A stretch of DNA of 64,000 bases from Saccharothrix sp. HUAS TT1 (GTDB lineage Bacteria; Actinomycetota; Actinomycetes; Mycobacteriales; Pseudonocardiaceae). The notes beneath the pieces are model-generated. The model was not told the origin of the DNA. It did no database searches and saw only the letters and a list, made by a program, of their open reading frames with translations. Where the stretch lies: the NCBI RefSeq assembly GCF_040744945.1, contig NZ_CP160453.1, positions 806,001-870,000 of the forward strand, read 5' to 3'. Positions 1-64,000 of the stretch are shown in pieces. Numbering within the stretch: the first letter of the stretch is position 1; the number at the start of each line of letters is the position of its first letter. The translations under genes were made by a program, and so were the position numbers.

Positions 1-44
1 AGCCGGGAGGCCCGCGCGAACGCCCCGGTGGTCAGCAGCTCCAC
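1..44 (-). CDS. MerR-family regulator, N-terminal fragment cut by window edge
   Basis: Only the first 14 codons are visible, starting at a GTG at position 44 and running off the left edge. They read MELLTTGAFARASR, which matches the opening helix-turn-helix of MerR-family regulators (typical form: TIGAFA-ASGLS). A purine-rich Shine-Dalgarno stretch lies just upstream, and a promoter of MerR type is seen at 99-120. The ligand and effector domain are outside the window, so the signal sensed cannot be judged. The gene runs in the same direction as mrf but has its own promoter. Confidence 0.6.
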   Translation of the reverse strand, partial: MELLTTGAFARASR

Positions 45-98
45 GTCCCCACCCCCTTCCTCGACCGGGCGCCCCGCCCGGCTGGGACCACCGTGCGG

Positions 99-120
99 CT
101 TCCCCCGGGGTGAAGGTCAA
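99..120 (-). promoter_or_regulatory. MerR-type promoter/operator
   Basis: On the minus strand a TTGACC -35-like hexamer runs directly into a 17-bp imperfect palindrome (CTTCaCCCCGGGGgAAG). MerR regulators usually bind a palindrome placed between -35 and -10, so this is probably the autoregulated promoter of the MerR fragment at 1-44. No clear -10 is seen. Confidence 0.5.
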
Positions 121-166
121 CCCTGGTCGCGGGGCGTCCTCGACACCGCGGGGTGGGCACCGCGCT

Positions 167-1240
167 TCACAGCTCCTCCATCTCGTGCCACTCCGAGAAC
201 GGGTCCGCGAACTCCAGTTCGGGCCCCAACGCCAACTCCTCGTCCGTCGCCAACGCGCCCTCCAGGGCCGCCAGCACGGACTCGCCGCAGTCCCGCACGC
301 AGACCGCGACGACTTCCTGCCCCCGGTCGCCGAACTCCGGGTCCCACTCCAGCGACGCGAACGCCCGCCGTTCCGGGTCCTCCTCGGACCAGTCGTCCAC
401 GTCGGCCAGCCACGTGCCGACCGCGCCGACGCCCAGCCCGCCGCCCGCCGACTCCAGCCACATCACCCGGGACGGCTGGCTGATCAACCAGATCCGGCCG
501 CGCGAGCGCACGACACCGTCCAGCAGCGCGTCCAGGGCGTCGTGCAGCCGCATCGGGTGGAACGGCCGCCGCGCGGTGAACCGCACCACCGACACGCCCG
601 CCGCCGGTTCCAGGGGCGCGCCGTGCAGCAGCGACCCGAACACGGGCGTGAACCGCCGTCCCACGGGCACCGCCAACAGGGCGCGTGCATCCAAAGAGGA
701 CAGTTCGAACCTCGGCGTGCCGGGCGCGACCCGGTCCAGCACGGCGGTCAGCACGTCGTCGCCGCCCGGCCCGGTCAGCACCAGCGCGTCGGCGAACTCC
801 ACCTGTCCGACCACGACCTGCGCCACGGTCCGCTCGTCGGACGGCAACCCGATGCCCCGCTCGCCCAGCGTCACCTCGCCGGTCGCGTCGGCCAGCCACG
901 TGGCCCGGTCGACCACCGCCACCACCGACTCGACCCGCACCCCCTCCGGCCGCAGCGCCAGGCACACCGCCTCCGGTTCCAGCGCCGGGTCGAGGTCGAG
1001 CACCACCCGGCCGCCCAGCGACGCCAGCAGCGGCAGCAGGTCCTGCCGCAGCGTGCACGACACGCACCCGTGCGCGAGCGCCAGCTCGGTCGGCACGCCG
1101 TCGACCCACCGGCGCACGAGCCCGGACTCCAGCCCCGACAGGTCGTGCCGCACGAGCACCGACCCCGGCGAGGCGCGCCAGACCTCCTCGGCGACGCCGT
1201 GGGCACCCATCCCGGCCACCATAACGACAACGGTTTCCAC
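167..1240 (-). CDS. mrf: Mrf-like COG0523 protein (zinc-starvation ribosome hibernation recruitment factor)
   Basis: The 357-residue protein belongs to the COG0523/CobW superfamily. It closely follows the mycobacterial Mrf/Rv0106 subgroup: GCVSCTLR at residues 58-65 (Cys59 and Cys62), the block ARRPFHPMRL near residue 226, and RVMWLESAGGGL further on. As in Mrf, the N-terminus lacks a canonical Walker A loop and keeps only AGMGAHG where GxxGxGKT would be. Mycobacterial Mrf recruits the hibernation factor HPF/Mpy to ribosomes that carry zinc-free (C-minus) ribosomal proteins under zinc limitation; the same role here is inference. A Zur-type palindrome lies 12 bp upstream of the GTG start, which supports zinc control. 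The ordinary COG0523 metallochaperone role is less likely because the nucleotide-binding loop is missing. Confidence 0.8.
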   Translation of the reverse strand: METVVVMVAGMGAHGVAEEVWRASPGSVLVRHDLSGLESGLVRRWVDGVPTELALAHGCVSCTLRQDLLPLLASLGGRVVLDLDPALEPEAVCLALRPEGVRVESVVAVVDRATWLADATGEVTLGERGIGLPSDERTVAQVVVGQVEFADALVLTGPGGDDVLTAVLDRVAPGTPRFELSSLDARALLAVPVGRRFTPVFGSLLHGAPLEPAAGVSVVRFTARRPFHPMRLHDALDALLDGVVRSRGRIWLISQPSRVMWLESAGGGLGVGAVGTWLADVDDWSEEDPERRAFASLEWDPEFGDRGQEVVAVCVRDCGESVLAALEGALATDEELALGPELEFADPFSEWHEMEEL

Positions 1241-1251
1241 ACAGCCACCCT

Positions 1252-1272
1252 AAACGACAACGATTGTCGTTT
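1252..1272. promoter_or_regulatory. Zur box upstream of mrf
   Basis: A perfect inverted repeat, AAACGACAA-N3-TTGTCGTTT, with 9-bp arms and 3-bp centre, sits directly upstream of mrf. Its length and arm sequence fit actinobacterial Zur operators (TGAAAACGATTTTCA-like, with ACGA/TCGT cores). A half-similar ACGACAACGGTTT lies inside the first codons of mrf (1223-1235). It would repress mrf when zinc is plentiful. Confidence 0.8.
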
Positions 1273-1368
1273 CAATGAGGAACCGCCACGCGAGCGCCAC
1301 CACTCAGGCGCACCGACACGCAGGCGTGACCACTGTGGACCGGAAGCAGCGCCGGATCGCCGCCGCCG

Positions 1369-1686
1369 TCAAGAACGCGCGGGAGACGGCGCCGCCGCCC
1401 TGTCCCTCACGAGGCCGCTGAGCGAGGCGGTGCCGGCCACCACCAGCACCGCCAGCGCGGGCCAGTCGGCCACCAGCCGCCCCTCGTCGCCGACCACGAA
1501 GCTCCCGTACAGGCCCCAGCACTGCAGCGCGGTGAGCGCCGCGCCGGCCACCGTCGTCCACCACGACACGACCACCACGACCACCACCAGCAGGAGCAGC
1601 GCGAACACCGGCCAGCTCCCCGCCAGCGCGGTCACCACGACGCCGCCCGCGAAGCCGAGCGCGGACCCGTGCACTGTTCCGACCAT
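1369..1686 (-). CDS. Small integral membrane protein, unknown function
   Basis: This 105-residue reading frame starts at the ATG at 1686 (MVGTVHGS). It is mostly hydrophobic, with at least three likely membrane segments: around residues 8-20, a strongly hydrophobic Leu/Val-rich stretch around 25-42 ending in Trp-Trp, and one near 80-95. The C-terminus is short and basic. No family is recognised. It lies between the mrf control region and bluB on the opposite strand to bluB, with no partner gene in an operon. The frame could also extend upstream without a clear ribosome-binding site, so the start is tentative. Confidence 0.5.
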   Translation of the reverse strand: MVGTVHGSALGFAGGVVVTALAGSWPVFALLLLVVVVVVVSWWTTVAGAALTALQCWGLYGSFVVGDEGRLVADWPALAVLVVAGTASLSGLVRDRAAAPSPARS

Positions 1687-1770
1687 GACGGGCCATTCAA
1701 CGCCCGGTTGAGACGGACGCCACCTCCCGCGGACCAGGTTCACCGGATCGCGTGAGGCACGATCGTCCGA

Positions 1771-2403
1771 ATGAGCTTCTACGACGTCCTGCACCGCCGG
1801 AGGGACACCCGGGGCGAGTTCACCGGCGCCCCGATCCGGCCCGAGGTGCTGCGCCGGGTGCTCACCGCCGCGCACGCCGCGCCCAGCGTGGGCCTGTCCC
1901 AGCCGTGGGACTTCATCGTCGTGCGCGACGAGCACACCCGCCGCGCGTTCCGCGACCACGTCCAGGCCGAGCGCAGCGTCTTCGCCGCCGAGCTGGACGC
2001 CCGGCAGGCCGAGCTGTTCGCCCGGATCAAGGTCGAGGGCATCCTCGAATCCACCGTGGGCGTGGTCGTCACCTACGACCCCGACCGCGGCTCGCCGGCC
2101 GTGCTCGGCAGGCACGCCATCGCCGACGCGGGCCTGTACTCGGTGTGCCTGGCCATCCAGAACCTGTGGCTGGCCGCCACCGCCGAGGGCCTGGGCGTCG
2201 GCTGGGTCAGCTTCTACCGCGAGGACGTGCTGCGCAGGCTGCTCGACGTCCCCCAACCCCTCCGCCCGGTCGCCTGGCTGTGCCTCGGGCCGGTCGCCCA
2301 CCTGCCCGGCGCCCCCGACCTGGAGCGCCACGGCTGGCGCAACCGGCTGCCGCTGGAGGAAGTGCTGCACGAGGAGCGGTACACCCGGCGTTCGGGCCGG
2401 TAG
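1771..2403 (+). CDS. bluB: 5,6-dimethylbenzimidazole synthase BluB
   Basis: A 210-residue nitroreductase-fold protein. BluB uses oxygen to fragment reduced FMN and releases 5,6-dimethylbenzimidazole, the lower ligand of vitamin B12. Diagnostic features are the RRDTRGEF block near residue 10, AAPSVGLSQPWDF near 36-48 (the BluB form of the nitroreductase motif), and the AATAEGLGVGWVSFY block near 143-157, where ordinary nitroreductases differ. Length matches the family (about 200-230). The ATG follows immediately after the intergenic region. No other cobalamin gene is in the window, so it is a stand-alone gene here. Confidence 0.88.
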   Translation: MSFYDVLHRRRDTRGEFTGAPIRPEVLRRVLTAAHAAPSVGLSQPWDFIVVRDEHTRRAFRDHVQAERSVFAAELDARQAELFARIKVEGILESTVGVVVTYDPDRGSPAVLGRHAIADAGLYSVCLAIQNLWLAATAEGLGVGWVSFYREDVLRRLLDVPQPLRPVAWLCLGPVAHLPGAPDLERHGWRNRLPLEEVLHEERYTRRSGR

Positions 2404-2464
2404 CCTGTGGTAGCCGTGCCGGCGGCGAGCGGACCCGCGTACCGCATCGCCGAGTCGGAATGGA

Positions 2465-3991
2465 GTGTCAGCACGAGTGGAGCAGCGAGAGCGACCGGCA
2501 GCCGGGCAGGTCCCGCAACTCGACGTCGAGGTCAAGGCGTTGCTGAACGCTGGCCGCCTGCCCGAGGCCAACACCCTGTTCGACCAGGTCGTGAGCCGGG
2601 TCCCACCCGGCGCGGACCGCTGGCAGCGCTCGGCCGTGCTCGTCAACCGGGCGAAGCTCGCCTGGCGCCTCGGCCGCATCCCGCTCGCCCTGGAACTCGC
2701 CGCCGAGGGCTGGACCGACCTGGACGGCGAGCACAGCGACAACCCGGCCGCCGCGCAGGCCATGCACGCGCTCGCGTACCTGCTCGAAGGCATCGGCAAC
2801 CGCCGGGCGGCGGTGGACATGCTCCGGCTGTCCGTCCAGGTGGCCCGCCGCGCGGCGGCGACGTCCGAAGCCGGCGTCGAGATCCTGGGCCACTGCCTGC
2901 AGGGCCTGGGCGGCACCCTGAACTTCCGCGCCATCTCGTCCGCCCCCGAACGCGCCCCGGAGATCTTCGAAGAGGCTCGCGGCTACCTCAAAGAGGGTCT
3001 TGCCCTGGCCACGGAGGAGCACATGCGGCGGGCCCTGCTCGCCGCCTACAGCCGTTCGCTGGCCGGCGTCGGCGAGCTGGAGCAGGCCGAGGACAACGCC
3101 CGCGAAGCCCTGCGCCAAGCCCGTGCGGCGGACGACAAGTGGACCATGGCCGTGGCCAACTGGGTGCTGGCCGTCGTCCGCCGCGAACGGGGCGACCTCG
3201 TCGGGGCCCGCACCCTGGCCAGCCGCGCCGTCGCCGCCTCGGAGTCCATCAACGACCCGTCGCTCCTGCTGCGCTTCTCCCAGGACCTGGCCGACATCTG
3301 CGCCGAGATGGGCGACCACGTCGGTGAGGCGACGGCCCTGCGCTGCTCCGTCGCCGCCGGCAAGACCGCCACCGAAACCCTCCAGGAAGGACTGGGCCAG
3401 GCCCTCGAACAACGCCGCGTCGCCGTCCAGGCCCAACGCCTCGCCGTCGCCGCCCAGGAAGCCGCCGCCCGCGACCCCCTCACGGGCCTGGCGAACCGCC
3501 TCGGCCTCGAACGCGCCGCCGCGGGCCTCCTCGAAACCACCGCCGCCCGCGGCCGGGTCCCCTGGCTCGTCCTCGTCGACGTGGACCAGTTCAAGGGCGT
3601 GAACGACGCCGCCGGCCACGCCGCCGGCGACGCCACCCTGCGCGAGATCGCCCAACTCCTCCGCCGCGAGTGCCGCGCCGCCGACCTGGTGGCCCGCTGG
3701 GCCGGCGACGAGTTCGTCGTCCTCCTCGGCGACACCGGCGCCAACTCCCCCGAAGTGGGCCCGACCGTCGCCGAACGCATCCGCGCCGCCGTGGACAACC
3801 ACGACTGGACCGTCGCCCTGGGCACCACCCGCCGCCCCACCGTGAGCATCGGCGTAGCCGCCGGCCCCGCCAAACTGGACCAACTCTTCGCCGCCGCCGA
3901 CATGGCCCTCTACCGCGCCAAACGCCAGGGCCGCAACCGCGTCGAAGTCGAACCCCACCTCGTCATCCCGGAAACGATCTCCGGCAACTAA
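2465..3991 (+). CDS. TPR-containing diguanylate cyclase (GGDEF)
   Basis: The 508-residue protein has an N-terminal helical repeat region (about residues 15-320, TPR-like, rich in A-x2-L patterns), a short coiled linker and a GGDEF domain starting at DPLTGLANR (about 339). The active-site signature is AGDEF at residues 413-417, a common active variant of GGDEF. An RxxD inhibitory site (RAAD) lies exactly five residues before it, so cyclic-di-GMP product inhibition is likely. VDVDQFKGVND and the C-terminal SIGVAAG and ADMALYRAKRQGRN blocks are also present. There is no membrane segment, so it is predicted cytosolic with the TPR region as input domain. The GTG at 2465 was chosen; a second GTG at 2477 is possible. 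Confidence 0.85.
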   Translation: MSARVEQRERPAAGQVPQLDVEVKALLNAGRLPEANTLFDQVVSRVPPGADRWQRSAVLVNRAKLAWRLGRIPLALELAAEGWTDLDGEHSDNPAAAQAMHALAYLLEGIGNRRAAVDMLRLSVQVARRAAATSEAGVEILGHCLQGLGGTLNFRAISSAPERAPEIFEEARGYLKEGLALATEEHMRRALLAAYSRSLAGVGELEQAEDNAREALRQARAADDKWTMAVANWVLAVVRRERGDLVGARTLASRAVAASESINDPSLLLRFSQDLADICAEMGDHVGEATALRCSVAAGKTATETLQEGLGQALEQRRVAVQAQRLAVAAQEAAARDPLTGLANRLGLERAAAGLLETTAARGRVPWLVLVDVDQFKGVNDAAGHAAGDATLREIAQLLRRECRAADLVARWAGDEFVVLLGDTGANSPEVGPTVAERIRAAVDNHDWTVALGTTRRPTVSIGVAAGPAKLDQLFAAADMALYRAKRQGRNRVEVEPHLVIPETISGN

Positions 3992-4034
3992 CCCCCACAA
4001 CGGACCCACAACGGACCCGCCGCCAACCCGCAGA

Positions 4035-4168
4035 GGTTCGATTTGACATGGGTTCGGGTGCCATAGGCTGGTCGAAGCCGGCAGGCCTGGCGGGACGCTC
4101 TTCCCCGCCGGGCCTGCCGGCTTTGGCCTGCATAGGGTGCCCGTAAGGGCCCCATGTCAAATCGAACC
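4035..4168. repeat. 134-bp nested palindrome between convergent genes
   Basis: The outer arms (4035-4052 and 4151-4168) are perfect 18-bp inverted repeats beginning GGTTCGATTTGACATGGG. Nested inside is a second near-perfect hairpin centred near 4100, whose arms begin AGCCGGCAGGCC and pair over about 20 bp with one mismatch; the sequence between the two stems pairs partly. The element lies between the GGDEF gene and the opposing response regulator. It could be a MITE-like insertion, a folded RNA or a bidirectional terminator. The AT-containing outer arms are unlike simple actinobacterial terminators, and no coding potential is seen. Confidence 0.7.
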
Positions 4169-4183
4169 GGAAGAGCCCACCGC

Positions 4184-4404
4184 CCTGAACGCTGAACTCA
4201 CCCATCCCCAACGTAGGACTCTCGCACTCCGAACGTAGGACTCTCGCGCTCCCAACGTTGGACTCTCGCGCCCTGAACGTAGGACTCTCGCGCTCCCAAC
4301 GTTGGACTCTCGCGCCCTGAACGTAGAACTCAGGGGTCCTGAACGTTCGACTCGCGCGACCCGAGTGTTCGACTCGCGCGGCTGGAACGCAGGACACGCG
4401 CGAG
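4184..4404. repeat. Cluster of about ten ~21-bp intergenic repeats (locus A)
   Basis: About ten head-to-tail units of 20-22 bp share a pattern built on ACGTWGGACTCTCGCG (clearest from 4209 to 4316), changing to CGTTCGACTCGCG (4341-4380) and ending with CAGGACACGCGCG beside the stop codon of the response regulator. Units of an ACGCTGAACTCA subtype also occur. The same family recurs at 40,956-41,100 and 58,011-58,162. Units are directly adjacent without unique spacers, so this is not a CRISPR. Function unknown. Confidence 0.8.
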
Positions 4405-4406
4405 GG

Positions 4407-5054
4407 TCAGGCGATCAGGCCGCCGCGGAAGGCCACCAGCGCGGCCTGCACCCGGTTCACCGCCCCGATCTTGCCCAGCACCGACGACACGTACCCCTTC
4501 ACCGTCGCCTCGGACAGGTGCAACGTCCCACCGATCTCGGCGTTCGACATCCCCTGTCCGATGAGGACGAGCACCTCACGCTCCCGTTCGGACAGCGAGG
4601 CCAGCAACCGCCGCGCCGGTTCGGCCGCCCGCTCCCCGTCCGCCACCGCCGCCAGCACCCGGGCCGCCACGCCCGGGTCCAGCACCGCGCCACCCACCGC
4701 GAGGTCGCGCACCGCCCGCACCAGCTGCTCGGGCTCGGTGTCCTTGAGCAGGAACCCGGACGCGCCCAACCGCAGCGCCTCCGACACGTACTCGTCCACG
4801 TCGAACGTGGTCAACATGGCGATCTTCGGCGGGTCGGGAACGGCGCGCAGCCTGCGCAGCGCCATCAACCCGTCGGACGACCGCATCCTGATGTCCAGCA
4901 GCACGACGTGCGGGCGGTGCCGGCGGGCCAGGTCGGCCACCAGGTGCCCGTCGTCGCACTCGGCCACGACCTCGATGTCGCCGGCGCTGCTGAGGATCAT
5001 GCGAAGGCCGGACCGGACGAGGTCTTCGTCATCGGCCAGCATCACCTTGATCAC
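4407..5054 (-). CDS. NarL/FixJ-type response regulator, orphan
   Basis: A two-component transcription factor of 215 residues from the GTG at 5054, which follows a GGAGG ribosome-binding site. The receiver domain opens KVMLADDEDLVRSGLRMIL (acidic pair Asp-Asp-Glu), has the phosphoacceptor Asp in VVLLDIRMRSSDG and the conserved Lys in FLLKDTEPEQL. The C-terminal LuxR-type HTH has LSEREREVLVLIGQGMSNAEIGGTL and VKGYVSSVLGKIGA. Upstream in-frame codons exist but lack a ribosome-binding site. No histidine kinase is adjacent, so it is an orphan regulator whose partner must be encoded elsewhere. The repeat cluster touches its 3' end. Confidence 0.88.
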   Translation of the reverse strand: MIKVMLADDEDLVRSGLRMILSSAGDIEVVAECDDGHLVADLARRHRPHVVLLDIRMRSSDGLMALRRLRAVPDPPKIAMLTTFDVDEYVSEALRLGASGFLLKDTEPEQLVRAVRDLAVGGAVLDPGVAARVLAAVADGERAAEPARRLLASLSEREREVLVLIGQGMSNAEIGGTLHLSEATVKGYVSSVLGKIGAVNRVQAALVAFRGGLIA

Positions 5055-5196
5055 GACGCCTCCCCGCGTTGGCGTTTCGTGCTCGTACCCGCTCAGCCCC
5101 CGCGCACGAACACGCAAGCTGACGTTAATTCACCGTTATCTCACCACGGAAGGACACAGGCTCAGCCTGTTCACAGTTGCCAGGAGATGCCCGGCG

Positions 5197-5841
5197 TCAG
5201 CCCAACACCCCGGCGACTTCACGCCGTAACCGGGGCAGCAGGGCGTAGAGCTTGTCACCGGGGCACAGGGTGTCGCGGTAATCGCGGTGGCCCTGGATTG
5301 ATGCAGGTGGGATGCCGTACTGCTCGCACGCGTAGACGCAGAACGAGACCAGCGAGTCCCACTGCAGCGCCGGCGGCTCGACGTCCATGTAGAGACCCTC
5401 GTTCTCGATCCCGATGGCGGCGGTGTTCTGCCCGGGGCAGTGCGCTCCGACCACCACCCGATCACCGGCGCGCAGGGCGGCCAGGCTGCCGTGCCTGCCC
5501 TCCATCAGGAACCCGCCGCGACTGTTGGTGAAGTGCTGGCCGGAGTCGATCCAGCCGTTGACGTCCATGTGCAGGTCCTGGATCCAGTGCGCGTTGGCGT
5601 ACGCCGCCGCCTGCGAGTAGTCGGTGACGTTGGGCGAGGCCGTGTGGTGGATCAGGATGCGCACCGGCCGCTCGCGCACCACGCTCGTCGGCTGCGCCGG
5701 GGGCCGCGCGCCCCAGTCCGCGCAACTCCTGATCGGCAGCACGGGCGACGCCAGCGCGGGCGACACCCCCAGCCCGGCCGGCCCAGAACCGACCAGCCCG
5801 GCCCCGACCACCCCGGTCAGCAACGATCGACGTCGCACCAT
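5197..5841 (-). CDS. Secreted PGRP-type N-acetylmuramoyl-L-alanine amidase
   Basis: This 214-residue protein carries a twin-arginine-like signal (MVRRRSLLTGVVGAG, then an Ala-rich stretch ending near ALASP at about 32) and a peptidoglycan recognition/amidase_2 domain. Zinc-ligand positions expected of the family are visible: HH in ILIHHTASP, and the QGHRDY and TLCPGD blocks at the C-terminus. NGWIDSGQHFTNSRGGFLMEGR is the usual substrate-groove region. It should cleave the amide bond between muramic acid and L-Ala outside the cell, in wall turnover or competition. It is divergent from the acylase gene; a short palindrome sits at its start. Confidence 0.85.
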   Translation of the reverse strand: MVRRRSLLTGVVGAGLVGSGPAGLGVSPALASPVLPIRSCADWGARPPAQPTSVVRERPVRILIHHTASPNVTDYSQAAAYANAHWIQDLHMDVNGWIDSGQHFTNSRGGFLMEGRHGSLAALRAGDRVVVGAHCPGQNTAAIGIENEGLYMDVEPPALQWDSLVSFCVYACEQYGIPPASIQGHRDYRDTLCPGDKLYALLPRLRREVAGVLG

Positions 5842-5854
5842 GTGAACTATTCAC
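5842..5854. promoter_or_regulatory. Palindrome at the amidase start codon
   Basis: A perfect GTGAA-N3-TTCAC inverted repeat abuts the ATG of the PGRP amidase and overlaps its likely ribosome-binding site (GGTGA on the minus strand). It may be an operator or an RNA hairpin limiting translation; the role is inferred from position only. Confidence 0.35.
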
Positions 5855-5982
5855 CCAACATCAAATCAGCTGGTCAAGCGTCCACACCCGATCAGCCGAA
5901 CCCAAATGCGAAGACCTTTCGCGAATCCTGACCCACCAGTAACGTGCGTCACACGATCCCTGCCTGGAAGGAGCTTCGCGTC

Positions 5983-8900
5983 ATGCGGAGAGCCGCCCGA
6001 TCGCTAGCCGTGGTCGCCCTCCTCTCTTTAGCGACCGTCACCGCACCAACCACCGCCAACGCCACCGCCGACACCCCCACGCCCACCCCCACCGCCGCAG
6101 AACCGCGAACCGCCGCAGAACCGCGAACCACCGCTTTCACCCCGGACGACCACTGCCTCGGCCAGTGCCACGACATCCTCCCGCCCGGCCAGAACGGCAA
6201 CGCGACCCTCACCGACATCCTGGCCCACCAGGTCCTCGGCACCCGCCCCGCGCACTCGGCCGACCAGCTCGGCCGCTACGACTCCCTCGCCTCCGGCTAC
6301 ACCGGCCTGACCAACGACCAGCTGGGCGCGTTCTTCAACGACGCCTCCTTCGGCGTCCCCGCCGACCAGGTCGAGAGCACCATCAAGCCCCGCGCGGACG
6401 TCACGATCGTGCGCGACAAGGCCATCGGGATGCCGCACATCTACGGCACCACCCGGTCCGGCACCGAGTTCGGCGCGGGTTACGCCGCCGCCCAGGACCG
6501 CCTCTGGCTGATGGACCTGTTCCGCCACCTCGGTCGCGGCCAGCTGTCCGGGTTCGCCGGCGGCGCCGAGGGCAACCGGGCGCTGGAGCAGAGCTTCTAC
6601 AACCAGATCCCGTACACCGAGGCCGACCTCCAGGCGCAGATCGACTCGGTGGCGGCCAAGGGGCCGCGCGGCGCGCAGGCGTTCCAGGACGTGAAGGACT
6701 ACGTCGCGGGCATCAACGCCTACATCACCGCCTCGGTGAACAACCGGACCTTCCCCGGCGAGTACGTGCTGACCGGGCACGCCGACGCGATCACCAACTG
6801 GAACGACATCAAGCCGTTCCAGCCGACCGACCTGGTCGCCATCGCCGCCGTCGTCGGCGGGCTGTTCGGCGCGGGCGGCGGCGGCGAGGTGCAGAACGCG
6901 CTGGTGAAGCTGGCCGCGCAGAACCGCTACGGCGCCGAGGTCGGCGACCAGGTCTGGCGGTCGTTCCGGGAGCAGAACGACCCGGAGGCCGTCCTCACCC
7001 TGCACGACGGCCAGCGCTTCCCGTACGGCACGACCCCCGCTTCCCCCCAAGGCGTCGCACTGCCCGACGGCGGCGTCGTGACCCCGGAACCGGTGGTGTT
7101 CAACGAAAGCACCGCCCAAACACCATCCACAGTGGACGTGCCAGCCGATCTCAAGGCCGTCGAGGGCATCTTCGCCGACGGCGTCCTGCCCCGCGACCTG
7201 CTGAACAAGAAGCACGGCATGTCCAACGCCCTGGTCGTGTCGGCCCCGCACACCGACACCGGCAACCCGATCGCCGTCTGGGGACCGCAGACCGGCTACT
7301 TCGCCCCGCAGCTCCTCATGCTCCAGGAGCTGAACGGCCCGGGCCTGCGCTCCCGCGGCGTCTCGTTCGCCGGCGTCTCGATGTACGTGCAGCTCGGCCG
7401 CGGCGTCGACTACTCGTGGAGCGCGACGTCCGCCGGCCAGGACATCACCGACACCTACGCCGTCGAGCTGTGCGAGCCGAACGGCGCGCCCGCCAACGCC
7501 CGGTCGCTGCACTACCGCTACCACGGCGCGTGCCTGCCGATGGAACGCCTGGAGCGCAAGAACTCCTGGAAGCCCACGGTCGCCGACCCCACCCCCGCCG
7601 GCTCTTACACCCTGGTCATGCACCGCACCAAGTACGGCCTCGTCCAGAGCCGAGCCAAGGTCGACGGCAAGTTCGTCGCCTACACCTCCCTCCGCTCGAC
7701 CTACCTCCACGAGGTCGACTCGATCATCGGGTTCCAGGAGTTCAACGACCCCGACGCGATCACGTCGGCAGCCGCCTTCCAACGCGCCGCCGAGCACGTC
7801 GGCTACGCGTTCAACTGGTTCTACGTCGATTCGCGCGACACCGCGTACTTCAACTCCGGCGCGAACCCGGTGCGCAAGGCGACCGTCGACCCGCACCTGC
7901 CGGTGAAGGCCGAACCCGCCTACGAGTGGGAGGGCTGGAACGCCGACCGCAACACGGCCGCCTACACGCCGTTCGCGCAGCACCCGAATTCCACCAACCA
8001 GGACTACTACATCAGCTGGAACAACCGGCAGGCGCGCGACTTCTCGGCGTCCGGCTACGGCATGGGCTCGGTGCACCGCGGCGACCTGCTGGACGACCGG
8101 GTGCGGGCGCTGATCGCGAGCGGTCCGGTCAGCCGGGCGTCGCTGACCCGGGCGACGGCCGAGGCCGGTGTCGCCGACCTGCGGGCCGAGCAGGTGCTGC
8201 CGGACCTGCTGCGGGTGATCGACACAGCGGCGGTGACCGACCCGGCGCTGGCGGCGGTGGTCGGGCGGCTGCGCGACTGGCAGCGGTCCGGTTCGCTGCG
8301 CAAGGAGACCTCGCGCGGCAGCGGGGCGTACGGGCACGCCGAAGCGATCCGGGTGCTCGACGCGTGGTGGCCGCTGCTGGTCGAGGCGCAGTTCAAGCCC
8401 GGTCTCGGCGACGCGCTGTACGGGCAGCTGACCCGCGCCCTCCAGGTCGACGAACCACCCTCGGACACCCACGGCTCGGCCCCGCACAAGGGCTCGTCGT
8501 TCCAGAACGGCTGGTGGAGCTACGTCGACAAGGACCTGCGCGCCGTGCTCGGCGAGCGCGTCGACGGCGCGCTGGGCGCCCGCTACTGCGGCGGTGGCGC
8601 GGTGGCGGCGTGCCGCCAGGTGCTGCTGGACAGCCTGCGCGCCGCGGCGGCGACGCCGGCGACCTCGGTCTACCCGGGCGACGACTCGTGCGCCGCGGGT
8701 GACCAGTGGTGCGCCGACACCATCATCCACCGGGCCATGGGCGGCATCGCGCACGACAAGGTGAGCTGGCAGAACCGGCCCACCTACCAGCAGGTCGTCC
8801 AGTTCCCGTCCCGCCGCGGGACGAGCCTGGCGAACCTGGCCGCCGGCGCGACGGCCACCGCCAGCAGCCACGAGCGCGGCTGGTACCACTCGCCGCCGTC

Positions 8901-9222
8901 GAACGCGGTGGACGGCAAGCCGGGCACCAGGTGGGCCAGCGACTGGTCGGACGACCAGTGGCTGCAGGTCGACCTGGGCGCGACGCGCACCGTCGGCCGG
9001 GTCGTGCTGTCGTGGCAGGACGCTTATGCCAAGGCGTATCGCATAGAACTGTCCACCGACGGCAGCACTTGGCGCACGGTTCACACGACTTCTGCAGGAG
9101 ATGGCGGTCGGGACCTTGCGTCGTTCGCACCCAATGCGGCACGATTCGTACGAATGACGGGTATCCAACGGGCCACCGGTTACGGATACTCGATTTACGA
9201 ACTTGAGGTCTACGTCTCGTAG
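5983..9222 (+). CDS. Secreted penicillin acylase-family N-terminal nucleophile hydrolase with C-terminal discoidin domain
   Basis: The ATG at 5983 follows GGAAGGAG and opens a Sec-type signal peptide (MRRAARSLAVVALLSL, cleavage near ANA). The 1079-residue product is a penicillin/AHL acylase-type Ntn hydrolase precursor: the alpha-chain block RDKAIGMPHIYGTTRSGTEFGAGYAAAQDRLWLMD, then the autoprocessing site GMS, where Ser414 would become the N-terminal nucleophile of the beta chain (SNALVVSAPHT, AVWGPQTGYFAPQ). Residues from about 949 form an F5/8 type C (discoidin) carbohydrate-binding domain (NAVDGKPGTRWASDW, QWLQVDLG, and a YELEVYVS end). The family cleaves amide bonds of beta-lactams, acyl-homoserine lactones or lipopeptides; the substrate here cannot be told. 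It is longer than the usual 750-850 residues because of the added domain and a Thr/Pro-rich leader. Confidence 0.85.
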   Translation: MRRAARSLAVVALLSLATVTAPTTANATADTPTPTPTAAEPRTAAEPRTTAFTPDDHCLGQCHDILPPGQNGNATLTDILAHQVLGTRPAHSADQLGRYDSLASGYTGLTNDQLGAFFNDASFGVPADQVESTIKPRADVTIVRDKAIGMPHIYGTTRSGTEFGAGYAAAQDRLWLMDLFRHLGRGQLSGFAGGAEGNRALEQSFYNQIPYTEADLQAQIDSVAAKGPRGAQAFQDVKDYVAGINAYITASVNNRTFPGEYVLTGHADAITNWNDIKPFQPTDLVAIAAVVGGLFGAGGGGEVQNALVKLAAQNRYGAEVGDQVWRSFREQNDPEAVLTLHDGQRFPYGTTPASPQGVALPDGGVVTPEPVVFNESTAQTPSTVDVPADLKAVEGIFADGVLPRDLLNKKHGMSNALVVSAPHTDTGNPIAVWGPQTGYFAPQLLMLQELNGPGLRSRGVSFAGVSMYVQLGRGVDYSWSATSAGQDITDTYAVELCEPNGAPANARSLHYRYHGACLPMERLERKNSWKPTVADPTPAGSYTLVMHRTKYGLVQSRAKVDGKFVAYTSLRSTYLHEVDSIIGFQEFNDPDAITSAAAFQRAAEHVGYAFNWFYVDSRDTAYFNSGANPVRKATVDPHLPVKAEPAYEWEGWNADRNTAAYTPFAQHPNSTNQDYYISWNNRQARDFSASGYGMGSVHRGDLLDDRVRALIASGPVSRASLTRATAEAGVADLRAEQVLPDLLRVIDTAAVTDPALAAVVGRLRDWQRSGSLRKETSRGSGAYGHAEAIRVLDAWWPLLVEAQFKPGLGDALYGQLTRALQVDEPPSDTHGSAPHKGSSFQNGWWSYVDKDLRAVLGERVDGALGARYCGGGAVAACRQVLLDSLRAAAATPATSVYPGDDSCAAGDQWCADTIIHRAMGGIAHDKVSWQNRPTYQQVVQFPSRRGTSLANLAAGATATASSHERGWYHSPPSNAVDGKPGTRWASDWSDDQWLQVDLGATRTVGRVVLSWQDAYAKAYRIELSTDGSTWRTVHTTSAGDGGRDLASFAPNAARFVRMTGIQRATGYGYSIYELEVYVS

Positions 9223-9234
9223 ACCGGTCCGCAG

Positions 9235-9278
9235 GAAGACCCCGGTCCACCCCCAGGGACCGGGGTCTTCCGCCTTTT
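9235..9278. terminator. Bidirectional intrinsic terminator
   Basis: A perfect 14-bp stem (GAAGACCCCGGTCC and its complement) with an 8-nt loop is followed by CGCCTTTTC. It lies between the convergent acylase and FkbM genes and can serve both. Confidence 0.85.
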
Positions 9279-9286
9279 CGGGCGGT

Positions 9287-10036
9287 TCAGGAAGCCGGCT
9301 CGAACAGGTAGTTGCGCACCCGGTCGTCGATCCGGTCCACCGGCAGCCAGGCGTTGCGGCGCCAGGCGCGCATCCGGTAGCCGCGCTCGGCCAGCCACTC
9401 CTGGACGTCGCGGGCGCGGTAGCCGAAGCGCAGCACGTGCCGCTCCTCGACCTCCAGCAGCAGCCGCGGTCGGAACCTCTCGATGGTCGCCGCCCCGCCC
9501 TGCAGCACGCGCAGCTCCGCGCCCTCGACGTCGGCCTTGACGAAGTCCAGCCGGTCGATCGCGTTGGCCGCGCAGAACCGGTCCAGCGTGTCCGTGCGGA
9601 CCAGGACCTCGACGTGGTCGGCGAACTCGGCGTTGGAACCGAGGCCGTCCGCGCCCGCGGTGAGGAACGAGCGGCCGGTGACGGGTGTGCCGTGGCGGAC
9701 CGGGACGCTCATCACGTCGCGGCCCTCGCTCACCCCCAGCGCGACGGAGTGCCGCACCACGTTGCGCGCTTCCCGCGGTCGGAGCAGGTAGGACAGGGCG
9801 GGGTGGGCGAACACCAGCGGCTCGACGCTGTGCACCGTCCCCTGTGGACCGACGAGGCGGGACAGGGAGACGGTGTACAGGCCGAGCGAGGCGCCGATGT
9901 CGACGCACACGTCACCGGGGCGGATCACGTCGCGCAGGCCGATCAGCTCGGGTTCGACGAACGGCGTGAGCCGGGCGAGGACGCGCAGCGCGCCGGCCAC
10001 CGCCGCGCCGCGCACCTCGGACAGGTTGTGGGTCAC
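9287..10036 (-). CDS. FkbM-family SAM-dependent methyltransferase
   Basis: The 249-residue protein has the FkbM pattern: the SAM-binding block GDVCVDIGASLGLYTVSLS (about residues 41-60), an acidic residue closing the next strand (VHSVEPL), LDFVKADVEGAELRVLQGG (about 162-181) and the C-terminal RPRLLLEVEERH. The family O-methylates sugars or natural products, as first seen in FK506 biosynthesis. The neighbours do not reveal the substrate. The upstream gene ends 17 bp before its start, so the two are likely co-transcribed leftward, ending at the shared terminator at 9235. Confidence 0.85.
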   Translation of the reverse strand: MTHNLSEVRGAAVAGALRVLARLTPFVEPELIGLRDVIRPGDVCVDIGASLGLYTVSLSRLVGPQGTVHSVEPLVFAHPALSYLLRPREARNVVRHSVALGVSEGRDVMSVPVRHGTPVTGRSFLTAGADGLGSNAEFADHVEVLVRTDTLDRFCAANAIDRLDFVKADVEGAELRVLQGGAATIERFRPRLLLEVEERHVLRFGYRARDVQEWLAERGYRMRAWRRNAWLPVDRIDDRVRNYLFEPAS

Positions 10037-10053
10037 ACGATCAGGTTAGGCAA

Positions 10054-10917
10054 TCACGTCAGCGGCTTGGCGCCGTTCTGGTGGTGGGGGGACGGCGGCA
10101 GTTGCTGCGGCAGGCCGACCTGCTCGGCGAACTCGGCGGCCACCGTCGACCCGCCGTAGATGCCGAGGGCCTTGGCCAGGTGCAGGCGCACGTCCGCGCG
10201 GTGCCCGTCCTCCAGGCGGGGCAGGGCGCTCTCGAAGGAGGTGACCAGGGTGTCGGCCCAGTGCTGGTCGCGGCGCTGCGAGGCGATGCCGACGAGCTCC
10301 GCGAGGTGCCTGCTCAGGGCGACCGCCTGCTCCACCTGGTAGCCGTTGCGGACCAGCCACCAGATCGTGGCGCTGGACAGGTCGGTCAGCACCTCGTCCC
10401 GCAGGTACTTGATCTCGGCCCGCTCGGCGTCCCGCTCGGCCTGCCGCATCGTGGTGGTCTGCAGGAGTTCGATGTGCTTGCGGGCCATCGCCAGGTCGGA
10501 GTCCTCCACCGTCAACTCGACCGCGTCCGCGCGCGCCCAGACGTGCGTGCCCTCGACCTGCCGCTCGGCGGCCAGCTCGGCGCCGAGCTGGTGCTGGAGC
10601 GGCGCGTGGTGCACCAGCATCGCCCGTTCGGTCAGGGCCTTGGCCCGGTGGACGATGTCGTTGACCGCCGCGCTGCGCGGCGCGTTGTGCCGCACGCCCG
10701 TCGTGAGGTCCACGCGCCAGTGGATCGTCATGCGGACGTGGAAGTCGAGCCCGTAGACGGCGCTGGGGAGCGGTGACGAGAAGGCGTGCTCGTGCGACGT
10801 CGAGGCGGGCACGAAGGTGTACTGCTCGGCGTTGGGGCGGGCCCGGAGCCGCCGCCACCAGGCGCCGAGGGAGCCCAGTGGGCCGGGACGGAAGTCGGGC
10901 CAGGGTCGGCTGCTCAT
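10054..10917 (-). CDS. Conserved hypothetical protein upstream of FkbM methyltransferase
   Basis: A 287-residue protein from the ATG at 10917 (MSSRPWPDFRPGPLG). I do not recognise it with confidence. It starts with a Trp/Arg-rich segment, then a beta-rich region (about residues 35-75, YTFVPASTSHEHAF and HVRMTIHWRVDLTTG), then long helices rich in Ala, Glu and Arg (about 85-190), and ends in a Pro/His/Gln-rich tail. There is no signal peptide or membrane segment. The beta region followed by a long helix loosely resembles an SPFH-type layout, but that is speculation. It shares direction and a 17-bp gap with the FkbM gene. Confidence 0.6.
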   Translation of the reverse strand: MSSRPWPDFRPGPLGSLGAWWRRLRARPNAEQYTFVPASTSHEHAFSSPLPSAVYGLDFHVRMTIHWRVDLTTGVRHNAPRSAAVNDIVHRAKALTERAMLVHHAPLQHQLGAELAAERQVEGTHVWARADAVELTVEDSDLAMARKHIELLQTTTMRQAERDAERAEIKYLRDEVLTDLSSATIWWLVRNGYQVEQAVALSRHLAELVGIASQRRDQHWADTLVTSFESALPRLEDGHRADVRLHLAKALGIYGGSTVAAEFAEQVGLPQQLPPSPHHQNGAKPLT

Positions 10918-11116
10918 GGGATGGCTTTCGTCGGAGGGGGATACGTGCCTTCTGTACCTCACCGGACCGGTGCGGAACAGATGAGGTCGGCCACTTCGCC
11001 CGTACAGCCGACCCCGGGAGGCCCAACCCCTAACCGAAGGTGCACGTGCCTAGGCCCACCGAGTGACAACCCCACCACCACGTGCCCGCCGACCCACCGG
11101 GTAGGCTCACCCCCGC

Positions 11117-11189
11117 GCCCTCGTAGCTCAGGGGATAGAGCATCGGTTTCCTAAACCGTGTGTCGCAGGTTCGAATCCTGCCGGGGGCA
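11117..11189 (+). tRNA. tRNA-Arg (anticodon CCU)
   Basis: The cloverleaf folds: acceptor GCCCTCG pairs with CGGGGGC at 11182-11188, the D arm is GCTCAGGGGATAGAGC, the anticodon loop TTCCTAA has CCT at 11150-11152, and the T arm is CAGGTTCGAATCCTG. The discriminator base is A and CCA is not encoded. The 3' half, from the anticodon loop on, is duplicated at 21457, which marks this gene as the integration site of the element to its right. Confidence 0.95.
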
Positions 11190-11264
11190 CTCACCTTTCG
11201 CCGGGTGAATCAGGCCCTGGCCAGCGGAAACGCGGCCGGGGCTTGATCTTTTCCGGCAGTCGCC
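11148..11264. repeat. attL copy of the 117-bp direct repeat
   Basis: Base-for-base identical to 21457-21573. It starts TTCCTAAACC in the tRNA anticodon loop, covers the 3' half of tRNA-Arg and continues 75 bp past it. After one mismatch at 11265 the match goes on for about 11 more bases, then decays. Confidence 0.92.
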
Positions 11265-11389
11265 ATCAGCCGGAATCTGCCCCCGTCTGCCGGGGTTCAC
11301 GGACTGGTGACGGACTGGATCTACCCAATGCCTGCCCAAGCCGAAGGCCCTCGAACGATCGTCCGAGGGCCTGGCACACCGGCTGTCGA

Positions 11390-12757
11390 TCACGTGTCGA
11401 ACAGACCCTCGATGGTCTTGTTCACGGTCTCCCGCTGCCCGTCGACGCACTTGGCGTAGACCTTCAGGAGGACGTCCACCGAGTGACCTGCACGTTCAGC
11501 CACCTCCGGAGCCGGAACGCCCCCGTTCAGCCAGAGCGAGACTGCGGCGTGCCGAAGGTCGTACGGCCGTCCAGCCAGCGGAGAGGCCGCCTGCGCGGGC
11601 GTCAGGGCGTACTGACGCGCCTCTTCCCACACCCGGTAGTAGGTGGACGACGACACCACCCCTCCGCCGGGCGAGCGGAACAGGCGACCATCCGGCCCGG
11701 TCCCGAACCGGTCGAGGTGTTCGCGGAGCGCGGTGACGAGGACCGGAGGGATGGGGACCGACCGAACCTCCTTCCGGCCCCGATGCTTGAGCCCGCGCCG
11801 GTCGTGCACCTCCCCCGAGTCCGTCCACCGCTTCCCCGCCGCAGGCCGCGACTCACCGAGCACCAGGAGGCCCCAGCCCTCCTCTGGCAGGGTGCAATCG
11901 TCCTCGCGGAGCGCCAGGCCCTCAGCAGGGCGAGCAGCGGCGTAGTAGCCGGTGGCGAAGAACGCAGCCAGGTGCGCGCCCCGATCCAGGTTCCGCCGCC
12001 CGACGTACGTCACCGCCGTCAGCAGCCTGCCCACCTGGCCAGGGTTGGCCACCACACGAGGGTCAACCTGCTCGACCACCTTCACGACCTTGCGCTTCAC
12101 CCTGGTCAGCGGGTTGTCTGGGATCAGCTCCCGCTCAACCGCGTAGGCGAGCAGGTTGAACAGCACGGCCCGTTTCCGCTGGTAGACCGTGGCCGCCGCC
12201 GCCTTGCCGTCGAGCTTGGACGCAAGCGCATCCAAGAGCCCTCGAACAGCGACGGCGTCCGTGACGTCGTGCAGCGGACGAGAGTTCCGCGCGAGCCAGT
12301 CCACGACTCCCCGATCTTCGGCCGACAGCTCCGCGTCACGGGTAGTCGGAGGCAGCAGGCTCCTCGACAACACACTTCGCAGCTCCGCCGCCTGCGGTCG
12401 ACCAACCCCGTCCCGCACGAACACCGCACCAGCAGTCGCCAGAGCCTCCACAGTGCTACCCCGAGTCGTTGCGGCAGCGTCCGGCCACTTCATGTCCATG
12501 TAGGACTGTGAGAACTCCAGGAACGACAACGAATTCCGTCGGCGAAGCTCCGACACCGGCAACCCGGTCTCCACATCGAACGGTTCACCGTTGCGCGCCG
12601 CCTGGCTCAGCTCGGACAAGCGGCTGGTAGCCAGGGCCTTGGTCGCGTACCACTCGGAGTGCTCCCGCGTGTCCGTCCGCCACCGGACTGGATACGGCCG
12701 CTTCCTCCCCGCCCGCTTCTTGATCTCCCAGAACTTGACCTTGAACGTGGTGGTCAT
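11390..12757 (-). CDS. int: Tyrosine-recombinase integrase of the AICE
   Basis: A 455-residue site-specific recombinase that would integrate and excise the element at tRNA-Arg. Catalytic elements are visible in order: Arg in YYAAARPAEGLAL, a beta-hairpin Lys region around RRGLKHRGRKEVRSVPI, the DLRHAAVSLWLN box (His-x2-Arg region), RAGHSVDVLLKVY with the second His and the nucleophile Tyr, and a short C-terminus ending FDT. The N-terminus begins FKVKFWEIKKR, as in AICE integrases reading an arm-type DNA-binding domain. Its ATG overlaps the xis stop codon by 4 bp (ATGA), so translation is coupled. The 3' end lies about 125 bp from the att repeat, the usual position. Confidence 0.92.
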   Translation of the reverse strand: MTTTFKVKFWEIKKRAGRKRPYPVRWRTDTREHSEWYATKALATSRLSELSQAARNGEPFDVETGLPVSELRRRNSLSFLEFSQSYMDMKWPDAAATTRGSTVEALATAGAVFVRDGVGRPQAAELRSVLSRSLLPPTTRDAELSAEDRGVVDWLARNSRPLHDVTDAVAVRGLLDALASKLDGKAAAATVYQRKRAVLFNLLAYAVERELIPDNPLTRVKRKVVKVVEQVDPRVVANPGQVGRLLTAVTYVGRRNLDRGAHLAAFFATGYYAAARPAEGLALREDDCTLPEEGWGLLVLGESRPAAGKRWTDSGEVHDRRGLKHRGRKEVRSVPIPPVLVTALREHLDRFGTGPDGRLFRSPGGGVVSSSTYYRVWEEARQYALTPAQAASPLAGRPYDLRHAAVSLWLNGGVPAPEVAERAGHSVDVLLKVYAKCVDGQRETVNKTIEGLFDT

Positions 12758-12963
12758 GCCGCCGCCCGGTACAGGTCATCGAGCCAAGCGAGGAAGTCCA
12801 CCCGCTTGCACCGCAGCTCACCGTTGGGCAGCGTGAAGCACCGAGGCCCCTTCCCCGTCTGCCGCCACTTGTAGAACGTGTCCCGCGAGACCTCCCCGCC
12901 CAGGTCCTCCAGCATCTCCGGAACAGACATCAACTGAGCCAGCTCACGCACCTTGCCACTCAT
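12754..12963 (-). CDS. xis: Excisionase (Xis), HTH_17/MerR-like
   Basis: A 69-residue basic DNA-binding protein from the ATG at 12963. The core reads LMSVPEMLEDLGGEVSRDTFYKWRQ, then GPRCFTLPNGELRCKRVDFLAWL, the standard winged-helix pattern of AICE and phage excisionases. It directs Int toward excision by bending DNA at the attachment site. It overlaps int by 4 bp and follows repSA by 14 bp, the rep-xis-int order of pSAM2. Confidence 0.88.
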   Translation of the reverse strand: MSGKVRELAQLMSVPEMLEDLGGEVSRDTFYKWRQTGKGPRCFTLPNGELRCKRVDFLAWLDDLYRAAA

Positions 12964-12977
12964 CCCCGAACCCCCGT

Positions 12978-14582
12978 TTACGCAGCTTGAGCAGTTGCCG
13001 AATGATCTGGCGGACTGGCCGAGGCGAGCAGCGCCGCCGTGTACTCGGCCTTCCATCGACGCCGCTCCGCGACCGCCCGCAGCAGCAGGTGAGGTCTTGG
13101 GGGCACGTTCGGGTTACCGGGCCGCACGTTGTTCCAGACGACCCGTTTCGGCCGGTCATCCCCGGTGATCCCCACGTCGGCGAGCAGTTGCCGAACGAAC
13201 TTGAGCCGGTCGTGCTTGTGGTCGGCGAGCGACTTCCCGGACCACTTCCGCGACACCAGCACCCGCCGACCGGCCACGCCGAGGGTTGAGCGCTTGTGCG
13301 CCTTGCCCTTGCAGCGGCCAGGCTCCATCGACAGCCGAGCGCCCTTCGGTTGGACGCCGTAGAGCAGCCACACAGGGCACTGCGGCGAGCACGGCGTCAC
13401 AGCCAGCTCCGCGCAGAGCCGTTCGGCGTGATCCTCCTGGCGGCTGGTCTGGGCTTGATAGCACTCGCTGATGCTCTTGGTCAGGTACTTCGTCAGGTAG
13501 CCGATGTGCCGCCCGGCCTCTTCGGTGCCGCCGAGGATGCCCTTGGAGTGCACTTGCACCCCGAATCGCGCCACGTGCGCCGGACGCTCCACCCGGTCCA
13601 GCGCTTCGTCCCACGTTGGCAGCGGTTCACGCGTGGCCGGGTCTACGAACCCCTTCGCCCGCGCATCCCAGACCGGCCGGTTGTCCCCGCCGTACTTGAT
13701 CTCGTCATGGGCGGGCCACCACACCTGGTGATAGGTGGCCTCCGCGACCGCCCGCAGCTCCGCCCGCGAGATCGAACCTCGAACAGCCGCGTGCCAGTGC
13801 GGCGCCAGTCGCCTTTGCGGCTCGACGGTGGAGAAGTACTGCACATCCCACCCGACGCACCGCCGCAGGTTCTGCACGAACCGGTCCAGCAAGGCCGCGA
13901 AGTGCACCGCGTCCCGAGCCGCCCGCCGGTAGTCGTACCGGGCCGGGTCAACCGGAGTGCCGTCCGACCGCACCTTGCCGTAGCTGTCGAGCGTCAGCGT
14001 GAGGAACGTCGAGGGCTGGTACTTGCCCCCGAACACCCGCCCGACCGTGCGCTTCTGGACCGGCCGCCGAGGCAGGTTCGGCGCATCCTGCCGCCGCCTG
14101 GTCGACCGCTTCCGGGTGATCCGTGGACGGGCCTCCAGCGCCGGGAGCGAACCGCGGACTCCGAGCTGCCGAAGTTCCGCGTCAACCCCGGCGACCTCCT
14201 CCCGCACCTCCTCAGCACCGATCTCATCGCCCTCTTCGACGGCCTGCCGGTACACCTTCACCAGGTCGGCTCGGTACACGGCCAGCGCCCTCTGATCGTC
14301 ACCGGGAAGGTCCGGCGTGAAGTCGGGTTCCTCGGTCAGGTGCCATCCCTCGCGGCACTGCGCCATGCGCAACCTGCGGTTCTTCTCCGCGCAGGTGGGG
14401 CACACACTCGCCACCGTCGACCCACACGGAACGGGCACGATGTCCACTCGCCCGGTGTCCAGGTCGACCCGCTCCTTGGCCAACGGCCGGACACAGACGC
14501 CGTGCTCCTCAGCCACCGCCCGAGCCACGTCGAGCGCCGCCGGTTGCTTCATCCGGTCCGCCCGAGTCAGGTACTCGCTCAC
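12978..14582 (-). CDS. repSA: RepSA-type rolling-circle replication initiator
   Basis: A 534-residue protein from a GTG at 14582 that overlaps the traB stop (GTGA) and follows GGAGG. Features: a Cys pair CPTCAEKNRRLRMAQC near the N-terminus (zinc-ribbon-like), the PHWHAAVRG motif giving the HxH metal site near residue 260, and YLTKYLTKS with the putative nicking Tyr in a Y-x3-K arrangement, then Cys-rich CSPQCPVWLLYG. This layout is that of pSAM2 RepSA, which nicks the double-strand origin and starts rolling-circle replication after excision. Such origins are often inside or beside rep. Confidence 0.88.
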   Translation of the reverse strand: MSEYLTRADRMKQPAALDVARAVAEEHGVCVRPLAKERVDLDTGRVDIVPVPCGSTVASVCPTCAEKNRRLRMAQCREGWHLTEEPDFTPDLPGDDQRALAVYRADLVKVYRQAVEEGDEIGAEEVREEVAGVDAELRQLGVRGSLPALEARPRITRKRSTRRRQDAPNLPRRPVQKRTVGRVFGGKYQPSTFLTLTLDSYGKVRSDGTPVDPARYDYRRAARDAVHFAALLDRFVQNLRRCVGWDVQYFSTVEPQRRLAPHWHAAVRGSISRAELRAVAEATYHQVWWPAHDEIKYGGDNRPVWDARAKGFVDPATREPLPTWDEALDRVERPAHVARFGVQVHSKGILGGTEEAGRHIGYLTKYLTKSISECYQAQTSRQEDHAERLCAELAVTPCSPQCPVWLLYGVQPKGARLSMEPGRCKGKAHKRSTLGVAGRRVLVSRKWSGKSLADHKHDRLKFVRQLLADVGITGDDRPKRVVWNNVRPGNPNVPPRPHLLLRAVAERRRWKAEYTAALLASASPPDHSATAQAA

Positions 14583-16045
14583 GCCGCCACCTCCCCCGAG
14601 CCGTCCGGCCGAGTCGGGAAGTCGTGCACCTTCGCATCGGCCAGGAACACACCCAGCTCCACCAGGTCTGCGTCGGTGACGTGGAAGGCCCGAGCCCGCT
14701 CCGGCTCCCGCTGCCCGTCCTCCTTGACCCATGCCACCCCAGGCGTGTTCTCGCTGATCTCATGGGCCGCCGCGCCGCGCTGACAGACACCGTCCCCAAG
14801 GACCATGTCCACCTGTTGCGGCTCATCCAGCCGCAACGCCACGCGGGTGCTGAACAGGTGCCGGAACCCGACGACCTCCTTGCGCGGGTCCTGGACCAAG
14901 CCGACGACGGCGTACCCAGGTGCTCGCCCCTGTGAGGTGATGGTCTGGACAGCCCGAGCCGCGCGCTCCCGGAGCTGCTTGTCCGGCTGGTAGGCGATCA
15001 GGTCCGCCAGCTCGTCCACCACCAGGACCGTGAACGGCTCCCCCGTCGACCGCGCCCACAACCGCCGCACACCCCGATACCGCGTCGCCCGCTCCTTGAC
15101 CTCAGCGGCCACTTCCTCAAGCAGCGCAACGGCTTCCGGCCCGTTGTCGTACACGACACGGTCGAAGGCATCCGGGCATTGGCCCAGCTCCATCCCGCCC
15201 TTCGGGTCGATGCCCACCAGGCGCACCACGCCCGCACGGACTGCCGGAGCAAGCTGCCAGACGATCGACCACAACACCGAGCCCTTACCCGCACCGGGCA
15301 CCCCGACCACGAGCACCTGAGACCCGAGCAACCGCAGCCGCCAGGGCCTACCGGTCTCCGTCCGACCCACGACCACGCGCTTGAGATCCACCTCAGCGTC
15401 CACCAGCACAGGCACAGGCAGCGGACGCGCCAACGGGTCACGGTGAACGAAGTCCAACTCGATCACCCGAGGTCGCAACACCCGCACCCGACACGAGCGA
15501 GCACCGAACGAGTGCGCCAAGCCCTCCCGCCGCAGCTCCCACGCCTCCGGCGACTGGGCCGGAACCATCCGCACCCGAACCCGGTCCCGCCACCCCTCCG
15601 ACCGCACCCGCCACAGCTTCGGCCGGTACTCACGTCCACGATCCCGCTTGGCCAGGTCGGCGAGCCGCATCACCGACCGCCACTTCGGGACGTAGACCGT
15701 CGCCCGCCGCCACTCGATCACCAGCCGGTACCAGCCGTGCCGCAGGAACGACCGCCGATCCAGACCAGCCCAGATGGTCAACGCCGCCACCAGCGACGAC
15801 ACCGCCAGCACCAATGGCGAGAGCCCGAACCGCCACCAGCACCAGGCCGCCGACACCGGCACCACCGTGACCACCGGGTACCGGACCACGACGAGCACCA
15901 GGCGCACGACGCCGACCACCACCAGCCACACCAGCGCCACCAGGGCCGTGATCCACTTCGCCCTGCCCGGCACCAACACCCACCACGGCACCCGAGGCCG
16001 GACACCCTCGAACGGAGCCGGATCAACCCACTTCCCGCCGCCCAT
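14579..16045 (-). CDS. traB: TraB/TraSA FtsK-SpoIIIE conjugal DNA translocase
   Basis: The 488-residue protein starts at the ATG at 16045, inside the TGATG overlap with the preceding small gene. Two or three membrane segments fall in residues about 25-95, followed by the FtsK motor: Walker A GVPGAGKGSVLW and Walker B FTVLVVDELADL, with IDPKGGMEL and the SQGRAPGYAVVGLVQDPRKE block between and after. TraB is the only protein needed to move AICE double-stranded DNA between mycelia; it forms a hexameric membrane pore and recognises short repeats on the element. An upstream extension of this frame lacks a ribosome-binding site and overlaps the small gene, so it is not used. Confidence 0.9.
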   Translation of the reverse strand: MGGGKWVDPAPFEGVRPRVPWWVLVPGRAKWITALVALVWLVVVGVVRLVLVVVRYPVVTVVPVSAAWCWWRFGLSPLVLAVSSLVAALTIWAGLDRRSFLRHGWYRLVIEWRRATVYVPKWRSVMRLADLAKRDRGREYRPKLWRVRSEGWRDRVRVRMVPAQSPEAWELRREGLAHSFGARSCRVRVLRPRVIELDFVHRDPLARPLPVPVLVDAEVDLKRVVVGRTETGRPWRLRLLGSQVLVVGVPGAGKGSVLWSIVWQLAPAVRAGVVRLVGIDPKGGMELGQCPDAFDRVVYDNGPEAVALLEEVAAEVKERATRYRGVRRLWARSTGEPFTVLVVDELADLIAYQPDKQLRERAARAVQTITSQGRAPGYAVVGLVQDPRKEVVGFRHLFSTRVALRLDEPQQVDMVLGDGVCQRGAAAHEISENTPGVAWVKEDGQREPERARAFHVTDADLVELGVFLADAKVHDFPTRPDGSGEVAA

Positions 16046-16233
16046 CACGCACGCCCCACCGGGGCGAAGATCAGCGGCAACCAACCCAGACACGCACAGC
16101 ACACGAGCTGGTTCGGGGCATAGACACCGAACCGCTTGCACGCCCCACAGGGGCGACCGTTGGACAACTTCCACACGGACGGGGCATCGCGCCGACTTGA
16201 CGCACGCACCCCACGTACCGATAGCCTCGACAT
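16045..16233 (-). CDS. Small Cys-rich protein coupled to traB
   Basis: A 62-residue frame from an ATG at 16233 preceded by AAGGGA, ending in a TGATG overlap with traB. It holds CGAC (CxxC) and CCAC (a second Cys cluster 17 residues on), enough to form a small zinc ribbon, followed by a hydrophobic C-terminus (LGWLPLIFAPVG). Its position and coupling suggest a transfer accessory, but I do not recognise the family. Without the coupling I would have treated it as noise. Confidence 0.5.
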   Translation of the reverse strand: MSRLSVRGVRASSRRDAPSVWKLSNGRPCGACKRFGVYAPNQLVCCACLGWLPLIFAPVGRA

Positions 16234-16398
16234 GACCGGAATCCCTTGTGTGGTAACGAAAGCACGCGAAAGATCCGGTCGGTGCGTCGCCGGGAAACAG
16301 CTTCAGCCCACCAAGACTCGAACCTGTTTCCCGCGCGACCCCACCAACCAGCAATTCTGATCACTTGCCGTGCGAGCCCGACTCCACCGGCCGCACCG

Positions 16399-16929
16399 TC
16401 ACTCCTGGGTCTCGACCTCGAACAGGTCCTCGAAGTCGAATGGCGCGAGAGCCTTCAACGCGCCGCTGATGAACCGCCCACCAGGCCGCAGCTCACCGGC
16501 ACGCACCCGCTTCAGCGTGGACCGGTGAAGTCCCATCGCCTTCGCCAACGCGTAGTCCGAGCGGAACGCCGCCAACCGCATGGCCTTGGCGAACATGTCC
16601 TCACGCAGCCTGATCCCCTGGTTGAACTCGGCCACCACAGCCGCCTGCCGGCTCGCGGCACGAGCAGTGACCCCGGACGCGAGCGCATGCGCGACCTTCT
16701 CCGCCTTCTCCCGATGCAGCTCGGCGAGGAACCGCGCCTCCCGCCGCCGCCCCCGATCCACTTCCGCGATCCGCCGGTACACCTCCGACGACCGCCGATG
16801 GAAATCCAGCCACTGCACCTGAGCCGCCTCAGGCGAGGGCAACACCTTCACCAACGTGTCATGGGCCTGCCGAAGCGTCGTCGCCGAGCGCACAGCCGAC
16901 CACAACTCCTCCGAGGGGTTCACTCCCAC
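16399..16929 (-). CDS. AMED_5909-type protein with C-terminal HTH domain, AICE regulator
   Basis: The 176-residue protein has two parts. Residues about 15-100 match the AMED_5909-type helical family (TLRQAHDTLVKVLPSPEAAQ, then WLDFHRRSSEVYRRIAEVDR). Residues about 115-176 are an XRE-like HTH: RSDYALAKAM, HRSTLKRVRAGELRPG and FISGALKALAPFDFEDLFEV. The HTH half is strikingly like the stand-alone protein at 23770-24000. Probably a DNA-binding regulator of the AICE operon. Its ATG overlaps the preceding gene by 10 bp. A 165-bp stretch without a gene separates it from the Cys-rich peptide. Confidence 0.7.
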   Translation of the reverse strand: MGVNPSEELWSAVRSATTLRQAHDTLVKVLPSPEAAQVQWLDFHRRSSEVYRRIAEVDRGRRREARFLAELHREKAEKVAHALASGVTARAASRQAAVVAEFNQGIRLREDMFAKAMRLAAFRSDYALAKAMGLHRSTLKRVRAGELRPGGRFISGALKALAPFDFEDLFEVETQE

Positions 16930-17126
16930 TCATCCCCCACGATGCCCATCGCCTCCGCCGCCTGGGACAACGCCGACCGCATCCTGTTGATCGAATCCCG
17001 GTCGATCACCACCACGGCCGGGAAGGCGTTGCCGAAGCGCAGCTCCACCCGATCCGCGAACGTCATCGGAAGGGCCCGGATGGGCAGGTCGTCGGTCACG
17101 TGAAGCCGGACCATGTCCCCAGCCAT
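16920..17126 (-). CDS. Small AICE operon protein, unknown function
   Basis: A 68-residue acidic protein from the ATG at 17126 (MAGDMVRLHVTDDLPIRALP). It is predicted to be mostly beta strand followed by one helix (INRMRSALSQAAEAMGIV), with no membrane segment. It sits 2 bp after the SCO3933-type gene and overlaps the next gene, so it is an intact operon member. I do not recognise a family; similar short proteins are common between regulator and tra genes in AICEs. Confidence 0.6.
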   Translation of the reverse strand: MAGDMVRLHVTDDLPIRALPMTFADRVELRFGNAFPAVVVIDRDSINRMRSALSQAAEAMGIVGDEWE

Positions 17127-17128
17127 CG

Positions 17129-17581
17129 TCACGCCGCCTTGGACGCGGTCTTGACGACAACCGGCTTCATGCCCGAGGCCCGCAGGCTGTACCCCAGCTT
17201 CGCCCGACACCGATGCCGCTCACCCCCATGGCTCCCCCGACACGCCTTGTCGTCAATCCACGGCGTCACCGTCAACCCCTCGAACACCACCGGCCGCACA
17301 TCCGTCCCCGCGATCGCCTCCGGCGGCACCGGCTGATGAGGAGCCGCGATCTTCACCGTCACCACGGCGTCCGACTTCCGCTCCGCCGCCTGGTCGATCA
17401 CCAACACCGACCACACCAACAGCCCGGACTCCTTGTCCGTCTCCTGCGCAACCGGCAGCCCCTTCGCCCGCTCCTCCGCCGGCTGGAACCTGAGCACCGG
17501 TTCCACACCCATCACCAGCGCGCCACGGGGAAACACGAAGTCGTGCGACGTGGGGAGCCTGCTCCCACCTGAAATCGCCAC
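17129..17581 (-). CDS. SCO3933-family regulatory protein
   Basis: A 150-residue protein from the GTG at 17581, well placed after AGGAGA. The layout follows SCO3933/pSAM2-type regulators: a variable front, RFQPAEERAKGLPVAQETDKESGLLVWSVLV and then VTVKIAAP, VVFEGLTVTPWI, with a basic C-terminus. Unlike most members it carries a short Cys/His-containing insert (KACRGSHGGERHRC) that could bind zinc. It is the first gene of the long leftward operon (regulator, tra, rep, xis, int) and probably modulates replication or transfer. Confidence 0.75.
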   Translation of the reverse strand: MAISGGSRLPTSHDFVFPRGALVMGVEPVLRFQPAEERAKGLPVAQETDKESGLLVWSVLVIDQAAERKSDAVVTVKIAAPHQPVPPEAIAGTDVRPVVFEGLTVTPWIDDKACRGSHGGERHRCRAKLGYSLRASGMKPVVVKTASKAA

Positions 17582-17680
17582 AGCCGTTCTCCTGTCGTCA
17601 GCGTCGGCTGGACCTCTGGTCCAGCACCTTGACACCGACCACTTTCGACAGAAATCAGGGACGCCAGCACCGCAGGGCGG

Positions 17681-17720
17681 GACATCTAAAGACGTCCTTG
17701 ATACCTTGAAGACGTCCCGA
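17681..17720. promoter_or_regulatory. Divergent control region of the AICE with AAGACGTCC repeats
   Basis: Two direct copies of AAGACGTCC (17689-17697 and 17709-17717), 20 bp apart (two helical turns), flank TTGATACCTT. The region lies between the SCO3933-type operon and the XRE-DUF5919 gene, so it is the likely switch of the element and a plausible operator for the XRE protein. Confidence 0.5.
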
Positions 17721-17740
17721 CTCGTTCCACAGGGGGAACC

Positions 17741-18484
17741 GTGCCGAACCAACGCCTACGAGACTCGTTGCTGCGCAACGGTTTCGACCTCAACCAGGTG
17801 GCCAAAGCCACCGGTGTAGACCCCAAGACGGTCGAACGCTGGATCAACCTCGATCGCACCCCGTACCCCCGTCACCGGCGCACCATCGCGGCCATGGTCC
17901 GCGAGGCCGAGACCTACCTCTGGCCCAACGCACTCGCCCCGGATACCAAGAAGGAGATCACTCAATCGGAGGTCGTGCAGGTCTACCCACACCGCCACTC
18001 CGTCCCCCAGGAGCAGTGGACCCACCTGGTAGACCAGGCCCGTCTGAACATCTCGATCTTGATCTATTCGGGCATGTTCCTGACCGACAACCCGAGTCTG
18101 ATCAAGACCTTCCGCCAGAAGGCCGAGGCAGGCGTCAAGATCCGCCTACTCCTGGGCGACCCCGCCAGCCGCGAGGTAGCCCGCCGCAGTGAGGAAGAAG
18201 GCATCGGCAAGGGCACCCTCGCCGCCAAGGTCCGCAACGCCCTCGCGTTCTTCAAGCCACTCGCCGACACCGGCCACGCCGAGGTCCGCTGCCACCGCAC
18301 GACGCTCTACAACTCGATCTACCGCTTCGATGACGAGATGCTGGTCAACACCCACGTCCACGGCTTCATGGCAGCTCACGCCCCGGTCCTGCACCTGCGA
18401 CGCCTCTCCGGAGGCGACCTCTTTGAGACCTACGCCGAGAGCTTCCAGGGCGTCTGGGACGACGCCAAGCCACCCAAGTGGTAG
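17741..18484 (+). CDS. XRE-family regulator with C-terminal DUF5919/PLD-like domain
   Basis: The 247-residue protein starts at a GTG after AGGGGGAA. Residues 1-45 form an HTH (FDLNQVAKATGVDPKTVERWI). Residues about 80-245 are a DUF5919-like domain related to phospholipase D folds: LNISILIYSGMFL, VKIRLLLGDPAS, and a late block with RCHRTTLYNSIYRFDDEMLVNTHVHG, though a full HxKxxxxD motif is not visible. Such proteins often accompany Nudix and HD genes on actinobacterial elements. It probably controls the element's maintenance, possibly by sensing a nucleotide-like signal (inference). The Nudix gene starts 9 bp after its stop. Confidence 0.75.
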   Translation: MPNQRLRDSLLRNGFDLNQVAKATGVDPKTVERWINLDRTPYPRHRRTIAAMVREAETYLWPNALAPDTKKEITQSEVVQVYPHRHSVPQEQWTHLVDQARLNISILIYSGMFLTDNPSLIKTFRQKAEAGVKIRLLLGDPASREVARRSEEEGIGKGTLAAKVRNALAFFKPLADTGHAEVRCHRTTLYNSIYRFDDEMLVNTHVHGFMAAHAPVLHLRRLSGGDLFETYAESFQGVWDDAKPPKW

Positions 18485-18493
18485 GCAGGGGAC

Positions 18494-18967
18494 ATGGCGC
18501 GCACCGACCACTACAACGACCCCAACGCCCCCAAGGCGACCAACATCGTCGTAGCCGTAACCGCGTTCGTCCAGGACGACCAAGGCCGCCTACTCATGAT
18601 CCGCCGCACCGACAACGACCTCTACTCCATCCCCGGCGGAGCCCAAGACGTAGGCGAGACCATCGGCCACACCGTCATCCGAGAGGTCAAGGAAGAGACC
18701 GGCATCGACGTAGACCCCACCGACATCATCGGCGTCTACTCCAACCCGGCCCACGTCATCTCCTACACGGACGGCGAAGTCCGCCAAGAGTTCTCCATCT
18801 GCTTCCGCGCTCAACCCATCGGAGGCGAGCTGCGCACAAGCAACGAGTCCAGCGAAGTCCACTGGATAGCCCGCGAAGACCTCGAAGCCCTCAACATCCA
18901 CCCCTCAATCCGCCTCCGGATCGAACACGGCTTCGAACCGCGAAATACCCCCTACTTCGCCAAGTGA
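18494..18967 (+). CDS. Nudix hydrolase
   Basis: A 157-residue protein with a complete Nudix box: GAQDVGETIGHTVIREVKEETGIDV fits G-x5-E-x7-R-E-U-x-E-E-x-G-U, so the metal-binding glutamates are present. It hydrolyses a nucleoside diphosphate linked to some moiety; the substrate is unknown. Co-directional with XRE-DUF5919 at a 9-bp spacing, and its 3' end overlaps the convergent HD gene by 16 bp. pSAM2-type elements commonly carry a Nudix gene linked to their regulator. Confidence 0.9.
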   Translation: MARTDHYNDPNAPKATNIVVAVTAFVQDDQGRLLMIRRTDNDLYSIPGGAQDVGETIGHTVIREVKEETGIDVDPTDIIGVYSNPAHVISYTDGEVRQEFSICFRAQPIGGELRTSNESSEVHWIAREDLEALNIHPSIRLRIEHGFEPRNTPYFAK

Positions 18968-19527
18968 CCCATTCCAGCGGTCCGCAACCGCTCCTCAGTC
19001 CGCTCGACAGCACCTATCAGTTCGTCTTTCGCCTGATTGATGAACACGCTTACCAGATTCTGCGTGCCATACCTTTTCTGGATTTCCTCTATTCGATCGT
19101 GCACATTAGTCGAATCACCATCAGGCGAAGTAGTCATATCCGCCCACCACAACGCATCACGAACCGACGTACCTTCGTCAGGCCAAGCGTACAGTTCGGA
19201 TGACAAGCCCCGCAGTTCAGCTTCTCGATATGCGCACGAATGATGGGCAACAAGGGCACAGACACGTGGCGCGATTTGTTGATTCCGAAGAAACTTCGCG
19301 CCGTCGAGCGGATGAAACCCAGTCACTTTCACCTGGTCCGAATAGCCAATGTCATGAAGGATGGCCGCCGAAGCCAGGACATCAGCGTCCTCATCGGAAA
19401 ACACCTGGCGCACCGATCTCGCGCGACGGGCCACGCCAAGAACGTGCTTCCATCTACGAGGTAGCGAAACCAACATACTTTCCGCGATGCCATAGGCGCT
19501 ACCATAGAGATTTTCGCGTCCAGCCAT
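18952..19527 (-). CDS. HD-domain phosphohydrolase
   Basis: A 191-residue protein from the ATG at 19527, which has GGAG nine bases upstream. HD-domain metal ligands are in order: His in RRWKHVLGVARRA, His-Asp in AAILHDIGYSD, and a later His in ALVAHHSCAYREAE; DALWWADMTT supplies the final Asp. The closest general pattern is the small actinobacterial HD family near Nudix and XRE genes. It may act on a nucleotide, but the substrate is unknown. Last gene of the leftward AT-rich cargo cluster, 46 bp after the broken nuclease gene; base composition is lower in GC than the flanking chromosome. Confidence 0.8.
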   Translation of the reverse strand: MAGRENLYGSAYGIAESMLVSLPRRWKHVLGVARRARSVRQVFSDEDADVLASAAILHDIGYSDQVKVTGFHPLDGAKFLRNQQIAPRVCALVAHHSCAYREAELRGLSSELYAWPDEGTSVRDALWWADMTTSPDGDSTNVHDRIEEIQKRYGTQNLVSVFINQAKDELIGAVERTEERLRTAGMGHLAK

Positions 19528-19573
19528 AACCGCATACTCCGTTACCAGCACAAAGGACATCGACCGAGGTCGA

Positions 19574-20115
19574 CTATTCCCATTCGATATAGAACCGTTC
19601 GACTGCATCGACAATGAGGTCTGTAGGATCCTCACCACGCTCCTTCATGTGCAACATCTCCTTGAGGTGGTCTACGGTCAAGAATATGATTACCTTCCTA
19701 TCTTCACTATATATACTGTTCCTCTTAATGTGCGCTGCTTCGTTCGGCTCCTTACTCACAACCATCAACGCGAGTCGACCCATGGTCATAGTGAGGTAAT
19801 TTCGGGTTTGGTTTACCTCCCCTTCCCCACCTCGGAATTGTCGTAGTTCTTGAACTCGACAAGAATCATGCGAGCATCTAGCTCACGGTAAAGCATTCCC
19901 CAATGGTTCGAGCTGTCGTGATTCCGATTCGGAAAGATTGCATCTCGGCGGTCGATTCCAGAGTACGATCGCGCCTGAATGGTCGGACTAGTCAGTGGGG
20001 GCACTAGTAGATGACACAGAGCCTCTGTAGCCACCTCTTCAAACAGCTTCCACCCCGTCACACCCGGCGGAACGGCGTCGAGGCGATTTCGCAGGATCTC
20101 CTCGGCGCTCGCCAT
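19574..20115 (-). pseudogene. Restriction-endonuclease-fold protein with -1 frameshift
   Basis: The 5' frame (20115-19813) gives MASAEEILRNRLDAVPPG through ILVEFKNYDNSEVGKGR and stops. The adjacent frame continues with EVNQTRNYLTMTMGRLALMVVS and IIFLTVDHLKEMLHMKERGEDP to the stop at 19574. Joined across the GGGGAAGGGGAGG stretch near 19815-19830, they make one protein of about 180 residues with a PD-(D/E)xK-like core (Asp in SGIDRRD, Glu-x-Lys in VEFK). The joint is -1. It may be a real mutation, a sequencing error in a G run, or recoding; no canonical slippery heptamer is seen. Its ATG overlaps the TIR-nuclease stop (TGATG), which shows a functional unit of two nucleases. Confidence 0.65.
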
Positions 20116-20957
20116 CAGACTGTAGCCTTTGCATCGCCACCGAAGTATCGCATCACAATACTGGGGAACTGACGAAGTAGTCGTCTTAGCAAAATTCCGT
20201 CGAGGACAGTCAAACTGAGGTTTCGAGTACCTTCCAACTCCAGAAGATACTCCTTTGCCACCGACGTAAGATGAGCGTTGGTGACAAACAATCCACGCGT
20301 TCGCCCTCGTGCCAGTGAAACATACGCGGCCAACTGTCTAATAGCGGGCACGTTAACGCGCTGATGTGCATACAGCTTGGTATCTACGACCCACGACTCA
20401 GTTTCAAGCTGCCCGAAAGGGTCAACACGTTTATATGTTGCCCGGATGTCCACTTCGGGATCAACCCGATGCCTGACGTCCTCCAGTTCGAAGTCCAGTG
20501 CCCGCAGCAAATCGGCAACAAGATTCTCGAATTCCCGTGGTCCGATCTTGGAAAAGTCGACTGCAGAAAGTGCCTGAATCTGTCCTACCAGCACCTGAAC
20601 CCCGGAGACAAAGTTCCCACTCAGATCGATCCAGGCCCTGCCACGCAGACTGGGCGGCACTTCAGTTGCTTCAGCAAGTACCGGTATCAGTTCAGCTCCA
20701 CGCTTTTCAAGATCACGCGACAAAGCAGCTTCGATTTCGATAAACTGCTGAGACGAAGCCAGAGATTCAGGAGGGTATAGCAATACAACGACATCGCTAG
20801 CCCTAACGAATTGACCTATACTGGTGTTCCAATTCTGCCCAGTAGAGACTTCGCCTACGTCAGTTGTAACATCGATTCCGGCCTGCGTCAGCAATGCGGC
20901 TATACGTTGTACGACAGCACTGCTCTCGTGGGCGTAGCTCATGAACACTCTCGGCAC
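20115..20957 (-). CDS. TIR-domain protein fused to Mrr-like restriction endonuclease
   Basis: The 280-residue protein from a GTG at 20957 (an upstream ATG at 20993 is possible; neither has a clear ribosome-binding site). Residues 1-130 are a TIR/SEFIR-type domain: RVFMSYAHESS, GIDVTTDVGEV, ASDVVVLLYPPESL and QQFIEIEAAL, whose Glu (about 74 or 76) would be the NADase glutamate. Residues about 150-275 match Mrr-type PD-(D/E)xK nucleases: REFENLVADLLRALDFE, PEVDI, WVVDTKLY (Asp-x-Lys) and AIRQLAAYV. TIR domains in phage defence either degrade NAD or signal; joined to a nuclease it suggests sensing coupled to DNA cleavage (inference). The two-gene unit is AT-rich cargo of the AICE. Confidence 0.8.
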   Translation of the reverse strand: MPRVFMSYAHESSAVVQRIAALLTQAGIDVTTDVGEVSTGQNWNTSIGQFVRASDVVVLLYPPESLASSQQFIEIEAALSRDLEKRGAELIPVLAEATEVPPSLRGRAWIDLSGNFVSGVQVLVGQIQALSAVDFSKIGPREFENLVADLLRALDFELEDVRHRVDPEVDIRATYKRVDPFGQLETESWVVDTKLYAHQRVNVPAIRQLAAYVSLARGRTRGLFVTNAHLTSVAKEYLLELEGTRNLSLTVLDGILLRRLLRQFPSIVMRYFGGDAKATV

Positions 20958-21086
20958 GCAGCAACCGTAGCGCCTCAGAACTAACACCGCCATTGTCGAG
21001 CAGTGCAGATGTTGCCGAATTGGGCTCTACGGGATCAAGACCCGCGCCACCTGCGGCAGCGCGCGGCTGGGCAGGACGCACGTTGG

Positions 21087-21158
21087 CACCGACTCCCCGC
21101 ATCACGGCACGCCGGGCTCCCGCTTCGCTCCGCCCGTCGGCCGTGCGCGGAGTCGGTG
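21087..21158. repeat. Stem-loop near the right end of the AICE
   Basis: Perfect 10-bp arms (CACCGACTCC at 21087-21096 and its complement at 21149-21158) enclose 52 bases with partial inner pairing. It could be a single-strand origin, a TraB recognition region or a terminator; only the pairing is seen. The stretch 20958-21243 around it holds no gene I can support. Confidence 0.45.
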
Positions 21159-21243
21159 CACGTGGTCCGGAGGCGGCGCGCGAGGTGGTGGCGAGCTGGA
21201 GGCCGAGGAGTCCCGAGGTTCGCCAGTCGGGACGATCGCGCGG

Positions 21244-21459
21244 TCACGCAGCTACGGTGGGCCGGGCACGGCGATCGGCTGCCGCGACGGCTTCGCCGTC
21301 TTGCCAACGGGCCATGAGGTTGGCGAGGACCAAGGCGCTGGAGAGTGACAGCGCGAGGACTGCGGACTCCTCGCGGACCGGGTCGGCGAGGTGCTGGAGT
21401 TCAGGGCAGTGTTTGCGCAGGTCATGAGGTACGAGAGACCGCTTGCCCCACGAGCCTTC
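21244..21459 (-). pseudogene. C-terminal gene fragment truncated at the attR core
   Basis: A 71-codon open frame without a usable start runs from the in-frame TAG inside the att core (21460-21462) to TGA at 21244. It contains PHDLRKHCPELQHLADPVRE and SALVLANLMARWQDGEAVAAA, a helical pattern with actinobacterial codon use. The att repeat cuts its front; even in the excised circle the same core would precede it, so it looks like a dead remnant. Family not recognised. Confidence 0.3.
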
Positions 21460-21573
21460 CTAAACCGTGTGTCGCAGGTTCGAATCCTGCCGGGGGCACT
21501 CACCTTTCGCCGGGTGAATCAGGCCCTGGCCAGCGGAAACGCGGCCGGGGCTTGATCTTTTCCGGCAGTCGCC
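21457..21573. repeat. attR copy of the 117-bp direct repeat
   Basis: Identical to 11148-11264. It holds only the 3' half of tRNA-Arg (from TTCCTAAACC), without D arm or 5' acceptor, so it is not a functional tRNA. Beyond it the sequence resembles the integrase side of attL again, but decayed. Confidence 0.92.
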
Positions 21574-21699
21574 GTCAGCCGGAATCCGCCCCGTGCGCCG
21601 CCCTCCGCGGAACCACCGCCGAACGGCCGAACGCCCTGGGCTCCGCCCTCGTGGTCCGTCGACCTCGATCGCCGCCGCGCCGCGGTCGATCGTGGTCGG

Positions 21700-21732
21700 G
21701 ACTGCGGCGTGCCGAAGGGCGCCCGGCCGTCC
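21700..21732 (-). pseudogene. Integrase remnant outside attR
   Basis: On the minus strand, GGACGGCCG then CTTCGGCACGCCGCAGTC reads (D)GRPGALRHAAV, the box of the AICE integrase (GRPYDLRHAAVS). The 19-bp block 21700-21718 is identical to 11540-11558 of int. It lies 127 bp past the att repeat (276 bp in the intact element), suggesting a deleted second element of the same family. No open frame spans it. The rest of 21574-22164 has no gene I can support. Confidence 0.5.
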
Positions 21733-22164
21733 TTCACGAGCGGGCTGGGACTGGTTGTGCCCGAGCCACGTCCGACACGGGCGGTTGGCCGCGGGGGCGA
21801 GCCTGGTCGGTGGTCATCCGGTGGTGGTCCGGGGCTGGTCGAGCAGTGCCGTGCCGATCGAGGCGCGGTCGCCCCTGGAGTCCGGCTGTCGAGTGGTCGG
21901 GGAGTCGTTGCGGGCACTGGTCACGGTGACGAGTTCGCTCATGGCCCCCACGCTGCCGTCGGGCGTTGACGAGTCGCGCACCAAACGCCGGCAACGTTCA
22001 CCGCACCTCGTCAGCAGCGGCACGTGAGCGCCGGACCGGGACAACCCCGGTCACCAAAATCCATTATGGACACACGACGGTCCGGTGCCACCAAGGGACT
22101 GGCAGTAAATCGGTTGCGCGACGGCGTTGTGGGTCGGGAAGCTCCGTCCGGCGGAAGGAGGCCC

Positions 22165-23268
22165 GTGGACGTTCTCTTCGTCACCCTCACCGGTCACGGT
22201 CACGTCACGCCCACGTTGGCGCTGGTCGAAGAGTTGGTCGGGCGGGGTTGTCGGGTTCGGTACGCGACGGGTGGCGAGAACGCGCGGGCGGTCGTGGCGG
22301 CGGGGGCGCGGTGGGTGGGGTTGCCGGGGTTGCCGCCGTTCCGGCCGGTCGGAACGGGGGACCGGGCGGTGGCGGAGTGGTTCCGGCACTACTTCGAGGC
22401 CATGCGGGCGGTCTACCCCGTGCTGCGGGAGCACTGCCTGGCGCGGCGGCCCGACGTCATCTGCTACGACGCGACCAACTGGCCCGCGCGGCTCGTCGCG
22501 CGGGAGCTGGGGGTGCCGGCGGTCCGCTGCCTGCCGCACCTCGCGTCCAACGACTCGTTCACCTTGCCAATGCCGGACGAGGCGCACGTCGTCGCGGACG
22601 ACTGCGCGCGGTTCGCCGAGGAGCACGGGGTCGAGCTGGACGTGGTCGGCACGGTCGACGCGCCCGAGCGGCTGAACCTGGTGTTCCTGCCGCGCGAGTT
22701 CCAGCCCGCCGGGGAGACCTTCGACGCGACGTTCCACTTCATCGGGCCCCTGCTCGGCCGCCGGGCCACCGAGCCCTGGACGCCGAAGCACCCCGACCTG
22801 CCGCTGCTCTACGTCTCGCTCGGCTCGATCATGACCGACCCGGCGTTCCACCGGGCCTGCCTCGACGCCTTCGCCGACGGCGCCTGGCAGGTCGCCCTGA
22901 ACGCGCCCGCCCGGGCCGACGCCCCGGCGAACGCGGACGTCCGGGACTGGTTCCCGCAACCCTCGGTGCTGCGGCACGCGCGGGCGTTCGTCACGCACGC
23001 CGGGATGAACTCGACGATGGAGGCGCTGCACGCGGGCGTCCCGCTCGTCGCGGCGCCGCGGACGCCGGAGCAGGCCGCCAACGCCGACCGCGTCCAGGAG
23101 CTGGGCCTCGGCGAGCGCCTGGAGCACGGCGGCGACCTGCGGGCCGCGGTCGAACGGGTCGCCGCCGACCGCTCGATCCGCCGCAACCTCGACCGGATGC
23201 GGGAGGCCGTGCGCGCCGGCGGGGGCGCCGAGCGCGGCGCCGGGCTCATCCTCGGTGTGTCGCGTTAG
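22165..23268 (+). CDS. MGT-family glycosyltransferase (macrolide-inactivating type)
   Basis: A 367-residue GT-B enzyme starting at a GTG after GGAGG (VDVLFVTLTGHGHVTPTLALVEEL, the classic MGT/OleD opening). The C-terminal nucleotide-sugar block has PLLYVSLGS, DWFPQPSVLRHARAFVTHAGMNSTMEALHAGVPLVAAPRTPEQ, the standard UDP-sugar-binding signature. These enzymes transfer glucose to macrolides or other hydroxyl compounds and can give self- or cross-resistance; the acceptor is unknown. It converges on, and overlaps by 4 bp, the XRE gene behind it. Confidence 0.88.
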   Translation: MDVLFVTLTGHGHVTPTLALVEELVGRGCRVRYATGGENARAVVAAGARWVGLPGLPPFRPVGTGDRAVAEWFRHYFEAMRAVYPVLREHCLARRPDVICYDATNWPARLVARELGVPAVRCLPHLASNDSFTLPMPDEAHVVADDCARFAEEHGVELDVVGTVDAPERLNLVFLPREFQPAGETFDATFHFIGPLLGRRATEPWTPKHPDLPLLYVSLGSIMTDPAFHRACLDAFADGAWQVALNAPARADAPANADVRDWFPQPSVLRHARAFVTHAGMNSTMEALHAGVPLVAAPRTPEQAANADRVQELGLGERLEHGGDLRAAVERVAADRSIRRNLDRMREAVRAGGGAERGAGLILGVSR

Positions 23269-23606
23269 GACTGTCCCGGGGACGGCCGGCCGAGGCGGCG
23301 ACCCAGCTCGGCCAGCAGCTGCTGGTTCGTCAGCACGGCGGGGTCGGGGGCGGCGTCGCGGAGGGCCACCTCCTGGGCGGTGAGCAGCTGGGCCTTCACC
23401 ATGACCTCCAGCGGGCTCATGCCGAACGCCTTGGCGACCAGCCGGGCGGTGTCCAGCGTCGGCCCCTTGCCCTTGCGCCACTCGGTGAACCGGCTCCGGT
23501 CCAAACCGGTCCGCGCGGCCAGGTCCGCTGTGGACATCCCCCGGTCGTCCAGCTGCCGCTGGACGAAGTCCCACCAGGGCGAGTCCACGCTCTCGTCTGC
23601 GGTCAC
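23265..23606 (-). CDS. XRE-family helix-turn-helix regulator
   Basis: A 113-residue cytosolic protein. The HTH reads MSTADLAARTGLDRSRFTEWRKGKGPTLDTARLVAKAFGMSPLEV (about residues 24-69), followed by a helical tail. It is divergent from the small HTH gene at 23770, and the 163 bp between them hold repeated CACAACG operator-like sites, so it probably represses one or both genes. Its target beyond that is unknown; it converges with the glycosyltransferase gene. Confidence 0.85.
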   Translation of the reverse strand: MTADESVDSPWWDFVQRQLDDRGMSTADLAARTGLDRSRFTEWRKGKGPTLDTARLVAKAFGMSPLEVMVKAQLLTAQEVALRDAAPDPAVLTNQQLLAELGRRLGRPSPGQS

Positions 23607-23620
23607 CCCTCCATGTTACG

Positions 23621-23760
23621 TGCGCGCGCACAACGTTCGGTGCGCACTCCCCCCAGGTACGCCCGGAAACCCTTGTTGTGCAAGCACAACGTTGGTTGCG
23701 TCCACACAGCACACTGCTAGCGTTGTGACCACAGAACATGAGTTTGGCGCGCACAACACG
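23621..23760. promoter_or_regulatory. CACAACG operator cluster between divergent HTH genes
   Basis: GCACAACGTT occurs at 23628-23637 and 23684-23693, CGTTGTG in inverse orientation at 23721-23727, GCACAACAC at 23751. Palindromes TTGTGC-AA-GCACAA (23675-23688) and GTGCGCGCGCAC (23620-23631) are embedded. This is typical of a cooperative repressor region for one or both flanking HTH proteins. Confidence 0.6.
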
Positions 23761-23769
23761 AGGCTGGCC

Positions 23770-24000
23770 ATGCCGAACACGATCAAGCTCCGCACCGATT
23801 TCTTCACCAAAGCCGCCCGGCTGGCCGGGTACCGGTCGGACTACGCGCTGGCCAAGGCGATGGACGTCAACCGCTCGACGGTCGCGCGCGTCCTCAGCGG
23901 CGAGCTGCAGCCCGGTCCGGCGTTCATCGGCGGGGCGTTGACGGCGCTCGCGCCGCTGCAGTTCCACGACCTGTTCGAGGTCGTCCCCATCCAGCGGTGA
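23770..24000 (+). CDS. Small HTH protein, paralogue of the AICE regulator's DNA-binding half
   Basis: A 76-residue XRE-like protein (MPNTIKLRTDFFTKAARLAGY). It contains RSDYALAKAM, NRSTVARVLSGELQPG, FIGGALTALAPLQFHDLFEV. Ten consecutive residues (RSDYALAKAM) and the GEL-PG and DLFEV blocks are the same as in the AICE protein at 16399-16929. There is no second domain. The gene is divergent from an XRE regulator and separated from it by an operator cluster. It may be a remnant of, or an antagonist to, an AICE regulator (inference). Confidence 0.8.
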   Translation: MPNTIKLRTDFFTKAARLAGYRSDYALAKAMDVNRSTVARVLSGELQPGPAFIGGALTALAPLQFHDLFEVVPIQR

Positions 24001-24123
24001 TGACGGTCCGTGGCGTCCCGGTCCCGCGCACGTGTGATCGGACTCGCCGAGAGACCGCCACTTCAGCGGTGTGCGGACTCACCCGTTTGGTTGACACTCG
24101 TGATCAAGTGACGTCGCAGAGCG

Positions 24124-24999
24124 ATGAAGACCAGTGGTGGGACCGCGAGAGGATGGCGCCAGGTGAGCGACGAGCCACGGCACACGGCGGCGCGGCTGCG
24201 CCGGGACTTACCGGCCGCGCTGCGGACCCCCGGGAACGCCTGGTTCAACGCGCACCGCGACGACGTGCCGGCCGCGCTGCGGGACGCGGTCGGCGAGCCT
24301 GAGGTGGCGGTCGCGCTGTTCGCCGACGTGTGGCCGGTGGTCCCGCCCGACGCCGACGAGGAGTGGTCGCGCGCCCTGCTCGACGTCGGGGCCGACCTCG
24401 CCGCCGCGCTGCCGACGTCCCTCCTGCTGGCCACCGGCTTCCGCCGCGCCGCGGTGTCCCTGCGGGCGCGGGGCTCGCTGCGCCTGGCCGCCGTCGCGGG
24501 CATGCGCGAGCTTGCCGTCCACCGCCTCCGCGACGACGACCCGGACGCCGCCGCCGGGGCGCTGCACGACCTCGCCGCCACCTACCGCGCCCAGGGCAGG
24601 CTGCACAAGGTCATCGGGTGCGCCGACGAGGTGCTGGAACTGCGCCTGCTGCACGACGACCGGCCCGGCGCGGCCCGCGCGCTGGCCCACCTCGGCGAGC
24701 TGATGGTCGAGGTCGGCCGGTTCGACTCGGCGGTCAAGTACCTGTCCCGGGCCGACCGGCTGTTCGAGGAGCTGCCCGACCCCGCCGACTCCGCAGACCC
24801 CGCCGAGCACGCCGGCCCCACTGAGCGCGCCGAGTGCCTGACCCTGCTGGGGCGCGCGCTGTGGCGCTCGGGCAACCGGCCGGTGGCGCACCGGCGGTTC
24901 AACCGCGCGCTGGCCCTGCTCATCGGCGCCGACGACGACGCCGCGCAACGGGTGCGCGACCTGGTCGCCGAGCTGGAGGCCGGGGACCCGGCGCCCTGA
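24124..24999 (+). CDS. TPR-like helical repeat protein
   Basis: A 291-residue protein from the ATG at 24124, though a GTG at 24163 is also plausible. It is composed of helical repeats: HDLAATYRAQGRLHKVIGCADEVLELR and LAHLGELMVEVGRFDSAVKYLSRADRLFEEL are clear TPR pairs, and the end LGRALWRSGNRPVAHRRFNRALALL is a third. There is no enzymatic domain, signal peptide or membrane segment. It resembles the TPR halves of actinobacterial signalling regulators. Convergent with the Fic gene 7 bp downstream; no partner is obvious. Confidence 0.7.
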   Translation: MKTSGGTARGWRQVSDEPRHTAARLRRDLPAALRTPGNAWFNAHRDDVPAALRDAVGEPEVAVALFADVWPVVPPDADEEWSRALLDVGADLAAALPTSLLLATGFRRAAVSLRARGSLRLAAVAGMRELAVHRLRDDDPDAAAGALHDLAATYRAQGRLHKVIGCADEVLELRLLHDDRPGAARALAHLGELMVEVGRFDSAVKYLSRADRLFEELPDPADSADPAEHAGPTERAECLTLLGRALWRSGNRPVAHRRFNRALALLIGADDDAAQRVRDLVAELEAGDPAP

Positions 25000-25006
25000 G
25001 GCCCGG

Positions 25007-26185
25007 TCACGCGGTCGTGTCCGGGTCGTCGGCCAGCAGGCGCAGCACGTCCCGGCACAGGAACACCCGCCGGTAGCCGAGGTGTTCCCACGGCACCAGC
25101 ACCTCCAGCTCGACCAGCCGGGCGGTGAGGTCGGTGGCGGCCTTCGCGGTTATGCCGTACCGGGTGCGCAGGGACCGGTGGTCGACCACCGGGAACCCGA
25201 TCAGCTCCGCCGCCACCGCCGGCAGCCTGCCCTTGCGCGGCAGCCGGGCGGCGTAGTCGGCGGCCAGCGCCTCCAGCCGGCCGATCAGCCGCAGCTGGGC
25301 CAGGGCCTGGTCGCGGACGGCGGTGGCGAAGAACTCCACCCACAGGTCCACCCGACCGGTGTCGACCACCTCGCGGATCAGCCACTGGTACCGGTCCAGC
25401 GCGCTGTCCAGCCACTCCGACAGCGGCAGCACCGGGTCGCGGACCAGCCCGCACCGCACCATCTCCAGCACCGAGAACGTGCGCGCGACGTGCCCGTTGG
25501 CGGTGGGGAACGGTTGCAGCACCTCCAGCTGGTAGTGCGCGAGCGCGATCTTGGCCAGCCGCGGCTGCTCGTCCTCCTCGCGCACCCAGGTCGACCACTG
25601 CTCCACCAGCGCGACGAGGTGCGCGCCGGTGGCGGTCAGCAGGTAGGCCCGCTCGTCGCTGACGCCCAGCCTGCCGGGCGCGCGGCGCAGCAGGTCCTGG
25701 AGGCGGCCCGCGGGGTGGTCGCCGGTCATGATCGCGGCGACCTCGCCGACCAGCCCGGCGTCGACCGGCGCGCCGGCGCGGACCCGGGCCAGGCCGTGGT
25801 CGCACGCCCGCAGGAACGGCGCGACCAGCTGGGACGGCGCGGCGCTGTCCGTCGGCGGCGGGCCGTCCTGGGACGCCAGCAGGTCGGCCGCGAACGTCTC
25901 GCGCAGGCCCACGAACACCCCGGACAGCCCGGCCGAGCTGTTCGCGTCGCGGACCTGCGTCGTCCGGACCAGGGCGGACCGCACGCCCAGCCGGCCCGCC
26001 GCCTCGTCCAGCCTGCCGAGCGCGTGCTCGGCCTCGGCGCACCGGCGGTAGGTGGCCACGGGCAGTTCCAGGTCCGAGGGCAGCGGCGGTGGCAGGTAGG
26101 CGCCTTCGCGCCGGAGCTCTTCGGGGATGCCGGGCAGTTCCGGCACCGGCGACCACTGCCCCGCCGGTAGAGGGCGAAAACTCAT
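25007..26185 (-). CDS. Fic-domain protein with degenerate active site
   Basis: The 392-residue protein has the two-part architecture of Fic/DOC N-terminal plus Fic proteins: SSAGLSGVFVGLRE and then the core. The HxFxx(G/A)NGR loop reads LQPFPTANGHVAR (about residues 216-228): catalytic His is Gln and the terminal Arg is His, so AMPylation is doubtful. C-terminal helices lead to a winged-helix-like end (VVDHRSLRTRYGITAKAATDLTARLVEL). Start at ATG 26185 with a palindrome CTTCCAC-N4-GTGGAAG directly upstream. It may be a regulatory or binding form rather than an enzyme. The 400 bp upstream are AT-richer and hold no gene I can support. Confidence 0.8.
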   Translation of the reverse strand: MSFRPLPAGQWSPVPELPGIPEELRREGAYLPPPLPSDLELPVATYRRCAEAEHALGRLDEAAGRLGVRSALVRTTQVRDANSSAGLSGVFVGLRETFAADLLASQDGPPPTDSAAPSQLVAPFLRACDHGLARVRAGAPVDAGLVGEVAAIMTGDHPAGRLQDLLRRAPGRLGVSDERAYLLTATGAHLVALVEQWSTWVREEDEQPRLAKIALAHYQLEVLQPFPTANGHVARTFSVLEMVRCGLVRDPVLPLSEWLDSALDRYQWLIREVVDTGRVDLWVEFFATAVRDQALAQLRLIGRLEALAADYAARLPRKGRLPAVAAELIGFPVVDHRSLRTRYGITAKAATDLTARLVELEVLVPWEHLGYRRVFLCRDVLRLLADDPDTTA

Positions 26186-26194
26186 GCGGCGAAG

Positions 26195-26212
26195 CTTCCA
26201 CGGAAGTGGAAG
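26195..26212. promoter_or_regulatory. Palindrome upstream of the Fic gene
   Basis: CTTCCAC-N4-GTGGAAG, 7-bp perfect arms, 10 bp upstream of the Fic ATG and overlapping its ribosome-binding site. A related inverted repeat GTGAAG-N10-CTTCAC lies near 26235-26256. Likely an operator for autoregulation by the Fic protein's C-terminal winged helix, by analogy with other Fic regulators. Confidence 0.5.
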
Positions 26213-26552
26213 TTTTAGCAAGCATTGGTTTCGATGTGAAGCAGGACCCCACTTCACTACACATCGTCACAGATACTCTGTTAGGCCGTTCGGGCAACAA
26301 CGGCCCGCAAAATTACGGGCAACGTTGCCGATCGAACATCTGCCCAGGTCAGGCACACACTACCAATCACAATCAACACCCCTCCCCTGCTTGCGCCGAA
26401 GATCGGTTTATTCCACCTGGGACGGACCGCGAGAGCGCCGGCCACGCCTCCAGGTCACGGTCCGGAATGACCGCTGGTCTCAACGATCCACGATTTCAGC
26501 CGAACGGGTGGCATTCGACCGAACGCCGGACACCCTCAGCCGCCACAGCACC

Positions 26553-26605
26553 GTGGCACCACGACCGCTTGCCGTGGTGCCACGGTGATGCCATAGTGGT
26601 GCCAT
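26553..26605. promoter_or_regulatory. Three TGGYRCCA operator palindromes
   Basis: GTGGCACCAC (26553-26562), GTGGTGCCAC (26574-26583) and GTGGTGCCAT (26596-26605) are spaced 21-22 bp, two helical turns apart, and the last overlaps the RHH gene start codon. This is a textbook array for a cooperative ribbon-helix-helix autorepressor. Confidence 0.7.
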
Positions 26606-27089
26606 GGACTTGACGCCGTACGTCGACAACCTCCGCCGGGAGCTGGCCACCGCTGCGGAGGCCGGTGGCGCGGAGGCCCGGGCGCTGGCCGAACGACTCG
26701 CCGCCCCGCTGGAGTCGGCGGTCCGGTTGACGCTGCTGGAAGCCCTTTCGGCCGCTGCGGACGAGATCACCAGGGACCTGGCGCCGGGATCGGTGGACGT
26801 GCGGCTGCGCGGCCGTGACCCGGAGTTCGTCGTCGCCGTGCCCGCAGAGGTGAGCCACGGTGGTGCCACCGAGGTGCCACCGGTGGTCCCGGACGAGGGC
26901 CCGGTGGCGCGGATCAACCTGCGGCTGCCCGAGCACCTGAAGGCCCGGGTCGAGGAGGCCGCCGGCCGGGAGGGCGTCTCGGTCAACACCTGGCTGGTGC
27001 GGGCCGCCGCGGCCGGGCTGGGCGGGCACGGCGACCGGGCGACCGGGCGCGGCTCGGGCGCCCAGCACTACACCGGCTGGGTCCGCTAG
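26604..27089 (+). CDS. Ribbon-helix-helix (HicB-like) DNA-binding protein
   Basis: The 161-residue protein has a helical N-terminal region (MDLTPYVDNLRRELATAAEAGG), a short beta middle (VDVRLRGRDPEFVVAVPAE) and a C-terminal RHH domain (INLRLPEHLKARVEEAAGREGVSVNTWLVRAAAAGL). It is the usual partner of DUF4097 proteins in actinobacteria, and often called a HicB-type antitoxin, although no HicA toxin is present. It sits 31 bp before the DUF4097 gene. Three matched palindromes in the promoter support autoregulation. Confidence 0.82.
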   Translation: MDLTPYVDNLRRELATAAEAGGAEARALAERLAAPLESAVRLTLLEALSAAADEITRDLAPGSVDVRLRGRDPEFVVAVPAEVSHGGATEVPPVVPDEGPVARINLRLPEHLKARVEEAAGREGVSVNTWLVRAAAAGLGGHGDRATGRGSGAQHYTGWVR

Positions 27090-27119
27090 CCGCGCGAACA
27101 CCGAACACAGGGGACAGCC

Positions 27120-27959
27120 ATGCCTTCTTTCAGCACTTCCGGGCCCATCGCGCTCACCCTCGACGTCGTCGCCGGCGGCGCCCTGGTCGTCGCCTCGGAC
27201 CGCGACGACGTCGAGGTCGGCGTCGAGCCGAACGACCCCGACAGCGCCAGGGACGTCAAGGCGGCCGAGGGCACCGAGGTGGACTTCGCCGCGGGCCGGC
27301 TGACGGTCCGGACGCCCCGGTCGCGCGGCCTGTTCGGCCGGGTGGGCTCGGTCGACGTCGTCGTGCGCCTGCCCACCGGCTCGCAGGTGACGGCCCGCGG
27401 CTCGCTGGCCGACTTCCGCGCCGAGGGCACGCTGGGCGAGTGCCGCTTCACCACGTCCGCCGGGCACATCCGGCTGGAGGGCACGGCCGCGCTCAAGGCG
27501 ACCACCTCCTCCGGCGACGTGGCGGTCGACCTCGTCACCGGCCGGGCCGAGCTGTCGACCGGTTCCGGCGAGCTGCGGGTGGGCAGGCTCGACGGCTCCG
27601 GCACGGTCAAGAACTCCAACGGGGCGACCCGGATCGGCGAGGTCACCGGCGACGTCCAGGTGAGCGCCGCCAACGGCGACATCCTCGTCGGGCACGCCGG
27701 TGGCGACGTGCGGGCCAGGACCGCGAACGGCCACATCCGCCTGAACGAGGTCGTGCGCGGCTCCGTGGTCGCGCAGACGCAGACCGGTCGGGTGGAGATC
27801 GGCGTCCGGGAGGGCACGGCCGCGTGGCTGGACGTGCACTCGGCGGCCGGCCGCGTGCGCACCGACCTGGCGAGCGCCGACGCGCCCGCCGAGACCGACG
27901 AGAAGGTCGAGGTGCGCGGTCGCACCTCGTTGGGCGACATCGTCATCCACCGCGCGTAG
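27120..27959 (+). CDS. DUF4097 beta-helix repeat protein
   Basis: A 279-residue protein of repeated short beta-strands with Asn/Gly/Ser turns: TTSAGHIRLEGTAALK, TTSSGDVAVDLVTG, LSTGSGELRVGRLDG, and the like, about ten rungs from residue 95 to 275. This is a right-handed beta-helix fold of the DUF4097 family. It lacks a signal peptide, so it is presumed cytosolic or membrane-associated with a partner. Its function is unknown; the RHH gene upstream probably controls it and the P450 gene begins 28 bp downstream. Confidence 0.8.
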   Translation: MPSFSTSGPIALTLDVVAGGALVVASDRDDVEVGVEPNDPDSARDVKAAEGTEVDFAAGRLTVRTPRSRGLFGRVGSVDVVVRLPTGSQVTARGSLADFRAEGTLGECRFTTSAGHIRLEGTAALKATTSSGDVAVDLVTGRAELSTGSGELRVGRLDGSGTVKNSNGATRIGEVTGDVQVSAANGDILVGHAGGDVRARTANGHIRLNEVVRGSVVAQTQTGRVEIGVREGTAAWLDVHSAAGRVRTDLASADAPAETDEKVEVRGRTSLGDIVIHRA

Positions 27960-27986
27960 GGCGCGACGAAAACTTGGGGGAACACC

Positions 27987-29156
27987 GTGTGGGACACCAA
28001 CCCGCAGCAGTTCTGGCTGCGCGGCGAACGACCGGAGCACGTCGTCGGCTACGACGAGGCATTAGGCGTCTGGAACGTCTACGGGCACGCCGAGAGCACC
28101 GAGGTGCTGGGCGACTGGGCCCGGTTCTCGTCCGACAGCGCCCGGCTGATCCCGGCCATGGACGACACGCTGACCAGCGGCAACCTGATCCAGCAGGACC
28201 CGCCCGAGCACCGCGAGCTGCGGCGCCTGGTCAGCCACGCGTTCACGCCGAAGGTGGTGGCGGACCTCGAACCGCGCATCGCCGAGCTGACCGGTGACCT
28301 GCTCGACCACGTCGCCGGGGACGACTTCGAGCTGGTCCGCGACCTCGCCTACCCGCTGCCGGTGATCGTGATCGCCGAACTGCTCGGGGTGCCGAGCAGC
28401 GACCGCGACCTGTTCGAGCTGTGGGTCGACAAGTTCTTCGAGAGCACCAACCAGCTCTCGCTGAAGGACGACCAGGCGAAGCAGCGGGAAGAGCTGCGCG
28501 AGCGCGTCGAGACCTTCCAGCCGATGTTGGACTACCTGGGCGAGCACGCCGCGCAGTGCCGCCGCACACCGCGCCCCGGCCTGCTCAACGACCTCGTGCA
28601 CGCCGAGGTGGACGGCCGGCGGCTGACCGACGCGGAGGTGGTCAACTTCGCCGCCGTCCTGCTGGTGGCCGGTCACATCACCACCACGATGCTGCTGGGC
28701 AACACCGTGCTGTGCCTGGACGCGCACCCGGACCAGCTCGCCGCGGTGCGCGCGGACCGCTCGCTGGTGCCGGCGGCCATCGAGGAGTCGCTGCGGTTGC
28801 TCACCCCGTTCGCCGCGGTCGCGCGGGTGACGAACGGGCCGCAGGTGCTCGGCGGCGTCGAGGTCCCCGCCGACCAGATGCTGCTGCTGTGGATTGGCGC
28901 GGCCAACCGCGACCCGCGCCGGTTCGCCGACCCGGACGCCTTCGACCTCGCCCGCGACCCCGGCCCGCACCTGGGCTTCGGCCGCGGCGTGCACTTCTGC
29001 CTCGGCGCGCCGCTGGCCCGGTTGGAGGGCCGGATCGCGCTGAACGTGCTGCTGGACCGCTTCCCGCGGCTGCGCGCCGATCCCGACCGGCGGCCGGTGT
29101 TCATGCCCTCGCCGAACCTGACCGGGGTGCGGAGCCTGCCGCTGCTCACCGACTAG
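27987..29156 (+). CDS. Cytochrome P450
   Basis: A 389-residue soluble actinobacterial P450 starting at a GTG after TTGGGGGA. The I-helix has AGHITTT (oxygen-activating pair Thr-Thr), the K-helix EESLR (ExxR), and the heme loop GFGRGVHFCLGAPLARLEG with the Cys ligand. It needs ferredoxin and reductase encoded elsewhere. QQDPPEHRELRRLVSHAFTPK is the usual C-helix region. It may be a monooxygenase in the same operon as the DUF4097 gene (28 bp apart), but no biosynthetic cluster surrounds it, so the substrate is open. Confidence 0.9.
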   Translation: MWDTNPQQFWLRGERPEHVVGYDEALGVWNVYGHAESTEVLGDWARFSSDSARLIPAMDDTLTSGNLIQQDPPEHRELRRLVSHAFTPKVVADLEPRIAELTGDLLDHVAGDDFELVRDLAYPLPVIVIAELLGVPSSDRDLFELWVDKFFESTNQLSLKDDQAKQREELRERVETFQPMLDYLGEHAAQCRRTPRPGLLNDLVHAEVDGRRLTDAEVVNFAAVLLVAGHITTTMLLGNTVLCLDAHPDQLAAVRADRSLVPAAIEESLRLLTPFAAVARVTNGPQVLGGVEVPADQMLLLWIGAANRDPRRFADPDAFDLARDPGPHLGFGRGVHFCLGAPLARLEGRIALNVLLDRFPRLRADPDRRPVFMPSPNLTGVRSLPLLTD

Positions 29157-29304
29157 GTGGGAGCCCACCGGACCGTCCTCTGTGGACCTGGCAGTGGACC
29201 GGGCGGGGACCGGGCCGGCGGGGCGGCCGGGCGGGCGCCGGGCAGTCGGCGTCCATTCGGCCGCAACCCCTCCCGCTGAGCTGCGCTGACGTTACGATCA
29301 CCCG

Positions 29305-29934
29305 GTGCGCCCGCTGGCTCCAGGAGTCCACCAACTGCTCGGCCGTCCCCCACACATGGTGAACGCCTACCTCGTGGAGGACGTGCTCGTCGACGCCGGC
29401 ACGCCGGCGGCACGCAAGCGGATCACCCGCCAGCTCGACGGCCGCACGATCGCCGCCCACGTGGTGACGCACGCGCACCCGGACCACTTCGGCTCCAGCC
29501 ACGCCGTGTGCGAGCGGTACGACGTGCCGCTGTGGACGGGCGCGAAGGACGCCGAGGCGATCGTCACGGCCACCCCCGTGCCCGCGCCCGGCCTGATCGG
29601 CTCCCTGCTGGCCCGCACGAAGATGCCGCCGGCGCACCCGGTGGCCCGCGGCCTGGCCGAGGGCGACGAGGTCGCCGGGTTCACCGTGCTGGACGCGCCC
29701 GGCCACTCGCCGGGCCACATCGCCCTGTGGCGCGACCACGACGGCGTGCTGATCTGCGGTGACGTGTTCTTCAACCTGCTGCGGCCCAGCGCGCCGCCGA
29801 GCTTCCTGACCCACGACGACGAGCGCAACCGGGAGTCGATGCGCAGGCTGGCCGAGCTGCGGCCGAAGCTGGTGCTGTTCGGCCACGGCCGCCCGCTGCG
29901 CGACCCGGACCGCCTGCTGCGCCTGGTCGGATGA
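29305..29934 (+). CDS. Metallo-beta-lactamase-fold hydrolase
   Basis: The 209-residue protein from a GTG at 29305 has the metal motif THAHPDH (HxHxDH) near residue 54, DAPGHSPGHIAL (third His), ICGDVFF (bridging Asp) and LFGHGRPL (final His). It is a compact glyoxalase-II-like hydrolase of unknown substrate. Its stop overlaps the ATG of the LAL regulator by 4 bp (ATGA), so the two are coupled, and it may be the regulator's target or share its signal. Confidence 0.87.
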   Translation: MRPLAPGVHQLLGRPPHMVNAYLVEDVLVDAGTPAARKRITRQLDGRTIAAHVVTHAHPDHFGSSHAVCERYDVPLWTGAKDAEAIVTATPVPAPGLIGSLLARTKMPPAHPVARGLAEGDEVAGFTVLDAPGHSPGHIALWRDHDGVLICGDVFFNLLRPSAPPSFLTHDDERNRESMRRLAELRPKLVLFGHGRPLRDPDRLLRLVG

Positions 29935-32711
29935 ACACCCTCGAACGGGGTCGGGAGCTGGCGCGGATCACCGCGGCGCTGGACTCGGCGGCGGCGGGCG
30001 ACGGCCGGGTGGTGGTGATCGAGGGCCGCGCGGGCATCGGCAAGACCCGGCTCGTGCAGGACACCAGGGCGCTGGCCAAGGAACGCGGCTTCGGCCGGTT
30101 GCAGGCCGTCGGCGACGCGCTGGAGAGCGCGATGGCCTGGGGCGTGGTGCGGCAGCTGGTCGAGCGGTCGATCTCCCGGTACCGGGGCGAGGTGCGGGAG
30201 AGGATCCTGGCCGGGCCGTCGGGTGACGCCCTGCGGGCGCTCGACGGCGCGGCGGCCGACCCGAGCGAGGCCGAGCTGGCCCGCACGCTGCACGCGCTGT
30301 GGTGGGTGGCGGTCGACCTGTCCGCGACCCGGCCGCTGCTGATCACCGTGGACGACGCGCACTGGGCGGACCTGTCGTCGGCGCGGTTCCTGGCCTACCT
30401 GTCCCGGCGGATCGCCGACCTGCCGATCGCGCTGGTCGTGGCGGCCCGGCCGCCGGCGGACAACGACGGGCCGCTGGCGCAGCTGAGCGTGTCGCGGCAG
30501 GCCGAGCGGCTGCTGCCGCGCCCGCTCACCCCCGCCGCGCTGGCCGAGCTGGTCGCCGCCCGCGGCGCGCGGCCGTCGCCCGAGGTGGTGGCGGCGCTGC
30601 ACGCGGCGGGCGCGGGCAACCCGTTCCTGACCGGCGTGCTGGTGGACGAGCTGGAGGCGCTGGCGCTGCCGCTGGACGTGCCGGGCACGGCGGCCGAGGT
30701 CGCCAAGCTCGGCCCCAGCACGGTGTTCCGCGCCGCGCTCGGCAGGTTGCCCGCCGACTCGGTGCGGTTGGCGGGCGCGGCGGCGGTGCTCGGCACCGGC
30801 AGCGACCCGTGGCTGGCGGGCGCGATCGCCGAGCTGGACGCCGACCGGTTGCGGCCCGCCGTGGAGGCGCTGGTCTCGGCGCACGTGCTGACCGGCGAAC
30901 AGCTCAAGTTCGTGCACCCGGTGGTGCGCGAGGCGGTGCTGGCCGACCTGGGCCCGGTGGCCCGCGCCGCCCTGCACGCCCGCGCCGCCACCCGGCTGTG
31001 GGAGGCGAAGTCGCCGGCCGACCGGGTCGCCGCGCACCTCGCGCACGCGCCGAGGGGCAGCCTGCCGCAGGCGGTGGACGTGCTGCGGGCGGCGGCGGGC
31101 GCGCTGCTCGCGGCGGGCGACCCGCGGACCGCGGCGGCGCACCTGCGGCGCGCGGTGGACGAGCGGCCCGACGACCCGGGGCTGCGCGCGGAACTCGGTC
31201 GGGCGCTGCTGCGCGGCGGTGACGCCGCCGCGGCCCGCCGCGAGCTGCGGATCGCCGCCGCCGAGGTGCCGGACGCGGAGCTGCTGGCCGCCGCCGCGTC
31301 CGCGACCGCCACCGTCGACGGGTTGGACGCGGCCATCGCCGAGCTGGACGCGGCCATCGCGGCCCGCGCGCCGGACGCCGGGCGGCTGCACCTGGAGGCC
31401 AGGCTGGCGGTCGTCCGGTCGTTCTCGCCGCGGCACCGGCAGGTCGCGTCCGAGCACCTGCGCGGGCACGCGGCGCTGGCCGGCCGCACCCCGGACGAGC
31501 GGACCCTGCTCGGCCTGCTCGCCCAGACCGGCCGGTACGAGGTGTGGCCGTCGACCGAGGTGGCCGCCACCTCGATGCGCGCGCTGGCGAGCGGCGCGTA
31601 CTTCGACGACGCCACCGGCAGCACGGACGCGATGGTGGCGTGGCTGGTGGCGTTGATCGCCCTGGTGGCCGCGGACGGCGTGGACGCGGCCCGGCCGGAG
31701 ATCGAGCGGGCCCGGCTGCGGGTGCGGGCGCACGGGTCGCCGGTCGAGTTCGCCATGGTCGCCAACGCGGCCGCGTTCCTGCACTGGCGGACCGGGTCGA
31801 TGCGCGCGGTGGCCGCCGAGTCGGACGGCGCGCTGGCCGCCGTGCGGCACGAGGACCCGGTGCCGCACGTGGTCGCGTCCCGGGCCACGGCCACGCACTT
31901 CCTGGTCTACGAGGCGTTCGAGCGCGGCGACCTGGCCGAGGCGGCGGCGCTGCTGGCCGGGTTCGACGCCGAGCACACCGAGTCGCCGCAGATCATGCCG
32001 ACGATCTGGCTGCACGAGCCGAAGGCGCTGCTGGCCCTGGCGCAGGGCGACCCGAGGCGGGCGCGGGCCGAGGCGCACCTGCAGCGCGACGCCACCCTGG
32101 CCGCCGGGATCGACCCGCCGAGCATCCCGTGGCGCGACCCGGCGGCACGCGCGGCGCTGCAGCTCGGCGACGAGGCCGGGGCGCTGGCGCTGGCGGAGGA
32201 GCAGGTGGCGCTGGCCACGAAGTGGGGCGCGGCCACGGAGGTCGGCGTGGCGCTGCGGCTGCTGGCGCACGTCGACCCGGGGCGGCGGCTGGAGCTGCTG
32301 GTCGAGTCGGTGCGGGTGCTGGAGCGGTCGCCGTCCCGGCTGAACCTGGCGCGGTCGCTGGTGGACCTCGGCGAGGCGCTGCGGGTGGCGCGGCGGCGCT
32401 CGGACGCGCGGGAACCGCTGCACCGGGCCGTCGACCTGGCCGCCGAGTGCGGGTCGGCGGTGCTGCGGACGCGGGCGTCCGAGGCGCTGGAGGCGTTGGG
32501 CGACCGGCCGCGGCGGGCGTCGCTCGCGGGCGCGGAGGCGTTGACCGCCAGCGAGCGCCGGGTCGCCGACCTCGCCGCCACCGGGCGCGGCAACCGGGAG
32601 ATCGCGCAGGAGCTGTTCGTGACGCCCAAGACGGTGGAGAACCACCTCGGCCGCATCTACACCAAGCTCGGCATCAGCGGGCGGCGCGACCTGGCCCGGG
32701 TGCTGGCCTGA
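29931..32711 (+). CDS. LAL-type (large ATP-binding LuxR) transcriptional regulator
   Basis: A 926-residue STAND-like regulator. Residues 32-39 are Walker A (GRAGIGKT), LLITVDDAHWAD near 137-147 is Walker B, then long helical repeat regions, and the last 65 residues are a LuxR HTH (LTASERRVADLAATGRGNREIAQELF, VTPKTVENHLGRIYTKLGI). LAL proteins bind ATP, oligomerise on a signal and activate transcription, often for secondary metabolism or catabolism. The ligand is unknown. Translation is coupled to the upstream MBL gene; only an inverted GGGAGGCCG pair with a large loop follows. Confidence 0.9.
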   Translation: MNTLERGRELARITAALDSAAAGDGRVVVIEGRAGIGKTRLVQDTRALAKERGFGRLQAVGDALESAMAWGVVRQLVERSISRYRGEVRERILAGPSGDALRALDGAAADPSEAELARTLHALWWVAVDLSATRPLLITVDDAHWADLSSARFLAYLSRRIADLPIALVVAARPPADNDGPLAQLSVSRQAERLLPRPLTPAALAELVAARGARPSPEVVAALHAAGAGNPFLTGVLVDELEALALPLDVPGTAAEVAKLGPSTVFRAALGRLPADSVRLAGAAAVLGTGSDPWLAGAIAELDADRLRPAVEALVSAHVLTGEQLKFVHPVVREAVLADLGPVARAALHARAATRLWEAKSPADRVAAHLAHAPRGSLPQAVDVLRAAAGALLAAGDPRTAAAHLRRAVDERPDDPGLRAELGRALLRGGDAAAARRELRIAAAEVPDAELLAAAASATATVDGLDAAIAELDAAIAARAPDAGRLHLEARLAVVRSFSPRHRQVASEHLRGHAALAGRTPDERTLLGLLAQTGRYEVWPSTEVAATSMRALASGAYFDDATGSTDAMVAWLVALIALVAADGVDAARPEIERARLRVRAHGSPVEFAMVANAAAFLHWRTGSMRAVAAESDGALAAVRHEDPVPHVVASRATATHFLVYEAFERGDLAEAAALLAGFDAEHTESPQIMPTIWLHEPKALLALAQGDPRRARAEAHLQRDATLAAGIDPPSIPWRDPAARAALQLGDEAGALALAEEQVALATKWGAATEVGVALRLLAHVDPGRRLELLVESVRVLERSPSRLNLARSLVDLGEALRVARRRSDAREPLHRAVDLAAECGSAVLRTRASEALEALGDRPRRASLAGAEALTASERRVADLAATGRGNREIAQELFVTPKTVENHLGRIYTKLGISGRRDLARVLA

Positions 32712-32838
32712 GGGAGGCCGATTAAGAGCAGGAGGCGGGTGGGGGTGGTCCTGATACACCCAACTTCGCGGCCTCCCGGGTTGAGGGATCGACCCTCATG
32801 CCCTCGACGTTCCCGCAGGTCAAGCTAGTCCTACCGAA

Positions 32839-32860
32839 GGGGCCGCAGGGAGGCGGCCCC
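32839..32860 (+). other. 5' leader hairpin before the secreted peptidase
   Basis: GGGGCCGC-N6-GCGGCCCC, a perfect 8-bp stem, ends immediately before CTCCACAGGAGG, the ribosome-binding site of the peptidase gene. No T-tract follows, so it is a leader structure rather than a terminator. It might stabilise the mRNA. Confidence 0.4.
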
Positions 32861-32881
32861 CTCCACAGGAGGTAGGGAACC

Positions 32882-33820
32882 ATGTTGCGCAAGGCTCTTC
32901 TCGCCGCACTCGCCACCACCGCCGTCAGCACCCTCGCCCTGCCGGGCCTCGCCGTCGCGGACCCCGTCCTCGGCATCCCGACGCCCTGCGTGAAGCTGTC
33001 CGACGTCACCGGCCCCGACTTCGAGGTCAAGCAGTGCGGCGTCAGCGACGTCGACCAGCACCGCGAGGGCATGGCCGCGAACGGCGGCACGCACTGCGGC
33101 CCGGCCTCGCTCTACAACGTGCTGCACTACTGGGCGCACGTGAAGAAGGCGCCGGTCGGCTGGCTCACCACCAGGGTCGGCAACATCGACCCGAAGGACC
33201 CCGCCGACTACAACATCGTCACCAACTCGATCGGCCGGATCGCCACCGACTCGCTGTGGAACGTGGAGGACGGCACCAAGTCCGGCAACCTGCGGACCGC
33301 GTTCACCGTCGCCACCAAGCCGGCGCGGGACCTGCGCTGGGAGACCGCGACCGGCGTCGTGGGCACCACGGCGGGCTCGGACTTCGCGGGTGAGCTGGCC
33401 AAGAAGCTCAACCAGGGCCCGGTGCAGATGTGGTACGGCCGCTACTCCACCGGACCGCAGAGCAGCCTGGTGCGCGGCGGCGGGCACATCGTCACGGTCG
33501 TCTCGGCCAAGGGCTCGTTCGGCGGCGACGTCGTGCAGCTCAAGCTGGCCGACCCCGGTCGGGCGGGCGACCACGGCCAGGGCGACTACCTGGGCACCCA
33601 GTCCGCGTACCAGAGCCTGGACGTCACGCTGGTGCGCCGGTCGGTGTGGGAGTACCTGCCGGTGAAGGACGACGAGGCCACGCCGGTGGACGAGAGCCTG
33701 CAGCCCGGCACCTACCGCACGGTCGAGCGCTGGGAGCTGACCGGCCCGCAGTACGTCGGCGAGACCCGTCAGCTGGTCGAGGGCTTCAACTGGTTCTGGA
33801 TGTCGCCGCCGGTCGGCTGA
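32882..33820 (+). CDS. Secreted C39/papain-like cysteine peptidase
   Basis: A 312-residue protein with a Sec signal peptide (MLRKALLAALATTAVSTLALPGLAVA) and a strong AGGAGG site. The mature part carries NGGTHCGPASLYNVLHYW (candidate nucleophile Cys with Gly-Pro), RGGGHIVTVVSAKG (candidate His) and LADPG (Asp), the order of C39-like papain-fold peptidases. Early Cys residues (PTPCVKL, VKQCGVSD) may form a disulfide. It probably acts outside the cell on a peptide; the substrate is unknown. There is a solid terminator after it and no coupled gene. Confidence 0.72.
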   Translation: MLRKALLAALATTAVSTLALPGLAVADPVLGIPTPCVKLSDVTGPDFEVKQCGVSDVDQHREGMAANGGTHCGPASLYNVLHYWAHVKKAPVGWLTTRVGNIDPKDPADYNIVTNSIGRIATDSLWNVEDGTKSGNLRTAFTVATKPARDLRWETATGVVGTTAGSDFAGELAKKLNQGPVQMWYGRYSTGPQSSLVRGGGHIVTVVSAKGSFGGDVVQLKLADPGRAGDHGQGDYLGTQSAYQSLDVTLVRRSVWEYLPVKDDEATPVDESLQPGTYRTVERWELTGPQYVGETRQLVEGFNWFWMSPPVG

Positions 33821-33835
33821 CCGGTCCGGTGAGCC

Positions 33836-33870
33836 CGGGGACCCCGTCCGACTCCCGGACGGGGGCCCCG
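33836..33870 (+). terminator. Terminator after the secreted peptidase
   Basis: A 15-bp stem (CGGGGACCCCGTCCG and its near-complement, one mismatch) with a 5-nt loop, GC-rich and without a T run, as usual in actinobacteria. Confidence 0.7.
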
Positions 33871-33925
33871 CTCGGTCGAACGCCTGTTCGACCCGTCCAC
33901 AGCTGGGGACAACCCTGTGGACAAC

Positions 33926-34468
33926 TCAGTCCTTGCTGGTCAGGGCCTGTGCACGAGCGAGCAGTTCGTCCACCGACCACTGGTCGGACGCGTGTTGTCC
34001 ACGCTTCTCCGCGACGACCTCGCCGTCCGGCGCGATGAGGAAGTCGGCGGGCAGGCCGAGCCGCCCGCCCTCGGCCCGGGGCAGCGGACGCCGGCCGCGC
34101 AGCACCGGCCCGAGGTCGCGGAGCACGCCGCGCGCCATCGCGCCCCAGGCGCGCGGGTCGAGCACCGACCGGGCCGCGGACCCCACGCCGAACTCGGCGT
34201 ACAGCCGCTTGCGCGGGTCGCCCACGACCGCGAACGGCAGGTCGGCCGCGTACGGGGCGAGTTCGGCCGCCGAGGAGTGGAACACGGCGACCTCCGCGAT
34301 GCCGTGCGCGGTGATCTCGTCGTGCCGCTGGACGATCGACCGCAGGTGCAGGTTGCACACCGGGCAGCCGGCGAACCGGCGGAACTGCAGGTGCACCAGG
34401 CGGTCCGGGTCCGGCACCCGGACCGCGCCGCCGCCGACGGCTTCCCACTCCCGTGCGTCGACCTTCAC
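33926..34468 (-). CDS. Peroxiredoxin-like (AhpC/TSA) thioredoxin-fold protein
   Basis: A 180-residue protein from a GTG at 34468 after GGGGGAG. The redox motif is AGCPVCNLHLR (CxxC) near residue 36, preceded by HLQFRRF; further on are AVFHSSAAEL, FAVVGDPRKRLYAEFGV and LPADFLIAPDGEV, the layout of the peroxiredoxin-like family (DUF899/AhpC-TSA_2-like). It likely reduces peroxides or disulfides. It is divergent from a TetR regulator, with a palindrome between them, so oxidative or chemical stress control is plausible. Confidence 0.82.
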   Translation of the reverse strand: MKVDAREWEAVGGGAVRVPDPDRLVHLQFRRFAGCPVCNLHLRSIVQRHDEITAHGIAEVAVFHSSAAELAPYAADLPFAVVGDPRKRLYAEFGVGSAARSVLDPRAWGAMARGVLRDLGPVLRGRRPLPRAEGGRLGLPADFLIAPDGEVVAEKRGQHASDQWSVDELLARAQALTSKD

Positions 34469-34506
34469 GTGCTCCCCCTCGGATCGTAAGCGTGCGGTGT
34501 ACGCCA

Positions 34507-34528
34507 ACAACGTATGCGCGTATCTTGT
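34507..34528. promoter_or_regulatory. TetR operator between peroxiredoxin and tetR genes
   Basis: A 22-bp imperfect palindrome, ACAACGTATGC joined to GCGTATCTTGT (8 of 11 base pairs match), AT-richer than its surroundings and placed between the divergent genes. It also holds TAT-like -10 elements (GTATCTTG), so binding would block both promoters. Confidence 0.6.
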
Positions 34529-34543
34529 ACGCTGTCAAGCGCC

Positions 34544-35152
34544 ATGCCACGCCCGAAGTCCCTGACCACGTCGGCACTCGCCACCGCCACGCTCGCGGTG
34601 CTCGACCGCGACGGCCTGGCGGCGCTGTCCATGCGCGCCGTCGCCGCCGAACTGGGCGTGGGCACGATGTCGCTGTACCGCTACGTCGCCGACCGGGACG
34701 AGCTGGAGGCGCTGGCGGTCGAGCAGATGATGTCGCGGGTGGACCTGAAGCCGCCGCGGGCGTTGTGGGACAAGCAGATCGCCGTCCTGGTCGAACGGGT
34801 CCGCGAGGCGATCGCCAGGCACCCCAACGCCGTGCCGCTCACGATGGCGCACCGGCACCGGTGCCCGAGCCTGCTGCGCTGGGGCGAGGCCGTGCTCGAC
34901 GTGCTGACCCGGGCCGGTTTCACCGGGGAGCAGCGGGTGATCGCGTTGCGAGCGCTGCTCGGCTACCTCATCGGCGCGACCGAGATCGAGCACCGGAGCC
35001 CGCTGCCCGGCCCCGGCACCGAGGCGATGGCGAAGCTGGGCGAGGACTACCCGCTGATGGCCGAGACCGCGGGCGTCGCGAAGAGGATCCCGCCGGACGT
35101 CGAGTTCCGCCTCGGGTTGGACGTCGTGCTGAGCGGCCTGCGCCGCCCCTGA
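34544..35152 (+). CDS. TetR-family transcriptional regulator
   Basis: A 202-residue regulator from the ATG at 34544 (MPRPKSLTTSALATATLAVLDRDGLAALSMRAVAAELGVGTMSLYRYVADRDEL), the canonical TetR HTH at residues about 8-55. The C-terminal ligand domain (TetR_C-like, EQMMSRVDLKPPRALWDKQI) has no recognised ligand. It represses the peroxiredoxin gene, and itself, if the shared palindrome is its site. An upstream start at 34514 is possible but would overlap the operator. Confidence 0.87.
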   Translation: MPRPKSLTTSALATATLAVLDRDGLAALSMRAVAAELGVGTMSLYRYVADRDELEALAVEQMMSRVDLKPPRALWDKQIAVLVERVREAIARHPNAVPLTMAHRHRCPSLLRWGEAVLDVLTRAGFTGEQRVIALRALLGYLIGATEIEHRSPLPGPGTEAMAKLGEDYPLMAETAGVAKRIPPDVEFRLGLDVVLSGLRRP

Positions 35153-35186
35153 TCACCCGCCCGCGACCCGGGGCCGCGGACCAGTT

Positions 35187-35308
35187 GTGCCACAACGGAT
35201 TTCACGCGGATCTCGTGCTGCACGGGCTCGTGCCGAACCGGATCTCGTGCCGCACGGATTCGTGCCACACGGATTTCGTGCCGCACCGGGTCGTGCCGCA
35301 GCGGGTTT
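35187..35308. repeat. Degenerate tandem repeat, unit about 16 bp
   Basis: About seven imperfect units resembling GTGCCGCACGGATTTC in direct order. They lie in the 350-bp gap between tetR and the convergent 102-residue gene, with no open frame through them. The unit differs from the 21-bp family found elsewhere in the window. The repeat is not CRISPR-like because units abut. Confidence 0.65.
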
Positions 35309-35314
35309 GTGGCC

Positions 35315-35350
35315 GGCGCGGAGGCCGAAGCCGACCTCGGCCTCCGCGCC
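35315..35350. terminator. Bidirectional terminator
   Basis: Perfect 14-bp stem (GGCGCGGAGGCCGA and its complement) with an 8-nt loop, between convergent genes. The remaining 35351-35502 has no gene I can support. Confidence 0.65.
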
Positions 35351-35502
35351 GAAACGCGACGAACACGGAGTTGCGCTCCAAGCGTGGAGTCGGCGACGTG
35401 GCGCGGCGCCGGTTCCCGCTGCGTCTCCAGGTCAGGTTCGCCGGTGAAGGGGCATCGCCTGCCCCCTCGCCCCGTCCGCCACCGCGGCGCGGACGGGAAG
35501 TC

Positions 35503-35811
35503 TCATGCGGCGCTGTCGTCGTCCGGGAGGTCCAGCAGCTCCTCCAGCACGAGCGTGGCCCGGCCGTGCCGACGCCAGGAGAACCGGCTGGGGGACAGCA
35601 CGTTCACCTCGTCGGCGGGCATCCGCATCGCGACCGCGTCGTCCTCGGTGTGCAGCCGCACGACGTCGATCACGGCGTCGTGGGCGCGCACCCCGACCAC
35701 GGCGGCCAGTTCGCCCCTGGCGTCCCGCGGGTGGAGGAACTGGAACCCGCGCGCGATCAGCTCGCGCAGCTGGAACGTCGTCCGGGAGGAGTGGTCAGTC
35801 GACGAGGTCAT
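35503..35811 (-). CDS. Small protein downstream of DUF397, unknown function
   Basis: A 102-residue protein from the ATG at 35811, which overlaps the DUF397 stop by 17 bp. It holds TTFQLRELIARGFQFLHPRD, GVRAHDAVIDVVRLHTEDDAVAMRMP and ends LLDLPDDDSAA; predicted alpha/beta, cytosolic. This position, after an XRE-DUF5753 and DUF397 pair, is commonly filled by a variable small protein. It could be an effector partner, but the family is not recognised. Confidence 0.65.
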   Translation of the reverse strand: MTSSTDHSSRTTFQLRELIARGFQFLHPRDARGELAAVVGVRAHDAVIDVVRLHTEDDAVAMRMPADEVNVLSPSRFSWRRHGRATLVLEELLDLPDDDSAA

Positions 35812-36034
35812 CGAACTCCCCGTCCCGGGCGCCGGCCACGAAGGCGGCCATCTCGGCACGGGTGTAGACGAGCGCGGGGCCTTCGGGGAACCGGGAGTTG
35901 CGCATCGCGACGTCGCCGCCGTCGAGCACCGCGAACTCGACGCAGTTGCCGATCGCATCGCTGTAGGAGCTCTTGGCCCACGTGACGCCGATCAGGTCGG
36001 CCGCGGGCATGCCGTTGTGAACCTCGGTGGCCAT
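35795..36034 (-). CDS. DUF397-domain protein
   Basis: A 79-residue protein from the ATG at 36034 (AAAGG eight bases upstream). It carries the DUF397 signature GVTWAKSSYSDAIGNCVEFAVLDGGDVAMRNSRFPEGPALVYTRAEMAAFVAGARDGEFD, with the conserved KSSYS, NCVE and the C-terminal aromatic-x-GARxGEFD. DUF397 proteins bind and modulate an XRE-DUF5753 partner, as in WhiJ-type systems of Streptomyces that control development. The partner is the next gene upstream, and the shared palindromes lie between them. Confidence 0.9.
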   Translation of the reverse strand: MATEVHNGMPAADLIGVTWAKSSYSDAIGNCVEFAVLDGGDVAMRNSRFPEGPALVYTRAEMAAFVAGARDGEFDDLVD

Positions 36035-36059
36035 CGACATCACCTTTCAAGCCAGTGAT

Positions 36060-36134
36060 GCATCTGCACGTGCATCCGGTTGTGCACGGACCGTAGCACC
36101 GGCCGGGTGCACGGGTAAATGCACGTGCAGATGC
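36060..36134. promoter_or_regulatory. TGCACGTGCA operator array
   Basis: A perfect 16-bp inverted repeat (GCATCTGCACGTGCAT at 36060-36075, complement at 36119-36134) each containing the palindrome TGCACGTGCA. Two further GTGCAC cores at 36082-36087 and 36107-36112 lie between. Four sites between DUF397 and its XRE partner make this a strong candidate for XRE-DUF5753 binding. Confidence 0.75.
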
Positions 36135-36165
36135 GGAGCGTGAATCTCCCCCGAAGGGATGAAGG

Positions 36166-37041
36166 TCAGAGCTCCGCTCGCCTCTTGGCCACCATCTGCC
36201 GGCTGCGATCGGGCGTCTCGGCGTCGACCGTGAGCCGGTCGAACACCCGGCTGTAGATCTCCAGCTCTTCGAGTTTGTCCAGGTAGAGCGCCCCGGCGAG
36301 GTGTTCGAGGTAGACGATGTCCGGCAGGTCGGGCTCGCCGAAGCGGAGCATCGCGAAGGGACCCTTGGCCGCGTAGCCGGCCAGCGGGAAGGGCACGACC
36401 TGGAGCGTCACCGGGCCGTCCTTGGTCACGCTGAGCAAGTGGTCCAGCTGGTCGGCCAGCACCTCGCGGCCGCCGATCGGCCGGAACAGCACCGATTCGT
36501 CGATCACCGCCCACACCCGCGGCGCGCCCGGCCGGGCCAGCACCTTCTGCCGCTGCATCCGCAGCGACACCCGCCGCCGCACGTCGGGCGTCACCAGGTC
36601 CGGCCGGCCGTGGCTGGCGATCGCCGTCGCGTAGTCCTCGGTCTGGAGCAGGCCCGGCACGAACTGCGTCTCGTAGATCAGGATGCGGGACGCCGCCTCC
36701 TCCAGGCCCACGTAGTCCTGGAACCAGTCGGGCATCAGGTCCGTGTACCGGTGCCACCAACCGGGCGAGTTGGACCGGCGGACCATGTCGAGGAACTTCG
36801 CCCTGGCCTCCGCGTCGTCGACCCCGTACATGGTCAGCAGGTCGTTCACGTCGCGTTCCTTCAGGCCGACGCGACCCAGCTCCATCCGGCTGATCTTCGA
36901 CTCGGAGCCGCGGATGGCGTAACCCGCGTCCGCCCGGGTGATCTCGGCGGCCTCGCGCAGCCTGCGCAACTGGGCCCCGAGCACGATGCGCAGCGCGGTG
37001 GGGCCGCTTTCCCGCTCCGGCGTGGATCCGTGAGCCGCCAT
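36166..37041 (-). CDS. XRE-family regulator with DUF5753 domain
   Basis: The 291-residue protein starts at the ATG at 37041 (MAAHGSTPE). The HTH is LGAQLRRLREAAEITRADAGYAIRGSESKISRMELGR (about residues 20-60), and DUF5753 follows (YEDYVGLEEAASRI-like DYVGLEEAASRILIYETQFVPGLLQTEDYA, then VIDESVLFRP and PFPLAGYAAKGPFAMLRFGEPDLPDIVYLE). These proteins pair with DUF397 neighbours and regulate differentiation or antibiotic genes; DUF5753 may bind a ligand. The operator array at 36060 lies between it and its partner. Confidence 0.92.
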   Translation of the reverse strand: MAAHGSTPERESGPTALRIVLGAQLRRLREAAEITRADAGYAIRGSESKISRMELGRVGLKERDVNDLLTMYGVDDAEARAKFLDMVRRSNSPGWWHRYTDLMPDWFQDYVGLEEAASRILIYETQFVPGLLQTEDYATAIASHGRPDLVTPDVRRRVSLRMQRQKVLARPGAPRVWAVIDESVLFRPIGGREVLADQLDHLLSVTKDGPVTLQVVPFPLAGYAAKGPFAMLRFGEPDLPDIVYLEHLAGALYLDKLEELEIYSRVFDRLTVDAETPDRSRQMVAKRRAEL

Positions 37042-37254
37042 CACGTTCCTCCCGACCGTCGTGACCGTCCCACCCGAACAGCGGTTGCGCCCGAGGAGGG
37101 CCAACTCGCATCGTCACTGAACGTACACCCAAGACCTTGCCCGATCAGCCGCATGCGACCCACCGACGCGATGGGCCCATACTCTTACGCTGACCGGACT
37201 GTGACGCGGTGCACAAGAGATCATCCCCCATCCCCGTAATGCGAGGTCACCACA

Positions 37255-38088
37255 ATGCCGGGTACGTCGTCGGACGCCGCCGCCCCCGTCTACATCGACA
37301 CCACCAAGGCCAGCATCGCCAGGGTCTACGACGCCTTCCTCAACGGCAAGGACAACTACGAGATCGACCGCGAGGTGCTGCGCCGGGTGCAGGACGTGGC
37401 CCCCGAAGCCGCCACGCTGGCCGTGGACAACCGCAACTTCCTCATCCGCGCCACCAGGTTCGTCGCCGGCCAGACCGGCATCACCCAGTTCCTCGACTGC
37501 GGTTCCGGCCTGCCCACCGCCGAGAACACGCACCAGGTCGCCCAGCGGATCAACCCGGACATCCGGGTCGTCTACGTCGACAACGACCCCGTCGTGCTCG
37601 CCCACGGCCGGGCGTTGCTGGAGGAGAACGACCGGACGCACTTCTCCGCGGCGGACATCTTCAAGCCGCAGGAGATCCTGAACGACCCGGTCGTGCGCAA
37701 GCACATCGACTTCGACGAGCCGCTGGCGCTGTTCCAGATGGGCACGCTGCACCACTACAACGGCACGTCGCCCACGTCGGCCGAGATCATGGCCGAGTAC
37801 ATCGAGGCGCTGCCGTCCGGCTCGTACGTGGCGATCTCGCACTTCCTCGACCCGGAGACCGAGGAGCACTCGGCCATCGCGCGGCGCATGGAGGAGACGT
37901 TCCTGCACTCCCCCATGGGCAGCGGGCGGTTCATCACGATGCGCTCGATGCTCGACCTGTTCACCGGCCTGGAGCTGGTCGAGCCGGGCGTGGTCATCTG
38001 CGCCGACTGGTGGCCGGACGGGCCGCGGCTCAAGGAGCTGGACGCGGTCAGCTACTGCATCGCGGGCGCGGTGGGCCGCAAGCCCTGA
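37255..38088 (+). CDS. SAM-dependent methyltransferase (DUF574/Methyltransf_19)
   Basis: A 277-residue protein with a Rossmann fold: FLDCGSGLPTAENTHQVAQ (SAM loop), VYVDNDPVVLAHGRALL and the block DNRNFLIRATRFVAG. The family is widespread in actinomycetes, and its members lie near regulators with unknown substrates. LARSY-like N-terminal block KASIARVYDAFLNGKDNYEID is typical. It is divergent from the XRE gene, with 213 bp between them. It ends at a strong shared terminator. Confidence 0.9.
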   Translation: MPGTSSDAAAPVYIDTTKASIARVYDAFLNGKDNYEIDREVLRRVQDVAPEAATLAVDNRNFLIRATRFVAGQTGITQFLDCGSGLPTAENTHQVAQRINPDIRVVYVDNDPVVLAHGRALLEENDRTHFSAADIFKPQEILNDPVVRKHIDFDEPLALFQMGTLHHYNGTSPTSAEIMAEYIEALPSGSYVAISHFLDPETEEHSAIARRMEETFLHSPMGSGRFITMRSMLDLFTGLELVEPGVVICADWWPDGPRLKELDAVSYCIAGAVGRKP

Positions 38089-38109
38089 CCCCGACCGTCC
38101 CGAGTGGAC

Positions 38110-38142
38110 ACCCCGGTGGCGGACGTCGTCCGCCACCGGGGT
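38110..38142. terminator. Bidirectional terminator
   Basis: A perfect 15-bp stem (ACCCCGGTGGCGGAC and its complement) with a 3-nt loop, followed by TCCCCC, lies between the convergent methyltransferase and hydrolase genes. Confidence 0.85.
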
Positions 38143-38152
38143 TCCCCCGTGC

Positions 38153-38947
38153 TCAGCGCCGGTAGAACTCGACCAGCACCGGCGCCGTCACCGCGGCCTT
38201 GACCAGGTGGGTCTGGCCGGGCAGGACGACCAGCTCGCCGTGCGGCAGGGCGTCGGCCAGGTGCCGCTGCGCGTTGCGCAGGTACGCCGGGCTCTTGCCG
38301 CCGGCGATGACCAGCGCGGGCGACCCGGCGCCGGACCAGCGGTCGGCCGGCGGCTTCGTGCCGTGCTGGAACTCGCCGACCAGCGCGAAGTCGTTCGGCA
38401 GCGTGTGCGCGACGCCCTTGAGCTTCTTCCACACCGGCATGACCCGCATCATCGCGATGAAGAAGCCGGGCGTGCCGACGTAGCGCATGAACAGCGTCAC
38501 CGCGTCGCCAGGGCGGCCCTCGGCGATCGCGCGCTCCACCCGTTCGACGAGATCGGGGTCCATCGGCGGGCGGGTGTCGTCGATCGTCATCGGCGACTCG
38601 TAGATCGCGATCCGCTCGGCCGCGACGCCCCGGTGCGCCGCCTCGGCGACCAGCGTGCCGCCGGAGGACATGCCAAACAGGTGCGCCGACCCGCCCGCCT
38701 CCTCGATCAGCGCGGCGACGTCCTCGACCTCGCGCTCGACGTCGGGCGCCGTGCCCGCGCCGCTCTCACCCCGGCCGCGCCGGTCGTAGGTGTAGACGGT
38801 GAAGTGCTCGGCCAGCGCCTCGGCCAGGGCCTTGGACGGCCCGAAGGCGCGGTAGCACAGCGCGCCGTCCACGATGATCAACGCCGGTCCGGAACCGGTG
38901 CGCGTGAAGGCGATCGCGGTGCCGTCCTTGGAGAAAACCTGTCCCAT
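38153..38947 (-). CDS. Alpha/beta-fold hydrolase
   Basis: A 264-residue protein from the ATG at 38947 (preceded by GAGGGA). Classic fold features: oxyanion-hole region IIVDGALCYR, Arg-rich YTYDRRGRGESG, nucleophile elbow LFGMSSGGTL (Ser), LVIAGGKSPAYL (Asp or equivalent acid region) and the terminal LPGQTHLV (His). It is a small serine hydrolase of unknown substrate. It is the last gene of the ArsR-SRPBCC-DUF998 operon (13-bp gap), whose regulator may respond to the same compound. Confidence 0.86.
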   Translation of the reverse strand: MGQVFSKDGTAIAFTRTGSGPALIIVDGALCYRAFGPSKALAEALAEHFTVYTYDRRGRGESGAGTAPDVEREVEDVAALIEEAGGSAHLFGMSSGGTLVAEAAHRGVAAERIAIYESPMTIDDTRPPMDPDLVERVERAIAEGRPGDAVTLFMRYVGTPGFFIAMMRVMPVWKKLKGVAHTLPNDFALVGEFQHGTKPPADRWSGAGSPALVIAGGKSPAYLRNAQRHLADALPHGELVVLPGQTHLVKAAVTAPVLVEFYRR

Positions 38948-38960
38948 CGTGCCCAGTCCC

Positions 38961-39599
38961 TCAGATCTCGGAGCGCAGCTTCGCCGCTGCGGCGGACGCC
39001 CACAGCCAACCGACCACAGCACCGCCGTACAGCAGGAGGGTGCCGAAGCCCGTGCCCAGGAAGGGCACCGGCGCCAACGACAGCACGCCCGCGACGGCGC
39101 TCGCCCGCGCCCACGGCCCGGACCACTTCTTCGCCAGCACGAAGAACGACGCCACCAGCGCCGGGAACGCGACGAAGAACGCCACGCCGTGCAGGCTCCC
39201 GTGCCAGGACAGCACCGGCGCCTGGCCCTCCGGCGCGCCGACCGGGAAGCCGAACGCCGGGTCGGCCACGAACACCCCGCCGCCGATCATGCCGACCGCG
39301 AAGACGCCGAGCAGCGCGGGGACCCACCGGCCGACCTCGCCGGTGCGGCGCGCGCCGACCGCCGCCGCCAGGAACAGCAGTCCGGTGAGGACGAAGTTGG
39401 CGATCTGCAGCCAACCCCCGTCACCCAGGGAGAGGAAGCTGAACGGGTGCCGGGTGAGGTCGAAGCCCTCCCGGGTGAACGCCTGGGCGAACCCGGTGAC
39501 GAGGTAGAGCGGACCGGCCAGGACGCCGCAGCCGAGCAGCAGCCTCGTGGTGTCGGCGCGGGCGCCGGTGGCCGTGGTGGCCGTGCGGAGGGTGGTCAT
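38961..39599 (-). CDS. DUF998 integral membrane protein
   Basis: A 212-residue protein with six predicted membrane helices (LLLGCGVLAGPLYLVTGFA, FVLTGLLFLAAAV, WVPALLGVFAVGMIGGGVFV, FFVAFPALVASFFVLA, and two more near the end). The start overlaps the upstream gene's stop by 4 bp (ATGA). DUF998 proteins are of unknown function but recur with SRPBCC-ArsR pairs in actinobacteria. The hydrolase follows after 13 bp. Confidence 0.85.
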   Translation of the reverse strand: MTTLRTATTATGARADTTRLLLGCGVLAGPLYLVTGFAQAFTREGFDLTRHPFSFLSLGDGGWLQIANFVLTGLLFLAAAVGARRTGEVGRWVPALLGVFAVGMIGGGVFVADPAFGFPVGAPEGQAPVLSWHGSLHGVAFFVAFPALVASFFVLAKKWSGPWARASAVAGVLSLAPVPFLGTGFGTLLLYGGAVVGWLWASAAAAKLRSEI

Positions 39600-40312
39600 G
39601 CCAGGTCTCCCATCCAGGTCGACCAGGCGTGCTCGTCGCGGTGGTCGTCGGCGAACACGTGGTGCATGGCGATCAGGACACCGGGACGCCCCTGGAAGAA
39701 GCGGTACACCGCGTCGGCCGTGCGGATGCCGGCGGTCTGGGCGTTGGCGAAGTAGACCACGCCGCGCTCGCCGTCCAGCTCGACGTGGTCGCCGGTGGCC
39801 GGCGCGGCGTCGAGGCCGAGCTTGCGGCCCAACCCGGCCCACAGGGCGGGCCAGTCGGACACCGCCGGGCCCATCGCGGTGAGCGGTCGGGCGGTGCGGC
39901 CGGCGAAGTGGCGCAGGTAGGTGACGAGGGTCTGCCAGAACATCTCGCCGCCCGCCGTCATGGCCTCGAACTCGTCCTCCCAGTCGTCACCGGGCAGGAA
40001 GCCGCTCGCGACCATGCGCAGCACGGTGCTGCCCCGCTCGCGGCCCTCGACCAGGAACTCGTAGGCGACGAACCGGCCGTCGGGCTCCTCGTCGCCGCCG
40101 TACGCCAGGTGCTTGCCGGGTTCCCAGGCGGTGACCCGGTGGGCGGGCGCGTAGCCGCCGAACGCCTGCCGGACGACCTCGCCCGGCTCGACCTCGTTGA
40201 CGCCCATGAACCACGAGTCGATGCCGGGGCCGGTGGCGATGGCCTCCCAGACCTGCTCCGGCGTGACGCCGGCCAGCTCGACCTCGTTGACGCCTTCGAA
40301 CGCGTGACCCAT
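39596..40312 (-). CDS. SRPBCC-domain protein (AHSA1-like)
   Basis: A 238-residue protein with a START-like SRPBCC fold: GVNEVELAGVTPEQVWEAIATGPGIDSWFMG, then AHRVTAWEPGKHLAYGG and the closing FWQTLVTYLRHFAGR, followed by a second C-terminal portion of about 90 residues of related fold (YFANAQTAGIRTADAVYRFFQGRPGVLIAMHHVF). SRPBCC domains hold small hydrophobic ligands. It follows the ArsR gene after 2 bp, the common ArsR-SRPBCC pair, and overlaps DUF998 by 4 bp. A ligand is not evident. Confidence 0.85.
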   Translation of the reverse strand: MGHAFEGVNEVELAGVTPEQVWEAIATGPGIDSWFMGVNEVEPGEVVRQAFGGYAPAHRVTAWEPGKHLAYGGDEEPDGRFVAYEFLVEGRERGSTVLRMVASGFLPGDDWEDEFEAMTAGGEMFWQTLVTYLRHFAGRTARPLTAMGPAVSDWPALWAGLGRKLGLDAAPATGDHVELDGERGVVYFANAQTAGIRTADAVYRFFQGRPGVLIAMHHVFADDHRDEHAWSTWMGDLA

Positions 40313-40314
40313 CG

Positions 40315-40899
40315 TCACTCCTCCGGGATGCTGGGGTGGACGGCCACGACGACGCGGTGCGCTCGACCGCCGGGCGCGGTCTCGTGGTGGTACTTGGCGA
40401 CCAGGCCGGTGACGGCGGCGGCCAGCTCCTCGGCGAACGCGGCGCGGTCGGCCGCGGTGGCGAAGCGGACCTCGCCGTCGAGCGCGAAGGTGGCGACCTT
40501 CTTGTCCGCCTTGGCGGCGCCGGTGAGGAGGTTGCCGACGTCGCGGACCAGCCGTGCGGCGAGGGCCAGCAGCCAGCGGGCCGACAGGCGGTCGGGCGCG
40601 CGCCCGGGGTCCGGCTGCACGGCGGCCAGCGCGGTGGGCGAGATGACGTAGGACGCGGCGGTGGCGCGCATGACCCGTTCGGTCATGTTGCCCTTGCGGC
40701 GCTCCTCGGTCAGCTCGACCAGCCCGTGCTGCTCCAGCGTGCGCAGGTGGTAGTTGACCTTCTGCCGGGGCAGCCCCACCTTGGCCGCCAGCGAGGTCGC
40801 CGAGCCCGGCTCGACCAGTTCGGCCAACAACCGCGCCCGCACCGGGTCCAACGACACCTCGGCCACGGCCGGGTCCTCGATCACTTCCACGTCGTGCAT
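40315..40899 (-). CDS. ArsR-family (winged-helix) transcriptional regulator
   Basis: The 194-residue protein from the ATG at 40899 after GGAGGG has the winged-helix region VEPGSATSLAAKVGLPRQKVNYHLRTLEQHGLVELTEERRKGNMTER (about residues 32-75). There are no Cys metal ligands, so it is of the SRPBCC-linked, non-metal ArsR type. The C-terminal half is a ligand-binding-like region. It probably represses its own four-gene operon through the inverted repeat at 40935. Confidence 0.85.
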   Translation of the reverse strand: MHDVEVIEDPAVAEVSLDPVRARLLAELVEPGSATSLAAKVGLPRQKVNYHLRTLEQHGLVELTEERRKGNMTERVMRATAASYVISPTALAAVQPDPGRAPDRLSARWLLALAARLVRDVGNLLTGAAKADKKVATFALDGEVRFATAADRAAFAEELAAAVTGLVAKYHHETAPGGRAHRVVVAVHPSIPEE

Positions 40900-40934
40900 G
40901 CCGAAACCCTCCCACCGACAACTCCCCCTGTCAA

Positions 40935-40950
40935 GACAACTTTCCTTGTC
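40935..40950. promoter_or_regulatory. Inverted repeat upstream of the ArsR operon
   Basis: GACAA-N6-TTGTC, 36 bp before the ATG, AT-richer than its surroundings. It fits a winged-helix dimer and is the only good candidate operator for the operon. Confidence 0.55.
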
Positions 40951-40955
40951 CACCC

Positions 40956-41100
40956 CGCGAGAGTCCTACCTCCACCGCGCGAGAGTCCAACGTTCAGGGC
41001 ACCTGAGTTCAACGCTCAGCCCTAACGGCGTTAGGCGTGAGCGTTGAACTCAGGGTGCGCGAACGTAGGACTCTCGCGGGCTGGGCGTTGGACTCTCGGG
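40956..41100. repeat. Repeat cluster B, two arms facing each other
   Basis: About three units in reverse (CGAGAGTCCTACC, GAGAGTCCAACGTTCAGG, GAGTTCAACGCTCAG) and three forward (GAGCGTTGAACTCAGG, AACGTAGGACTCTCGC, GGCGTTGGACTCTCGG). The two halves form a large inverted repeat centred on 41028, with 26-bp arms 41002-41027 and 41029-41054. The family is that of 4184-4404. It separates divergent genes, the ArsR and DUF2306 ones. Confidence 0.8.
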
Positions 41101-41152
41101 GTGGTGCGGGGGTGGTCAGTGGTTGGTCAGCGGGGGGAGGTGGGGTCGGGGC

Positions 41153-41872
41153 ATGGGGAAGACGGAGTGGTACCGGCGGCCGTGGGTGGCGCCGTTCGCG
41201 TTCGTGGTGGTGGTGTTCGTGGCGTTCTCGGCGCCGCGGTACCTGGCGCTGGACCCGGCGCTGTCGCGGGTGCCGCAGCCCGAGGGGCACGCCTGGCACT
41301 TCCCGGTGCTGGTGGCGCACGTGGTGTTCGGCTCGATCGCCATCCTCACGTCGGTCGCGCAGGTGTGGCCGTGGTTGCGGCGGCGGTACCCGGCGGCGCA
41401 CCGGTGGGTCGGCCGGGTCTACGTGTTCGGCGGCGTGCTGCCGGGCGGGGTGACGGCGATCGCGATCGGCGCGTTCTCGCCGTTCGGGCCGGTCAGCCAG
41501 GCGAGCAACGTGCTGATGGGCGCGCTGTGGCTGGCGTTCACCGTCGCCGGCTACCGGATGGCCCGGCAGCGCAGGCACGCCGACCACCGCCGGTGGATGG
41601 TCCGCAGCTTCGCGCTCACCGCCTCGATCATGAGCAACCGGGTCTGGACGGCCCTCACGGCGGCCGCGCTGTCACCGCAGCTGGGCACCACGTTCGGCGG
41701 CAGTGGCGTCGCGCTGGTCCAGGCGGTCTCGGGCCTGTCGGCGTGGCTGGGCTGGGTCGTGCCCCTGCTGATCGCCGAGTGGTGGCTGGAGCGCGGTGAC
41801 GCCCGCAAGCGCCGGGACCGCCGGGACCGCCGCCGGACGACGGGGTCAGAACGGCAGCCGGTAGGCGTCTGA
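41153..41872 (+). CDS. DUF2306 membrane protein
   Basis: A 239-residue protein from the ATG at 41153. It has about six membrane segments (APFAFVVVVFVAFSAP, FPVLVAHVVFGSIAILTSVAQ, WVGRVYVFGGVLPGGVTAIAIG, VLMGALWLAFTVAGYRMA, and two near the end), and HRRWMVRSFALTASIMSNRVW as in DUF2306. A basic tail (ARKRRDRRDRRR) is cytosolic. Function unknown. Its 3' end overlaps the convergent ogt gene by 27 bp. Confidence 0.85.
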   Translation: MGKTEWYRRPWVAPFAFVVVVFVAFSAPRYLALDPALSRVPQPEGHAWHFPVLVAHVVFGSIAILTSVAQVWPWLRRRYPAAHRWVGRVYVFGGVLPGGVTAIAIGAFSPFGPVSQASNVLMGALWLAFTVAGYRMARQRRHADHRRWMVRSFALTASIMSNRVWTALTAAALSPQLGTTFGGSGVALVQAVSGLSAWLGWVVPLLIAEWWLERGDARKRRDRRDRRRTTGSERQPVGV

Positions 41873-42337
41873 GCCCTGCTCGAAGTCGAGCAGGTGCCGC
41901 TTGCGCGCCAGCCCGCCGCCGTACCCGGTCAGGCTGCCGTTCGTGCCGACCACCCGGTGGCACGGCACGATGATCGCGATCGGGTTGTGGCCGTTGGCCA
42001 GCCCGACGGCCCGCGCGGCCGAGGGTCGGCCGAGCCGTTCGGCGAGCTCCCCGTACGTCACGGTCTCGCCGTACGGGATCTCGCCCAACGCCCGCCACAC
42101 GGTCTGCTGGAACGGCGTGCCGATCAGGTCGAGCGGCAGGTCGAACGCCGTCCGCGAGCCGTCGAAGTACTCGGCCAGCTGCACGACCACGTCCCCGAAG
42201 GGCGAGGGGTCCTCGGGGCCGAACGTCGAGTCCGCCGGCCGGTACAGCTGCCGCGTCATGTACAGCCCGGACAGCACGCCGTCGCGCGCGACGAGCGTGA
42301 GCGGCCCGACGGGGCTGTCGACCGTGGTGTGGCTCAT
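41846..42337 (-). CDS. ogt: Methylated-DNA-protein-cysteine methyltransferase (Ogt)
   Basis: A 163-residue DNA repair protein. The active site is IVPCHRVVG, where Cys takes the methyl group from O6-methylguanine. GTPFQQTVWRALGEIPYGETVTYGELA is the HTH-containing block, and ARAVGLANGHNPIAI gives the Asn hinge. It is a suicide enzyme, used once. It lies 15 bp after the Ada-AlkA gene and is probably co-expressed with it, a complete alkylation-damage operon. Confidence 0.95.
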   Translation of the reverse strand: MSHTTVDSPVGPLTLVARDGVLSGLYMTRQLYRPADSTFGPEDPSPFGDVVVQLAEYFDGSRTAFDLPLDLIGTPFQQTVWRALGEIPYGETVTYGELAERLGRPSAARAVGLANGHNPIAIIVPCHRVVGTNGSLTGYGGGLARKRHLLDFEQGSDAYRLPF

Positions 42338-42352
42338 CGTCGGACGCTCCTT

Positions 42353-43861
42353 TCAGGCGGGCAGCCGGTTGACCGCGTGGTCGCCGGTGGCCCAGAGGTG
42401 TTGGACGGCGTACGCGCGCCACGGTCGCCACGCCTGCGCCCGCCGCACGAGGGCGGCGGGCGTGTCGGGCAGGCCGAGGGCGCGGGCGGCGAGCCGGATG
42501 CCCAGGTCGGTGGGGATGAACGCGTCGGGGTCGCCCAGCGCCCGCATCGCGATCACCTCCACCGTCCACGGCCCGAACCCGGGCAGCGCGAGCAGGTCGG
42601 CCCGCGCCTCGGCCCAGTCCGCGCCGACGCCGAGGTCGAGCGAGCCGTCGGCCAGCGCCTCCACCACCGCGCGGAACGCCGTCCGCCGGGCCCGCGGCAT
42701 GGCCAGCACGGCGGGGTCCAGCTCGGCGAGCGCCGCCGGCGTCGGGAACAGGTGCGTCAGCCCGTCGTCGGTGATCGGGTCGCCCACCGCGAGCACCAGC
42801 CGGGCGGCGTGGGTGCGGGCGGCGGCGGTGGACACCTGCTGCCCGAGCACGGCGCGCACCGCGAACTCGGCGGCGTCCACCGTGCCCGGCACGCGGCGTC
42901 CCGGCGCCGCGTCGACCAGCGGCGCGAGCAGCGGGTCCGAGCGCAGCTGCTCGTCCACCGCGACCGGGTCGGCGTCGAGGTCGAGCATCCGGCGGCAGCG
43001 GGCGATGGCGATCGACAGGTCGCGCAGGTCGGTCAGCGAGAGCTTGCACGCTACGTGGTCGGCGTGCGGCGTCAGCGACACCACGCCGTGCCCGCGCGGC
43101 AGCCGCAGGGTCCGCCGGTACGCGCCGTCGCGCCACTCCTCCACGCCGGGCACGCCGGTCGCCACGAGGTGGCCGAACAGGTTGTCGGGGTGCAGCGGGG
43201 CGCGGAACGGCAGCCGCAGCGACAGCACGCCGGGCGCGTCCGGGGCGGGCCGCCGCCGGGCGCGCAGGTCGGTGGGCGACAGCGCGAACACCTCGCGCAC
43301 CGTCTCGTTGAACGCGCGGACGCTGGCGAACCCGGCCGCCAGGGCGACCTCCGCCATGGGCAGCGAGGTGGTCTCGATGAGCAGCCGGGCGGTCTGCGCG
43401 CGCTGCGCCCTGGCCAGCGCCAGGGGTCCCGCGCCGAGTTCGGCGAGCAGCGTCCGCTCGACCTGCCGCACGCTGTAGCCGAGGCGGGCGGCCAGGCCGG
43501 GCACGCCCTCGCGGTCGACCACGCCGTCGGCGATCAACCGCATCGCCTTGGCCACGGCGTCCGCGCGGTGGTTCCACAGCGGCGATCCCGGCGAGGCGTC
43601 GGGCCGGCACCTCTTGCAGGCCCGGAATCCCGCTTGTTGCGCCGCCGCCGCACTCGGGTAGAACCGCGTGTTCCCGGGCTTGGCCGATGTCACCGGACAA
43701 CTCGGCCGGCAATAGATGCGGGTGGTCAGGACACCGGTGAAGAACCACCCGTCGAACCGGGCGTCTTTCGACCGGACGGCCTGGGCACAACGTTCCACGT
43801 CTTCGTGCACGGCACCAGCATCGGTCACCGGGCCGGCCGTTCGCCGGCGGAAATGCGACAT
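42353..43861 (-). CDS. Ada-type regulator fused to AlkA 3-methyladenine glycosylase
   Basis: The 502-residue protein combines three parts. An N-terminal Ada zinc domain has FFTGVLTTRIYCRPSCPVTSAKPGN and FRACKRCRPD (four Cys ligands, one being the methyl acceptor). An AraC-type HTH follows (VPGLAARLGYSVRQVERTLLAELG, LPMAEVALAAGFASVRAFNETVREVF). The remainder is AlkA: HhH region LPGFGPWTVEVIAMRALGDPDAFIPTDLG with the catalytic Asp. It senses methyl phosphotriesters, activates the operon and removes alkylated bases. The ATG at 43861 is used, although GTGs at 43828 and 43810 are as likely. Confidence 0.9.
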   Translation of the reverse strand: MSHFRRRTAGPVTDAGAVHEDVERCAQAVRSKDARFDGWFFTGVLTTRIYCRPSCPVTSAKPGNTRFYPSAAAAQQAGFRACKRCRPDASPGSPLWNHRADAVAKAMRLIADGVVDREGVPGLAARLGYSVRQVERTLLAELGAGPLALARAQRAQTARLLIETTSLPMAEVALAAGFASVRAFNETVREVFALSPTDLRARRRPAPDAPGVLSLRLPFRAPLHPDNLFGHLVATGVPGVEEWRDGAYRRTLRLPRGHGVVSLTPHADHVACKLSLTDLRDLSIAIARCRRMLDLDADPVAVDEQLRSDPLLAPLVDAAPGRRVPGTVDAAEFAVRAVLGQQVSTAAARTHAARLVLAVGDPITDDGLTHLFPTPAALAELDPAVLAMPRARRTAFRAVVEALADGSLDLGVGADWAEARADLLALPGFGPWTVEVIAMRALGDPDAFIPTDLGIRLAARALGLPDTPAALVRRAQAWRPWRAYAVQHLWATGDHAVNRLPA

Positions 43862-44427
43862 GGCTGGAAAGTGTGCCCGACCGGTCGCGCGGCACCGCGC
43901 TGTGCCGCGCTCGCGGGGGTTCGCGACGCCCCCGGGACGAGCACCGGTCAGCCGCGCGCCGGGGTGGCGAGCCGGGCCAGCTGGTCCAGCCCCACCTCGG
44001 CCCGGTCGCGGCCGTTCGCGTCGAGCACCGTTCTCAGGATCGGGCAGACCCGTGCTTCACCGGGGAGGCCCCGGTCCTCACGGGCCGTGACCGGCGACCC
44101 GCCCGTCCGCACCCGCTCAACCCCGGTCGGCATGGCAGGTCGCCGCACCGTTCCACCGACCTGGCCGGTTCGGCGCGCATCGCTGAGAAGACCCCCAGGA
44201 CCCCTCAGCGACGAATGAGCTGCCACTCGCGGTAGTTGCCTGCGAAACCACTTTGACCGGTCCCTTCGCACAACCTGACGACGTCAGCGGAACGTCCTGG
44301 TCAGCTTGTCAGCGCAAGTCGTTAGGGTGGACCGAGAAGGGCCACACCGGTCGGCAAACGACCTGTTCACGCGCTCACATCCGGTTTTCCGGTCCGGAAC
44401 GCCGGACCTCTAGGAGGCACGCCGCGG
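43862..44427. other. Gene-free control region between alkA and the nSTAND1 gene
   Basis: About 566 bp between divergent genes. An open minus-strand frame (43948-44271) has no ribosome-binding site or recognisable family, so I do not call it. Near 44276-44290 the palindrome-like CTGACGACGTCAG is a candidate operator, and AGGAGG (44412-44417) is the binding site for the next gene. Confidence 0.4.
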
Positions 44428-47400
44428 ATGGCTGGTTCCGGTCAGGGGTCGGGTCCCCGTGCCGTGTTCGCCGAGCGGTTCGCGCTGCTCTACGCGGAAG
44501 CCGGCGATCCTCCCCTGAAGAGGGTGACCGAGTCGGTCGGCCGGGCCAGGCGCACCGACGAGCGCGGCCGGCCGGTGCGCGCGACCGCCCAGCGGGTCAG
44601 CGACTGGCGTCGCGGGCGCAACGTCCCGGCCCGCTTCTCGGCACTCTCGGTAGTCCTGGAAGTCCTGATCGGGGAGGCGCGCAAGTCCCGCCCGCAGCCG
44701 CCCGCGCCCGGGTTGTACGACCTGGACGCGTGGCGCGCGCTGTGGGAGGAGGCGTTGGCCAGCCCGGTGTCGACGGCCGAGGACGAGGACCCGCCGAGCT
44801 CCGACGAGATCGGTGTGTGCCCCTATCGCGGATTGGCCGCGTTCCAGCCGGAGGATTCCAGTTGGTTCTTCGGCCGGGAACGCAGCACGGCCGCCCTGGT
44901 GGCCCGCCTCGGCAGTGCCGCGGACACCGGCGGAATCGTGATGCTGGTCGGCGCTTCGGGCGCCGGTAAATCGTCGCTGGTGCGCGCCGGCGTCATTCCG
45001 TCCATTCGCGACGGCGCGTTGGACCTGCCCGGTTCGACGAATTGGCCGGCGGTCGTCATCACACCCGGCGTCGACCCGGTGGGGGAATTGGTGCGGCAGG
45101 TCCCGGAATTGGCCGGCGTGCTGGACATGGCGCTCAGCCTGGACGGGATGGACCAGGACCTGGTGGCGTCCGGGCAGGGTCCGGACACCTTCCTCGGGCA
45201 GACGCTGATGGGCGTGCTGCGGTTCGCCGCGCAGATCCGGGCGGCGTTCGCGGCGCACGCGGCCCGGCACGGCGGCGAGCGGGTGGTGGTCGTGGTCGAC
45301 CAGTTCGAGGAGGCGTTCACGCTGTCCTCGGACGAGAACCGGGTGCAGGTGTTCGTGCAGGCGCTGCACGTGGCGTGCACGCCGTCGATCCCGGGCGGCA
45401 CCGCGCCCGCGGTGGTGCTGGTGGGCGTGCGGGCCGACTTCTACGGCCGCTGCCTGGCGTTCCCCGAGCTGGCCGACGCGCTGCAGGACCGCCAGATGGT
45501 GCTGGGCCCGATGACGTCGGCCGAGCTGCGCGAGGCGGTGTCGCGGCCCGCGAGGGCGGCGGGCCTGCAGCTGGAGCCGGGGCTGATCGAGCTGATGCTG
45601 CGCGACCTGGGCGTGCGCAGCGGGCGGGCGCAGACCAGGGCCGGTCAGGGCGCGTACGACGCGGGCGCGCTGCCGCTGCTGTCGCACGCCCTGCTGGCCA
45701 CCTGGCAGCGCCGGCAGGCGGGCAAGCTGACCATCGCGGGGTACCGCTCGGCGGGCGGCATCCAGGGCGCGGTCGCGGCCACCGCCGAACGGGCGTGGGC
45801 CGACCTGGCGCCGGCGGCGCAGCAGGCCGCGCGACCGCTGCTGCTGCGCCTGGTGCGCGTCGGCGAGGACACCCAGGACACCCGCCGCCGCTCGACCAGG
45901 CACGAGCTGGTCGAGCAGGCGGTGAACCGGGCCGCGGGCGAGGAGGCGCTGGAGGTGCTGGCGCGGGCCCGGCTGGTCACCCTCGACGCGGGCTCGGTGG
46001 AGATCACCCACGAGGCGCTGCTGCAGGCGTGGCCGCGGCTGCGCAGCTGGATCGACCAGGACCGGGAGGGCCAGCTGCTGCGGCAGCGGCTGGAGGAGGA
46101 CGCGGCCACGTGGGCGGGCCAGGACCGCGACTCGTCGCTGCTCTACCGGGGCGCCCGGCTGGAGACCGCGCGGCACTGGGCGGACGCGGCCGGGCCGGAG
46201 GTCCTGACCGGCACCGCGCAGGACTTCCTGGCCGTGTCGACGCAGCACCGCAGGCGCGCCGCGTGGGCCATGCGGGCGGCGGTGGTCTGCGTGGTCGTGC
46301 TGGCGCTCATCGCCGCCACCGCCGCGGTGCTGGCCGTGCGGCAGCGCGACGACGCGGTGTTCCGGCAGGTGGTGGCGGAGGCGGAGCGGTTGCGGGAGGT
46401 CGACCCGTCGGTGTCGGCGCAGTTGGCGCTGGTCGCGCACCGGATGCGGCCGGACGACCGGGACGCGCGGACCCGGCTGCTGGCCACCCAGTCCTCGCCG
46501 CTGGCGATGCCGATGTTCGGGCACACCGGGCCGGTGTACCTGACCTCGTTCTCCCCCGACGGCCGGTTCCTGGCCACCGCCAGCTTCGACGAGACGGTGC
46601 GGCTGTGGGACGTCACCGACCGGGACCACCCGGAACCGGTCGGCTCGCCGCTGCCGGGGCACAGCAGCTGGGTGACGTCGGCGGTGTTCAGCCCGGACGG
46701 CCGCACGCTGGCCACGGCGGGCGACGACGAGACCGTGCGGCTGTGGGACGTCACCGACCCGGCCCGCCCGCGCTCCCTCGGCGAGCCGCTGAGGGGCCAC
46801 AACGGCACCGTGTACCTGCTGGCGTTCACCCCCGACTCGCGCACGCTGGCCACCGCCAACGCCGACCACACCGCCCGGCTGTGGGACGTCGCCGACCCGG
46901 CCGCGCCGCGACCGCTGGGCGCGCCGCTGGGCGGGCACACCGGGCAGGTGCGCGCGGTGGCGTTCAGCCCGGACGGCGCGCTGCTCGCCACCGGCGGCGA
47001 CGACCGGACCGCCGTGGTGTTCGACGTGCGCGACCCGGCCGCGCCCCAGCAGCTCGGCGGGCCGATCACCGGCTTCGACAACACCGTGCGCGCGCTGGCG
47101 TTCAGCCCGGACGGCCGGCTGCTGGCGGCGGGCAGCGAGGACCACTCCGTGCGACTGCTCGACGTGACCGACCCGGCCGCGCCGCGGCTGCTCGGCCGCC
47201 CGCTGACCGACCACACCGAGGGCGTCTGGTCGGTGGCGTTCAACCCGGACGGCCGGGTGCTCGCCTCGTCCGGCGGCGACGGCACCACCCGGATGTGGAA
47301 CGTCAACGACCCGGCGCACCCGCTGCCGATCGGCCACCCCCTGGCCGGGCGCAACGGCACGGTGTACGCGGTCGCGTTCAGCCCGGACGGCGGCACGCTG

Positions 47401-48486
47401 GCCACCGGCAGCCACGACTCGGTGGTGCGGCTGTGGTCGCTGCCCGCCGGCGTGCTGGCCGGGCACTCGATGCGCACGATCGGCCCCCGCTTCACCCCGG
47501 ACGGGAACTACCTGGTGTCGGCCAGCGAGGACCGGTCGATCCGGGTGTGGGACACCGGCGACCCGGACGAGCCGAGACCCGCCGCGGTGCTCTCGCACGA
47601 CGGGGGCGTGTGGTCGCTGGCGCTGAGCGCCGACGGGCGGACGCTGGTCAGCGTCAGCGACAAGGTGGTGCGGCTGTGGGACCTGTCCGACCCGCACCAC
47701 CCCGCCCAGCTGGGCGGGCCGATCGAGCTGGGCACCCGGTACAGCTCGCCGGTGGCGATCCGGCCCGACGGCCGGGTCCTGGTCACCGGGCACGACGACA
47801 AGTCCGTCCAGCTGTGGGACATCGGCGACCGCGAGCGCCCGGTGAAGCTGGGGGGCGCGCTCGTCGGCCACGACGGCTACGTGCACCACGCCGAGTTCAC
47901 CCCGGACGGCCGGACGCTGGTCACGGTGAGCGCGGACACGACCGTGCGGCTGTGGAACGTCGCCGACCCGACCGCCGCCCAGCCGCTCGGGCAGCCGCTG
48001 GAGGGGCACACCGCCGCCGTCCGGGCGGGCGCCATCAGCCCCGACGGCCGCACCCTGGCCACCGCGGGCGACGACAAGACGGTCCGGCTGTGGGACCTGA
48101 CCACGCCCAACCGGGTCAGTTCGATCGGCGAGCCGCTGACCGGGCACGTGGAGAACGTGGTGGCGGTGGCGTTCAGCCCGGACGGGCGGACGCTGGCCAG
48201 CGGCGGCGAGGACCGCGCGATCCGGCTGTGGGACGTGCACGACCTGCCCGACCCGGCCGCGCTCGGCCAGGTGCTGACCGGGCACGACGGCGCGCTGCGC
48301 GACCTCGCGTTCAGCCCGGACGGCAAGCGCCTGGCCTCCAGCAGCTCCGACAGCACGGTGCGGGTGTGGGACCTCGACCTGGAGCACGTGGTCGACCGGA
48401 TCTGCGTGAAGACCGAGGGCGTGCTGCCGGAGGAGCGGTGGCGCGAGCACCTGCCGCAGCTGGACTACGAACCGCCCTGCCCCTGA
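44428..48486 (+). CDS. HTH-nSTAND1-TM-WD40 protein
   Basis: A 1352-residue signalling protein. Residues 1-85 are an XRE-like DNA-binding or effector region (RATAQRVSDWRRGRNVPARF). From about 131, CPYRGLAAFQPEDSSWFFGRE opens an nSTAND1 NTPase: Walker A GASGAGKS at 175-182 and Walker B VVVVDQFEEAF near 290. One membrane segment lies at about 613-640 (RAAVVCVVVLALIAATAAVL). From about 698, fourteen WD40 repeats (each ending VRLWDV-like) form two seven-bladed propellers. Such STAND proteins act as switches: propellers sense, ATP-driven oligomerisation, N-terminal output. Some are anti-phage systems, but membrane-bound HTH forms are usual in actinomycetes. Confidence 0.9.
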   Translation: MAGSGQGSGPRAVFAERFALLYAEAGDPPLKRVTESVGRARRTDERGRPVRATAQRVSDWRRGRNVPARFSALSVVLEVLIGEARKSRPQPPAPGLYDLDAWRALWEEALASPVSTAEDEDPPSSDEIGVCPYRGLAAFQPEDSSWFFGRERSTAALVARLGSAADTGGIVMLVGASGAGKSSLVRAGVIPSIRDGALDLPGSTNWPAVVITPGVDPVGELVRQVPELAGVLDMALSLDGMDQDLVASGQGPDTFLGQTLMGVLRFAAQIRAAFAAHAARHGGERVVVVVDQFEEAFTLSSDENRVQVFVQALHVACTPSIPGGTAPAVVLVGVRADFYGRCLAFPELADALQDRQMVLGPMTSAELREAVSRPARAAGLQLEPGLIELMLRDLGVRSGRAQTRAGQGAYDAGALPLLSHALLATWQRRQAGKLTIAGYRSAGGIQGAVAATAERAWADLAPAAQQAARPLLLRLVRVGEDTQDTRRRSTRHELVEQAVNRAAGEEALEVLARARLVTLDAGSVEITHEALLQAWPRLRSWIDQDREGQLLRQRLEEDAATWAGQDRDSSLLYRGARLETARHWADAAGPEVLTGTAQDFLAVSTQHRRRAAWAMRAAVVCVVVLALIAATAAVLAVRQRDDAVFRQVVAEAERLREVDPSVSAQLALVAHRMRPDDRDARTRLLATQSSPLAMPMFGHTGPVYLTSFSPDGRFLATASFDETVRLWDVTDRDHPEPVGSPLPGHSSWVTSAVFSPDGRTLATAGDDETVRLWDVTDPARPRSLGEPLRGHNGTVYLLAFTPDSRTLATANADHTARLWDVADPAAPRPLGAPLGGHTGQVRAVAFSPDGALLATGGDDRTAVVFDVRDPAAPQQLGGPITGFDNTVRALAFSPDGRLLAAGSEDHSVRLLDVTDPAAPRLLGRPLTDHTEGVWSVAFNPDGRVLASSGGDGTTRMWNVNDPAHPLPIGHPLAGRNGTVYAVAFSPDGGTLATGSHDSVVRLWSLPAGVLAGHSMRTIGPRFTPDGNYLVSASEDRSIRVWDTGDPDEPRPAAVLSHDGGVWSLALSADGRTLVSVSDKVVRLWDLSDPHHPAQLGGPIELGTRYSSPVAIRPDGRVLVTGHDDKSVQLWDIGDRERPVKLGGALVGHDGYVHHAEFTPDGRTLVTVSADTTVRLWNVADPTAAQPLGQPLEGHTAAVRAGAISPDGRTLATAGDDKTVRLWDLTTPNRVSSIGEPLTGHVENVVAVAFSPDGRTLASGGEDRAIRLWDVHDLPDPAALGQVLTGHDGALRDLAFSPDGKRLASSSSDSTVRVWDLDLEHVVDRICVKTEGVLPEERWREHLPQLDYEPPCP

Positions 48487-49370
48487 TCGGGGGTGGCCTG
48501 ATCGAGGGCGGCCAGCGAGCGGTCCAGCAGGTCCAGCTCGAACCGCCGCGGGTCGTCGACGCCCGGCCGGTACTCGGCCATCAGGTCGTGGGCGCGGTCG
48601 AACCACGCCCGCAGCCGCGGCACGTCCGCCGGCCGCCCCTCCGCGACGGCGTGCGCGAGCAGCAGCTCGAACTCCTCCCGCAGCAGCTCCGGCTTCGGCC
48701 GCTGCGGGTTCGTCCAGTCGTCGGCCAGCACCGGCCGCATCCGGGTCGCGTGCCGGTTCCAGTGCAGCAGCAGGGCCAGGTCCGCGGTGAAGCCGCCGGG
48801 CAGCTCGGCCGGCCACAGCTCGCGCAGCGCCGCCCGCTGGCCGGACCACGGGGTGGCGCCGACCTTCGGCAGGATCTCCGGGAACAGCCTGCCCGCGAGC
48901 GGCGCGAAGAACCCGTTGAGCCACAGCTGCGGGTAGACGGGCCGCCAGTGCAGGTCGGACACGGTCACGTCGGCCAGCCCGGCCAGGATCGGCCGCACCA
49001 GCAGTTCGACCAGGGTCTGCTCGCCGAAGTAGCTCAGGTCGCCGTCGACCAGGCAGACCACGTCGCCGGTCGCGGCGCGCAGGCCGTGGACGATCGCGTT
49101 GCCCTTGCCGGCGGGCGACTCGACCACCGCGGCGCCCGCCCGGCGGGACACGGCCGCGGTGTCGTCGGTGCAGCCGCTGGCGCTCACCAGCACCTCACCC
49201 CGAACCTCCAGGTGGTCCAGACCGCATCGGGCGGCGGCGACGACCTCGGCGACGGTCGCGGCCTCGTCGTGCGCGGGCACGAGCACCGTCACGGTCGCTG
49301 ACCTGGGGCTCAGGGTGCGCTCGCGGGCCAGTTCCAGGCCGAGCGCGGGGTCGATGGCGGGCCTGGTCAT
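48465..49370 (-). CDS. Glycosyltransferase family 2, glucosyl-3-phosphoglycerate synthase-like
   Basis: A 301-residue GT-A enzyme: VLVPAHDEAATVAEVVAAA at the front, VSASGCTDDTAAVSRRAGA, and the metal site CLVDGDLSYF (DGD) near 115. The later DWTNPQRPKPELLREEFEL and TPWSGQRAALRELWPAELPGGF blocks are those of GpgS-like proteins, which make glucosyl-3-phosphoglycerate for methylglucose lipopolysaccharide or osmolyte. Specificity is inference. Its 3' end overlaps the nSTAND1 gene by 22 bp and it is divergent from the DUF2165 gene. Confidence 0.8.
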   Translation of the reverse strand: MTRPAIDPALGLELARERTLSPRSATVTVLVPAHDEAATVAEVVAAARCGLDHLEVRGEVLVSASGCTDDTAAVSRRAGAAVVESPAGKGNAIVHGLRAATGDVVCLVDGDLSYFGEQTLVELLVRPILAGLADVTVSDLHWRPVYPQLWLNGFFAPLAGRLFPEILPKVGATPWSGQRAALRELWPAELPGGFTADLALLLHWNRHATRMRPVLADDWTNPQRPKPELLREEFELLLAHAVAEGRPADVPRLRAWFDRAHDLMAEYRPGVDDPRRFELDLLDRSLAALDQATPDQGQGGS

Positions 49371-49420
49371 GGAACTTCTCCTCGTGGTTTCCGGTGGGTC
49401 GTGACTAGGTTCTACAGATC

Positions 49421-49912
49421 ATGCGTTTACTTGCCCGGGTGGGGAGCCCGCAGGCGGCGATCACGGCGCTGACCGGGATCACCGCGCTCTACATGGGTTT
49501 GGTGGTGTTCGGCAACGTCACCGACTACGGGACGAACCACGCGTTCGTCCAGCACGTGCTGGCGATGGACACCACGTTCGGCTCGGAGAACACGGTGTGG
49601 CGCGCGATCACCAGCCCGACCGCCGTGACCGTCGTGTACGTGCTGATCATCCTGTGGGAGGCGGTCACCGCCCTGGTGCTGCTGGCCGGGTTGGTGGCCT
49701 GGCTGCGGCGGCGGGAGGAGGTGGCGCGCCGGCTGTCGTCCGCGGGGTGGGTGATGCAGGTGCTGCTGTTCGGCGGCGGGTTCATCGCGATCGGCGGTGA
49801 GTGGTTCCTCATGTGGCAGTCCCAGGACTGGAACGGGCTGTCGGCGGCGTTCCAGAACTTCGTGATCGCGGCCCTGGGCCTCGTCCTGCTGCACGCGAGC
49901 AAGCGCGACTGA
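49421..49912 (+). CDS. DUF2165 small integral membrane protein
   Basis: A 163-residue protein with four membrane helices: ITALTGITALYMGLVVFGNV, VTVVYVLIILWEAVTALVLLAGL, GWVMQVLLFGGGFIAIGGEWFLM, and FVIAALGLVLLHA. DYGTNHAFVQHVLAMDTTF sits in the first outside loop. This is the DUF2165 family, of unknown function. It is divergent from the GT2 gene and converges with the LuxR gene 45 bp further on. Confidence 0.87.
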   Translation: MRLLARVGSPQAAITALTGITALYMGLVVFGNVTDYGTNHAFVQHVLAMDTTFGSENTVWRAITSPTAVTVVYVLIILWEAVTALVLLAGLVAWLRRREEVARRLSSAGWVMQVLLFGGGFIAIGGEWFLMWQSQDWNGLSAAFQNFVIAALGLVLLHASKRD

Positions 49913-49957
49913 CCCCCGTCCGCACGCGGGGCCGGGAGCCGCGCGGCCCCGGTCCCG

Positions 49958-52303
49958 CTAGCCGACGATCTGGCGCAGCTGGTCCAGCAGCTCGGCCCGG
50001 CTGCCGCAGCCCAGCCGCTGCCGGATGCGGGCCACGTGGTGCTCGACGGTCTTCGCCGAGATGAACAGCCGGTCGCCGACCTGCTTGTAGGTCAACCCGC
50101 CGACCACCAGCTCGGCCACCTCGCGCTCGCGGTCGCTGAGCTTGCCCGCGTCGGCCTCCACCGCGGGTTCCGGCTGCTTGCGGGCCGTCGCGGCGGTGCG
50201 CCCCTGCAGCAGCCGGGCGCAGTCCAGCAGCCGCACCATGGCCTGCCGGTCCGACGTGCGGATCGCGGCCTGACCGGCCAGCCGGGCGGCGTCCCACCAC
50301 TGGCCGACCGACTGCAGCGCCCGCGCGGACTCCTCGACCTGGTCGGCGTCCACCTTGCCCGCCAGCACGTCCAGCCAGCTCTCCGCCGCCGTCGACACGA
50401 TGCCCGCGTACCGGCTCCGGTCGCGGCACGCCGCCAGCGACGCCGCGTGCTCCTCCGCCGCGGACGTCTCCTCGGCGATGATCGCCGCGTGCAGCGCGCT
50501 CCAGTGCAGCGGCACGGCCCACAGGCACGGGTCCCCCAGGTCGCGCAACAGGTTCCGGGCCGCCGCGAGGTGCGGCGCGAGCCGGTGCTGGTCGCGCAGC
50601 CGGGCGGCGGCGGTGGCGAACTCGCCCAGCGGCAGGAACGTGAACAGGTCGACGGGGTGCCGCAGCACCGCTTCGCACGCCTGCTCCCACGTGCGCTTCA
50701 ACGTGGCCAGGTCGCTGTTGCGCCGCGCCACGCCGATCTCCAGCGCCACCGCGAACAGCCAGTCGCGCGGCTCCAGCGGCCGACCGGCCTTGCGCAGCGC
50801 CACCAGCACCTCCCGCGCCTGCGCGAGGTTGCCGCGCTGCATCGCGATCCAGCCGCGCAGCAACCGGTGCCGCACGGCCATCAGCGCGCCGCCCGACGAC
50901 GTCGCCACCGCCCGGTCCAGCACCGACTCGGCGACCCCGGGCTCACCGCTGTGCAGCGCCACCAGCGCGGCCAGCGCGGCGGGCGTGTCCGGCAGCAGCA
51001 CCGCACGACCGGCCGGTTCCAGCAACCCCGCCGCGCGCACCAGGGTGGACAGCGCGGTGGTGGCGGGCGACGTCACCGACTCGACCACGCCCCGCGCCAT
51101 CAGCGAGGCGCCGCCCGCCAGCATGGTCGGCGGCGCGACCGGCAGCTCCGCCGCCGGCAGCCGGCCCGTGCCGACCTGCCCGATCACCGCGAACGCCGCC
51201 GAGGTCGAGCTGGGCGACCACCGGTGCAGCTCGGTGCTGCGGGCCAGCTGCCCCCGGTGCGCCAGCGCGATGGCGGCCACCTCGGCCGCCGGGCCGCGGT
51301 GCGCCTGGTCGCCGCCGGTGATCACCCGGTCGGCCAGCCGCAGCGCCGCGTCGAGGTCGCCCGCCATGGCCGACGCCACCGCCCGCCGCACGGCCACGTC
51401 GGCGTTCGGCGTGCCGATCGCGGCGAGCAGCCGGGCCGCCAGCGCCGGGTCGGTCGCCAGCGCCTCGTCCGCCGCCGCCCGGAACACCTCCGCCAGCCCC
51501 GGCCCGACGCCGCCCGCGTCGACCAGCGGCCGGACCAGGTCGAGCACCGGGCCGCCGGACCGCAGCTGCAGCTCGGCCAGCTCCTGCCGCACCGCGATCC
51601 GCCGGTCGGCGCGGCTCAGCGCGGCCACCGCCTGCCGCACCACCGGCGGCAGCGTGCCGTCGGCCGCGACCAGGCCGGTGGCGCGGGCGGCCTCGATCAC
51701 GTCGCCGACCGCGTCCGCGTCGAGCCCGAGCAGCCCGCCGAGCAGGTCCAGCCGCAGCGCCGCGCCCGCCTCGGCGGCCAGCAGGTACTTCTGCACGTCG
51801 GCGTCCAGCCAGTCCAGGTCGGGCCGGAACGACGCCAGCACCTCGGGCGGCGCCTCGGCGGAGGTCGACCCGGCCAGCCGCCGCACGAACCGCGGCACGC
51901 CACCGGTCTGCTGGTGCACGTGGTCGACCAGCCCCCGCGCGGACGCGGGCAGCACCGCCCGCACCTGCTCCCGGGTGAACGGCTCCAGCGTCAGCGACGG
52001 CCGCAGCGACCCGGCCAGCGCCGCCAGCGCCCGCGACCGGGGCCAGGGGCGGTAGGCGACCACCACGTTCTCGTCCCCGCGTTCCACGAGGGCGCGCAGC
52101 GCCAGCAGTTCCGAGTCCGGCAGCAGGTGCGCGTCGTCGACCACCGACGCCCGCGCGCCGGCGTCCTCGAACGCCCGCCTGATCTCCCGCAGCACCGTCG
52201 TCTTGCCGTGCCCGCCGGGCCCGACGACGCCGAGCCGCACCACGGACCCGGCCGCCACGGCCTCCAGCACCCGCACGACCTGCTGGGGCAACACCGGGCT
52301 CAA
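49958..52303 (-). CDS. LuxR-family ATPase regulator, IniR-like
   Basis: A 781-residue LAL-type protein: Walker A GPGGHGKT at 28-35, ASVVDDAHLLPDSELLALRALV (Walker B with sensor), long helical repeats, and a LuxR HTH in the last 60 residues (LSDREREVAELVVGGLTYKQVGDRLF, ISAKTVEHHVARIRQRLGC). It lies beside iniB-iniA-iniC, in the position of mycobacterial IniR (Rv0339c), which activates iniBAC under cell-wall stress. Here its ATG overlaps the Hsp70 gene by 4 bp. IniR identity comes from context and domain layout, not alignment. Confidence 0.8.
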   Translation of the reverse strand: MSPVLPQQVVRVLEAVAAGSVVRLGVVGPGGHGKTTVLREIRRAFEDAGARASVVDDAHLLPDSELLALRALVERGDENVVVAYRPWPRSRALAALAGSLRPSLTLEPFTREQVRAVLPASARGLVDHVHQQTGGVPRFVRRLAGSTSAEAPPEVLASFRPDLDWLDADVQKYLLAAEAGAALRLDLLGGLLGLDADAVGDVIEAARATGLVAADGTLPPVVRQAVAALSRADRRIAVRQELAELQLRSGGPVLDLVRPLVDAGGVGPGLAEVFRAAADEALATDPALAARLLAAIGTPNADVAVRRAVASAMAGDLDAALRLADRVITGGDQAHRGPAAEVAAIALAHRGQLARSTELHRWSPSSTSAAFAVIGQVGTGRLPAAELPVAPPTMLAGGASLMARGVVESVTSPATTALSTLVRAAGLLEPAGRAVLLPDTPAALAALVALHSGEPGVAESVLDRAVATSSGGALMAVRHRLLRGWIAMQRGNLAQAREVLVALRKAGRPLEPRDWLFAVALEIGVARRNSDLATLKRTWEQACEAVLRHPVDLFTFLPLGEFATAAARLRDQHRLAPHLAAARNLLRDLGDPCLWAVPLHWSALHAAIIAEETSAAEEHAASLAACRDRSRYAGIVSTAAESWLDVLAGKVDADQVEESARALQSVGQWWDAARLAGQAAIRTSDRQAMVRLLDCARLLQGRTAATARKQPEPAVEADAGKLSDREREVAELVVGGLTYKQVGDRLFISAKTVEHHVARIRQRLGCGSRAELLDQLRQIVG

Positions 52304-53592
52304 CGGCCATCCTCGGGGTCACGGGCACGGCGCTGCCCACCGGTCACCGCGAGCCCGCGCACGACGCGCTTGACCGTGCGCCGCTCGGGCAGCTCCAGCG
52401 GTGTGATGTCGACGGGCGGTCGGGGCGGCGGGGCGGTGAACTCCGCTTCCGGCGCCTCCAGGCCGCCCACGGGGAACCTCAGCAGCGGGTCGTCGTCGCG
52501 CACCATGACCGACGTCTCGATCGGCTCCGGCTCGGCGTCCGGCCCGACCACGAGCCGCCGGGCCGCCAGCGCCGCGCCCTTCACCACCGAGGTCTCGGGC
52601 GCGGCCTCCAGCACCACCCGGCCGGGCACGGCCGCCGCCACCAGCGGGATGCGGGCGCTGCCGCCGACCAGCACGGTCACCTCCACCCCGGCCGCGACCC
52701 GGCCGAACACCGCGGCGGCCTGCTCGACGTCGGCCCGGATCAGGTCCTCGAACCGCGCCCTGGTGATCGGCACGTCCACCCGCCCGGACGGCAGGTGCAC
52801 CGGGATCGAGGTCTCCACCGCGCCGGACAGCATCCGCTTGGCCGCCTCGCAGTCGCGGCGCAGCCGGGCGAACAGGCCGCGGGTGCGCGGGTCGTCGGCG
52901 TCCAGCTCGGCCAGCTCCCGGCCGAGCGACGCGCGGACGTGGGCGAACACCGTGTCGTCGAAGTCGACGCCCGCCGCGTGGTCGACGCCCTCGACGGCGT
53001 GCACCAGCTCGAAACCGCGGCCGACCACGGACGCGCTGAACGCGTGGCTGCCCAGGCTGAACACGCCGAGGGACCCGGCGGACGACCGGCTGAACGCGTG
53101 GCTCTCGGCCGCCGCCACCGGTTCCGGCACCAGCGACGCCTCCACGCCGACCGCCCGCAGCGCGCGGTGCGTCAAGCCCTTGGCGTGCGCGCCCCAGGCG
53201 GGTGGGTGGGCCAGCACGACGTGCGCCGGCCGTTCGCCCTCGCGGGCCGCGACCTGGTCGACCACCCACATCACCACGAGCGCGGTCAGCTCCTCGGCCG
53301 GGAACCACCGGCCGCCGGTGGGGTCCGAGCCGAGCAGCACCGGCACGGCGTCGCCGACGCGGCGGCTGAAGCCGGTGGCCGTCCACCGGGGGTCGCCCGG
53401 CTCGCCGACCGCGAACGCGCCGGCCGCCGTGAGCTGGAGCGTCGTCGCCACGCCCCCGCCCGGACCGCCCAGGCCGACCACCTCGGGCTCGGTCCGGCCC
53501 GTCCCGCCCAGCCGGCAGAGGGCCGCGGCGGTGCGCGTGGTGCCCACGTCGACCCCGAGGACGTACGGCAACTCGGAGGCCCCCTCACTCAC
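52300..53592 (-). CDS. Hsp70-family (actin-like ATPase) protein
   Basis: The 430-residue protein has the ATPase fold: VLGVDVGTTRTAAAL (phosphate 1), SLGVFSLGSHAFSASVVG (phosphate 2, usually DLGGGT), VLVGGSARIPLVAAAV (adenosine) and EPVAAAESHAF. The peptide-binding half of DnaK is missing, replaced by a short Pro-rich end, so it is not a housekeeping chaperone. It probably helps the LuxR ATPase sense or assemble, since the two overlap by 4 bp and form a divergent unit with iniBAC. Substitutions in the phosphate-2 loop may weaken hydrolysis. Confidence 0.85.
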   Translation of the reverse strand: MSEGASELPYVLGVDVGTTRTAAALCRLGGTGRTEPEVVGLGGPGGGVATTLQLTAAGAFAVGEPGDPRWTATGFSRRVGDAVPVLLGSDPTGGRWFPAEELTALVVMWVVDQVAAREGERPAHVVLAHPPAWGAHAKGLTHRALRAVGVEASLVPEPVAAAESHAFSRSSAGSLGVFSLGSHAFSASVVGRGFELVHAVEGVDHAAGVDFDDTVFAHVRASLGRELAELDADDPRTRGLFARLRRDCEAAKRMLSGAVETSIPVHLPSGRVDVPITRARFEDLIRADVEQAAAVFGRVAAGVEVTVLVGGSARIPLVAAAVPGRVVLEAAPETSVVKGAALAARRLVVGPDAEPEPIETSVMVRDDDPLLRFPVGGLEAPEAEFTAPPPRPPVDITPLELPERRTVKRVVRGLAVTGGQRRARDPEDGR

Positions 53593-53812
53593 CTGATCGA
53601 AGTACGGCGATACCTACACGGGGAGCGGGAGGGCCACAAGCGCATCCCCTAATCCCCTAGGGAGTGAACGAGAACCACCCCATCGTGGATGCGCCATCTA
53701 CTGGGAGTAATCCCCGATGGCCGGGGGTCCCCCCGGTCGTACGTTGATCACCAAGCCGCCCTACCCCTGCCGGGCCGGCTACCCGCGTCCTACCTACCAG
53801 GAGAAATCCATC
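53593..53812. promoter_or_regulatory. Divergent ini promoter region
   Basis: 220 bp between the Hsp70 and iniB genes. TAATCCCC occurs twice (53650-53657 and 53708-53715), and CCCTAGGG (53655-53662) is palindromic next to the first. GGGAGTAATCCCC (53703-53715) is an inverted pair. CCGGGGG-T-CCCCCCGG near 53721-53736 can fold. These are candidate IniR sites. AGGAGA precedes the iniB ATG. Confidence 0.5.
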
Positions 53813-54709
53813 ATGGGCTCCAGCCCCAACACGCTGCACGACTTCGTCCTCGACCTGCTGAGCGACCCGACCGCGCTGGCCGACTTCCAGGCCGACGCCG
53901 AGGGCACCCTGGCCAAGGCGGGCCTGAGCGACATCAGCGCCCTGGACGTGCAGGAAGTCATCCCGCTGGTGCTCGACTACGTGCCGACCGGGAGCCTGCC
54001 CGCTCTCGACGGCTCGGTGCTCGAGGACCTGCCGCTCGACCTGCTCGACGCGGGTCAGGCCGGCGCGATCTTCCACCTCAAGGCCGTCACCGACCAGCTC
54101 GCCGTGTCGGGCGCCACCGGCGCCGGCGACCTGAAGGCCGCCGTGGCGGGCACGCTCAGCGCGGACGCCGACGGCCTGTCCGTCTTCGGGGGCGTGTCGA
54201 GCTGGGACCTGCTCGACGCGTCCGGGGCTGCCGCGATCGACGTCGAGGGCGACTTCTCCGCGGTGGGTGACGTGACCGACACCCTGGACGGCACGCTGTC
54301 CACCGCCGGTCAGGCCACCGGCCTGGCCTCCACGGCGACGGGCGGGCTGGACGGCGCCCTCGCCACCGCGGGTGGGGTCACCGGCTCGCTGCCGGACGCG
54401 GACGGCCTGACCAGCACCGCGTTCGGCGCCGTCGACACGCTCCAGGGCGTGCTCGGCAACGTGACCGGTGGCCTCACCGGCTCCCTGCCGGTGAACGTCG
54501 GCCACGACCTGCAGCTCCCGGGCCTGCCCGAGCTGTCCGGCGACACCAACGGCCTGACCGACCTCGACGCCGCCCCCCTGTCCGGCGTGACCGAGACCGT
54601 CGCGAGCACCGCGGGCCTCGGCGGCGTGGTGAGCAACGTCACCGGCGCGGTCGACGGCCTCGACCTCCCGGTGGTCGACAAGCTCGACGTGGACGACCTG
54701 CTCTTCTGA
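53813..54709 (+). CDS. iniB: IniB-like protein
   Basis: A 298-residue Gly/Ala/Ser/Asp-rich protein from the ATG at 53813. Its N-terminus (LHDFVLDLLSDPTALADFQADAEGTLAKAGLSDI) is the IniB N-terminal domain. Repetitive TLSTAGQATGLAST- and SLPDADGLTS-like stretches follow and it ends with DKLDVDDLLF. It has no signal peptide. In mycobacteria iniB is induced by isoniazid and ethambutol and is first in the iniBAC operon; the molecular role is unclear. It is shorter than the 479-residue M. tuberculosis form. A strong hairpin separates it from iniA. Confidence 0.85.
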   Translation: MGSSPNTLHDFVLDLLSDPTALADFQADAEGTLAKAGLSDISALDVQEVIPLVLDYVPTGSLPALDGSVLEDLPLDLLDAGQAGAIFHLKAVTDQLAVSGATGAGDLKAAVAGTLSADADGLSVFGGVSSWDLLDASGAAAIDVEGDFSAVGDVTDTLDGTLSTAGQATGLASTATGGLDGALATAGGVTGSLPDADGLTSTAFGAVDTLQGVLGNVTGGLTGSLPVNVGHDLQLPGLPELSGDTNGLTDLDAAPLSGVTETVASTAGLGGVVSNVTGAVDGLDLPVVDKLDVDDLLF

Positions 54710-54727
54710 GCACCGGAACACCGGCGG

Positions 54728-54760
54728 GGGCCGGTCCTGTCCACCGGACAGGACCGGCCC
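54728..54760 (+). terminator. Hairpin between iniB and iniA
   Basis: A perfect 15-bp stem with a 3-nt loop (GGGCCGGTCCTGTCC-ACC-GGACAGGACCGGCCC), followed by TCTCGCGTTC. It is strong enough to attenuate transcription, so iniA may be expressed at a lower level than iniB, or has its own promoter in the remaining 53 bp. Confidence 0.75.
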
Positions 54761-54813
54761 TCTCGCGTTCACAGACTTTCACCCAGACGGGTTTTACCGG
54801 CACACTCTGTGAC

Positions 54814-56616
54814 GTGATGTCCGCGCCTTGGCTCGACGTGCTCGACGACACGATCCGGGCTTGCGCTGCGCACAACCGGCCCGACCTGGCCGAACGGTTG
54901 CGCGACAAGCGCGCCCGCCAGCTCGACCCCAAGCTCCGGGTGCTCGTGATCGGCGAGCCCGGCCAGGGCAAGAGCCAGCTCGTGAACGCGATGGTGAACG
55001 CACCCGTGTGCGCGGTGGGCGACGACGCCACCACCACCGTTCCCACGTTCGTGCAGCACGCCGAGACGCCGTCGGCGGCGCTCGTGCGCGGCGCGACCAT
55101 CGCCAACACCCCCACCGAGCGCATCCCCGTGCCGATCGACCAGCTCGCCACCGAGGTGGGCCACGGCGGCGACGTGGTGCGCGCCGAGGTCGGCATCCCC
55201 CGGGCGCTGCTCGACTCCGGCCTGGTGCTCATCGACACCCCCGGCGTCGGCGACCTGCGGCCCGCGCACACCGCGAGCACGTTCGCCGCGCTGCTCCAGG
55301 CGGACGCCGTGCTCATGGTCTCCGACGCCACCGCCGAGCTGACCGGCTCCGAGCTCGAACTGCTCAAGCAGGTCATGACGTCCTGCCCGAACGTCACCGT
55401 GGTGCTCACCAAGATCGACATCGCCGCCCAGTGGCGCCGCGTGCTGGAGCGCAACCGCGCCCACCTGGCCCGCGCCGGCGTCACCGCCAAGCTCATCCCG
55501 GTGTCCGCGACCCTCCGGCTGCGCGCGGCCAAGACCGGCGACAAGGCCCTCAACGCCGAATCCGGCTTCCCGGAACTGCTGACCTGCGTCCAGCAGGACA
55601 TCGTCGCCGCCGCCGACGTCCTCGCCCGCCGCACCGTCGCCGTCGCCACCGCGTCCGCGATCAAGCAGCTCGTCACCCCCGTCCGCGAGGAGCTGGCGAC
55701 CCGCTCCGCCCAGGGCGCCGGGGAGACCATCGCCGCGCTCAACGAGGCGCAGCGCCGCATCGACGAGCTGCGCCGCCGCTCGGCCCGCTGGCAGACCGTG
55801 TTGGCCGACGAGATGGCCGACCTGGTCTCCGACATCGAGTACGACCTGCGCGACCGCACCCGCCGGATCCTGCGCGAGGTGGAGAAGACCTTCGAGACCG
55901 CCGACCCGGCCCTGGGCTGGGACCGGTTCGAGGCGTGGCTGGAGGACAACCTCACCGAGGCCGCGACGACGAACTTCGCCTGGCTGCTCGACCGGTCCGA
56001 GTGGGTGGCGGAGAAGGTCGCCAAGAGCTTCCCGGTCGTCCGCGACGACCTGCTGCCCGAGTCCGTCTTCCCGGACGACGTGCTGGACCGCGTCGCGCCG
56101 ATGGACAAGCCGGTGATCGAGAAGTTCAGCGTGATGCAGAAGGCGTTCACCGGGCTCAAGGGCTCCTACGGCGGCGTCCTGATGTTCGGCCTGGCCACCA
56201 GCCTGGCCGGGATGCCGCTCCTCAACGCCATCTCCCTCGGCGCGGGCGCGCTGTTCGGCGGCAAGTCCATCATGGACGAGGGCGACCAACGCCTGCGCCG
56301 CCGCCAGGCCGCCGCCAAGGCCGCCGCCGCGCGGCACGTGGACGACTTCTTCCTCAAGTTCAGCAAGGACTGCCGCGACGCCGCCCGGCACATCCAGCGG
56401 AGCCTGCGCACCCACTTCGCCACCCTGGCCGAGGAGCTGCAGGAGACGCTGCTCGAATCGGCCCGCAGCGCCCGCCGCGCCGTGCAGGAGGACAACACGG
56501 AGCGCGAGCGGCGCAGCCGTGACGCCAAGCGCGAGCTGGACCAGCTCGTCGGCCTGTACCAACGGGTCCAGGCGCTGGCCGGCGGACAGGCCCCGCCGCT
56601 GGGGATCAGCGCGTGA
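54814..56616 (+). CDS. iniA: IniA-like dynamin-family GTPase
   Basis: A 600-residue bacterial dynamin-like protein starting at GTG (54814) or ATG (54817). G1 is GEPGQGKS, G2 the DDATTTVPT, G3 LIDTPGVGD, and G4 LTKID. Helical stalk and tip follow, with a hydrophobic paddle-like stretch near 455-490 (GVLMFGLATSLAGMPLLNAISLGAGALFGG). IniA tubulates and maintains the membrane under drug stress in mycobacteria, and forms a pair with IniC. The gene overlaps iniC by 4 bp, and the length fits IniA (640). Confidence 0.9.
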   Translation: MMSAPWLDVLDDTIRACAAHNRPDLAERLRDKRARQLDPKLRVLVIGEPGQGKSQLVNAMVNAPVCAVGDDATTTVPTFVQHAETPSAALVRGATIANTPTERIPVPIDQLATEVGHGGDVVRAEVGIPRALLDSGLVLIDTPGVGDLRPAHTASTFAALLQADAVLMVSDATAELTGSELELLKQVMTSCPNVTVVLTKIDIAAQWRRVLERNRAHLARAGVTAKLIPVSATLRLRAAKTGDKALNAESGFPELLTCVQQDIVAAADVLARRTVAVATASAIKQLVTPVREELATRSAQGAGETIAALNEAQRRIDELRRRSARWQTVLADEMADLVSDIEYDLRDRTRRILREVEKTFETADPALGWDRFEAWLEDNLTEAATTNFAWLLDRSEWVAEKVAKSFPVVRDDLLPESVFPDDVLDRVAPMDKPVIEKFSVMQKAFTGLKGSYGGVLMFGLATSLAGMPLLNAISLGAGALFGGKSIMDEGDQRLRRRQAAAKAAAARHVDDFFLKFSKDCRDAARHIQRSLRTHFATLAEELQETLLESARSARRAVQEDNTERERRSRDAKRELDQLVGLYQRVQALAGGQAPPLGISA

Positions 56617-57980
56617 CGTTGGAGGACGAGGTCTGGGCGCTGCTGGAGGACGCCCTGGCGGTCTACCGCGACAGCCCCCGCGCCGTCGGCTGGTTGCGCA
56701 GCCACCAGGCGCGCTTCGGCGAGCCCGTCCGCGTGGCCGTCGCGGGCGCACCCCGTTCGGGCAAGTCCACCGTCGTCAGCGCCCTGGTCGGCGAGGAGTT
56801 CGCCCCCACCGGGACCACCACGTGGTACCAGGACGGCCCCCAGCCCAAAGCCTATGCGGGCCAGTACGAAGTCCCCCTGGTCCGCCGTGACGGCAAGGCC
56901 CACGTCGACGCGCCGGACGCCGAGCGCGTGGTGGTCGAGTGGCCGTCCCGGTCACTGCGCGACCTGACCCTGATCGACACCCCCGCCGGCGCGCCCGTCG
57001 AGCAGGTCTACGGCGAAGCGGACGCCGTCCTCTACCTGACCCGGCACCTGCACACCACCGACCTGCAGTACCTGCAAACCGCGCACGACCACCCCGTCAC
57101 CCGCATCGCACCGGTCAACACGGTCCTGGTGCTGGCCCGCGCCGACGAGATCGGCGGCGGCCGGATCGACGCCCTGTCCTCCGCCAAGCAGATCGCCCGC
57201 CGCTACCGCCGTGAAGCGGCGGTCACCCCGCTGTGCCAGAACGTCGTCGCCGTGGCCGGCCTCCTGGCGGTCGCCGCCCGAACCGCTCGCCCGGACGAGT
57301 TCGCCGCCCTGACCGCCCTGGCCTCCCTGCCGCGCACCGAGCTGGACGAGTACCTGCTGTCCACCGACCGCTTCACCGCCGACGACTTCCCGGTGCGCCT
57401 GCCACCCGCCACCCGCCGAACCCTGGTCGACCGCTACGGCATCTTCGGCGTCCGCCTGACCACCACCCTGATCCGCCAGGGCTTCGACACCCAGGTCAAG
57501 CTGACCGGCCAACTCGTCCAGCGCAGCGGCCTCGGCGAACTGCGCGACTCGATCGGCATCTACTTCACCGAACGCCGCGAAGTCCTCAAGGCCCGCTCCG
57601 CCCTCCTCGGCCTCGACGTCGTCCTCCGCGCCGAACCGAGGCCAACCGCCCTCGCCCTGGCCGCCGCCGTCGAACGAATCCTCGCCTCCGCCCACGACTT
57701 CCGCGAGCTGCGCCTGCTCGCCGCCCTCCAGGGCGGTCGCACCAAGCTCCCCGCCGACCTCGACACCGAAGCCGCCCGCCTGGTGGGCGGCCTGGGCACC
57801 AACCCCGTGGTCCGCCTGGGCCTGGACCACGAACCAACCGAAACCGAACTGCGCGAAACCGCCGAGACCACCCTGAGCCGCTGGCGCGACCACGCCACCG
57901 ACCCCACCCTCGACCACTCCCAACGCCGCGCCGCCGCCATCGTCATCCGCAGCTGCGAAGAAATCCTCGCCACCCCCTGA
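56613..57980 (+). CDS. iniC: IniC-like dynamin-family GTPase
   Basis: A 455-residue GTPase overlapping iniA by 4 bp (GTGA). Its G1 loop is GAPRSGKST, G3 is LIDTPAGAP (Gly to Ala change), and LARADEI replaces the canonical TKxD, so nucleotide specificity may be altered. C-terminal helices (LRDSIGIYFTERREVLKARSALLGLD, and REL-rich) follow. In M. tuberculosis IniC is 493 residues and works with IniA. No clear membrane paddle, which suggests that IniA is the membrane partner. Confidence 0.87.
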   Translation: MTLEDEVWALLEDALAVYRDSPRAVGWLRSHQARFGEPVRVAVAGAPRSGKSTVVSALVGEEFAPTGTTTWYQDGPQPKAYAGQYEVPLVRRDGKAHVDAPDAERVVVEWPSRSLRDLTLIDTPAGAPVEQVYGEADAVLYLTRHLHTTDLQYLQTAHDHPVTRIAPVNTVLVLARADEIGGGRIDALSSAKQIARRYRREAAVTPLCQNVVAVAGLLAVAARTARPDEFAALTALASLPRTELDEYLLSTDRFTADDFPVRLPPATRRTLVDRYGIFGVRLTTTLIRQGFDTQVKLTGQLVQRSGLGELRDSIGIYFTERREVLKARSALLGLDVVLRAEPRPTALALAAAVERILASAHDFRELRLLAALQGGRTKLPADLDTEAARLVGGLGTNPVVRLGLDHEPTETELRETAETTLSRWRDHATDPTLDHSQRRAAAIVIRSCEEILATP

Positions 57981-58010
57981 CCGACAACGGACCCGCCGCC
58001 CACCAGCCGG

Positions 58011-58162
58011 ACTTGAGCGTTGAACTCGCGGTACCTGAGCGTTCGACTCGGTGGTCCTGAACGTTCGACTCGCGGCACGCCGGCGTTCGACTCGCGCCGC
58101 TGAACGTTGAACTCAGGGCTCCCCGACGTAGGACTCTCGCGGCTGGGAGGTAGGACACGCGG
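58011..58162. repeat. Repeat cluster C, about seven units
   Basis: Forward units such as GAGCGTTGAACTCGCGG, GAGCGTTCGACTCGG, GAACGTTCGACTCGCGG, GCGTTCGACTCGCG, GAACGTTGAACTCAGGG, GACGTAGGACTCTCGCGG, GAGGTAGGACACGCGG, about 21 bp apart, between the iniC and LysR stop codons. The last unit (TAGGACACGCG) touches the stop of the minus-strand gene exactly as in cluster A. Confidence 0.8.
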
Positions 58163-59005
58163 TCAGGTCAGGGCGGCGGTCACGGCGCGGACGGCGGCCG
58201 AGGGGGTGCGGCGGGGGTCGGTGACCAGGAACAGCGTGCTGTCGGGCAGTTCGCGCACCCGCTGCAACGTCCCCGCGTCCAACTGCTCCGCCACCGCGAC
58301 CCGGGGCAGCACCGTCCACCCCAACCCCGCCACCACGCACGACCGCACCGCCTCGATGCTCCCGAACCGCGTGATGTCGGGCGCCGCCGACAGCTCCCGC
58401 ACGAACCGGTCGCTGTACGAGCACCCCTCCTCCAGCAGGAAGTACCGCTCGTCCAGCACCACGCCCGGCGCCGACACCAGCTCGATGGGCTCCGCCCCGA
58501 TCGCGGTCACCTCCAACCCGGGCGCGACGACCGAGTCCTCCAGCACCAGCGCCAGGTCCAACGTGCCGTTGCGCACCCCGGCGATGCCCTGCCGGGTCCC
58601 CGACGGCGACAGGTGCACCGAGATCCCCGGCCACCGCATCACCACGTCCGCGATCCGCTGCGGCAACCGGTAGGCGCACACCGATTCGGGCGCGGCCATC
58701 CGCACGTCGCCCTCCACCGCCGTGCTGCCGCGCACCGCGTCCCGCAGCCGCTGCTCGGCCGACAGCACCTCGCGCGCGTGCTCGACCGCCTGACGCCCCG
58801 CCTCGGTCAACCGCGACCCGCTGGGCAGCCGGTCGAACAGCCGGGCTCCGAGGTTCCGCTCCAGGGCCTTGACCTGGCTCGTCACCGTGGATTGCACGAG
58901 GTGCAGCTCCGCCGCGGTGGCGGTGAAGCTGCCCGTGCGCGCGAGCACCAGGAGGGTGCGCAGGAGGCGGGTGTCCACCACATCGACAATACCGATGAGC
59001 ACCAT
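58163..59005 (-). CDS. LysR-family transcriptional regulator
   Basis: A 280-residue regulator. The HTH reads RLLRTLLVLARTGSFTATAAELHLVQSTVTSQVKALERNLGARLFDRLPSG, then a periplasmic-binding-like effector domain (VRMAAPESVCAYRLPQRIADVVMRWPGISVHL). The ATG at 59005 is given; a GTG at 58978 (VDTRLLRTL) would start at the usual LysR position. It is divergent from the PhzF gene, 49 bp away, and probably regulates it through ATCG-N7-CGAT at 59014. The effector is unknown. Confidence 0.88.
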   Translation of the reverse strand: MVLIGIVDVVDTRLLRTLLVLARTGSFTATAAELHLVQSTVTSQVKALERNLGARLFDRLPSGSRLTEAGRQAVEHAREVLSAEQRLRDAVRGSTAVEGDVRMAAPESVCAYRLPQRIADVVMRWPGISVHLSPSGTRQGIAGVRNGTLDLALVLEDSVVAPGLEVTAIGAEPIELVSAPGVVLDERYFLLEEGCSYSDRFVRELSAAPDITRFGSIEAVRSCVVAGLGWTVLPRVAVAEQLDAGTLQRVRELPDSTLFLVTDPRRTPSAAVRAVTAALT

Positions 59006-59013
59006 CACGCAGA

Positions 59014-59028
59014 ATCGTTGGACTCGAT
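59014..59028. promoter_or_regulatory. LysR box
   Basis: ATCG-N7-CGAT, a 15-bp palindrome with the length typical of LysR-type sites (T-N11-A family), in the 49-bp space between the divergent lysR and phzF-like genes. Confidence 0.5.
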
Positions 59029-59054
59029 ACGCCCCGCTGGGGGACGCTACGACC

Positions 59055-59897
59055 ATGACCAGCCCGGACCGGACCCCGCAGGTGCTCCGCTACTCCGCCT
59101 TCACCACCGACCCGGCCGGCGGCAACCCGGCCGGTGTCGTCCTCGACGCCACCGGCCTGGACGACGCCCGGATGCTCCGGATCGCCGCCGACCTGAACTA
59201 CTCCGAGACCGCCTTCATCTTCCCCAAGGGCCCCGAGAACCCCGGCTCCTACGACGTCCGGTACTTCAGCCCTCTCGTGGAGGTCCCGTTCTGCGGCCAC
59301 GCCACCGTCGCCGCCGCGGTCGCCCTGAACCGACCGGGCAAGCTCGCCTTCCACACCCGCGCGGGCCTGGTCGAGGTCGACACCACACCGGGCACCGCCA
59401 CCCTGACCAGCGTCCCCACCTCCGCCACCCCCGCCCCGCCGCACGACGTCGCCGAAGCCCTGCGCGCCCTCGGCTGGTCACCCTCGGACCTGGACCCCCG
59501 CTACCCCGCGCACTGGGCGTTCGGCGGCGCCCGCCACCTCGTCCTGGCCGTCCGCGACCGCGCCCGGCTGGCGTCCCTCGACTACGACTTCACCGCCCTG
59601 GGCGACCTGCTCCGCGCCAACGACGCCGTGACCGCCCAACTCGTGCGCCAACGGGCCGAGGACGTCTTCGACTCCCGCAACCCGTTCCCGGTCGGCGGCG
59701 TGGTGGAGGACCCGGCCACCGGCGCCGCCGCGGCCGCGTTCGGCGGCTACCTGCGGGCGATCGGCGAGGTCACCCGACCTCGCTCGATCACCATCCACCA
59801 GGGCGTCGACATGGGCCGACCGAGCCTGCTCCGCGTCGAGGTCTCCCCCGACGACCCGCGGGTCACCGTCACCGGCTCCGCAACACCGATCGGCTGA
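59055..59897 (+). CDS. PhzF-family isomerase
   Basis: A 280-residue protein from the ATG at 59055. The two-fold PhzF fold is seen by TTDPAGGNPAGVVLDATGLDD near residue 16, YSETAFIF, VRYFSPLVEVPFCGHATVAAA (catalytic-His region), and EDPATGAAAAAFGGYL. Real phenazine genes are absent, so the name phenazine biosynthesis would be misleading; PhzF relatives are epimerases or isomerases of small acids. It is controlled by the divergent LysR gene. Length is typical. Confidence 0.9.
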   Translation: MTSPDRTPQVLRYSAFTTDPAGGNPAGVVLDATGLDDARMLRIAADLNYSETAFIFPKGPENPGSYDVRYFSPLVEVPFCGHATVAAAVALNRPGKLAFHTRAGLVEVDTTPGTATLTSVPTSATPAPPHDVAEALRALGWSPSDLDPRYPAHWAFGGARHLVLAVRDRARLASLDYDFTALGDLLRANDAVTAQLVRQRAEDVFDSRNPFPVGGVVEDPATGAAAAAFGGYLRAIGEVTRPRSITIHQGVDMGRPSLLRVEVSPDDPRVTVTGSATPIG

Positions 59898-59937
59898 CCA
59901 CCGCTCAACCGATCCCCCGCCCCGGTCCCGGCCCCGA

Positions 59938-60369
59938 TCAGCCCTGGACCCGCTCCAACACCACCACGGGAATCTCGCGATCGGTCTTCTTCGCGTAGTC
60001 GTCGTAGGCCGGCCACACCTCGGTCATGAGCTTCCACAACCTGGCCCGCTCCTCACCCACCGCCGTGCGGGCCTTGGCCGTGAACACGTCCGCCCGCACC
60101 TGGACCTCGGCCGAGTTGTGCTCCGACAGGTTCCGGTACCAGGCGGGGTGCTCCGGCGCGCCGCCGTAGGACGCGACGACGACGTGCGCGTCCCCGTAGG
60201 GCTGGTAGATCAACGCCGTCCGCCGGGGTTGGCCGGACTTGCGCCCGACCGTGGTCAGCAGGAGCGTGAAGACGCCCGGCTGCCACTCGTGGCCTTCCGC
60301 GCCACCCGACTCGACGTACTTGCGGATGTGCTCGTTCACCCAGTCGACGGGGCTGTCCACAGCTGCCAT
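59938..60369 (-). CDS. Deazaflavin (F420)-dependent nitroreductase, DDN-like
   Basis: A 143-residue protein of the split-beta-barrel FDOR-A group: TLLLTTVGRKSGQPRRTALIYQPYGDAHVVVASYGGAPEHPAWYRNL is the diagnostic block, with the GRKSG phosphate contact and PAWYxNL. It probably binds F420 and reduces quinones or nitro compounds. The ATG at 60369 is chosen from the conserved length. It has convergent neighbours, PhzF on the left (40 bp). Confidence 0.87.
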   Translation of the reverse strand: MAAVDSPVDWVNEHIRKYVESGGAEGHEWQPGVFTLLLTTVGRKSGQPRRTALIYQPYGDAHVVVASYGGAPEHPAWYRNLSEHNSAEVQVRADVFTAKARTAVGEERARLWKLMTEVWPAYDDYAKKTDREIPVVVLERVQG

Positions 60370-60690
60370 GGCCTCGAACCTACCGAGAACGCGGCGGGGC
60401 CGCCGGTCGCTGCTCCGCAACAGCGACCGGCGGCCCCGAACGGGGTGGGGACGTCCTCCTCACACCCCCTGGCCCGGCACCTTCCCCCGGCGCTCCCGCT
60501 GCACCGCCCGCGTAAGCGGTGTGCGGATCGCCCGGCCACGAGACGTGGCGTGGGACGGTGACGGCCATGGCCTTGATCAGTAGATCTGGCTCGTGCGGCG
60601 CATCTGCTCTCCTCACTGCGAGGTCGACTGCCGCAACTATGACGGTCGGCAAGGCTGGCGGCTCATACGAAAGGGGGATAGAAGAGCGTT
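60370..60690. other. Gene-free region before a LysR gene
   Basis: 321 bp without a supported gene. An open 48-codon stretch from the ATG at 60567 overlaps the LysR start, but has no family or ribosome-binding site. Promoters for the DDN-like gene and the LysR gene must lie here. Confidence 0.4.
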
Positions 60691-61674
60691 ATGCCCGAGC
60701 TTGAGCTACGCCACCTGCGCGCGGTCTGCGCGATCGCCGAAGAAGGCAGCCTGACCAAGGCCGCCTCCCGCCTCGGTCTCACGCAACCCGCGATGAGCGC
60801 CCAGCTGCGGACCGTCGAGCGGATCGTCGGCGGCCGGTTGTTCGACCGGACACCCTCCGGCTCCCTGCCCACCGAGCTGGGCAAGCAGGTCGTCGGCACG
60901 GCCCGGCTGGTGCTGGACGAGGTCGAGCAGCTGGTGTCGCTGGCCCGGCAGCGGACCGGGACGGGCGCCGCCGGGCCGCTGCTCGTCGGTGGCGTGCCGA
61001 CGTTGTTCTTCGGGCACTTCGTGGAGGAGCTGCGGCGGGTGATCCCGTGCTCGGAGGTGCGCACCGAGATCATGCCGGGCGCGTCGGACCTGCTGGAGCT
61101 GCTGGTGTCCGGCAAGGTGCAGCTGGGCGTGCTGGACCGGTTCGAGGGGCTGGAGCGGCGGGAGCTGCGCGGGCTGGAGATCCGCCGGCTGGTCAGCGAA
61201 CCGCAGTTCGTGGCGCTGCCGGAGACCGACCCGCTGGCCGAGCGGGCCGAGGTGGACCTGGCGCAGCTCGCCGACCGGGACTGGGTGGCGCCGCCGGACG
61301 AGTTCATCGGCAACCGGCTGCAGATCTTCGCCGCGTGCGCGGCGGCCGGGTTCACGCCCCGGTTCACCCACCACGTGAACGAGGCCAGCACCGCGCGCAG
61401 CCTGGTGGCCAACGGCGCGGTGTCCTTCGCGCTGCCGCAGTCCCGCAGCGGCGAGGGGATCGTCATCCGGCCGCTGCGGGGCGCGCCGCTGATGGTGGAC
61501 CTGATGCTGGCGACCCGCCGGGAGGGGCCCGCCGCCGGGCGGGCCCACGACGTGTTCACCGCCGCGGCCAGGGCGTACCGGGCGGTGCTCCCCCGCAACC
61601 CCGGCTACGCGCGGTGGTGGGAGGAGCACCCGGAAGCCCACCGCGAGATCGACGCCGCCCTGCTGCTGGACTGA
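60691..61674 (+). CDS. LysR-family transcriptional regulator
   Basis: A 327-residue regulator with a typical HTH (LELRHLRAVCAIAEEGSLTKAASRLGLTQPAMSAQLRTVERIVGGRLFDRTPSG) and substrate-binding-like effector region (LLVGGVPTLFFGHFVEELRR, FVALPETDPLAER, SLVANGAVSFALPQS). The C-terminus (YRAVLPRNPGYARWWEEHPEAHREIDAALLLD) is longer than average. AAAGGGGGA lies near its start. Its targets are not next to it: the neighbour is a convergent SDR. Confidence 0.88.
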   Translation: MPELELRHLRAVCAIAEEGSLTKAASRLGLTQPAMSAQLRTVERIVGGRLFDRTPSGSLPTELGKQVVGTARLVLDEVEQLVSLARQRTGTGAAGPLLVGGVPTLFFGHFVEELRRVIPCSEVRTEIMPGASDLLELLVSGKVQLGVLDRFEGLERRELRGLEIRRLVSEPQFVALPETDPLAERAEVDLAQLADRDWVAPPDEFIGNRLQIFAACAAAGFTPRFTHHVNEASTARSLVANGAVSFALPQSRSGEGIVIRPLRGAPLMVDLMLATRREGPAAGRAHDVFTAAARAYRAVLPRNPGYARWWEEHPEAHREIDAALLLD

Positions 61675-61707
61675 CCCCAGACCCCAGACCCCGGACGAGG
61701 ACGCCGA

Positions 61708-62508
61708 TCAGCCCCGAACGGCGTCCTCGATCGTCGTCGCCGGGCGGCCGATCAGCTTCTCCAGGTCCGGCCGCACCTCGGCCAGCGCACCGCGACCGAT
61801 GTTGACCTCGACGTCGGCCAGCAGCTCGGCCAGGAAGTCCGGCAGCCCGAACCCCTTCAACCCGGCCACCCGCTCCGCCGCGCCCACCGCCACGTGCGAC
61901 GTGCCGGCCAACGCGGCCAGCTCGTCGAAGCTCCACGCCCGGGGCCCGGTCAGCTCGTAGACCGCGTTCTCGTGACCCGGCGTGCTCAGCACGACCGCGG
62001 CGGCCAGCGCCAGGTCGTCGCGCGACGCGCTGGCGATCCGACCGCCGCCCGCCGCCGTGGTGATCGGGCCGGGGCCGTGCGGCAGGTAGTTCTCGTGGTA
62101 CATCCCGTTGCGCAGGAAGGTGAACGGGACGCCGGTGGCGCGGATCGCGTCTTCGGTCGCCTTGTGCACCGCGGCCAGGGCGAGCGGCGAGGTGTCGGCG
62201 TCGGAGACCGACGTGTAGGCGATGTGCCGCACACCCGCGGCCACCGCCGCCTCCACCGCCCTGAGGTGCCGTCCGACGCGGATCTCGTCCGGGCCGTCGA
62301 CCGACACCAGCAGCAGCGTCTCCACACCGGCGAACGTCCCGGCCAACGGGCCGTCGAAGTCGCCCGGCCGCACCTCCACCCCCAACCCTTCAGCCTTCTT
62401 CGGGTCGCGGACGGACACCGCCACCTGCTCGTGCGGCAGCCGGTCGAGCGCGTGCTTGAGGATCAGGGAGCCGAGGTGGCCGGTCGCACCGGTTATCAAG
62501 GTCGTCAT
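61708..62508 (-). CDS. NmrA/QorB-like SDR, NAD(P)-binding
   Basis: A 266-residue atypical short-chain dehydrogenase. The dinucleotide loop is TGATGHLG, and VSVRDPKKAEGLGVEVRPGDFDGP suits NADP binding. VRHIAYTSVSDAD, then KATEDAIRATGVPFTFLRNGMYHENYLPH. These are the QorB/NmrA forms, quinone reductase or redox sensor. It is divergent from HxlR, the classic QorR-QorB arrangement, with a palindrome between them, so thiol or electrophile control is likely. Confidence 0.88.
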   Translation of the reverse strand: MTTLITGATGHLGSLILKHALDRLPHEQVAVSVRDPKKAEGLGVEVRPGDFDGPLAGTFAGVETLLLVSVDGPDEIRVGRHLRAVEAAVAAGVRHIAYTSVSDADTSPLALAAVHKATEDAIRATGVPFTFLRNGMYHENYLPHGPGPITTAAGGGRIASASRDDLALAAAVVLSTPGHENAVYELTGPRAWSFDELAALAGTSHVAVGAAERVAGLKGFGLPDFLAELLADVEVNIGRGALAEVRPDLEKLIGRPATTIEDAVRG

Positions 62509-62543
62509 GCGGCCGACGCTAGGTCGAGAGCTAACTATTCGTA

Positions 62544-62568
62544 AGTACCTACCCAAACGTCAGGTACT
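62544..62568. promoter_or_regulatory. HxlR operator
   Basis: AGTACCT-N11-AGGTACT, a perfect 7-bp inverted repeat between the divergent SDR and HxlR genes. HxlR/QorR/YodB sites have the same TAC-GTA core and length, so this is a strong candidate for autoregulation and control of the SDR. Confidence 0.8.
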
Positions 62569-62603
62569 CACCAGTCAGAAAGCGTGCAGCTAGGCTGCTC
62601 GCC

Positions 62604-62978
62604 ATGGTGCTGCGAGGTGACATATACGACCGCAACTGCCCGTCCCGCGCGATCGCGAACCACGCGACGGGCCACTGGGGCAGCCTGGTGCTCGGCAAGC
62701 TCCTGGACGGCACGATGCGGTTCAGCGAACTGCGCCGGGCGGTGACCGGGGTGAGCGAGAAGATGCTCGCCCAGACGCTCCAGTCGCTGGAGCGCGACGG
62801 CCTGGTGCGCCGTGAAGCGCACCCGGTGATCCCGCCACGCGTGGACTACTCGCTGACCCCGCTGGGAACCCGTGCAGGTGAGCAGATCAAGGAGCTGTTC
62901 AGCTGGATCGAGGAGAACCTGCCGGACTTCCTGGCGGCACAGCGGGAGTACGACGACCGCCGAGCCGAGAACGTGTGA
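62604..62978 (+). CDS. HxlR-family transcriptional regulator
   Basis: A 124-residue winged-helix protein with Cys13 in YDRNCPSR, the redox-sensitive position of YodB/HypR/QorR-type members. HWGSLVLGKLLDGTMRFSELRRAVTGVSEKMLAQTLQSLERDGLVRREAHPVIPPRVDYSLTPLG is the whole domain. It likely represses the divergent QorB-like SDR and is inactivated by diamide, quinones or electrophiles (inference from the family). Confidence 0.92.
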   Translation: MVLRGDIYDRNCPSRAIANHATGHWGSLVLGKLLDGTMRFSELRRAVTGVSEKMLAQTLQSLERDGLVRREAHPVIPPRVDYSLTPLGTRAGEQIKELFSWIEENLPDFLAAQREYDDRRAENV

Positions 62979-63120
62979 CAGGTCACGTTCACACCTCCGA
63001 CCTGTACCGATCCCGCTCGGACCCGTCTCGCCTGCGAACGCTGCCACAGGGCTGACAGGTCGGACCTCTTCGCCCCAGCCGAACTCAACGCCGGGTGAAT
63101 TCCAGTCGAGGTTTGCCAGA

Positions 63121-64000
63121 ATGGACGCCATGACGCAGCCCTTCACCGACGATAGTCACCCGGCCGAGCCCTATCCGGGAGCTCGGCCGGGACACTGCTT
63201 CGTGCACTTGGACGCCTCCGGCTGGCCGGTCACGCCGGACCCGGGCGCCGACTCCGGGTGGCGGGTCGCCCCGGACGGGAAGGACCTGGACGAGTGGCTG
63301 GCCGAGCACGGCGAACCACCGCTGTCCGGTCGGATGCCGGTGCTGGCCTACGGCTCCAACGCCAACCCCGCCAAGGTGACGTGGCTGCGCGAAGAACTCG
63401 GCCTGACCGGCCCGGCGGTCGTGCTGAGGGCCCGCTGCGACGGGCTGGCCGCCGTCTGGGCCGCCGGCCTGCGCAAGACCGACGGCCAGCGACCGGCGAC
63501 CCTGGCCGCCGCGCCGGGCGTCGAGGAGGAGCACGCGGTGTGGTTCGCCACCGCCGAGCAGCTGCGGGTGCTCGACCGCTGCGAGGGCCGCGGCCTGCGG
63601 TACCGGCTCGTCCGGGTGCACACCGGTCGGGTGACGCTGTTCAACGGCGGCGTGGTGGACTCCGTGCTCGCCTACACCGGCGCGGGCACCCGGCGGATGC
63701 CCATGCTGGTCAACGGCAGGCCGGTGCGCTGCGCCGACGTGGACCAGCGCGGCGCGCGGCGGCTCGGCGGCCGACCCGCCGACGGCGACGGCCTGGACGT
63801 GACCCCGGTGCACGGCGACCCGTCGCCGGACGACTGGCCCGACCGCCTCTTCGTCTACGGCACCCTCCAGCCGGGCATGGCCGCGTGGCCCCTGGTCGAG
63901 CCGTTCACCACCGGCTCCCCGGAACCGGCCTCGCTGCCCGGCACCCTGCACGACACGGGCCGCGGCTACCCGGCCTTCCGCCCCGCCCCCGCCACCCCCA
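63121..64000 (+). CDS. Two-domain gamma-glutamylcyclotransferase-like protein, cut by the right window edge
   Basis: The frame stays open from the ATG at 63121 to the end of the window (a second ATG at 63130). The 293 residues seen have two GGCT-like landmarks: VLAYGSNANPAK near residue 79, and RLFVYGTLQPGMAAW near 245 (the YGTLxPG phosphate-loop-like signature). A region with GEEHAVWFATAEQLRVLDRCEGRGLRYR lies between. Two GGCT domains in one chain are unusual. The C-terminal end is missing, so the catalytic Glu of domain two is not seen. Upstream 62979-63120 holds two GACAGGTC repeats and no gene. Confidence 0.75.
   Translation, partial: MDAMTQPFTDDSHPAEPYPGARPGHCFVHLDASGWPVTPDPGADSGWRVAPDGKDLDEWLAEHGEPPLSGRMPVLAYGSNANPAKVTWLREELGLTGPAVVLRARCDGLAAVWAAGLRKTDGQRPATLAAAPGVEEEHAVWFATAEQLRVLDRCEGRGLRYRLVRVHTGRVTLFNGGVVDSVLAYTGAGTRRMPMLVNGRPVRCADVDQRGARRLGGRPADGDGLDVTPVHGDPSPDDWPDRLFVYGTLQPGMAAWPLVEPFTTGSPEPASLPGTLHDTGRGYPAFRPAPATP

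Follow-up and report, generated by a model that had tools for sequence, protein, structure and literature searches.

As immune effectors, TIR domains and restriction nucleases mostly occur as alternatives to each other. STAND NTPases of P4-like satellites are described with TIR, SIR2 or Mrr_cat as alternative N-termini in a passage of PMC9122126, and in a passage of PMC3710099, TIR and Mrr appear among the partners of AbiJ N-terminal domains, again as alternatives. In the window, i.e., the whole stretch of 64,000 nucleotides of Saccharothrix sp. HUAS TT1 DNA analyzed here, one gene (gene 1) encodes both in a single polypeptide, which appears to be conserved together with a second nuclease encoded by the neighboring gene 2 (Table 1). 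While TIR and Mrr_cat are interchangeable in the satellite NTPases according to that passage (PMC9122126), they stand in one chain in gene 1, and Pfam matched no STAND NTPase in either gene. As the two genes stay together in relatives, the pair is regarded as a candidate for an undescribed anti-phage defence system.

Comparison with described systems

SPARTA and Argonaute-associated TIR proteins resemble the pair in that a TIR is fused to a nucleic-acid-related domain and accompanied by a separate partner gene, and the TIR folds are alike. However, the partner there is an Argonaute, whereas nuclease folds are found here. Neither APAZ nor Argonaute was matched in genes 1 and 2 or in their relatives at locus L003, and the PADLOC model Aga_TIR matched the TIR part of gene 1 (E 5.5e-8) over positions 6-133 of 430 only. 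SAVED-TIR of PADLOC also gave a partial match over the TIR part. Thoeris (ThsA/ThsB) likewise combines a TIR protein with a partner, but the partner here has a nuclease fold and is not ThsA, which PADLOC did not detect in a scan of 6 cargo proteins or pieces. Similarity of gene 1 to ThsB was weak, with a best E of 1.3e-4 in PADLOC and 24 bits against a cut-off of 220 for ThcB4 of NCBIfam.

The type IV restriction enzymes MspJI, AspBHI and Mrr share the Mrr-like catalytic domain with gene 1, but gene 1 carries a TIR where their reader sits and has a second nuclease as its partner. The heterodimeric restriction enzyme R.BspD6I consists of two unlike subunits, of which the small one has the fold of gene 2. 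The large subunit carries the DNA-recognition part, whereas gene 1 carries a TIR instead. The C-terminal Mrr-like part of the PADLOC candidate PDC-S02 resembles gene 1 residues 148-257 (E 8.4e-7), but its positions 1-193 of 334 are unmatched by gene 1 and it contains no TIR.

The nearest whole-domain relatives are phrog_31260, a phage protein family without assigned function, and the PADLOC candidate PDC-M36A. The single-chain protein of locus L040 matches phrog_31260 over the full length (E 1.3e-93), and a match of gene 2 (E 2.1e-23) covers the C-terminal half of this family. This family holds both nuclease domains in the same order in one chain without a TIR, whereas gene 2 of the window is separate and overlapping. 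In PDC-M36A, the C-terminal domain is homologous to the intact gene 2 relative (E 5.7e-17, profile positions 302-450 of 457), and the two pieces of gene 2 match the successive positions 303-369 and 375-451 in PADLOC. The match was thus confined to about positions 302-451 of 457; the N-terminal ~300 positions are missing at the window, and the model finds no match in gene 1. Judged by these scans, a defining feature of Thoeris, SPARTA, the full PDC-M36 and the reader-bearing type IV enzymes is missing in each case.

An earlier note on this DNA had proposed that the combination is new. This holds in so far as no named system in PADLOC, NCBIfam or PHROGs was matched along its whole length, but the gene 2 domain is already part of PDC-M36A, and the same two nuclease domains were found as one chain without a TIR, so that the window locus is not alone in having the nuclease pair. 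Neither a TIR-Mrr system with a nuclease partner nor the word PDC-M36 was found in the PMC literature searched, with subscription journals and preprints outside its scope.

Mobile element and cargo

The earlier note placed the two genes, as AT-rich cargo, at the right end of a mobile element, and both parts of this description agree with the analysis. Two 136-nt direct repeats (11148-11283 and 21457-21592) with 2 mismatches between them bound the element at 11148-21592, and GC is 0.52-0.54 at 19-21 kb compared with 0.64-0.71 in the adjoining kilobases. With tRNA-flanking direct repeats, a RepSA-type replication protein and an FtsK-type transfer protein, the element is consistent with an integrative and conjugative element of actinomycetes (AICE). 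Its cargo occupies the right end, in the order DUF5919, NUDIX, HD, gene 2 and gene 1. PDC-S07 of PADLOC is matched by the NUDIX protein as well (E 3.1e-11).

Table 1. Features of the element and of the gene pair, in positions of the window.
Feature	Position	Strand	Details
tRNA-Arg (CCT), integration target	11117..11190	+	
136-nt direct repeat, left copy	11148..11283	+	begins with the tRNA-Arg 3' end (43 nt)
Probable tyrosine integrase	11390..12757	-	PF00589 18.2 bits, cut-off 27.1 not reached
Small HTH_17 protein, probable excisionase	12754..13056	-	24.6 bits, Pfam cut-off 27 not reached
RepSA replication initiator (pSAM2 type)	12978..14732	-	E 3.7e-100, 336.6 bits, cut-off 34
FtsK/TraB-like transfer protein	14579..16354	-	FtsK_SpoIIIE 38.2 bits, cut-off 24
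HTH + DUF5919 protein, cargo neighbor	17741..18484	+	
NUDIX hydrolase, cargo neighbor	18494..18967	+	
HD-domain protein, cargo	18952..19638	-	true start probably later; ORF start overlaps gene 2
Gene 2, second piece, 84 aa	19574..19828	-	other frame; C-terminal part of the same PD-(D/E)xK domain
Gene 2, first piece, 100 aa	19813..20115	-	D55, D58, E87, K89 of the second PD-(D/E)xK domain; in-frame stop ends the piece
Gene 1, TIR-Mrr fusion	20115..20993	-	292 aa (ATG start at 20993) or 280 aa (GTG start at 20957)
Gene 1, Mrr-like PD-(D/E)xK domain	residues 149-270, about 20184-20549	-	Pfam Mrr_cat
Gene 1, TIR domain	residues 16-127, about 20613-20948	-	Pfam TIR_2
136-nt direct repeat, right copy	21457..21592	+	

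The TIR-Mrr fusion gene

Gene 1 had been read as a TIR/SEFIR domain joined to an Mrr-like nuclease, and the profile searches suggested as a check found both domains in one chain above the curated Pfam cut-offs: TIR_2 with 82.2 bits (cut-off 28, E 5.7e-23) and Mrr_cat with 56.9 bits (cut-off 21, E 2.8e-15). The SEFIR label was dropped. TIR_2 spans the whole domain, whereas bSEFIR of PADLOC covers only residues 13-70 (E 1.9e-10), and the TIR label was therefore kept. Database row P0004 (280 aa) uses the alternative start GTG 20957. In the PDB, phmmer with gene 1 gave no hit, while the profile of the gene 1 alignment (query plus 36 of 45 database rows) matched 15 PDB sequences, aligned over their TIR parts.

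Aligned to solved TIRs, residue E86 falls in their W-x-x-x-E region. It is Glu in 36 of the 37 aligned rows and D in one; we take the Glu at this position to be the catalytic residue. The N-terminal half of gene 1 is accordingly annotated as a TIR domain with predicted NADase activity. In the Mrr motif, K206 occurs in 37/37 and D182 in 35/37 rows, and residue 204 is E in 24, Q in 12 and D in 1 of the 37. The copy in the window keeps Glu86 of the TIR as well as D182, D204 and K206 of the nuclease.

The second nuclease gene

The second gene was expected to overlap the stop of gene 1. Its frame does open inside that stop, at position 20115, but the gene lies in two pieces in two frames and does not form a single ORF. 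An intact homologue of 180 aa is covered over its full length, at residues 1-101 by the first piece and at 97-180 by the second. The PD-(D/E)xK-like fold assigned to it was borne out on an intact relative, which has a FokI/BspD6I-like nuclease fold. In the gene 2 alignment (45 rows from the best 120 of 602), D55, E87 and K89 are invariant in 45/45 homologues, and intact homologues measure 180 aa. The gene 2 profile found nothing in the PDB.

With gene 2 broken, the window may hold an inactive copy of the pair, or one that consists of gene 1 only. It is quite possible, at somewhat less than even odds, that the locus is decaying cargo, with gene 2 a pseudogene and the locus now without function in this strain, which is compatible with any reading of the family. 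The two frames favor this. Against it, all residues invariant among the 45 homologues are kept, 26/26 in the first and 21/21 in the second piece; the persistence of all 47 suggests that the break is either very recent or an assembly error, and the family is conserved elsewhere. A programmed frameshift is unlikely, as the intact relative at L003 reads without any. Profiles of gene 1 and gene 2 compared with a probability of 2 percent, and therefore no duplication of one nuclease domain into two is claimed.

Distribution and pairing of the two genes

The gene 1 profile retrieved 67 rows, of which 60, including that of the window, are close relatives with E 3.7e-61 or better, and the next follows at 3e-11. 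With the intact relative as query, the gene 2 search gave 602 rows, the best 120 of which were used. At least 22 of the 59 TIR-Mrr rows with a contig size share a contig of identical nucleotide size with one of these best 120 of 602, whereas contig sizes shifted by 1-50 gave a mean of 0.72 and a maximum of 4 coincidences. This count is a lower bound, since it draws on the best 120 of 602 rows and on the longest contig of each row only. All 22 fall within ranks 5-60 of the best 120, and none of rows 61-120 matched a TIR-Mrr contig; for 37/59 TIR-Mrr relatives no contig match to the best 120 of 602 was seen. The co-occurrence that the earlier note had named as a check was therefore found, the profile matches and the gene pairing lie far above chance, and the TIR-Mrr gene and gene 2 form a conserved unit. 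Rows 61-120 (P0110-P0169) are stand-alone relatives, 63-81 percent identical and mostly metagenomic.

The scan of named genomes yielded one locus, L003 of Actinacidiphila epipremni, in which both genes are intact and overlap by 14 nt. It adjoins an integrase, and a further Mrr nuclease gene lies upstream. Among 397 genomes of the order to which the window belongs, gene 1 occurs in the genome of the window only. In genomes of the class, 42/394 matched the gene 1 profile, with an E of 8.4e-129 for the own genome; as the next best reached just 3e-17, the remaining matches were taken as other TIR or Mrr proteins. The gene 2 profile matched 3/394 genomes of the class and 4/390 of the own family (own genome counted in both), 8/300 of family f15 and 3/67 of genus g236, and 0/35 of family f32. 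No match to gene 1 was found in phage records, nor did its profile match the viral contigs, and two plasmid records matched its TIR part only.

Further proteins that join these domains were observed. A 312-aa frame (G553:C263, 2644-3408, minus strand) has its Mrr-part match upstream of the TIR-part match, a fusion in reverse order outside the family. P0185, a 297-aa metagenome protein with Pfam TIR and Mrr_cat (family E 3e-11), is perhaps an independent TIR-Mrr fusion. A 458-aa TIR-Mrr relative (P0028) has a SAM-methyltransferase piece (PF04672) in front, either a true fusion or a read-through in gene calling.

Single-chain relatives without a TIR domain

Thirteen loci with relatives of gene 2 were found on viral contigs, where these make up the C-terminal half of single-chain proteins measuring 338-410 aa. 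The gene 2 domain lies inside a single chain in 10/13 of these loci (L049 is broken; L050 and L051 stand outside the count). The single-chain alignment comprised 8/13 viral and 2 plasmid loci, with L046, L048, L049 (broken), L050 and L051 left out. In plasmids, 28 records matched the single chain, 27 of them over at least 80 percent, with Agrobacterium, Rhizobium, Sinorhizobium, Pseudorhizobium and one Rhodococcus as hosts; phage records gave no match. Mrr_cat exceeded its Pfam cut-off in the N-terminal half of 5/6 chains (L040, L041, L045, L053 and L054, not L043). Profile comparisons linked the N-terminal half of the chains to the Mrr-like part of gene 1 at E 3.4e-11 (probability 97) and their C-terminal half to gene 2 at E 4.8e-32.

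Six further chains (L067-L072) from genomes of the family or order of the window match the N-terminal half of the viral and plasmid chains, four with E 1e-6 and two with 3e-8. Directly compared with gene 1 they score poorly (probabilities 30 and 2), so that their kinship runs through intermediate chains only, and L072 alone passed the Pfam cut-off, by its whole-protein score and with no single stretch significant. FtsK and RepSA genes are found at distances of 4 to 8 kb from the chain of L069, which places this chain on another AICE-type element. At L067 (6033-7938), a DUF5919-NUDIX-HD trio stands beside the single chain; its identities to the trio of the window (17741-19638) are 42, 60 and 44 percent, respectively. 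The same type of cargo slot therefore houses either the TIR-armed pair or the TIR-less chain.

In a tree of the second domain (74 rows; L055, L058, L060, L062 and L073 left out), single chains were separated from stand-alone gene 2. Since most forks were weak and the bootstrap unsettled, the tree was used solely for this split. On the Agrobacterium fabrum plasmid pAt (L054, 3813-7095), a SIR2-like gene (24.3 bits, cut-off 24.5) and one small gene precede the single chain.

Proposed function and alternatives

A functional reading can build on what was observed, namely the domain make-up, the conservation of the motif residues and of the gene pair, the TIR-less single chains and the carriage on mobile elements. 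At a probability of about 0.5, we infer a TIR-armed two-nuclease unit in which a DNA-cutting heterodimer would trigger a TIR NADase against phages. The Mrr-like domain of gene 1 and the FokI/BspD6I-like gene 2 would most likely heterodimerize, bind foreign DNA and cut it, with one strand per domain. Binding or cutting of DNA would cluster the fused TIR domains, and the clustered TIRs would hydrolyze NAD+, so that the infected cell is halted. A fuller version, an immune complex of a new type, is advanced tentatively: a split heterodimeric restriction nuclease, Mrr-like and BspD6I-small-subunit-like, would on engaging invading DNA switch on the fused TIR NADase and so couple DNA cutting to abortive infection. 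The nuclease core is also present as a one-chain gene on viral contigs and plasmids, and the same second domain bears other arms, namely a P-loop ATPase, the PDC-M36A N-terminus or a TIR. Counting against the preferred reading are the broken gene 2 of the window, the Q in place of the acidic residue in 12/37 Mrr motifs, the 37/59 relatives without a contig match to the best 120 of 602 gene 2 rows, the lack of any TIR-Mrr contig match for gene 2 rows 61-120, and the merely indirect resemblance of the chains L067-L072 to gene 1.

The Q residues favor a rather unlikely alternative, in which the nuclease-fold pair would be a DNA sensor or scaffold only and the TIR NADase the sole effector, similar to nucleic-acid recognition in SPARTA. 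Conservation of the TIR Glu (36/37) is in line with it, as is the presence of SPARTA TIRs among the best structural matches of the gene 1 TIR, where they stand level with BtTir and Cat1. However, K206 (37/37) and D55/E87/K89 of gene 2 (45/45) are invariant, and the TIR-less single chains on viral contigs and plasmids suggest that the nucleases probably act by themselves.

Structural closeness of the Mrr part to AF1548, AspBHI and MspJI, together with a weak match of PADLOC mREase_IV over this part (E 9.6e-5), would also suit an ordinary modification-dependent, type IV-like restriction enzyme whose TIR merely oligomerizes and leaves NAD+ unconsumed. This is improbable, as Pfam found neither a modified-base reader nor another DNA-reading domain in gene 1 and the TIR Glu is retained. 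A toxin-antitoxin or element-maintenance pair is likewise improbable: a mobile element does carry the two overlapping genes, and both NADases and nucleases may act as toxins, but gene 2, with its conserved nuclease fold and complete motif, is atypical for an antitoxin, and the TIR-less relative L077 is a lone gene amid unrelated operons.

For the preferred reading of DNA cutting as the trigger of the TIR, the intact natural pair, the TIR-less chains and the clear motif residues allow a direct test. The family also offers a functional lead for phrog_31260, for the C-terminal domain of PDC-M36A and for HypX of the 110-kb enterobacterial plasmid records.

Other partners of the second nuclease domain

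Judged by its sequence contexts, the gene 2 domain is modular and travels with immune-type partners. It terminates PDC-M36A-type proteins at L037 and L038 (PADLOC), and it is carried by L061 and L063, whose front parts look alike by eye. At L038 (2-2844), one small ORF separates the PDC-M36A-type gene from a TIR gene behind it (PADLOC TIR-TM E 2.9e-38, TIR_2 E 6.7e-10), i.e., nuclease and TIR as unfused neighbors. HypX (L052, 4477-6546; L073) is a P-loop protein ending in the gene 2 domain, found in a 110-kb IncFIB Citrobacter record, and may be regarded as another candidate defence protein. Matches to gene 2, counted as such and not as HypX, occurred in 202 plasmid records, mostly of Klebsiella and Escherichia. 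A HypX-like chain, judged by eye, was also observed in an actinobacterial genome.
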